Source: Paracoccaceae bacterium
GTDB taxonomy: Bacteria; Pseudomonadota; Alphaproteobacteria; Rhodobacterales; Rhodobacteraceae
DNA length: 32,961 nucleotides
Reading direction: 5' to 3'
Assembly: GCA_026713305.1 (NCBI GenBank)
Contig: JAPOOS010000070.1
Location: forward strand, 1-32,961
Below are positions 1 through 32,961 of this stretch, piece by piece. A program made the position numbers and the translations under genes. The notes under the pieces were generated by a model. It was not told where the DNA came from. It saw nothing but the letters and a program-made list of their open reading frames with translations, and did no database searches. Position 1 is the stretch's first letter; every line of letters starts with the position of its first letter.

Positions 1-1
1 A

Positions 2-709
2 ATCACGGTGGGCAGCGAGGAAAAGCGCGGCGTGTCAAGCCCGATCATCTTGCCGGACATCGCTGTCCTTGACGCGAGCTTGACCTTGGGGTTGCCGCCG
101 GCAATCACGGCCGCCACGGGCGTTGACGCGATGGTTCATGCAGTCGAGGCCTATGCATCCAGGAATTCCAACAACAACCCGCTTTCCCGACTGTTGGCAA
201 GACAAGCGCTCAGGCTGATCGGGGCCAACATCTCGAACGCTGTGTTTCGAGGCGAGGACATCAAGGCCAGAAGTTCAATGCTCCTCGGCTCGATGTTGGC
301 GGGGCAGGCATTCGCGAACTCGCCCGTAGCCGCCGTACACGCACTGGCTTACCCGATCGGCGGGACGTTTCATGTGCCGCATGGCCTGTCGAATGCGCTT
401 GTTCTGCCACATGTGCTTCGGTTCAACGCACCAAGCGCCGCCGCAAGCTATGCCGAACTCGCACCGGATGTCTTTCCCCACCTTGCCGAAGTGACGGGCG
501 CCGAAGCGAGATGCGCGGCGTTCATCGAGGAAATGGCTCGCCTGTCGAAATGTCTCGGATTGCCGACAAGGCTGCGCGACGTCTCGATCGATTGGGAGGA
601 TCTTCCGAAGATGGCCAGTGACGCAATGAAACAGCAGAGGCTGCTCGTCAACAATCCACGTGAAGTTGGGGAGGCAGACGCACTTGCGATGTATCAGGCT
701 GCATGGTGA
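2..709 (+). CDS. Iron-containing alcohol dehydrogenase, C-terminal part (5' end outside window)
   Basis: Frame open from the window edge; VLDASLTLGLPPAITAATGVDAMVHAVEAYASRNSNNNPLSRLLARQALRLI and FHVPHGLSNALVLPHVLRFN are typical of Fe-ADH family proteins, including metal-binding histidines. Confidence 0.92.
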   Translation: MTVGSEEKRGVSSPIILPDIAVLDASLTLGLPPAITAATGVDAMVHAVEAYASRNSNNNPLSRLLARQALRLIGANISNAVFRGEDIKARSSMLLGSMLAGQAFANSPVAAVHALAYPIGGTFHVPHGLSNALVLPHVLRFNAPSAAASYAELAPDVFPHLAEVTGAEARCAAFIEEMARLSKCLGLPTRLRDVSIDWEDLPKMASDAMKQQRLLVNNPREVGEADALAMYQAAW

Positions 710-718
710 CGACGAAAG

Positions 719-1090
719 TTGGTTCGCACAGCGGGCGAAGCGTGTCCGGAGTTCCACGCCATCCTCAAGCGGTTGGGCGACAGCGACGCTTGCAGACACA
801 TGAACAATGTGATTCACCGCTCGCCGCTCGACACAGCGCTGGATGTCCATGACGGCGCGTAGTTTGGCTTCGTTGTGGAAGCCGAACGCAGGAATTGCAG
901 ACCGCGCGCACTTCCAGACCGGATTTGGGCAGGGATTCGGACATCGAGAATCGGCTGGAACTACCTTGGCGGCGAAGTTGCATTGTTCCGCAACGGCGAG
1001 GAGAAGCCCGCCGCCAAAGGATTCCTGTCCATGTCCAGAGGCAACAGCTGGACCCTGCGGCCCATGCAGCCGCGCCCAACACCCGGAAAG
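719..1090 (+). pseudogene. Decayed 4HBT-fold acyl-CoA thioesterase
   Basis: One frame reads PEFHAILKRLGDSDACRHMNNVIHRSPLDTALDVHDGA*FGFVVEAERRNCRPRALPDRIWAGIRTSRIGWNYLGGEVALFRNGEEKPAAKGFLSM. It keeps the DxDxxxHxNN hotdog motif and the PD.i.aG.r..riG...-.lF..gee.aA.G pattern, with an in-frame TAG at 860-862, an apparent short deletion and no credible start. Confidence 0.72.
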
Positions 1091-1471
1091 GCTTGCAATG
1101 AGTTGCAAGCGAGTCCGGCGCTCGAACACGCCGTTCCACGGTCGGTTGACATTGCCGGGAAACTCAGCGATGGACACACTCCCTCCCGAAGCCGTCGCGG
1201 CCCTTGTGGGACCGGAGCCGACACGTGGACAGCAGGCCGCTCGGCGAACCTTGTCTGTCCGAGCGCACTGCAGCTGTCCTTCACCCGTTCCCTGCAATTT
1301 CGCTCGCGGAGACGGCAGGCAACGAACCGTCGGTGCGACGGCTGCCGGTTCGCCTGGACACAGCCCCTTGGAGGCTGGGAGGGAAATCCACTGTTGGCAG
1401 TGTTGCCGTGAAGCCATTTCGCCCGGCAACTGCGCCAACTCTCAAACGAACTAGCCTGGGACCGTTCCAAC

Positions 1472-2947
1472 ATGCCGGAAAGACGCGTACTTCATCCGCC
1501 ACTGCATCCGCCCGAGGCGTTCAGGAATCCGGACGAGGCAGTGGACAAGCTTTGTGTCCTGTATGACGAGGCCGTCCGATTTCTGCAGCAGAGCTTTGTC
1601 GACGCAGACGGAATCCATGAGCGACCGGTGAGGTATCGGGCGTACTACCCCCAAATCCGGGTGGAGGTCCTTTCGCACCGGCGCATAGATTCCCGCCTTT
1701 CATTCGGGCGCGTGGGAGCGCCGGGCCTTTACAGCACGACCATTACCCAGCCGCAGCTGTTTCGAAGGTACCTGACCGAACAAATCGGCTTGTTTGTCGG
1801 AAACTACGACGCAGCGATCGAGGTAGCCAGTTCGAATGTGGCGATACCTGTTCAGTTTGCCCTCGAACAGGTGGCGGCCGATGACCTTGTGGACCCGGCC
1901 GACGGTTGGGGGGAGGCAATTCGCAACCATTTCGACATGCCGGACTTGGCGATCATCAACGACGATGTCGTGAACGGACTCACGAGGAGGTCCGAATCAG
2001 GCGAACTCCCGCTGGCCCTGTTCCCGGCGCCCAGGGTGGACTACTCGCTGGCGCGTCTCAGGCACTACACGGCAACGCACTACAGGCATTTCCAGCCATT
2101 GGTCCTGTTCACCAACTATCAGCACTATGTCGAAGCGTTTGAGGAGTATGCGCGAAATGCGCTTGCCGACGAGTCGTCGGACTACTGCTGCCTGGTGACG
2201 CCCGGCAACCAGGAACTCACGGACCCGTCAGGCGCCATCGCACCGCCGGCCCGTGCGCCTCAGATGCCCGCCTATCACCTCAAGCGAAGGAACGGCAACG
2301 GCATTACGCTTCTGAACATCGGCGTTGGCCCGTCAAACGCAAAGACGGCCACGGACCATGTAGCGGTGTTGCGATCCAATGTCTGGCTGATGCTTGGTCA
2401 CTGTGCCGGACTGCGTGGTGGCCAGCATCTCGGCGACTATGTGCTGGCCCACGCCTACTTGCGCAGAGATCAGGTGCTTGACGAAGATCTTCCCGTCTGG
2501 GTGCCCGTGCCGGCATTGGCGGAAGTGCAGAAGGCGGTGGAGAATGCAGTTGGCCGAATCACCAGCAGCAAGGGATACGAGCTGAAGACGGTGATGCGAA
2601 CCGGAACCGTTGCCTCGGTCGACAATCGCAACTGGGAGCTGCGCGCGTCCGAAGGGCTGACCCGCCAGCTCAGTCAGTCCCGGGCAATCGCGCTCGACAT
2701 GGAATCGGCAACGATCGCAGCCAACGGGTTTCGCTTCCGAATTCCCTACGGGACGCTTCTGTGCGTGTCCGACAAGCCGTTGCACGGAGAGCTCAAGCTT
2801 CCTGGAATGGCAAGCCGATTCTACAAGACTCAGGTTGAAAGACACTTGCTGATCGGCATCAAGGCTCTCGAATCCCTGCGCGAAATGCCGCAGGAGTACC
2901 TTCACTCGCGCAAACTGCGAAGTTTCAGCGAGACGGCCTTTCGTTAG
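1472..2947 (+). CDS. amn: AMP nucleosidase
   Basis: 491 aa ORF; N-terminal AMP nucleosidase region (VRYRAYYPQIRVEV..RIDSRLSFGRV..PGLYSTTITQP) and C-terminal phosphorylase-like part (GITLLNIGVGPSNAKTATDHVAVLR.NVWLMLGHCAGLR, ALDMESATIAANGFRFRIPYGTLLCVSDKPLHGELKLPG). Confidence 0.95.
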   Translation: MPERRVLHPPLHPPEAFRNPDEAVDKLCVLYDEAVRFLQQSFVDADGIHERPVRYRAYYPQIRVEVLSHRRIDSRLSFGRVGAPGLYSTTITQPQLFRRYLTEQIGLFVGNYDAAIEVASSNVAIPVQFALEQVAADDLVDPADGWGEAIRNHFDMPDLAIINDDVVNGLTRRSESGELPLALFPAPRVDYSLARLRHYTATHYRHFQPLVLFTNYQHYVEAFEEYARNALADESSDYCCLVTPGNQELTDPSGAIAPPARAPQMPAYHLKRRNGNGITLLNIGVGPSNAKTATDHVAVLRSNVWLMLGHCAGLRGGQHLGDYVLAHAYLRRDQVLDEDLPVWVPVPALAEVQKAVENAVGRITSSKGYELKTVMRTGTVASVDNRNWELRASEGLTRQLSQSRAIALDMESATIAANGFRFRIPYGTLLCVSDKPLHGELKLPGMASRFYKTQVERHLLIGIKALESLREMPQEYLHSRKLRSFSETAFR

Positions 2948-3297
2948 GCGCGGTCCAGGAGCGGAGTCGGCGCCGGTCCGGTTGCGGGACGGGATCTTGT
3001 TGGGTTGTCTCCCGCCGATGCGGTTCTTCCTGTCGCCAGCCGGTTCGACTGCCGCAGTCTCCACACTGCATGGCGGCTTTCGTTTCCCGCAGATTCAGCG
3101 CCGGGAGAATCTCTGCAGCCACCGAGGCTGTGAGCGGTTCGGGCGCGGGCCATTGGAAGCATGGCGGAGGCGTGTTTTCAAAAGCTTGATTGACAAAACG
3201 CCCATGAAGCTAGCAGAAGACAAAGGACCCGAATATCATTCCGACTCTTTTCAGTTTGCGATGGGTCGGCATTTGGTTCCCAGTAAGGATTCTTTTG

Positions 3298-3591
3298 ATG
3301 AATGAACAAACTTTGTTGACCAGGTCTGAGCTTGCCAGCGAGATCTGTCGGCGAACAGGTGTAACTAGTGAAGACGCCACCAAGGTGATAGAAGTCCTGG
3401 GGGAAATTGTTGCCGATGCGGTAGCCAGCGACAGGACCGTGCTGCTGCCCAAACTCGGAAAGATTTCCAAGCGGACACGCACCGCACAGCGGGGCGTCAA
3501 TTTCCATACCGGGGAACCCATGGTCGTAGACTCCATGGAGATTCCAAAGATTAGGTGGTCCAAGTTGCTCAAGAAGACAGTGCGAGGCTGA
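3298..3591 (+). CDS. HU/IHF-family DNA-binding protein
   Basis: 97 aa from ATG at 3298: LTRSELASEICRRTGVTSEDATKVIEVLGEIVADAVASDRTVLLPKLGKISKRTRTAQRGVNFHTGEPMVVDSMEIPKIRWSKLLKKTV has the HU/IHF fold pattern (G.N..TGE..., P..R.S..L). Confidence 0.85.
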   Translation: MNEQTLLTRSELASEICRRTGVTSEDATKVIEVLGEIVADAVASDRTVLLPKLGKISKRTRTAQRGVNFHTGEPMVVDSMEIPKIRWSKLLKKTVRG

Positions 3592-3807
3592 ATCCAGGTC
3601 GTTCGACCGATTTCTTGAGAACCTTCCGCTATCGGCCGGCTTGAAGGCCTGCCGGCAGGGAGCGGCGCAGCCGGCCCGTCATGGCAGTTGCGCCTTCCCC
3701 GGAAGCGAGCAATCGGTTGAGGTTGGCCGGAAGCGATGTTGCATGAAGGGAATTCCGGCCAGTCCATGGCCTTGCGCATTCGTCGAGGTTGAACGGCGCA
3801 TGGCGCT

Positions 3808-4731
3808 GTGACCGCTGAATCCAGCGCAGATGTCCGGCCCGGTTTCGATCTGGGCGCGCTTGTCATGGGGCTGCTTTTTGCCCTCATGTGGTCGAGCGCC
3901 TATTCGACCGCGCGCATCATAGTGCTGGAAGTGCCCCCACTGACGGCGCTCAGCGCACGGTTCGCGATTTCGGGAGCCCTCGGCATCGGCATAGCGTTGT
4001 TGCTTGGCCAGAAACTGCGCCTGGATCGACGGCAATGGAAGGCCTGCGTCGTAATGGGCGTTTGCCACAACGGAATCTGCCTCAGCGCCAACTTCGTTTC
4101 GATGCAATGGATCGAAGCCTCGCTGGCGGCCATAATTGCCTCGACCATGCCGTTGCAGGTGGCCCTGCTGAACCTGGTTGCATTTGGCATCCGCCTGAAT
4201 CGCATGGGCATTGGAGGCCTGCTGGTCGGTTTTGTCGGCGTGGTGATCATCATGGCCGGCCGGATTTCGTTCGGCCTCGAGTTTCTTGGCGTGGCGCTGT
4301 GCTTGGTGGCCACGATTGCGCTGTGCTTCGCCACACTTGCCGTCAGGCAGGCCACGTCCGGCGGCAACCTCTTCGCGATAATGGGGATTCAGCTGTGGAT
4401 TGGCTGCGCCTTCGTGTTGCCGCCGGCGTTGATTTTCGAAACGATTGAAGCGCCGAACTTGTCCTTCCCGCTGATTGCCGCCTTCGTTTACCAGACCCTT
4501 GTGCCGGGAATGGTTGCGCTCTGGCTGTGGTTTGTCCTGGTCAAGCGAGTCGGACCGACACGCGCCGCCGCGTTCCATTTCCTGAACCCGTTTCTGGGGG
4601 TCATGATGGCGGTGATACTGCTTGGGGAGCACGCCGGCGTTGCCGAACTAGTGGGAGTGGTTGTCATCACGGCAGGCATAGTGGCGGTCCAGATGGCAAG
4701 CGAGTACCGCCGGCCCAAGCCGCTGCCTTGA
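3808..4731 (+). CDS. EamA/DMT-superfamily transporter
   Basis: 307 aa GTG-start ORF with about 10 hydrophobic segments; LLFALMWSSAYSTARIIVLEVPPLTALSARFAISGALGIGIALL and FHFLNPFLGVMMAVILLGEHAGVAELVGVVVITAGIVAVQ are EamA-typical. Confidence 0.9.
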   Translation: MTAESSADVRPGFDLGALVMGLLFALMWSSAYSTARIIVLEVPPLTALSARFAISGALGIGIALLLGQKLRLDRRQWKACVVMGVCHNGICLSANFVSMQWIEASLAAIIASTMPLQVALLNLVAFGIRLNRMGIGGLLVGFVGVVIIMAGRISFGLEFLGVALCLVATIALCFATLAVRQATSGGNLFAIMGIQLWIGCAFVLPPALIFETIEAPNLSFPLIAAFVYQTLVPGMVALWLWFVLVKRVGPTRAAAFHFLNPFLGVMMAVILLGEHAGVAELVGVVVITAGIVAVQMASEYRRPKPLP

Positions 4732-5432
4732 CCAGGTGTTCACGGCGCTTGGCCCTTGCGGGAATCCGGCCGGCCTCGGCGCTCGTCGGGGTGGCAAGCG
4801 AGGGCGATTTCGCCCCGGAGTCGGCAAACTCGCCTCTCGCCAGGCCACGTTCCGCAGGCTGGCAGGGTCCTGACCCTGTTGAATTCCCGATGCGTTCCGC
4901 CTTCAGACCTTGAAAGCGATTCGTGGCTGCGCTCGCAGTCGTTCGCGCCTGTGTCGGCAGTGCAGCCGCGCAGTCGGCTGGCCGTTGGCAGCCGTCCCGC
5001 CAACGTCGGCGTCAAAAATGCATGATACAGTCCCGGCCATTCCATGGGCCGTCCGGATGCGAACGCTCGCCGGCTGCCGGCCCGGCGCTCCCTTTTGCGC
5101 GGCAGCGGCCCGAAGCCTCCATCGAAGGAATTCCTGCAACTCTCGGCGAGGCGAAGCCGAGGCCAACGGCCTGCCGGAGAATGTCGCGAACGCACCATGG
5201 CCACCGCGACCGCGTTCGAGAATGAACGCAGGTCCGGCTGCGATGTTTTGCCGCAGGCTGCAAGCCCAAACCATGTTCCTTGACCTGCATTGCGCTCGAT
5301 GGCCGGGAGCGGACGGGACGCAGGCGGCGTTCCGGCAACCGCGCATCGCGAGGCGCGCACAGTCCAGGCGCAGCTGCGCAGACGGCTGGCTTCATGGGCG
5401 CTGACTGGCCAGGCAGCGGTCGCCATTGAAGG

Positions 5433-5464
5433 CAACGCCCGCATTGACCGTTGAGGGCTTTTTT
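5433..5464 (+). terminator. Weak intrinsic-terminator-like element or attenuator
   Basis: CAACG (5433-5437) pairs with CGTTG (5449-5453), alternatively GCCC with GGGC (5437-5440/5455-5458), followed by six T (5459-5464); about 85 nt upstream of the ABC substrate-binding protein gene. Confidence 0.35.
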
Positions 5465-5547
5465 CCTATTGTTGCCCAAATTGGCGTTTCCCGACGGCGA
5501 ATTGAAAGCCGCGGAAATCCTGAAACCCATGAAGGAGGGTACAACTC

Positions 5548-6906
5548 ATGAAATTTCTAGCTTCTCTTGCCGCCGCCGCGATGGTCGCCGCCAGCGCGCT
5601 GTTTGCCGTTCCGGCAACCGCGGAGGACATAACGGTGAAGTTGTGGTCCCGCGCCGACCGTTCCGGCCCGCTGCGTGCCGGCAACATTGTGAACGCGGCT
5701 GAACAGTACAACAATTTCTTGGCTGCCGCTGGCTCCGACACGCGGATCGTGATCGAGCTCATTGAATCGAATGCCCGGGGCTTCGACGCGGATGCGCTTG
5801 AACTTCTCAAGGCGCATTCGGTGGGCGACACGCCCGACATCATCGTGGCCGCCCACGAATGGATTGGATCGTTCGTTGAAGAAGGCCTTGCCGCGAGTCT
5901 CGATGCGCACATCGAGGCCAACCCCGACCTCTATGGCGACATCATTCCCGAGCTTTGGGAATCCGTGAAGTACAAGGGACAGCGCTACGGAATACCGCAG
6001 GACTCGGAAGTCCGCATGTTCTTCCTCAACAACGACATGCTCAGGGCAGCTGGCAAGTCCGAGGAATTCATTGCGTCCCTGCCCGACGAGGTGAATGCCG
6101 GCAACTTCACCATGGCCGATTTCTGCGATCTGGCCGCCGAGGTGAAGAATTCCGGCGCATCGGAGATCGGATTCGTGCATCGTCCAAACGTCGGCCCCGA
6201 CTTTCAAATGGCCATGGCGTCGTTTGGAATCGACATGTACAACGACGAGGAAGCCAAGCTCCAGATCACACGGTCCGGATTGGAGAACTACTACCAGTGG
6301 CTCGCCGACTGCGTCGAGAAAGGCGCCCTTCCCGCGGACATGACCACCTACTCCTGGGACAGCGTTCATGCGGCATTCCGCGGCGAGCAGGCTTTGTCGA
6401 AGTTCCATGGGATCTGGAATCTCGGCAATCAGCTTGAGGCGTTCGGCATCGATCCTCTGGACGGCGAAGCGTACTTCAACAAGGTCACTTGGATAAACGC
6501 TCCTGCCTCGGAAGTGGGCGGGTCGCCCAAGAACCTGTCGCATCCGATTGTTTATGTCGTGGCGGACACGCCCAACAAGGACGTGGCCGCGATGCTCGTT
6601 GCCTTGGCTTCCCAGCCGATTCCAAACACCAAGCACGCCGTGACGACCAATCACACGCCGATCAACTACTCGCAGGTTGCCATGCCCGACTTCCAGACCA
6701 AGGGCTGGGGACTGGCTGCTGGCGTGCCGCTTCTGGCATACGCCGAGTTCATGCCCAACCACGCCAGAATTGGACAGTACAACGCCATCACCTACCAAGG
6801 TGTGCAGGCAGTGGAAACTGGCGAAATGAGCGCGGCTGAAGCGGCGGAATGGGTTGTTGAAGAGCTTGAAGTCGAATTGGGCGACGACCTCATAATCCTC
6901 GACTGA
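5548..6906 (+). CDS. Carbohydrate-type ABC transporter substrate-binding protein (family 1 extracellular solute-binding protein)
   Basis: 452 aa; signal peptide MKFLASLAAAAMVAASALFAVPATAED; strong Shine-Dalgarno (aaggaggg); solute-binding pattern WIGSFVEEGLAASLDAHIE...RYGIPQDSEVRMFFLNNDML; followed by two permeases and a MalK/UgpC-type ATPase. Confidence 0.92.
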   Translation: MKFLASLAAAAMVAASALFAVPATAEDITVKLWSRADRSGPLRAGNIVNAAEQYNNFLAAAGSDTRIVIELIESNARGFDADALELLKAHSVGDTPDIIVAAHEWIGSFVEEGLAASLDAHIEANPDLYGDIIPELWESVKYKGQRYGIPQDSEVRMFFLNNDMLRAAGKSEEFIASLPDEVNAGNFTMADFCDLAAEVKNSGASEIGFVHRPNVGPDFQMAMASFGIDMYNDEEAKLQITRSGLENYYQWLADCVEKGALPADMTTYSWDSVHAAFRGEQALSKFHGIWNLGNQLEAFGIDPLDGEAYFNKVTWINAPASEVGGSPKNLSHPIVYVVADTPNKDVAAMLVALASQPIPNTKHAVTTNHTPINYSQVAMPDFQTKGWGLAAGVPLLAYAEFMPNHARIGQYNAITYQGVQAVETGEMSAAEAAEWVVEELEVELGDDLIILD

Positions 6907-6915
6907 ACCCAGTGT

Positions 6916-6943
6916 GGGAGGGGCATTCCGCAATGTCCCTCCC
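6916..6943 (+). promoter_or_regulatory. Intercistronic stem-loop after substrate-binding protein gene
   Basis: GGGAGGGGCATT (6916-6927), CCGC loop, AATGTCCCTCCC (6932-6943): 12 bp stem with a single G-U wobble, between the SBP stop and the permease start. Confidence 0.75.
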
Positions 6944-6952
6944 CCTTTTGCC

Positions 6953-7900
6953 ATGATGCAAACTCAAACTCGGCGACAGGTTGTCAACGCCTTCATATTT
7001 CTTGGGCCGGCAAGCGCGTTCCTGCTGGTCCTGCTGGTGGCTCCCATCATCGTCGACCTTGTCGTCGCCTTTACGGACATGTCCCAGACAGTCCGCATCG
7101 ACGAGTACACAACCGACCAGTTCCGCAAGATAATCAGGCCCAACGAAGAGGCTCTGCTGGGTTTCGAGCTGCGCGGCTCCTTCTACCGCGCCCTCGCCAA
7201 GACGGCCATCTTCGTGTTCTTCACGCTTGCCATTTTCAACGTGACCTTTGGCCTTCTGCTTGCCTTGACGACAACCGCCCTGCCCGATTGGCTGGGGGGC
7301 ACTTTCAGGGCAATCTGGCTGTTGCCGCGCATGTCGCCTTCGGTCGTTTATGCGCTGCTTTGGATCTGGGTAATCGATCCAACCGAGCGCGGCTTGGTGA
7401 ATCAGGTGCTCACCAACGTGTTCGGCAGCGAGCCGGTCAACCTGTTCCTCCAGCATCCAATGGCCGTGATCGTGGTCGCAAACGGATTCATTGGCGCCTC
7501 GATTGGGATGCTGATCCTGACAAGCGCCATACGCTCGATTCCGCAGCACCTCTTCTTTGCGGCCAGAGCTGACGGAGCGGGGCCGCTTTCGATTGCGAGG
7601 CACATCATTATGCCGGCGCTGCGCTGGCCGCTTTCATACATCACGGTGTTCCAGTCGCTCGCCCTGATGGTGTCGTTCGAGTACATCTTTCTGATCATGG
7701 GGCCGGCCAGATCGACCATGACAATGGCCATGCTTGCCTACACAAAGACGCTTGCTCCGCAGATCGGCTCGGGACAGTACGCCTACGGCGCGGCGATCAC
7801 CCTGATCCTGATCGTGATAGGGGTCGTTGTCGCCCTCCTGCTGTACCGCCTCACCAACATGAAGCGCCTGTTGGCCAAGCCGCGAATCGAGGTGCACTGA
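6953..7900 (+). CDS. ABC transporter permease (MalF/UgpA-type)
   Basis: Start likely ATG 6953 (or 6956); EAA-like loop AARADGAGPLSIARHIIMPALRWPLSYITVFQ; membrane-spanning pattern. Confidence 0.92.
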   Translation: MMQTQTRRQVVNAFIFLGPASAFLLVLLVAPIIVDLVVAFTDMSQTVRIDEYTTDQFRKIIRPNEEALLGFELRGSFYRALAKTAIFVFFTLAIFNVTFGLLLALTTTALPDWLGGTFRAIWLLPRMSPSVVYALLWIWVIDPTERGLVNQVLTNVFGSEPVNLFLQHPMAVIVVANGFIGASIGMLILTSAIRSIPQHLFFAARADGAGPLSIARHIIMPALRWPLSYITVFQSLALMVSFEYIFLIMGPARSTMTMAMLAYTKTLAPQIGSGQYAYGAAITLILIVIGVVVALLLYRLTNMKRLLAKPRIEVH

Positions 7901-8955
7901 TGGCGGTTGCCACGCGCGACTGGAATGCGCTTGCCCGCAGATCCCGATATATCCGCCAGTTCCAGAATGCCGTGCTCATCAGCTTTCTGACCGTCATTTC
8001 CATTCCCGTGGTTCTGCCTTTCTTCTGGGTCCTGACGATTTCGTTTTCGGCCAGGACGGGCGGCGTCGAATCTGCGGTGCTGTGGCGGGCCTGCGGCGTG
8101 CTGGTGCCTGCGGTCATTGCCTACGTTGTTGCGCATCTGACCTTGAAGTCGGTCAGGCGCCGCCTGTTTGCAGCCGCGGCCCTGACGCTGCTGGCAATGA
8201 TCGCGCTGACCGTCACAGTGGGCAATGACCTGCATCTCAACAACTACCGCTTTCTGGTCAACCCCAACCTGGTTGAAGACCTGCGGGGCGCCGCCACCGC
8301 CGGCGGACAGTTTCCCTGGGTGTGGGAGGCATTCTTCAACTCTCTGGCGGTCGCCGCTTCCTCGACGCTGTTCAAGGTTTCGATCGCCACGTGCTGCGGC
8401 TACTACATTTCAAGGTACAACTTCCTTGGAAGGTCGGCGTACCTGCAGTCGCTGCTGATTCTCGAGGTGTTTCACCCCTGGATGCTGACCATACCGATAT
8501 TCCTGGTCATTTTCTGGATTGGGCTGCTGAACACTCTGGCCGGCCCGATTCTGGTGCTCACGGTAATCGACTTGCCGTTTTTCATCTTCATCATGAAGGG
8601 CTTTTTCGATGCGGTTCCCTGGGATGTCGAAATGAGCGCCATGACCGACGGCGCCTCGCGAAGGCAGGCGTTCTGGCATGTCGTGCTCCCGCAGGTCCGG
8701 TCGGGCATCATTGCGATTTCGGTTCTCGGCTTCATCAGGGGATGGGAAGAGTATGTGTTCGTAACGGCGCTGCGAACGGGAAACTCGTACTGGGTGATGT
8801 CCACCTATCTCTACTATGTTGCCGATGACGTGATGGGCGTCGACTATGGATTGGTCGCTGCTGTCAGCGTGTTCTACATGATGCCCAGCCTGCTGCTGTA
8901 CATGTTCTTGCAGCGATACCTCACACAGCTGACTCTCGGCGGGATCAAGGGCTGA
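7900..8955 (+). CDS. ABC transporter permease (MalG/UgpE-type) with an extra hydrophobic insertion near the N-terminus
   Basis: 351 aa overlapping the upstream stop by 1 nt; EAA loop SAMTDGASRRQAFWHVVLPQVRSGIIAISVLGFIRGWEEYVF; additional hydrophobic segments VLVPAVIAYVVAHL and LFAAAALTLLAMIALTV. Confidence 0.92.
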   Translation: MAVATRDWNALARRSRYIRQFQNAVLISFLTVISIPVVLPFFWVLTISFSARTGGVESAVLWRACGVLVPAVIAYVVAHLTLKSVRRRLFAAAALTLLAMIALTVTVGNDLHLNNYRFLVNPNLVEDLRGAATAGGQFPWVWEAFFNSLAVAASSTLFKVSIATCCGYYISRYNFLGRSAYLQSLLILEVFHPWMLTIPIFLVIFWIGLLNTLAGPILVLTVIDLPFFIFIMKGFFDAVPWDVEMSAMTDGASRRQAFWHVVLPQVRSGIIAISVLGFIRGWEEYVFVTALRTGNSYWVMSTYLYYVADDVMGVDYGLVAAVSVFYMMPSLLLYMFLQRYLTQLTLGGIKG

Positions 8956-10025
8956 TGGCACAAATCGAACTGCGAAGCGTATCCAAGCACTGGGGACCAA
9001 CCGTCGCCGTCGACGGCATGAACCTGGCCCTCGAGAACGGCGAGTTCGTTGCCATTCTCGGTCCTTCGGGCTGCGGAAAGTCGACGACGCTGTTTCTGCT
9101 CGCCGGCATATATGCGCCAACCTCCGGGGACATCTGTTTCGACGGCGCTCGCATCAACGACGTGGAACCTCGGGACCGCAATGTGGGAATCGTGTTCCAG
9201 TCCTACGCGCTGTATCCCAACATGACGGTGCTCAAGAACCTGCTGTTCCCGCTCAGGTTCACGTCGGTCAAAAGCGAGGAGGCGCTGCGCCAGGCGAAGG
9301 CAATCGCCGAACTGGTGCAGATCGAGGAGTTGCTCGAACGTCACCCCTCCCAGCTTTCCGGCGGCCAGCAGCAGCGTGTGGCGCTTGCGCGAGCCCTTAT
9401 CAAGAAACCCAACCTGCTGCTGCTTGACGAACCTCTGTCCAACCTCGATGCCACGCTGCGCCTGACCATGAGGGGCGAAATCAAGCGCATCCAGCGGGAA
9501 TTGCGGGTCACCACGATTCTGGTCACGCACGACCAGGTTGAGGCGACCACCATGGCGGATCGAATCATCTGCATGAATGCCGGCCGGGTCGAGCAGATTG
9601 GCACGCCGGAGAACCTGTACCGCAAGCCCGACAGAACGTTTGTCGCGACCTTTGTTGGCTCTCCTCCCATCAATCTCATTGACGGGCATGTCAGGAACGG
9701 CAGTTTCGCGGTCGGCCAAAAGCGCATTCCGCTGTCCGGATCTTGCCGTGACGCAGACGTGACGCTTGGACTGCGGCCCGAACTGATCTCGGTTGCCGAA
9801 ACCGGCCTTCCGTCGGAAATCACGAACATCGAGCCGATGGGACGCGAGATTCTGTACACGGCGCAGTCGGAGATTGGATTGTTCCGGTTTCTGGAGGCCA
9901 CTCCGCAACCCCGCATGGCGCTGGAGGACCGGGTCAGGCTGCATGCAAATCCCGAAGATGCCCTGTTTTTCGAACAGGAAACAGGCAGCAGAATCGAGGG
10001 GTTGAGTCTTGCAGCGTTTTCCTGA
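8955..10025 (+). CDS. ABC transporter ATP-binding protein (MalK/UgpC family)
   Basis: Walker [10 protein letters not shown], signature [15 protein letters not shown], Walker [14 protein letters not shown]-loop VTHDQ; C-terminal regulatory-type extension. Confidence 0.96.
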
Positions 10026-11046
10026 GGCCGGCGGCGGCTACCGCCTGGTCGAGGAGTTCGGGCGACCGGACAGCGCCTGGACTGAATCCGCAACCGGAGG
10101 CGATTCGAGCCCGGAACTGCATGACCGCCTTCGCAGGTCGAACCCGGCGCTGAACGAGATCAGACTCCGACAACCGCCCAGGCCTCTTCCGGAAGGGAGG
10201 CGGCTGCGAGTGGCTTCGTGGAACCTCGAGCGATGCAAGCACGTGGAAGCCACGGCGGACAAGATCCGCAGGACAGGAGCCGAGATTGTCCTGCTGAGCG
10301 AAATGGACATTGGAATGGCCCGCTCGGGAAATCGGGACACGATCGCGGAACTCGCTGAGCTGCTGGACATGGGCCACGCTTCCGGCGTGGAGTTTGTCGA
10401 GCTGGGGCTGGGCGACGAACGCGAAGTTGCCGAGTGCAGTGGCATGGCCAATCGCCTTGGGTTGCACTGCAACGCCGTGCTCTCGAGTTGCGAGTTCACA
10501 CGGGCGGAGATCGTGCGCTTGGGCGCAGGAGGACAATGGCTGGCCGGCCGGACCGGAAAGGGGCAGCCTCGCGTGGGCGGCCGGATTGCAGTGATGGTTT
10601 GCGTCAATCGTGAATCGCCTCTCTGGCTGGTTGCGGTTCATTTTGAAAGCGAGGACGGGCCGAGCGACCGGCTTCGGGAAGCGGAGCTCCTTGTCTCCGA
10701 CATTGCTCTTCACTGCGGCGACGGACCGGTCGTCATTGGCGGCGACTTCAACTTCAATTCGCTGGCCGCCGCCGGGATGGCCGGCGATCAATTGCTGGCA
10801 AGTCCGGAAGAACACGAACCGGCTTTCTCCCTCCTGCGCACTGCCGGCTTTGCCTGGGAAGCGGCGAACACGACATGCCCGACAACACGCCGGCATCCCT
10901 GGGACGGCAACTTCGTCTCGCAGAAGATCGACTGGTTTTTCGTGCGCGGTGTCAATGCGCGAAACCCGCAAGTGATTCCGGCATGCACCTCCGAGGACCA
11001 AAACCTCTCGGATCATGAACTGTTGGTTGCAGACATTTCCTGGTGA
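10009..11046 (+). CDS. Endonuclease/exonuclease/phosphatase (EEP) family hydrolase, coupled to the ABC operon
   Basis: TTG start overlapping the ATPase gene by 17 nt; EEP motifs [37 protein letters not shown] and C-terminal [11 protein letters not shown]. Confidence 0.87.
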
Positions 11047-11193
11047 GCGGCGGGCCTCCGGCCAGTTCAGTCAGCGAAAACGAGGAATGGACGGGTCGAA
11101 TCGGCGCTCTGCAGGTCTGCTCTTCCATGATCGACCCTGCCATGCCGACAGTGGCCGCGGGAATCGCCCCGCAACGGCGCCATGACCGACGTG

Positions 11194-11546
11194 TCAGCGA
11201 GTTGACGCCAAATGCCCGGAATTCGCCCGGCGATCAGCAGACCCGTTCTTCGTCCTGGTTTCCGGGTCAGCCCGGGGGATGTGCGGCCTCAAGACGAGAT
11301 TGCCCAGTCCGGCCCCGAGCCGACCGATGCAAGCAAGCTTCGGCGCCGTTTCAGGAAGCGCTTCGCTGACGCAGGTGCAGTTCCGCAAGGCAAGCGCCCG
11401 GCATCGGGTCAACATTCGGGACAATCGGCAGGAATCGTTGTAAAGTTCGAAATCGCAGGCGACATCGAAATGCCGCTTGAAGTGGTCGATGCCCGCGCTT
11501 TCCATGAATTCGGCAATGACGATGTCCGGCGTGTCGTTCGACCTGC
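11194..11546 (-). pseudogene. Truncated/decayed D-isomer-specific 2-hydroxyacid dehydrogenase (N-terminal remnant)
   Basis: Minus frame reads TPDIVIAEFMESAGIDHFKRHFDVACDFELYNDSCRLSRMLTRCRALALRNCTCVSEALPETAPKLACIGRLGAGLGNL, matching the expected N-terminal pattern (MPDIVI.EFM......L...FDV.YD..L......L.......ALIVRN.T.V...LL..AP.L.v.GR.G.GLDN). An ACG codon sits where the start Met is expected, and NAD-binding and catalytic parts are missing. Confidence 0.62.
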
Positions 11547-11666
11547 GATGGAGAGGCGAATGGACGCTTGGCCGACTCACTCGTTGCGATTGCAGGCTGC
11601 GGTTGCAAGCGCCGGCGCCTGCCGGCGGCAAAGGGAACGGAAGATCAGCAAGGAGGTGAATGGCAG

Positions 11667-12557
11667 TTGACGGAATTTGTTGCGGTGCTGATGTCCGACC
11701 GCCGCCGGAAGATCTTGAACGAGGAAACGCTCGAGCGGGCCCGCCTCCGCCTGGACGGGCATTCGCCGACATGGCTGGAACAGGGCGTTGCGGCCGAGTT
11801 CGGCGTGCCGCGCCTGCCTGCCCGTCCGGAGTCCTTCAGAGACGAATTCGACAGGCTGGGAATTGACTTGGGAATCGTGCCTGCCGCCAATCGCCGAAAG
11901 AGGCTCTTGGTGGCGGACATGGACTCGACAGTCATCATGCAGGAGGGTCTGGTCGAACTAGCGTTCCTGGCGGGCTGCGGCGACGAGGTGGCGGCGATAA
12001 CCAGCCAGGCCATGAATGGCTTCATCAACTTTCGGGAAGCTCTGGTCCACCGTGTCGAGCTCCTTCGTGGCATGCCTGCAAGCATCGTCGACCGAGTTTG
12101 GAACGAACGGATAGATTTCACGCCGGGCGCCCGTCAGCTCGTCGCAACCATGCGGGCGGACGGAGCGCATTGCGTGATCGTGTCCGGCGGGTTCACTTTG
12201 ATTTCGGGGCGAGTGGCAGCGGTGCTGGGATTCCAGGAACATTGCGCCAACGACCTGGAAATTGTCGACAATGTCCTGACCGGCCGTGTCAGGCCGCCGC
12301 TGTTGGGTCGCGAGAGCAAGAGTGAGATCCTCGTGAACCAGATGGATTCGCTAGGCATAGATCCGGGCGATGTCCTCGCCGTTGGCGACGGTTCCAACGA
12401 CATCGACATGATTTCCCTCGCCGGGTTGGGAGTGGCGTTTCGTGCCAAGCCGGCGCTTGCACAGCACAGCGACGTCCGGATCAACCACTCCGATCTCACG
12501 GCTCTCCTGTTCCTGCAGGGCTACAAGTCCCGGGAATTCCGCCGCCAATGGCCATAG
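11667..12557 (+). CDS. serB: Phosphoserine phosphatase SerB (HAD superfamily)
   Basis: TTG at 11667 preceded by AGGAGGT (11651-11657); HAD motifs LLVADMDSTVI, VIVSGGFT, AVGDGSNDIDMI. The ORF-track start at 11568 precedes the SD and is less likely. Confidence 0.92.
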   Translation: MTEFVAVLMSDRRRKILNEETLERARLRLDGHSPTWLEQGVAAEFGVPRLPARPESFRDEFDRLGIDLGIVPAANRRKRLLVADMDSTVIMQEGLVELAFLAGCGDEVAAITSQAMNGFINFREALVHRVELLRGMPASIVDRVWNERIDFTPGARQLVATMRADGAHCVIVSGGFTLISGRVAAVLGFQEHCANDLEIVDNVLTGRVRPPLLGRESKSEILVNQMDSLGIDPGDVLAVGDGSNDIDMISLAGLGVAFRAKPALAQHSDVRINHSDLTALLFLQGYKSREFRRQWP

Positions 12558-12571
12558 CGCGGAATTCCCGT

Positions 12572-13324
12572 CTACGCACAGAGGCGGTTCTCGCCTGCCA
12601 GCTGTCTGGCCTTCTCGACGAAACGGCTGCGTTCGGAGATGTCGATCTGTCGGCCGGCCATGAGGCGAAGGTACTTGTCAAGAAAGTACCCTGTTGTGCC
12701 AAGCCCCATGACAATCTCGTTGTCATGTCTCGGCGGAATTCCCAGCATGCAAGGCGGCAGAGGCAGCAGTTTCGGGGCCCATCTGCCGGCGCCCATTCGA
12801 CTGACCGACCGGCCTGAGGTTGGAGACACGTACACCAGGTCCCTGCTGCTTCCAGTCACGGCGCATTTGGTCAGGTTCAGTTCATATCCGGTTTCCCTGA
12901 GCAGAGTCATTTCCCATTTCAAGTAGGTCAGCGGCCACTCGGGATTGTCCGCAAGGTCATCCATGAGCTGCATGGTTGCGCGGTAGAGGATCGGATAGGG
13001 GTGCCTTTCGGGCAGAAGAACCACAAGCAGGCGGCAAATCGCAAGCAACGCCGCCAGTTTCAGCTGTCCGGCAATCAGCACGGCGGTCCGCGACTGCTCG
13101 AGTTCCACCGTCAGGTTGCCGAGATGTTGGGAGAGCCGTGCGCGCCATCGCAGACTCAACTGGTTTCCAACCTGGAGAATGGCTGCGTTTCGCCGCGAAG
13201 TTGCGCCGGGCAGCAATCCCCGGCTCATGCCATGGCTGTGGGTGAACGTGTCCAGAAGCGCAGCGTTTTCCCCGTGGCGCGTCACGCCCAGCAGCATGCC
13301 GCTTTCCTGCCATGTAATGCCCAT
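12572..13324 (-). CDS. recO: DNA repair protein RecO
   Basis: 250 aa; W.ESGMLLGVTRHGENAALLDTFTHSHGMSRGLLPGATSRRNAAILQVGNQLSLRWRARLSQHLG and LLPERHPYPILY follow the RecO OB-fold and middle-domain pattern. Confidence 0.86.
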   Translation of the reverse strand: MGITWQESGMLLGVTRHGENAALLDTFTHSHGMSRGLLPGATSRRNAAILQVGNQLSLRWRARLSQHLGNLTVELEQSRTAVLIAGQLKLAALLAICRLLVVLLPERHPYPILYRATMQLMDDLADNPEWPLTYLKWEMTLLRETGYELNLTKCAVTGSSRDLVYVSPTSGRSVSRMGAGRWAPKLLPLPPCMLGIPPRHDNEIVMGLGTTGYFLDKYLRLMAGRQIDISERSRFVEKARQLAGENRLCA

Positions 13325-13541
13325 GCCGTCAGCATCCGCCCGGCGTCAGGAACATGTCTGCACGGACACGCCACGGCAAGGGAGGAGCCGCATCGGCGCC
13401 CAATCAAGCATTGCCTGCCGCGGCCTGCGACCCCCTGCATGGGCGAATCAGGGGGCAGATTGGCCGGCTTGACAGCGTTGGCCTGCGAACCACGCCAGTC
13501 CCGAAGATCCTCGGCACGGCAGGCATCCTTCGCCTGTCCGG

Positions 13542-15569
13542 TCAGTCGTCCTGTTGACGCCTGCCTTCCACAACCGTGGAGGCAAGCTTTCCCGTCAGTT
13601 CGGCCATGCGGTCGAACTCAAGCTCGAAGGTCCCAAGCCCCATGGTTTGCGACCGCAGCTCGATTATGAGATCATGAGTCTCGGACTGAGGCATGCTTGC
13701 CTTGATTTCGTCCCAGCCGTTCCAGCCCTCCCTGGGCGCAAATCCCAGAATCTGACCCCTTCGCCGCAGGATTGTGCTTTGCGCATTGGCCGTGAACTGA
13801 GTGGGAATGAAGATCTGCACCGAGCAGACGGGCTCCAGCAGCACCGGACTGCAGTCCGGCAGGGCTTGCTTCATCGCCAGAATGCCCGCCTTGCGGAATG
13901 CCCAGTCGGAACTGTCGACGGCATGGTACTTGCCGTCGTAGAGATTGACCGAGATGTCTATGACCGGGAAGCCGAGCGGCCCGCTTTCGCAATAGTCGCG
14001 CACGCCGGCCTCCACGGCCGGAATGTACTGCTTGGGCACGACGCCGCCGGAAATCGAGTCGGTGAACGAAATCCCGGACCCTCGGGGAGTTGGCCTGATG
14101 TCGAGATGCACGTCGCCGAACTCTCCATGTCCACCGGACTGCTTCTTGTGCCGGGCGCGGTGCTGAATCGATCTTCTGATGGATTCCTGGTAGCCGGTTG
14201 CGGGGGCCTGAAGCCTTACGCTTGTATTGAAGCGGCTCTTGAGCTTCTGCGCCATGATCTGAAGGTGTGTGTCGCCCTGCCCCCAAATTGCCGTCTCCCG
14301 CGACAGTTCGTTGAGGCGTCTGGAAATTGACGGGTCTTCCTCGATCAGTTTGGCAATGGCCGCCGAGAGCTTGACCTCGTCCTCCCACTTTTCCGGAACA
14401 ATCACTGCCGCATAGACCGGCGCCAAAGGTTCAGGCCAGGGCATGGCGTCGCCAACCTCCCGCGGCGTCAGCGTATTGCCCGTCAGCACGCTTTCCAGGC
14501 GGCCCATGGCCACAACGTCGCCACAGCCAGCTGACGAAATCTTGTCCATCTGGCCGCCAAGCATGCTGTGCAACCCGCTGACCCTTGATCCGCCGAAGGA
14601 CATGCCGTCGTCGACCTTGCCTCGCCAGACGCGTCCGAACGAAATCTTGCCCGCGTAGGGGAGGTGCCGCGTCTTGAACACTTGAACAACCGTGTCGTCT
14701 GCCGGGACTGCGTCCTTGCGCGCCAGTGTGGTTTCGACGCCAGGCACTTCGTGCCGCAGCGCCTTGAGAAGCCGCTTGACGCCCGAGGCCTGTTCGGCGC
14801 TGCCAACCAGAACCGGCATGATCAGCCCTTCCTGCAAGTCCCGCCGCAGGTGCTCGAAGATTTCCGCGGCCGGGGGAACGGTTTCCTCGAACAGGAGCTC
14901 GAGGAGATCGTCGTCGAAATCGGCCAGCGACTCCAGCAGGTCCAACCTGGCCTCCTCGTTGCGGTCCTGCATTTCGCTCGGGATCTCGATCAGTCTTGAG
15001 CGTTGTCCCGGCGTGTACTGGTAGTAGCGTTCCGCCGCCAGATCGAGGTATCCGTCTGATCCTTCCTTGCCAGGAACCGGAATTTGGCGCAGGACCAGGG
15101 GTCTCACGGCCACTTCCTGCAGAGCCGACATCAGGTCGGTGATGGATTCCGAGGCCACATCGAGCTTGTTGATGAAGAGAATCGCCGGAATGTCGTTCTG
15201 CTCTATCGACTTGAGCACCGGGGTCAGCATCGGGACCTTTGTCGCTTCCGGGTCGCAGACCACGACTGCCGCATCGGCCACCGCCAGCGCCGCCTTGGCA
15301 TCCTGCTGAAGCTCGACCGATCCTGGGCAGTCCAGAAATGTCCACGAATCGCCTAGGTACGTGGCCTGCGCAACGTTGACTTCGACGCTCATGTTGCGTT
15401 CTCTTGCCTCCTGCGACGCGTCGCCTGCCGTCGTGCCGTCTCTGATGGTTCCGCGACGTGGTATTGCTTCAGCCTCAAAGAGGAGACCTTCAAGGAGCGA
15501 GGTCTTGCCACTCAGATAGGGGCCCACGATTGCGACGCAACGTGGGCCTGAACTTGAATTCTCAGACAT
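13542..15569 (-). CDS. Elongation factor G-like GTPase (EF-G paralog)
   Basis: Start probably at 15569 (MSENSSSGPRCVAIVGPYLSGKTSLLEGLL); G1 GPYLSGKT, G3 DCPG, G4 NKLD; EF-G domain IV/V motifs (GGHGEFGDVHLDIRP, GFPVIDISVNLYDGKYHAVDSSDWAFRKAG). Confidence 0.92.
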   Translation of the reverse strand: MSENSSSGPRCVAIVGPYLSGKTSLLEGLLFEAEAIPRRGTIRDGTTAGDASQEARERNMSVEVNVAQATYLGDSWTFLDCPGSVELQQDAKAALAVADAAVVVCDPEATKVPMLTPVLKSIEQNDIPAILFINKLDVASESITDLMSALQEVAVRPLVLRQIPVPGKEGSDGYLDLAAERYYQYTPGQRSRLIEIPSEMQDRNEEARLDLLESLADFDDDLLELLFEETVPPAAEIFEHLRRDLQEGLIMPVLVGSAEQASGVKRLLKALRHEVPGVETTLARKDAVPADDTVVQVFKTRHLPYAGKISFGRVWRGKVDDGMSFGGSRVSGLHSMLGGQMDKISSAGCGDVVAMGRLESVLTGNTLTPREVGDAMPWPEPLAPVYAAVIVPEKWEDEVKLSAAIAKLIEEDPSISRRLNELSRETAIWGQGDTHLQIMAQKLKSRFNTSVRLQAPATGYQESIRRSIQHRARHKKQSGGHGEFGDVHLDIRPTPRGSGISFTDSISGGVVPKQYIPAVEAGVRDYCESGPLGFPVIDISVNLYDGKYHAVDSSDWAFRKAGILAMKQALPDCSPVLLEPVCSVQIFIPTQFTANAQSTILRRRGQILGFAPREGWNGWDEIKASMPQSETHDLIIELRSQTMGLGTFELEFDRMAELTGKLASTVVEGRRQQDD

Positions 15570-16222
15570 TGGTTCTCCGCCAAACAAAAGCCGCGGCAAT
15601 GCATGCAATGTCCGGATGTTCGCCGAGCGTTTCCGGCGGGCATCGGATGCCGAAGCCGCAATTCTTTCAGGTTCAAATCCCAGAAGGCGTACACCAAATG
15701 GCATGGGGATTCCAAGCAAGGGAGAGTGCGAGCCTGTGTCATGCCCCAATGTTTGACTTGAAAGCCGTTGCCAGCCATTCCGGCAACTCATTCGTCACAT
15801 CGAAGCTTGCAAGTGCCGCCGTCAAGCCTGCGTGTCTCAACAGCCTTCCCCAGGGGTCACGTTCTCGGGGCGCCTTGCCAAGTCAAGGTGGCGCGGCGGC
15901 TCAAACAACGCAATCCGGATTCGGGACAAATGCAGCGCGTCATTGCCAGCCAAAGGACCATGAGAGCGCCGTGGAGTGTTGCTTGACCTGGATGCAACAG
16001 GAGGCGTGCCGGCATTTGATGCGCCGGTCCACCTGCACTGTGCGCATGCTCAAAGAGAACAATGACCCGGCACAATGGTGCGTGACACTGGGAAAGCGGG
16101 GAAATGGCAGCCCTTTGTTCGTGCTCTGAGTTCCAGCCGCTGTCGGGTCCTCCCGTAAAACTGCCATGGGCATGCGCGCATCAAGCCGGCACATGCAAAG
16201 CGTGTTGCAGTTCGGAAACAGA

Positions 16223-16246
16223 GCATGCTGGGTTGGTCCAGCATGC
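16223..16246. other. Perfect 9-bp hairpin in the GHKL-gene upstream region
   Basis: GCATGCTGG (16223-16231), loop GTTGGT, CCAGCATGC (16238-16246); no T-run. Confidence 0.6.
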
Positions 16247-16794
16247 GCTCGAGAGTTTGATGGAACTTGGCCGAGCGACTAGAAAACGGGACCAACCAAG
16301 CCCGCCTCTGGCGCCATTCAGCATCGGCTGTTCACCCGTCCGATCAGCTGTTGAGCGGACTGCCAATTGAGCGAATGTCGCTTGCCGCATCTGTCAAACC
16401 CACATTGCGCAAACCACAATGACACTCCTCATGATGTTAACCCGACATATTGCAGTGGCTCCAAACTTGTGGCGAAGCCACAGGGCCGGAACCGGAACCC
16501 TGCACCAACTCAACTGTGCAGTGGTTCCCACGGGCTCTGCGAACAGCAGAGCAATGCCTCGGCTTTCCTTCAGGTGTGCACTGACTGCAGCGGCGCTCGT
16601 TCAGACCCCTGAAGTCGCCTTGCAATGCCATGTGCTTGAACTGCAACGCATTGCAGCCGGAATCCGAATTCCGGCCACCAACACCGAACGGCCCTTTGAC
16701 TGCGACCCTGACAATACAGCCTGACATGGGAAGTCGCGTCCGGATCAACGCCCGGATTGGAAGGTGAAGATCTGCCTGTTGCCATTTTGAAAGT

Positions 16795-19443
16795 GTGAAA
16801 GAGACAATGACCCCAGCAGGAGAAACATCAGTGACCATAGAACAGGAAATTGAAGAACGGACACTTGTGCGGCTGCACAACGCCGGAATGCCCGTTGATA
16901 GGATACCGGTAGAATTGAGCACACGTTTCTTGGAGCGCTTTGGCGAGCAGCTCCATTCTTCACTGCAAAAGGCATTCGAGGAATTGATTTCAAACGGATG
17001 GGATGCCGGGGCGAACGCAGTCGACGTGCATGTTGATGCGGAGTTGCGTGCGAAGAATGCTGCGATGGCAGTGTTCGACAACGGCGCCTCGATGGATTTG
17101 GACGGACTTCGCAAGCTATGGCAAATTGCCATTTCTCCGAAGGAGGGCCGCACGAGGGAACACGGTCGCCCGCTTGTCGGAAAGCTTGGCATTGGCAAGC
17201 TCTCGACCTTTGCGCTCGCAAAGAGTCTCACTTATGTCTGCAAGGCAAACGACGGTGTAGTCAGACGCGTTACGATGAACTACGGCGAAATCGACTCCAA
17301 GTCGACCGATGCAAATCGTCTGATCAATGATCTGGAATTGGAGGTATTCGAGCTTGACGACAAGCTTCTGGCCAACTTGCTGACGACTGTGGTTGGCGGC
17401 GAGGAAATTTTTCGATTGATCAATGATCCCCAAGAGTGTGGTTGGAAGCGAGACAGTCAAGGAGGCGGTCAGGAAGAGTTTGGGGGAGAGCCCTCGAAGC
17501 TGGATCGAGACAGGAGCGAGACATGGACTCTCGCAGTGTTGTCCAACCTAAAGCCAACTGGCCGCAAACTGAAGATCGGGAAACTTCGCAGGATGTTGGC
17601 CGCCGCACTTCCCTTTGGATCAGAGATGACGATTCGAGTCAATGGAGAAAGGCTAAAGTCACCAAAGCAGGATGCTCCCTTGGCAAAAAAGTGGATTGTC
17701 GGACCTGATCTTGAAATCGACGAATTGCGGGTTGACGGAGACGAGAGCGGCAATGAACCTGCCAGCTCGACGAGCATTTCCGTCAGCTCCGGTTCGAAGC
17801 CCTACCCGTACATTGAATTGCCAGGAATTGGCCGCGTTACTGGCATGGTAAAACTGTTCGACGACAAAATCAGTGTGGGGAAGAGCGAAAAGCACGGCGC
17901 GTCGAATGGATTCCGCGTAAATGTTCTTGGCAGAGTCGTAAATCTGAAAGATCCGAGTTTCGGCGAGAAAAACCTAAGTCACGCTGCTTGGGCGCGATTT
18001 CGCATGACCGTACGTGCTGATGGCTTGAACAAATTTCTTGCGACCAATCGCGAGCAGTTCAGGGACTGCCCCGAATTGAAAGTTTTCCGTGCCTTCCTGC
18101 GAAAGACGTTTGGCAAGGCAAGAACGACATTTGATGACCACAAGAGAGTGACCATGCCTGACGGTGGCGATGTGCTCTTGAAATCGCTTGGCTTGGTTAC
18201 CTTGAACCCATTGCGCAACGTTGTGAATGAAACGCTTCGTACAGCGCCGGCCATAAGCGGAATGTTTGACGACTCGGGCATAGTTTATCGGAATGAGGCA
18301 AGATTGTCGTGGCGAGAGGATACAGGCGCAAACATATGCAATGCCATTGAGCAGGCAAGGTTTGCAGAGCTGGATGACGAGTGCTTTGCAAAGTTCATGA
18401 TCAAGGACAGATCAATTCTGGTAAACTCCAACCATCCCTTCGCTGTTGACCATTGCAGCCAGGCCGAGAGGGAACTGATTCGAACAGTGGCAATGGTCGA
18501 TTTGCTTGCCGATGCCTATGCGCTGGACATCGGAATGGACCCAAGTCAACTCAAGAGACTACGCGCCCATAGGGACAGGCTCATGCGATTTCGAACGATG
18601 GAAAGTCGTAGATCGGCAGCCGCAGTCGCGCAAGTCTTGCAGGATGCGCAAATCAGGGGCAAGGATTGCAGCCTCCTTGAAGCGGCTGTTTCGGATGCCA
18701 TGCGCCTTCTGGACTTTGACGTTCAGGAACTCGATCAGGCAGGCGAGCCAGACGGGATTGCAAACGCATTCGCATTGCCGACAGGTTCCCCAACGACAAG
18801 GGAGACTCCTCAATCGTCACTGTACAGCTTCACGTTTGAAGCCAGGTCTTCAAGAGACGGGTCATCAGCTTCAGGAAACATAGGGCTTGATGCCGCGGCG
18901 GAGCGCCGCAAGCGACACAACGCGAACTATGCTCTTGTTGTGGCGCCCGGGTTTCAGGAAGGATCGCTAGCAGACATGTGTGCACAGGAGAAGGTTACGC
19001 CCATGACCACCGGCGATCTTGGGAAGCTGCTTGAATGCACCGCCAGGCACGGAACCATTCCCGCAAACAAGTTTCGCAAGGTATTCGAGCGCTACAGACC
19101 GCATGAAGTTTCTTCCTGGGTCGACAATCTGCCCTCTGAATTGGAGATCGAGAAAAAGCTGACGATTGATGTCTTCACAAAGGCGCTTGAGAAACTGAAG
19201 GGAATGGCGCCAAGTTCCCTGTCCGCCTCATTGATTGCATATGTTTGCCAAGACAAACTGAATGTATTCGGAGTGGAGGATGCGGACGTGATTTCGCTGG
19301 CCAAGGGGCTGCAAGCAATTGTTCCTGACCTGGTGGCTGTTGATGGAGACAGGATTCTTGTCAACGCCAGCGCCGCACATGTCGCCGAAGCAATCAGCGC
19401 TCAATTGGAAGACCTCCATGAGAGAGTCCAGAATGTCCAGTAG
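16795..19443 (+). CDS. GHKL (Hsp90/MORC-like) ATPase fused to a PD-(D/E)XK nuclease-like C-terminal region; candidate defence protein
   Basis: 882 codons. N-box FEELISNGWDAGANAVDV, G1-like VFDNGASMDLDGL, G2-like GRPLVGKLGIGKLSTFALA, later FLATNREQF. C-terminal GEPDGIANAF...LYSFTFEARSS...GLDAAAERRKRHNANYALVVAPGF...VTPMTTGDLGKLLE resembles restriction-endonuclease-like folds with D653 and E682-x-R684. Confidence 0.78.
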   Translation: MKETMTPAGETSVTIEQEIEERTLVRLHNAGMPVDRIPVELSTRFLERFGEQLHSSLQKAFEELISNGWDAGANAVDVHVDAELRAKNAAMAVFDNGASMDLDGLRKLWQIAISPKEGRTREHGRPLVGKLGIGKLSTFALAKSLTYVCKANDGVVRRVTMNYGEIDSKSTDANRLINDLELEVFELDDKLLANLLTTVVGGEEIFRLINDPQECGWKRDSQGGGQEEFGGEPSKLDRDRSETWTLAVLSNLKPTGRKLKIGKLRRMLAAALPFGSEMTIRVNGERLKSPKQDAPLAKKWIVGPDLEIDELRVDGDESGNEPASSTSISVSSGSKPYPYIELPGIGRVTGMVKLFDDKISVGKSEKHGASNGFRVNVLGRVVNLKDPSFGEKNLSHAAWARFRMTVRADGLNKFLATNREQFRDCPELKVFRAFLRKTFGKARTTFDDHKRVTMPDGGDVLLKSLGLVTLNPLRNVVNETLRTAPAISGMFDDSGIVYRNEARLSWREDTGANICNAIEQARFAELDDECFAKFMIKDRSILVNSNHPFAVDHCSQAERELIRTVAMVDLLADAYALDIGMDPSQLKRLRAHRDRLMRFRTMESRRSAAAVAQVLQDAQIRGKDCSLLEAAVSDAMRLLDFDVQELDQAGEPDGIANAFALPTGSPTTRETPQSSLYSFTFEARSSRDGSSASGNIGLDAAAERRKRHNANYALVVAPGFQEGSLADMCAQEKVTPMTTGDLGKLLECTARHGTIPANKFRKVFERYRPHEVSSWVDNLPSELEIEKKLTIDVFTKALEKLKGMAPSSLSASLIAYVCQDKLNVFGVEDADVISLAKGLQAIVPDLVAVDGDRILVNASAAHVAEAISAQLEDLHERVQNVQ

Positions 19444-19687
19444 CCCATACAGTACTGCGCTGAAACCGACGCGCCCGTTTCCGGCTGGAATGGCGCCAAA
19501 CACAACCCTGGAACGGTGGGCTGCCAGCGCAATCGGAGAAGCGCGGGCGGCAAACGCCAATGATGCGCGTTTGGAGTGGATGGACGCCGACGAAGCAACT
19601 CGATCATTTGCGGGGCTTCGGTTCGATGCTCGGCAGCGTGAGGAGTTCCGGCGAATTGCCCGTGTGCTGAACAGGCATGGCCTGTGA
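19433..19687 (+). CDS. Small 84-aa protein of unknown function, overlapping the GHKL gene stop
   Basis: ATG at 19433 overlaps the upstream CDS by 11 nt; MSSSPYSTALKPTRPFPAGMAPNTTLERWAASAIGEARAANANDARLEWMDADEATRSFAGLRFDARQREEFRRIARVLNRHGL has plausible helical, charged composition and codon usage. Confidence 0.6.
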   Translation: MSSSPYSTALKPTRPFPAGMAPNTTLERWAASAIGEARAANANDARLEWMDADEATRSFAGLRFDARQREEFRRIARVLNRHGL

Positions 19688-19923
19688 GTTTGCCACGAAA
19701 ACAGAACACCGCACTCCGGTCGCAGGAACCACTTCGCCTCGCAATTGACGCCAAGGGACAGCCACCGAAGCACGTACGCAATGCTTCACGATCAATCCTT
19801 CTGCATTGCTGGACGCCGACAGGCGAGGGGAATATCCTTTCCTCAGGCGCATCGTCGGTCTCCCTGCAGGATCCGACCGATGCAGGGCAATTCGCCGGCA
19901 TGGCCGATCAATGGAATGGGTCG

Positions 19924-19944
19924 AACCGGCCGCAATGGCCGGTT
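19924..19944. other. Perfect 8-bp stem-loop upstream of the GMC oxidoreductase gene
   Basis: AACCGGCC (19924-19931), loop GCAAT, GGCCGGTT (19937-19944); no T-run. Confidence 0.6.
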
Positions 19945-20006
19945 GGCTCAAGGACAGCATGCCGAAGCCGCAATTCGACAAAACAGCGGACGCTGGCAAC
20001 GGACGA

Positions 20007-21623
20007 ATGACCGAAACAAATCCCTTTGGCAGCTTCGACTACATTGTCGTGGGCGGCGGAACAGCCGGCTGCGTCCTTGCCAACCGTCTGTCCGAAGGTC
20101 CCGGGAACCGGGTGTTGCTTCTGGAAGCTGGCGGCAAGGACAACAATCCATGGATCAAGGTGCCGATCGGATACCTGTACACGCAGCAAAACCCGCGCAC
20201 CGACTGGTGCTTTCAGACCGAGCCGGAGGCTGGTCTCAACGGCAGAAAGCTGAACTACGCACGCGGACGTGTGCTTGGCGGATGCTCAAGCATCAACGGC
20301 ATGATCTACATGCGTGGACAGGCGCGGGACTACGACGGCTGGGCCCAAATGGGAAACCGGGGATGGAGCTGGGACGATGTGTTGCCTCTGTTTCGAAAGT
20401 CCGAACACCACTTTGACTCCGCAAACGAGTTTCACGGAGTTGGAGGCGAGTGGCGCGTGGAGCGGCAGCGGCTGGGCTGGGAGATCCTCGATGCCTTCGA
20501 GACGGCCTGCAACGAAACCGGAATTCCAAAGACACCGGACTTCAACTGCGGCAACAACGAAGGAACCGGCAAGTTCGTGGTCAACCAGCGCAGGGGGCTC
20601 CGATGGAGCGCCGTGGACGGCTTTCTCAAACCTGCGCGCAGCCGCTCCAATCTGAGAGTTGTGACCGGCGCGCACGCAAGGCGCGTCGTGTTGGATGGAC
20701 GGAGGGCCAGCGGCGTCGAATTCTGGCTCGACAACAGGCTGTGCCGCGCCGACGCGGAAGGAGAAATCGTGCTGGCGGCGGGCGCCATCGGATCGCCGCA
20801 CCTCCTCCTGCTGTCGGGAGTTGGTTCGGCCGCCGACATCCATGACCAGGGCATTGCCGTCGTGCATGACCTGCCGGGGGTCGGACGAAACCTCCAGGAC
20901 CATCTGCAGCTCAGATTGATCTTTCGCGTTTCGAATGTGCTGACGCTCAACCAGAGCGCCAACTCCGTCTTGGGGAAAATCGGGATGGGGCTGCAGTTCG
21001 CGTTTCTGAGAAGCGGGCCATTGACCATGGCTCCGAGCCAGCTCGGTGTGTTCGCGAAGTCGGATCCATCACTGGAGACGCCGAACCTGCAATATCATGT
21101 GCAACCGCTGTCGCTGGACAGTTTCGGTGAACCGCTGCACGAGTTCCCGGCGTTTACGGCTTCGGTCTGCAACCTGCGCCCGGAAAGCCGGGGTTCCGTG
21201 TCCTTGAAGTCAGCGGATGCAAGGCGGCAACCGGCAATAGCGCCTTGCTACTTGTCGACTTTCAGGGATCGTCAGGTCGCTGTTGAGGCGATACGCCTGA
21301 CCAGAAGGATAGTTTCCGCGCCGGCCATGCAGCCGTATGAACCGCGCGAGCGCCTGCCCGGAGCCGAGGTGCGGTCGGACGAAGACCTGGTCAGGGCCGC
21401 CGGAGACCTGGGAACCACGATATTCCATCCGGTTGGCACATGCAGGATGGGAATGGACAAGGCCGCCGTTGTCAGCGACCGGCTGGCTGTGCGTGGGCTG
21501 GACCGGCTTCGCGTTGTCGATGCATCCATCATGCCGACGATCACTTCCGGCAACACAAACAGTCCCACGATAATGATCGCCGAGAAGGGCGCTGCGATGA
21601 TTCTCGAGGATGCCGCTGCCTGA
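20007..21623 (+). CDS. GMC-family oxidoreductase (choline dehydrogenase-like)
   Basis: FDYIVVGGGTAGCVLANRLSE FAD-binding motif, GRVLGGCSSINGMIYMRG, LAAGAIGSPHLLLLSGVG, DASIMPTITSGNTNSPTIMIAEKGA. Likely start ATG 20007 (MTETNPFGSF); the ORF-track start at 19806 is upstream of the conserved region. Confidence 0.95.
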   Translation: MTETNPFGSFDYIVVGGGTAGCVLANRLSEGPGNRVLLLEAGGKDNNPWIKVPIGYLYTQQNPRTDWCFQTEPEAGLNGRKLNYARGRVLGGCSSINGMIYMRGQARDYDGWAQMGNRGWSWDDVLPLFRKSEHHFDSANEFHGVGGEWRVERQRLGWEILDAFETACNETGIPKTPDFNCGNNEGTGKFVVNQRRGLRWSAVDGFLKPARSRSNLRVVTGAHARRVVLDGRRASGVEFWLDNRLCRADAEGEIVLAAGAIGSPHLLLLSGVGSAADIHDQGIAVVHDLPGVGRNLQDHLQLRLIFRVSNVLTLNQSANSVLGKIGMGLQFAFLRSGPLTMAPSQLGVFAKSDPSLETPNLQYHVQPLSLDSFGEPLHEFPAFTASVCNLRPESRGSVSLKSADARRQPAIAPCYLSTFRDRQVAVEAIRLTRRIVSAPAMQPYEPRERLPGAEVRSDEDLVRAAGDLGTTIFHPVGTCRMGMDKAAVVSDRLAVRGLDRLRVVDASIMPTITSGNTNSPTIMIAEKGAAMILEDAAA

Positions 21624-21906
21624 CAGAACCGCTTTCACCCGCTGAAATCCGGTTGCGCCGAAGCTTCCGTGGACCGGCCGCAGCTGGTTATGCGGATAAT
21701 GGTCGTCCAAATCAGCTTTGCGAGGAACAGCGTTCCGGGATGCCGCGCCGGTTTGAGAAATCAATGGCGGCAGAATCCGGGAAACCGGTTGCTAGAGCAG
21801 GGACTTCGTGATAGGCAGTCGCGGATACGCCTGCAAATTGACATGTTGCAGGACATTCGAACTTCGAAACAGACTAAAGTTAAGAAAAAACAGATTTGGA
21901 GAAAGC

Positions 21907-22914
21907 ATGAAAAGAATGCATTTTGCAAAAGGACTTGTGGTTTCCGCTATCGCCTTGGTACTAGGTGCCGTGACTCCGGCTCAAAGCCAGATGGACGAGA
22001 TAACGGTTGCCTACTTCCTGGAGTGGCCCATGCCGTTTCAGTATGCCAAGGTCAACGGCACATACGATGAAGAAATGGGCTTAGCTGTCAAATGGGTCAG
22101 TTTCGACACCGGCACGGCAATGTCGGCTGCCATGGCTTCAGGCGATGTGCATATTGCAGTGAGCCAAGGCGTGCCGCCCTTCGTTGTGGCAACCTCGGCC
22201 GGGCAGGACATCCAGGCAGTCGATGTGGCAGTGTCATACTCCGACAACGACAACTGCGTTGTTGCCGAAGGACTGGAAATCGATGCCTCCTCCGCCATGG
22301 AACTGGAAGGCAAGAAGGTTGCCGTGCCCCTGGGCACAGCGGCCCACTATGGTTTCCTGAGCCAGATGGCCCACTTCGGTGTGGACATCACAACCATGGA
22401 CATCGTGGATCAGGCTCCCGCTGAAGGCGCCGCGTCGCTTGCGCAAGGCGATGTTGACATGGTCTGCGGCTGGGGCGCCGCGTTGCGGCGAATGCTTGAC
22501 TACGGCAACGTGCTGCTAACGGGGGCAGAAAAGGAGGAGCTCGGCATTCTGGTGTTCGACGTCACGTCGGCTCCCGCTGGCTTTGTTGCCGAAAACCCCG
22601 AGGTGGTGGCCAAGTTCCTGAAGGTGACCGCGGATGCGAATGCCCAATGGAATTCAGGTGACAATGCACACATGCTCGAAGTCATCGCTCAGGATGCAGG
22701 CATGGATGCAGAAACCACCCTCACAACCATGAACACATTTTCGTTTCCCAGCATCGAGGATCAGTTGTCCGAGCGGTGGCTCGGCGGCGCCGCACAGACG
22801 TTCATGAAGGGCGTTGCGGACATATTCGTCGATGCCGGTTCGATCGACAGCGCTCTCAACTCCTATGAGGACGCCGTGAACATCGGGCCTCTGACCACAG
22901 CTTCGGAAATGTAG
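21907..22914 (+). CDS. ABC transporter substrate-binding protein (NitT/TauT type)
   Basis: Start ATG 21907 with signal peptide MKRMHFAKGLVVSAIALVLGAVTPAQS; ITVAYFLEWPMPFQYAKVNGTYDEEMGLAVKWVSFDTGTAMSAAMASGDVHIAVSQG; followed by TauB/TauC-like genes. Confidence 0.92.
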   Translation: MKRMHFAKGLVVSAIALVLGAVTPAQSQMDEITVAYFLEWPMPFQYAKVNGTYDEEMGLAVKWVSFDTGTAMSAAMASGDVHIAVSQGVPPFVVATSAGQDIQAVDVAVSYSDNDNCVVAEGLEIDASSAMELEGKKVAVPLGTAAHYGFLSQMAHFGVDITTMDIVDQAPAEGAASLAQGDVDMVCGWGAALRRMLDYGNVLLTGAEKEELGILVFDVTSAPAGFVAENPEVVAKFLKVTADANAQWNSGDNAHMLEVIAQDAGMDAETTLTTMNTFSFPSIEDQLSERWLGGAAQTFMKGVADIFVDAGSIDSALNSYEDAVNIGPLTTASEM

Positions 22915-22926
22915 TTTCCAGCATTG

Positions 22927-22958
22927 CCGGCGGGTCCCGGGTGGCCCGGGTCCGCCGG
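22927..22958 (+). promoter_or_regulatory. GC-rich intercistronic stem-loop after the substrate-binding protein gene
   Basis: CCGGCGGGTCCCGGG TGG CCCGGGTCCGCCGG: 13 bp with one T-T mismatch and one bulged G, in the 61-nt gap between SBP and ATPase genes. Confidence 0.75.
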
Positions 22959-22975
22959 TCAGGAAGGTAGAATAT

Positions 22976-23788
22976 ATGGAAAAAAAAGGACTCTTCATCA
23001 ACGACGTGTCGATGCGTTTCGACCTGCCAAACGGCGGGTTTGTGCAAGCGCTGCAGGACGTGTCACTGAATATTCTGGCGGGCGAGATCATGACTGTGCT
23101 TGGTCCGTCGGGATGCGGAAAGACAACCTTTCTCAACATCATTGCCGGTTTCATGGCGCCGACCGGCGGTGAGGTGGTACTTAACGGAAATTCCGTGACC
23201 GGTCCCAGCCAGGAACGAGGAATGGTGTTTCAGCAAGGCGCTTTGTTCGAGTGGATGAACGTGCGAAAGAACGTGTCGTTTGGCCCTCGAATGAACAATG
23301 TCCCCAAGGCGGAAACCGAAGAACGCGTCGATCACCTGCTGGACATAGTTGGCCTGAGCGACTTCAAGGACAAGGCCATTTACGAACTGTCGGGAGGCAT
23401 GCAGCAGCGCGTTGCGCTCGCCCGCTGCCTGGCAAACGACCCGGACGTGATTCTGATGGATGAACCGTTGGGCGCGCTTGATGCACTGACACGGGAAAAG
23501 ATGCAGGGTTTGGTTCTGAAGCTTTGGAAGGATACCGGCAAGACGATCATCCTGATCACCCACTCTGTGGAGGAAGCCTTGCTGCTTGGCGAGCGGTTGC
23601 TGGTCATGGCGCCGCGGCCGGGACGCATCCACAAGGAATACAGGCTTCCATTTGCCGAAATGGGTGTGGGCGCCGACTTGCGAGAGGTCAAGAAAGCCGA
23701 TGGCTACGCCGACTCACGCGAGGAAATCCTGTCGATGATTTGGGACATGGAGGAAGAAATTATGGGTAGAACGGAGGAAGATGCATGA
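22976..23788 (+). CDS. ABC transporter ATP-binding protein (TauB/SsuB-type)
   Basis: Walker A GPSGCGKTT, signature [15 protein letters not shown], Walker B VILMDEPLGALD, H-loop ITHSVEEAL. Confidence 0.95.
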   Translation: MEKKGLFINDVSMRFDLPNGGFVQALQDVSLNILAGEIMTVLGPSGCGKTTFLNIIAGFMAPTGGEVVLNGNSVTGPSQERGMVFQQGALFEWMNVRKNVSFGPRMNNVPKAETEERVDHLLDIVGLSDFKDKAIYELSGGMQQRVALARCLANDPDVILMDEPLGALDALTREKMQGLVLKLWKDTGKTIILITHSVEEALLLGERLLVMAPRPGRIHKEYRLPFAEMGVGADLREVKKADGYADSREEILSMIWDMEEEIMGRTEEDA

Positions 23789-25059
23789 CTGGACTGATAC
23801 TTCTTCTGATTTATGTGGTGATCTTCGCCCTTGGTTTCATAGTCGTCAAGCAGGTCTCCAAGCGCCTGATCAAGCGAGTCGACTACACAGCGCTCAAGAC
23901 AGTCACTTTCGGAGACGAGAGCGCCGTCACTGCCGACAGATCCGCTTCGGTGATATCGATTGTGACTCTTTTCCTGCTGTGGGGCGCGTTCACCGGTTCA
24001 ATTCTGACGCCGATACACGCTCCGCCGCCATTCATCGGCGACACCACGTTCGAGTACACCGCCGAAAACGCCGAAGGTTCGCGCGACACCGCCACCGTGC
24101 TGGTGAGAGTGTTCCGGGTCGGCGAGGATGTCGAAACTCCGGAAATCGATCCGGGCGACGGCTGGGCGAAGAACGACGCGATCGAGATCGGCGCCTGGCG
24201 TTCCAAGCTCATTAAAACCGACGGAAACGATGAATTCGACAAGGCCGCCGGTGCGAGAATTGTCGAGGTTGATGGCCAGCCCATTCTGCCCGGAGGCGAG
24301 GTCAAGGCTGCCGACGGCCGTGTCACCATGACGCCAAAGGGCACGCTGAACTTCATTCCCGCCAAGGGCCTTCAGATGGAGCCGATTTGGCTGCCCGCAC
24401 CGGAAGCCGTGTGGGGCAGGTTCATCGACATCATCAGCGATGGCTACCAGAACTATGGATTGCTCGAACACCTCGGCTATTCGCTGTTCCGCGTCATCGC
24501 AGGATTCATTTTCGGAGCCCTGGTCGGCATTCCATTGGGATACGCAATGGGACTGTCCAACTGGTTCCGGGGCTGGTTTGATCCAATTGTGGAATTCATG
24601 CGCCCGGTGCCGCCGCTTGCATTGATACCGCTTGTCATAATCTGGGCCGGGATCGGAGAGACCGGCAAGATAATTCTGCTGTTTCTCGCGGCGTTGTGGA
24701 TAATGACAATTGCTGCCCGCGCTGGTGTTTCGGGAGTGCAGATATCGAAAGTGCACGCAGCGTTTTCGCTTGGCGCGTCGCCTTCGCAGATAATGCGCCA
24801 TGTGATTGTTCCCAACTCGCTTCCCGAGATTTTCACGGGTGCGCGGGTCGCCATGGGAGTGTGCTGGGGCACTGTCGTTGCCGCCGAACTGGTCGCTGCC
24901 GAAGTTGGCGCAGGCATGATGATCATGGTGGCGTCGAAGTTCCAGCTGACCGACATCGTCATCATGGGGATCATACTGATCGGCGTAATAGGATACGGCA
25001 TCGACATCCTGATGCGCATGGCTGAAAAACGGTTGGTTCCCTGGAAGGGCCGCGGCTAG
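23785..25059 (+). CDS. ABC transporter permease (TauC/SsuC-type) with a predicted extracytoplasmic beta-rich insert
   Basis: ATGA overlap with ATPase gene; C-terminal half RVIAGFIFGALVGIPLGYAMGLS...FMRPVPPLALIPLVIIWAGIGETGKI...SLGASPSQIMRHVIVPNSLPEIFTGARVAMG is TauC-like; about 125 aa insert after the second hydrophobic segment. Confidence 0.93.
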   Translation: MTGLILLLIYVVIFALGFIVVKQVSKRLIKRVDYTALKTVTFGDESAVTADRSASVISIVTLFLLWGAFTGSILTPIHAPPPFIGDTTFEYTAENAEGSRDTATVLVRVFRVGEDVETPEIDPGDGWAKNDAIEIGAWRSKLIKTDGNDEFDKAAGARIVEVDGQPILPGGEVKAADGRVTMTPKGTLNFIPAKGLQMEPIWLPAPEAVWGRFIDIISDGYQNYGLLEHLGYSLFRVIAGFIFGALVGIPLGYAMGLSNWFRGWFDPIVEFMRPVPPLALIPLVIIWAGIGETGKIILLFLAALWIMTIAARAGVSGVQISKVHAAFSLGASPSQIMRHVIVPNSLPEIFTGARVAMGVCWGTVVAAELVAAEVGAGMMIMVASKFQLTDIVIMGIILIGVIGYGIDILMRMAEKRLVPWKGRG

Positions 25060-25107
25060 CAGCGGCGTCCCGGCGAATCGGAAGAGCCTGTCCGCGCATG
25101 TAGGGAC

Positions 25108-25126
25108 GGTGGCCTGACAGGCCGCC
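25108..25126. terminator. Hairpin between convergent permease and hisS genes, possible bidirectional terminator
   Basis: GGTGGCCTGACAGGCCGCC: 8 bp stem with one G-U wobble and 3-nt loop, ending immediately next to the hisS stop codon; T-run weak or absent. Confidence 0.5.
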
Positions 25127-25127
25127 T

Positions 25128-26621
25128 TCACGAAAAGGCGCGGGAAAGCAGTTCCTGGACCGCCGAAACCAATTTGGGCCTGGCAACCTCGTGTTGCCAG
25201 GCCCTTTGCTTCCATTCCTCGGCAGTGGCGGTCTCGGAGATCATGGCGCCCAGGACCAGGTCCTTGATCAGGACCGTTCCTCGCTGACGCTCGTTCTCGC
25301 CTTGAATGACCGCCAGAGGGCAACCCCGAGCATCCGCGTATTTCAGCTGTCGCCCGAAGTTTCGGGCATTTCCCAGAAACAGCTCGGCACAAATGCCTGC
25401 GTCGCGCAGCTGGGCAACCATTTCCTGGTAGTCTCCCAGGCGATGCCGGTCCATGACGGTCACAAGCACCGGGGCGGCAGGTTGCTCGAACGTTTCATCC
25501 AGTTCCTGATGCGCCTCCAGCAGCCTGTCCACTCCAATGGAAATGCCTGTCGCGGGCATGCGCTGCCCGGTGAATCGCTGAACCAGGCCGTCATAGCGCC
25601 CGCCGCCCGCGATCGAGCCCAGGCTCGGTTGCCTTCCCGACTGTGGAGCGGCGAGATTGGCCTCGAACACTGGTCCGGTGTAGTATCCCAGCCCGCGCAC
25701 AACCGTGGGATCGACGATGCAGCGGTCCGGCCCAACCCCCTGTCTCCTCACCAGCTCCATGACAGCTTCCGTCTCGGAGATTCCAGTGGCGCCGGCATCG
25801 GAATCGCCGACAAGATCCTGCAGCCGTCGCACGATGTCTGTGCCCGACCCTGCGGTTGCGTCGAGGTATTCCATGATCAGATCGATTTGCCAGGCGGACA
25901 GTCCGGCACCCTTGGCAAAGTCGCCGCTTGCGTCCTTTCTGCCGGTCCCCAGCAGCGCCTTGACACCGCTGCGGCCAAGTCGATCAAGCTTGTCGACAGC
26001 CCTCAGGACGGCTCCGCGCTGCATGTCTGACTGCTGTTCGTCAGCCTGCTGGGCGATGCCTGCCCTTTCAAGCAGCCCGTCGAGCAGCTTTCGGTTGTTC
26101 AGCCTGACCAGATACCGCCCACGCCGGATGCCAATGGCTTCCAGAATCTGCACTGCCAGGACGATCATCTCGGCATCGGCAGCCGGCGTGCCGGAACCCA
26201 CCGTGTCGGCGTCGCACTGCGTGAACTGCCGAAACCTGCCGGGTCCCGGCTTCTCGTTCCGCCACACCGTGCCGAAGGTGTAGCGACGAAAGGGAAACGG
26301 AAGGACAGCGCGGCGCTGGGCCGCGTACCGCGCCAAAGGAGCGGTCATGTCGTAGCGCAGGGACAGCCAGGCGCCGTCATCCTGCCAGGCAAACACGCCT
26401 TCATTCGGACGATCGACATCAGGCAGAAACTTGCCCAGCGCGTCGAGGTATTCCACGGCAGGCGTTTCCAGGGGTTCGAAGCCGAACCTGTCAAACACGC
26501 CGGCAATCGTCTCGAGCATCCGCCGCCGCCGCCGGACCTCGTTCCCGGCGTAGTCGCGGAAGCCCGGCGGCAGCCGGGGCTGCGGACGCCGAACGCGCTT
26601 CTTTCGCCTAGGCTTTTTCAT
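25128..26621 (-). CDS. hisS: Histidyl-tRNA synthetase
   Basis: Class II aaRS motifs [78 protein letters not shown] at 26619-26621 with upstream AGGAGG; a TTG at 26630 is an alternative. Confidence 0.94.
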
Positions 26622-26632
26622 TGGATCCAATG
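26619..26632. promoter_or_regulatory. 14-bp perfect palindrome overlapping the hisS start codon
   Basis: CATTGGATCCAATG is its own reverse complement and lies directly between the AGGAGG and the ATG, including the ATG. Confidence 0.55.
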
Positions 26633-26736
26633 CCTCCTGCCAATGGCCAGTCTCCCGAATTCATGCTTGATCCCCTCCACGCAATGCATTCAAAGGCCAA
26701 CGCAGCGCCCGGTCAACTGGATGCCCTTGCACGGGA

Positions 26737-29700
26737 TCATTGACGATTGATGCTTGTCACGCCTTCGATCATCTTGATCGCCTGGACGACCCTGTTGTTG
26801 ACCAGGTATTGCTCCGGGAGAACGAATTCCACTTCGACGTCAAGATCCGCCGCGCAGGGACAGAACGAAACTGTCTTGGCGTGGTGTCGCGCCAACCGTG
26901 CCGAACTCGAAGTCAGGATCTCCTTGACTTCCCGCGGCGCCTCAGGCTTGTTGAAATGGATCTTGAGGGCTGTCCACTGTGGACCGGGCCGTTTCCTCAG
27001 CGGCTTGATCAATGAGGCGTTGGCTCGCAGCGAATTGTTCCCTCGACGCTTGGGGAAGTTCAGGAACATCGTGACCAGGGCGCCCTTCTTGAGCAGCCTG
27101 CCGCTCTTTCTGAGCTCGTCGAGAAACACAGCGGCCGACAGGTCTCCGGATGGATCGGACAGCTTGATCCAGGCCATGGTTTCTCCGGTCTTCGTGCCTC
27201 TTCGGCGAACGGAGTCTAGATGGCCTGCCACCTTGATGTCACTGACGTCGTCAATTGCCTTCCTGCCGTCGCGGATCAGCTTCGCCACTTCGGAAATGGG
27301 CATGAGTCCCTGCTCGCGCAGCTCGTCGATCGACAGTCCAAGCGGATGCGTCGTCAGGTAGTGGCCAATGGCAACTATCTCGTTGCGGCACTTCTCCGAT
27401 ACGCTCCATTCCGTTTGAGTTGTGAGTTGAGGGGCGGCAACAACATTGTCGCTGTCGCCGAACAGCGACATTTGACCGCTTGCCTTTTGCTCGCGGTGCG
27501 CCCGGCTGAAGCCCATCAGCGTGTCGACATTGCTGAAAGCCGTGCAGCGATTGAGTCCCAGCGTGTCGAAGGCGCCTGCGCGGGCCAGGCTCTCCAGCGC
27601 CGACTTGGTGACATGGCTCGGGTCAATGCGCCTGGCGAAATCGTAGATGTCCTTGAACGGCTCTTGCCCTCTCGCCGACACGATGTGCTCGGCTGCGCCC
27701 ACGCCGACATTCTTGATCGATGCAAGCGCATAGTGAATGCGCCCGTCTCGCACTGCAAACGTGGCGTCCGAAGCGTTGATGCATGGCGCTTCCAGGTTCA
27801 CGCCCATGCTCTCCAGTTCGCGCTTGGCAACTGCAAGCTTGCTGGAGTGGTTCATGTCCATCGACATCACGGAGGCCATGAATTCCAGCAGATGGTGCGC
27901 CTTGAGCCATGCCGTCTGGTAGCTGACAATTGCGTAGCCGGCGGCATGAGACTTGTTGAAGCCGTATTCGGCAAACTTGGACAGGAACTCCCAAATCTTG
28001 CCGGCAACGGAACTGCTCACGCCCTTGCCGGCAGCGCCGGAGAGAAAGTGCGGCTTCTCGCGGGCCATGATGTCGCGGTTCTTTTGACCCATTGCCCGCC
28101 GCAGGATGTCGGCGCGGCCCATCGAGTAGCCTGCCAGCAGCTGGGCAATCTGCATGACCTGTTCCTGGTAGACGACGATGCCATGCGTTTCGGTCAGAAC
28201 ATCGTCGATCAGCGGGTGGAGCATGTCGCGTTTGCTGCGGCCATGCTTGACGTCGAGATATTTCGGGATCTGGTCCATTGGGCCAGGCCGGTAGAGCGCG
28301 ATGATGGCAATGATGTCATCCAGCCGCGTCGGCTTCATGGACCGCAGGGTGGAGGTCATTCCCACACCGTCGCACTGAAAGATCCCGGCGGTGTTGCCTG
28401 ACGCGTACAACTCAAAGGTCTTGCCGTCATCGAGCGGAATGGCGTCTATGTCGATGTCGGTTCCGCGCCGGCGAACAAGATCCAGTGTCCTGGAAATGAT
28501 GGTAAGCGTCTTCAGCCCAAGGAAGTCCATTTTCACCAGGCCGGCCTTTTCGACCCATTTCTTGTTGAACTGCGTCAGACTCTCGCTGGAATTCTGTTCC
28601 GAGTAGAGAGGCACAAGCTCGTCCAGCGGCCGGTCGCCTATGACGATGCCCGCCGCATGCGTTGAAACGTTTCGAGGAATGCCGTCAATTTCCTCAATGT
28701 AGTCGAACATCTGCGCAATCTGCCGATCGGACCGCTCGGCCGAAATCAGGGTCTCGTTTTCCGCCCGCGCCTGGCTGAACCGAACGTCGAACCCGATTGC
28801 GCCGGACAGGGTGTTGAGCGTTCCCCGCGGTATTCGCATGATGCGGCCAATGTCGCGTATTGCGGCCTTCGACTTGAGATTGCCGAACGTGATGATGTTG
28901 GTGACCCTGTCGTTGCCGTAGCGCTGACGCACATAGTCCACGACCTCGCCACGCCTGAGCTGACAGAAGTCAATGTCGAAGTCCGGAACCGAGGCCCGTT
29001 CCACATTGAGGAAGCGCTCGAAAAGGAGTCCAAACCGAAGAGGATCGATGTTGGTGATCTGCAATGAATAGGCGACCAGGGATCCCGCGCCCGAACCACG
29101 CCCGGGGCCGACCGGGATGTTCTGTTTTCGGGCCCATTCGAGGAAATCCGAGACTATGAGGAAGTACCCCGCGAAGCCGGCTCCCGATATGACTTCAAGC
29201 TCCTCCTCGAGACGCTTTCGATAGCGGGCATGCGCTTCGGAACCTTCCATCGACTTCAGGCGCATGTCAAGTCCCACCACGGCCTGCCGTCGAAGCTCCA
29301 TTCCCTCGTCGGCGCAGTAGACCGGCAGTATCGGGTCACGCGGCTCCGTGTGGTAGGCGCATCTGCGGGCAATCTCGACGGTGTTCGCAACAGCGTCGGG
29401 CAGGTCCTCGAACAGATCCGCCATCTCCTGCTGCGACTTGAAGTAGTGCTCTCTGGTCAACTTGCGCCGCGGGTCGTTCTGGCTGATGTAGCCGCCGTTC
29501 TTGATGTAGAACAGAATGTCCACGGGCTCGAAGTTCTTGGGCTTCAGGAAATGGACATCGTTCGTGGCCACGAGCGGCAGGTCGAGGTCGTAGGCTATGG
29601 AGAGCAGGCCATCCTCGGTCTTCTCCTGGCTTGCGCAGCAACTGGAGCCAACCTGCCGATGCCGCTGGATCTCGACATACAGGCGACGCTCGAAGATGGA

Positions 29701-30195
29701 AGCCAGCTCCGAAGCCAGTTCGGTTGCCTTGAGGGGCTGGCCGCCAAGCAGTTCGGCTGCGACTGGGCCGTCCTGGCCGCCCGTCAGGCAAATCAGCCCT
29801 TGATTGAATCGGCGCAGGTCTTCGAGAACGAGGTGGGGAGTTTTCTTCCTGTTGTCGAGGTACAGGCAACTGTTGAGCTTGACCAGGTTGCCGTAACCCG
29901 TTTGGTCCTTTGCCAGGAGCACGATTGTCGGGTAGGCGGCGTCCTGCGGGTCGTCCGAGTCCTCGGCGGCCGGGTTCAACGAAAACTGACAGCCATTGAT
30001 GGGCTGTATGCCGGCGGCGGCGGCAGTCGCGGCGAACTCCAGGCTGGCGAACATGTTGTTGGAATCGGCAATCGCAACGGCCGGCATTCCGAGCTTGCTG
30101 CATGCCTCCGGCAGCGCGGCAGGATCGATTGTGCTCTCGAGAATGGAGTACTTGCTGTGCACCCGCAGGTGTACAAAGGAAGGTGTGTCTTGCAT
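26737..30195 (-). CDS. dnaE: DNA polymerase III subunit alpha
   Basis: 1152 aa; PHP domain FVHLRVHSKYSILES, catalytic region VGPGRGSGAGSLVAYSL and VERASVPDFDIDFC, LYRPGPMDQIPKYLDVKHG, OB-fold C-terminus. Confidence 0.97.
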   Translation of the reverse strand: MQDTPSFVHLRVHSKYSILESTIDPAALPEACSKLGMPAVAIADSNNMFASLEFAATAAAAGIQPINGCQFSLNPAAEDSDDPQDAAYPTIVLLAKDQTGYGNLVKLNSCLYLDNRKKTPHLVLEDLRRFNQGLICLTGGQDGPVAAELLGGQPLKATELASELASIFERRLYVEIQRHRQVGSSCCASQEKTEDGLLSIAYDLDLPLVATNDVHFLKPKNFEPVDILFYIKNGGYISQNDPRRKLTREHYFKSQQEMADLFEDLPDAVANTVEIARRCAYHTEPRDPILPVYCADEGMELRRQAVVGLDMRLKSMEGSEAHARYRKRLEEELEVISGAGFAGYFLIVSDFLEWARKQNIPVGPGRGSGAGSLVAYSLQITNIDPLRFGLLFERFLNVERASVPDFDIDFCQLRRGEVVDYVRQRYGNDRVTNIITFGNLKSKAAIRDIGRIMRIPRGTLNTLSGAIGFDVRFSQARAENETLISAERSDRQIAQMFDYIEEIDGIPRNVSTHAAGIVIGDRPLDELVPLYSEQNSSESLTQFNKKWVEKAGLVKMDFLGLKTLTIISRTLDLVRRRGTDIDIDAIPLDDGKTFELYASGNTAGIFQCDGVGMTSTLRSMKPTRLDDIIAIIALYRPGPMDQIPKYLDVKHGRSKRDMLHPLIDDVLTETHGIVVYQEQVMQIAQLLAGYSMGRADILRRAMGQKNRDIMAREKPHFLSGAAGKGVSSSVAGKIWEFLSKFAEYGFNKSHAAGYAIVSYQTAWLKAHHLLEFMASVMSMDMNHSSKLAVAKRELESMGVNLEAPCINASDATFAVRDGRIHYALASIKNVGVGAAEHIVSARGQEPFKDIYDFARRIDPSHVTKSALESLARAGAFDTLGLNRCTAFSNVDTLMGFSRAHREQKASGQMSLFGDSDNVVAAPQLTTQTEWSVSEKCRNEIVAIGHYLTTHPLGLSIDELREQGLMPISEVAKLIRDGRKAIDDVSDIKVAGHLDSVRRRGTKTGETMAWIKLSDPSGDLSAAVFLDELRKSGRLLKKGALVTMFLNFPKRRGNNSLRANASLIKPLRKRPGPQWTALKIHFNKPEAPREVKEILTSSSARLARHHAKTVSFCPCAADLDVEVEFVLPEQYLVNNRVVQAIKMIEGVTSINRQ

Positions 30196-30404
30196 TGAGC
30201 CTACCGACTGTTGCCCCGCACCGCTGCTGGAGATTTGCTGTGGACCTGAATTCCAATCAGGCGCGGAAACTGTTATACGGAGACATCAGCAAATGCACAT
30301 TGTTCTTCATGCAGTCCACCCGAAACGATCAAGCCGGTTGGACAACGCTGCGCAGTTCAACCCGTCTTGATCCGGCCTGAAGGCAGAAAGGCAATTGGTT
30401 TTCG

Positions 30405-31811
30405 ATGATCCAGTTCCGCGTCAACGGAATTCCCCACCGCGTTGCGACGGCGGACCCCAACCTCACCCTGCTTGACTATTTGCGCGAACATGCGGGGATG
30501 CGCGGCACCAAGGAGGGATGCAACGAGGGCGACTGCGGCGCGTGCACGGTTGTGGTGTCGGGAAGCGCCGGGAATCACGGCCCAGCTCACCGCGCCACCA
30601 ATGCCTGCATCCAGCTGGTGCCGCAAATGCACGGCAAGTCTGTGCTTACGGTCGAGGGCGCGTCCGGACCAAATGGCGAATTGCACCCCGTTCAGGAGGA
30701 GATGATTTCGCACCATGGCAGTCAGTGCGGATTCTGCACCCCCGGAATCGTCATGTCGCTCGTGTGCGCGCATCTCAACCGGGACAGGGATCACGACAGG
30801 GCGCTTGCCGGCAATCTGTGCCGCTGCACCGGCTATGCGCCGATCGTCCGCGCTGCCGAGAGCGCCGCATTGAAGCCGGCGCCGGAGTGGCTTTCGGAGT
30901 GCGGGCTGGACGCCACGTCGGAAGCGCCGGCGGCATGCGGAGACAGGTTCCTTCTGCCCGCCAACGTCGATGAGCTGGCCAGTTGGTATGCTCTCAATCC
31001 CAACGCCACGCTGGTTGCCGGCGCAACCGACGTTGGGCTGTGGATCACGAAGAGGCTTGACGACCTGGAGCGCATCTGTTTCGTGGGCGACGTTCCCGAA
31101 CTTCGCTGCATCGGGACATCGGCCAGCGAAATCGTGGTTGGTGCAGCGGTGACCGTCGAGGAATTCGGCAGTTTCGCTCGCTCGATCTATCCGGGCATGA
31201 ACAGTTTGATCCAGCGTTTCGGTTCGCTTCAGGTGCGCAACGCCGCCACCGTGGGCGGAAACATAGCAAACGGCTCACCGATAGGGGACCTGCCGCCGGC
31301 GTTCATTGCGCTGGGCGCCACACTGGCGCTGAGGAAGGGCGACCGCCGCCGCACGATGCCGCTCGAGAGCTTCTTCGTTGACTACGGCGTTCAGGACATC
31401 GCCGAAGGGGAGTTTGTCGAGGCAGTCAGGCTGCCGCGGAACGGCAGCGATCTCAGGTGCTACAAGATATCCAAGCGCTTTGACCAGGACATCTCGGCGG
31501 TGTGCGGCTGCTTCAACATCAATGTTGAAGGCGGAGTTGTCGTGAGCGCCAGAATTGCCTTTGGCGGCATGGCGGCAACGCCGCGAAGAGCCCGGTTGGT
31601 GGAGCGCGCATTGACAGGCCAGCCTTGGAGCGAGCGGCTGGCAAGATCGGCAGGCAGGCGCTTCAGCGATGACTTCACGCCGATTTCGGACATGCGGGCT
31701 TCGGCGGCCTACCGTTTGCAGGTTGCCCGAAATCTCTTGGTCAAGACCTATCTCGAAACAGGGCAGGCCCATGGGAGCTGCACGCTCTATCCGAATGGGG
31801 GTGCAATGTGA
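30405..31811 (+). CDS. xdhA: Xanthine dehydrogenase small subunit (2Fe-2S plus FAD)
   Basis: GTKEGCNEGDCGACTVVV and GSQCGFCTPGIVMSL...GNLCRCTGYAPI iron-sulfur motifs; FAD domain LVAGATDVGLWITK, RNAATVGGNIANGSPIGDLPPAF. Confidence 0.94.
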   Translation: MIQFRVNGIPHRVATADPNLTLLDYLREHAGMRGTKEGCNEGDCGACTVVVSGSAGNHGPAHRATNACIQLVPQMHGKSVLTVEGASGPNGELHPVQEEMISHHGSQCGFCTPGIVMSLVCAHLNRDRDHDRALAGNLCRCTGYAPIVRAAESAALKPAPEWLSECGLDATSEAPAACGDRFLLPANVDELASWYALNPNATLVAGATDVGLWITKRLDDLERICFVGDVPELRCIGTSASEIVVGAAVTVEEFGSFARSIYPGMNSLIQRFGSLQVRNAATVGGNIANGSPIGDLPPAFIALGATLALRKGDRRRTMPLESFFVDYGVQDIAEGEFVEAVRLPRNGSDLRCYKISKRFDQDISAVCGCFNINVEGGVVVSARIAFGGMAATPRRARLVERALTGQPWSERLARSAGRRFSDDFTPISDMRASAAYRLQVARNLLVKTYLETGQAHGSCTLYPNGGAM

Positions 31812-32961
31812 GCGCGCCGACGATTCACGGCGCAATTGCCCATGACGCGGCGCGCCTGCATGTATGTGGCCAGGCGGCATATGTGGACGACATGGAAGCG
31901 CCGGGACGTTGTTTCCATCTGGCCTTCGGGCTGTCAACCGTCGCCAGCGGCGTGATTGAATCGATGGATCTGTCGGAAGTTGCCGATCATGCCGGCGTTC
32001 GGGCCGTAGTCACTGCCGCCGACCTGCCCGCCGCCAATGACGTCTCGCCCAGCCCCTACCCGGAGCCGCTCCTGTCCGAGGGTGAGGTCAACCATGTCGG
32101 GCAACCAATTTTTCTGGTCGTTGCCGACAGCCATCGCCAGGCGCGCCAGGCAGCTCGGCTCGCCAGAATCAGCTACCTGGAACGAGAGCCGATTCTCGAC
32201 ATCGACTCGGCGCTGGCTGCAGACAGCATGTTTGGGCCGCCGCTGACCTATCGATGCGGCGACGTCGACGCCGCACTGGCAAGCGCAAGGCACAGAGTGT
32301 CCGGACAGTTCACCATTGGCGGGCAGGAGCACTTCTATCTCGAAGGGCAGGTCGCCATGGCGACGCCGACCGAACATGGCGGCGTGCTGGTCCACTCGTC
32401 GACCCAACATCCGACGGAAATCCAGCACAAGGTGGCGGACGCGCTTGGCGTCTCGATGAGCAGCGTGCGGGTGGAGGTGCGCAGAATGGGCGGCGCCTTC
32501 GGCGGCAAGGAAAGCCAGGGGAACTCCCCGGCGTGCGCGTGCGCCGTTGCCGCCCGCCTTACCGGCAGACCGTGCCGAATTCGCTACGACCGCGACGACG
32601 ACATGGAAATCACCGGCAAGCGGCATGACTTCCGGATCGCCTACGAAGCCGGATTTGACGACGAGGGCCGAATTGACGCGGTTGACTTTGTGCAACATGT
32701 TCGCTGCGGCTGGTCTCTTGACCTGTCGATGCCGGTTGCCGACCGCGCCATGCTGCATGCGGACAACGCCTATCACATACCGAACCTGCGGATCACTTCC
32801 TGCCGCCTGCGCACCAACACCCAGTCGGCGACGGCATTCCGAGGCTTCGGCGGACCGCAGGGAATGCTTGGCATCGAACGTGTTGTTGATCACGTGGCCC
32901 ATGCGCTCGGCGCCGACCCACTGCGCATACGCAGGCGCAACTTCTACCCGCCGATGAATTC
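31808..32961 (+). CDS. xdhB: Xanthine dehydrogenase molybdopterin-binding (large) subunit, N-terminal part, runs off window
   Basis: GTG start overlapping the xdhA stop (GTGA); open to the window end; GQAAYVDDMEAPGRCFHLAFGLS, GQEHFYLEGQVAMA, RRMGGAFGGKESQ, TAFRGFGGPQGMLGIERVVDHVA. Not listed in the ORF track, read directly. Confidence 0.95.
   Translation, partial: MSAPTIHGAIAHDAARLHVCGQAAYVDDMEAPGRCFHLAFGLSTVASGVIESMDLSEVADHAGVRAVVTAADLPAANDVSPSPYPEPLLSEGEVNHVGQPIFLVVADSHRQARQAARLARISYLEREPILDIDSALAADSMFGPPLTYRCGDVDAALASARHRVSGQFTIGGQEHFYLEGQVAMATPTEHGGVLVHSSTQHPTEIQHKVADALGVSMSSVRVEVRRMGGAFGGKESQGNSPACACAVAARLTGRPCRIRYDRDDDMEITGKRHDFRIAYEAGFDDEGRIDAVDFVQHVRCGWSLDLSMPVADRAMLHADNAYHIPNLRITSCRLRTNTQSATAFRGFGGPQGMLGIERVVDHVAHALGADPLRIRRRNFYPPMN

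Follow-up and report, generated by a model that had tools for sequence, protein, structure and literature searches.

The open reading frame (ORF) at positions 16795 to 19443 of the window (the whole 32,961-nucleotide stretch of a Paracoccaceae bacterium contig analyzed here) is probably a horizontally acquired, degenerate restriction (R) component of a GHKL-type restriction-modification (R-M) system. Judging from its sequence, this copy most likely no longer cuts DNA, since its methyltransferase (M) partner has lost the SAM and catalytic motifs and R itself has lost the catalytic lysine. Catalytic motifs are damaged in R and in M alike, as would be expected of a disarmed system. The ORF has the extent given in a preliminary description of this DNA, with 882 codons, a GTG start and neither stops nor frameshifts; the ATG at 16810 may be the true start. 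The following features were annotated:

15717 to 21930, strand not applicable: segment without counterpart in the synteny blocks of the complete same-genus genome G1225 (synteny comparison)
16795 to 19443, plus strand: ORF for the GHKL ATPase and PD-(D/E)XK nuclease fusion (882 aa, GTG start at 16795), predicted R component of the restriction-modification family
16888 to 17319, plus strand: GHKL (Bergerat) ATP-binding domain, approximately residues 32 to 175 (Pfam HATPase_c_3, Foldseek, invariant residues)
17332 to 18054, plus strand: S5-like transducer region, approximately residues 180 to 420, with approximate boundaries (hhalign to a BbrUII/HgiDII-family protein, AF2 model)
18667 to 19044, plus strand: PD-(D/E)XK (restriction-endonuclease-like) core, approximately residues 625 to 750, with D653 and E682 present and K684 replaced by R (AF2 model, Foldseek, alignment)
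18844 to 18846, plus strand: codon AGG for residue 684, R here and K, the catalytic-motif lysine, in 57/57 homologs (alignment)
18904 to 18906, plus strand: codon CGC for residue 704, R here and H in 57/57 homologs (alignment)
19063 to 19374, plus strand: tentative C-terminal helical or winged-helix-like tail, approximately residues 757 to 860 (secondary structure of the model, weak Foldseek matches)
19418 to 19687, plus strand: an 89-codon remnant of the partner methyltransferase that overlaps the nuclease gene's 3' end (tblastn with the L021 and L022 methyltransferases)

The N-terminal part of the protein contains all the GHKL/Bergerat motifs that had been quoted earlier, with an N-box (E63 and N67), D95 and G97, and a glycine-rich lid (G129 to K135). 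Together with the S5 transducer that follows, this N-box (E..N), DxG and lid arrangement places the protein in the MORC-like branch of the GHKL superfamily. HATPase_c_3 (residues 56 to 173, E-value of 1.7e-14) was the only significant match in a Pfam scan. Residues E63, N67, D95, G97, G129, G132, G134, and K135 are invariant across the 57 homologs described below, and the ATP-binding residues are intact in the window copy. The AlphaFold model of the full-length protein, with a domain arrangement that is unreliable (pLDDT of 78, pTM of 0.46), matched the ATPase modules of SMCHD1, MORC2, MORC3, and Hsp90-type proteins at its N-terminus (Foldseek). An hhalign comparison with a BbrUII/HgiDII-family protein covered residues 36 to 452 over approximately 335 columns (E-value of 9e-14). 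With PADLOC, proposed in the preliminary description as a check, the only hits came from two models for type II restriction enzymes and fell within the ATPase part.

The PD-(D/E)XK-like nuclease region that had been read from the C-terminal letters was borne out by structure prediction. In an AlphaFold model of residues 560 to 882, built from 56 family members (mean pLDDT of 82), the order is strand (PDG), strand (FTFEA), helix, strand (YALVVA), helix, strand, helix. A Foldseek search of this model against the PDB returned HindIII (E-value of 3.6e-5), FokI (1.4e-3), AspBHI (3.9e-3), and Ecl18kI. Structure comparison recovered the alpha-beta-beta-beta-alpha-beta core, that is, the restriction-endonuclease-like fold whose absence would have counted against the proposal. 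When PDB sequences were searched with a profile of the C-terminal domain, nothing above noise was obtained, so this assignment draws on structure comparison and on weak Pfam matches among the C-termini (Mrr_cat in 16/56 members, best E-value of 1.8e-4, and FokI_cleav_dom in 4/56). DUF4263 (Shedu) had no Pfam match in the window protein at E-values up to 1, and it was absent among the 25 most-matched of 38 Pfam families for the 56 C-terminal domains. Beyond the core, helices and a hairpin with weak Foldseek matches to MarR and Cdt1/Orc winged helices form a tail that is, on the model, a possible and still tentative candidate for a DNA-binding part.

Used alone as a query, the window protein found no match in the genome-contig collection, and an alignment query was needed. 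The first full-length homolog (34% identity) was the one found among 386 genomes of the class, and the resulting two-sequence alignment, used as query against the species-level genome collection, retrieved 81 loci, including 57 full-length members with 25 to 58% identity and a whole architecture co-linear with the window protein. Retrieval of homologs relied on two peptide patterns surrounding the ATPase motifs, and members without those patterns were missed; several are metagenome bins, and neighboring genes were called mechanically. Members were found in Pseudomonadota, Bacteroidota, Actinomycetota, Bacillota, Verrucomicrobiota, Chloroflexota, Spirochaetota, archaea, and others, with a patchy spread over at least 11 phyla whose labels are scattered over the tree. 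In the genus of the window, one of nine genomes has a family member, and a survey of the order (395 genomes) yielded only one other full-length homolog (35% identity). The possibility, raised beforehand, that the homologs are strictly vertically inherited housekeeping genes does not agree with this rarity within the genus and this occurrence in many phyla. Searches of phages and plasmids with tblastn returned GHKL-domain matches only and no full-length member, and none of Pfam, NCBIfam and PADLOC has a model specific to the family. The family is a recurring and largely unnamed one. In a Duganella genome, a member (L078, 7872 to 8647) is cut off after the ATPase motifs by an apparent IS21-type insertion. 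In the Verrucomicrobiae genome that also holds L032, a remote second GHKL-nuclease gene (L180, 3 to 2658; motif PDG...YDTK) is paired with a methyltransferase, which suggests that the family is wider than its 57 aligned members.

The survey of homolog neighborhoods, suggested in the preliminary description, pointed to a two-gene R-M system of which this family would be the R component. Of the 57 full-length members, 52 have a relative of the first homolog's methyltransferase encoded no more than approximately 250 bp away (downstream in 29, upstream in 23), mostly within 60 bp of the nuclease gene and mostly touching or overlapping it. The partner is of the permuted N4/N6 type, with DPxxGSG and TSPPYLNAIDY motifs and a match to Pfam N6_N4_Mtase; three archaeal members counted among the 52 (L055, L064, and L067) have a shorter, distantly similar N4/N6 enzyme. 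An m5C methyltransferase (E-value of 1.6e-72) occupies the partner position in L037 and an unrelated N4/N6 methyltransferase does so in L080, while the contig of L072 ends where the upstream partner would be and no nearby methyltransferase was found in L032 and L041. For L032, an unlinked cognate methyltransferase was considered and rejected, since the intact one in that genome immediately follows a second, remote GHKL-nuclease gene of its own. Since a methyltransferase of a different class can take the place of the partner, as in L037, methylation appears to be the required partner activity. This exchange is the strongest sign that methylation matters, and with the 52 adjoining genes and the two replacements it argues that the family is an R-M system. 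The candidate uncharacterized defence effector of the preliminary description is a member of a patchily distributed conflict or defence family, but not a stand-alone one, as a methyltransferase adjoins R in nearly all homologs. A Z1-type helicase gene with a weak match to MzaC is found in 10 loci, and type I R-M genes lie beside L020 and L022. Behind the Z1 helicase gene of L038, L049, L052, and L062, a fourth gene of approximately 150 to 160 aa without Pfam match recurs.

The window gene itself appears to be horizontally moving, given the scattered phyla, its rarity in its own genus and order, its deviant GC3 and its absence from the stretches of G1225 that were read. Its G+C content is 52.9% and its GC3 is 0.58, against approximately 0.69 to 0.78 in the window's other coding genes. 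The left synteny block with G1225 ends at 15716 and the right one starts at 21931; in G1225 they are approximately 37 kb apart, and no nuclease gene was found within the stretches read. An exact empty site was not found, G1225 being the sole same-genus genome examined that shares both flanks and having them rearranged. A nucleotide search of the locus against plasmids gave no match. The window is no defence island, since its remaining scanned genes encode ordinary metabolism and transport functions, DNA polymerase III alpha, a HisRS-like protein and an EF-G-like protein. The latter gene (13542 to 15791, 749 aa) is a second, divergent copy, approximately 33% identical to the other EF-G of the genome, and is present in three of the nine genus genomes at E-values of 1e-100 or better, one match having an in-frame TGA.

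Within the nuclease core, the catalytic triad of the window copy lacks its lysine (R684). The strand of the E-x-R motif reported earlier in PD-(D/E)XK order is indeed present, but its E-A-R is atypical, as [D/E]-x-K is found in 57/57 homologs; the glutamate at residue 682 is shared with six homologs, the others having aspartate. Codon 684 and similar single-base calls depend on the consensus of a draft assembly (92% complete, 351 contigs). With K684R, H704R and the truncated methyltransferase, the window copy is probably nuclease-inactive, so the E682 mutant proposed in the preliminary description would be uninformative in this copy. Substitution of this lysine is tolerated in some PD-(D/E)XK enzymes, which counts against an inactive enzyme.

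The methyltransferase remnant matches the intact enzymes of L021 and L022 (tblastn E-values of 8.8e-11 to 3e-9, and 9.4e-14 in a whole-genome search) and is an open frame from an ATG that overlaps the 3' end of the nuclease gene. Its N-terminal portion (...LKPTRPFPAGMAPNTTLE) is followed by an in-frame jump, 60 to 70 residues at 43 to 48% identity and then a stop. Approximately 57 codons including the SAM motif (DPMAGSG) are deleted in frame at about 19508 to 19519, and everything beyond approximately residue 176, including TSPPYLNAIDY, is gone, that is, the catalytic half is lost. No intact copy of the cognate methyltransferase was found elsewhere in the 92%-complete assembly, only a fragment with stops on contig C142. 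This decayed fragment (L159, 4998 to 5517) belongs to the same methyltransferase family, includes the TSPPYLNAIDY region and adjoins two ATPase/nuclease-like genes with a C-terminal segment in common.

Substitutions along the frame were also elevated. The window copy has 25 changes at the 201 columns that do not otherwise vary in the close clade, against 0 to 4 in 12 comparable members and 19 and 23 in two outlying ones. Changes at conserved sites were approximately eight times as frequent as in its closest relative, the sister copy L020, an excess that is modest relative to its own changes elsewhere (odds ratio of 4.2, P of 0.023). The terminal branch length is 0.71 for the window copy, 0.28 for L020 and 0.12 to 0.15 for L021 and L022. 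Changes are still concentrated off conserved columns (12.7% at conserved columns vs. 31.9%), and a rough estimate gives approximately four stops if the excess changes were purely neutral, whereas none is present (P of about 0.013). The open frame implies that the decay is recent or that some function or constraint was retained, and some constraint may remain. In L020, the methyltransferase is broken by frameshifts and stops and the D-A-K motif is intact, indicating that an R frame can persist without M and that methyltransferase loss is not always coupled to nuclease inactivation. The frameshifted gene of L020 (3995 to 4600) has a stray duplicated nuclease-domain piece downstream and a type I R-M operon beyond. 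Thus, three of the five members of the nearest clade (the window copy, L020, and L032) retain a long R frame with no linked working methyltransferase. The open frames of the window copy and L020 would reflect either recent decay in both, or an R that is harmless without M as it cannot cut alone, or a retained non-cutting role. That R persists in this clade owing to an inability to cut without M, or to a new role as a non-cutting, ATP-driven DNA clamp, is in our judgment rather unlikely.

The same modest likelihood applies to the best of the alternatives for the window copy, in which, once its methyltransferase was lost, the GHKL protein was retained for a role other than cutting (as a DNA-binding clamp, a sensor or a regulator), with the 89-codon remnant possibly still translated. 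The fully open 882-codon frame, the intact ATP-binding residues, the changes lying mostly off conserved columns, the remnant being itself an open frame and the three clade members with long R frames all agree with such a function. However, the altered form was seen in one genome only, change is elevated at otherwise invariant positions, and recent decay accounts for the open frame equally well. We consider it improbable that the protein is an active stand-alone nuclease effector in which E-A-R is a working variant site and discrimination is independent of methylation, as in GHKL-Shedu VcSduA. This protein is a GHKL-nuclease fusion with no methyltransferase requirement (PMC12137116), and D653 and E682 are retained in the window copy, but the lysine is invariant in the 57 homologs, the family is found alongside methyltransferases, and DUF4263 had no Pfam match in the window protein and was not among the 25 most-matched of 38 families for the C-termini. 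Least probable is a functional R-M system whose unlinked methyltransferase could be missing from the draft assembly: the assembly is incomplete and fragmented and further operons of GHKL and cytosine methyltransferase genes are present (contigs C72 and C94), but the cognate remnant sits exactly at the gene position of intact relatives and the nuclease lysine is gone. The two operons (L160 on C72, L161 on C94) are cytosine-methyltransferase and GHKL ATPase pairs that each run off a contig end, and the source genome seems to hold several GHKL-type R-M systems. Of the readings considered, we favor a degenerate R component.

GHKL domains dimerize upon ATP binding and relay the signal through an S5 domain to an attached module, as in MutL, MORC, and Hsp90. 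By analogy, R proteins of this family, predicted to combine a MORC/Hsp90-like GHKL ATPase and S5 transducer with a HindIII/FokI-like PD-(D/E)XK nuclease and a winged-helix-like tail, would dimerize through the GHKL module when ATP binds. The dimer would engage unmethylated DNA and the transducer would relay the signal to the nuclease, which would cut, while in working loci the adjacent N4/N6-type DNA methyltransferase would mark and protect host sites. We infer this ATP-gated cleavage of unmethylated DNA for the family, on no member of which a biochemical report was found in the literature searched. ATP-gated restriction could be tested directly on intact pairs such as that of L022 (nuclease gene at 8007 to 10649, methyltransferase gene at 10630 to 11850). 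As prokaryotic cousins of MORC, SMCHD1, and MutL, GHKL ATPase-nuclease fusions bear on why a restriction enzyme needs such a clamp. The survey yields a well-bounded family with 57 full-length members, neighboring replaceable methyltransferases and an optional Z1 helicase. The window copy would be a natural example of how a system is disarmed, with methyltransferase and catalytic lysine lost and the frame open, and a warning that defence genes called on architecture alone may be inactive.

The preliminary description could not match the protein to a named system from sequence alone, but its kind has been described, namely the MORC/paraMORC R-M proteins (PMC2292703), and it has experimentally studied relatives in BbrUII/HgiDII and VcSduA. 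The BbrUII/HgiDII type II restriction enzymes (NCBIfam NF050001) have cognate m5C methyltransferases, with GTCGAC as the site of M.HgiDII (PMC5867850). They resemble our family in the GHKL and transducer module, which aligns, and in being encoded beside a DNA methyltransferase. Unlike them, the window protein scores 58.6 bits against a cutoff of 550, over residues 41 to 172 only and with its C-terminal part unaligned, is of approximately 880 aa instead of 659, and its family usually has a partner of the permuted N4/N6 type and not m5C. A phage protein labeled ParaMORC3 (PhiR44_1) was rejected as a member, as it is a BbrUII/HgiDII protein (751 bits) whose C-terminus is unaligned. In this P2-like phage (PV340563; L162, 2986 to 6034), the BbrUII/HgiDII-type restriction enzyme lies beside a Dcm methyltransferase gene.

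Five mza genes together make up MZA, in which MzaB is an ATPase and MzaC a Z1 protein (NCBIfam names). The likeness lies in the 10 family loci whose Z1-domain helicase gene weakly matches MzaC. MZA models had no match to the window protein at E-values of 0.01 or better, and the scanned window genes, with no Z1 or AIPR gene among them, do not make up this set of five. VcSduA (GHKL-Shedu, type I-D Shedu, formerly paraMORC3), for which phage protection needs both ATPase (E27A) and nuclease (K557A) residues (PMC12137116), shares with the window protein an N-terminal GHKL ATPase fused to a C-terminal PD-(D/E)XK nuclease and is experimentally anti-phage. In contrast to its DUF4263 nuclease, the window protein has no DUF4263 match and a fold that matches HindIII and FokI, and whereas VcSduA acts alone, the window family is paired with methyltransferases.

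The MORC and paraMORC1-5 proteins (Iyer et al., 2008; PMC2292703) are GHKL and S5 ATPases encoded in mobile operons together with methyltransferases, nucleases of the RE fold and helicases of superfamily II, a description shared by the window family with its methyltransferase, RE-fold nuclease and helicase. Among them, paraMORC3 carries an RE-fold domain as a fusion and occurs partly as a stand-alone protein (PMC2292703). Going by the published description (PMC2292703), its RecB-like domain (E-D-ExK) differs from the P[DE]G...[DE]xK nuclease motif and tail of the window family. In our own reading, the Z1 helicase is one helicase type of the third MORC/paraMORC operon type of these authors (PMC2292703). 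The general kind of system was thus described in 2008 (PMC2292703), BbrUII/HgiDII and VcSduA are its characterized relatives, and the present family appears, from sequence comparison, to be distinct from BbrUII/HgiDII and related to but distinct from GHKL-Shedu VcSduA.
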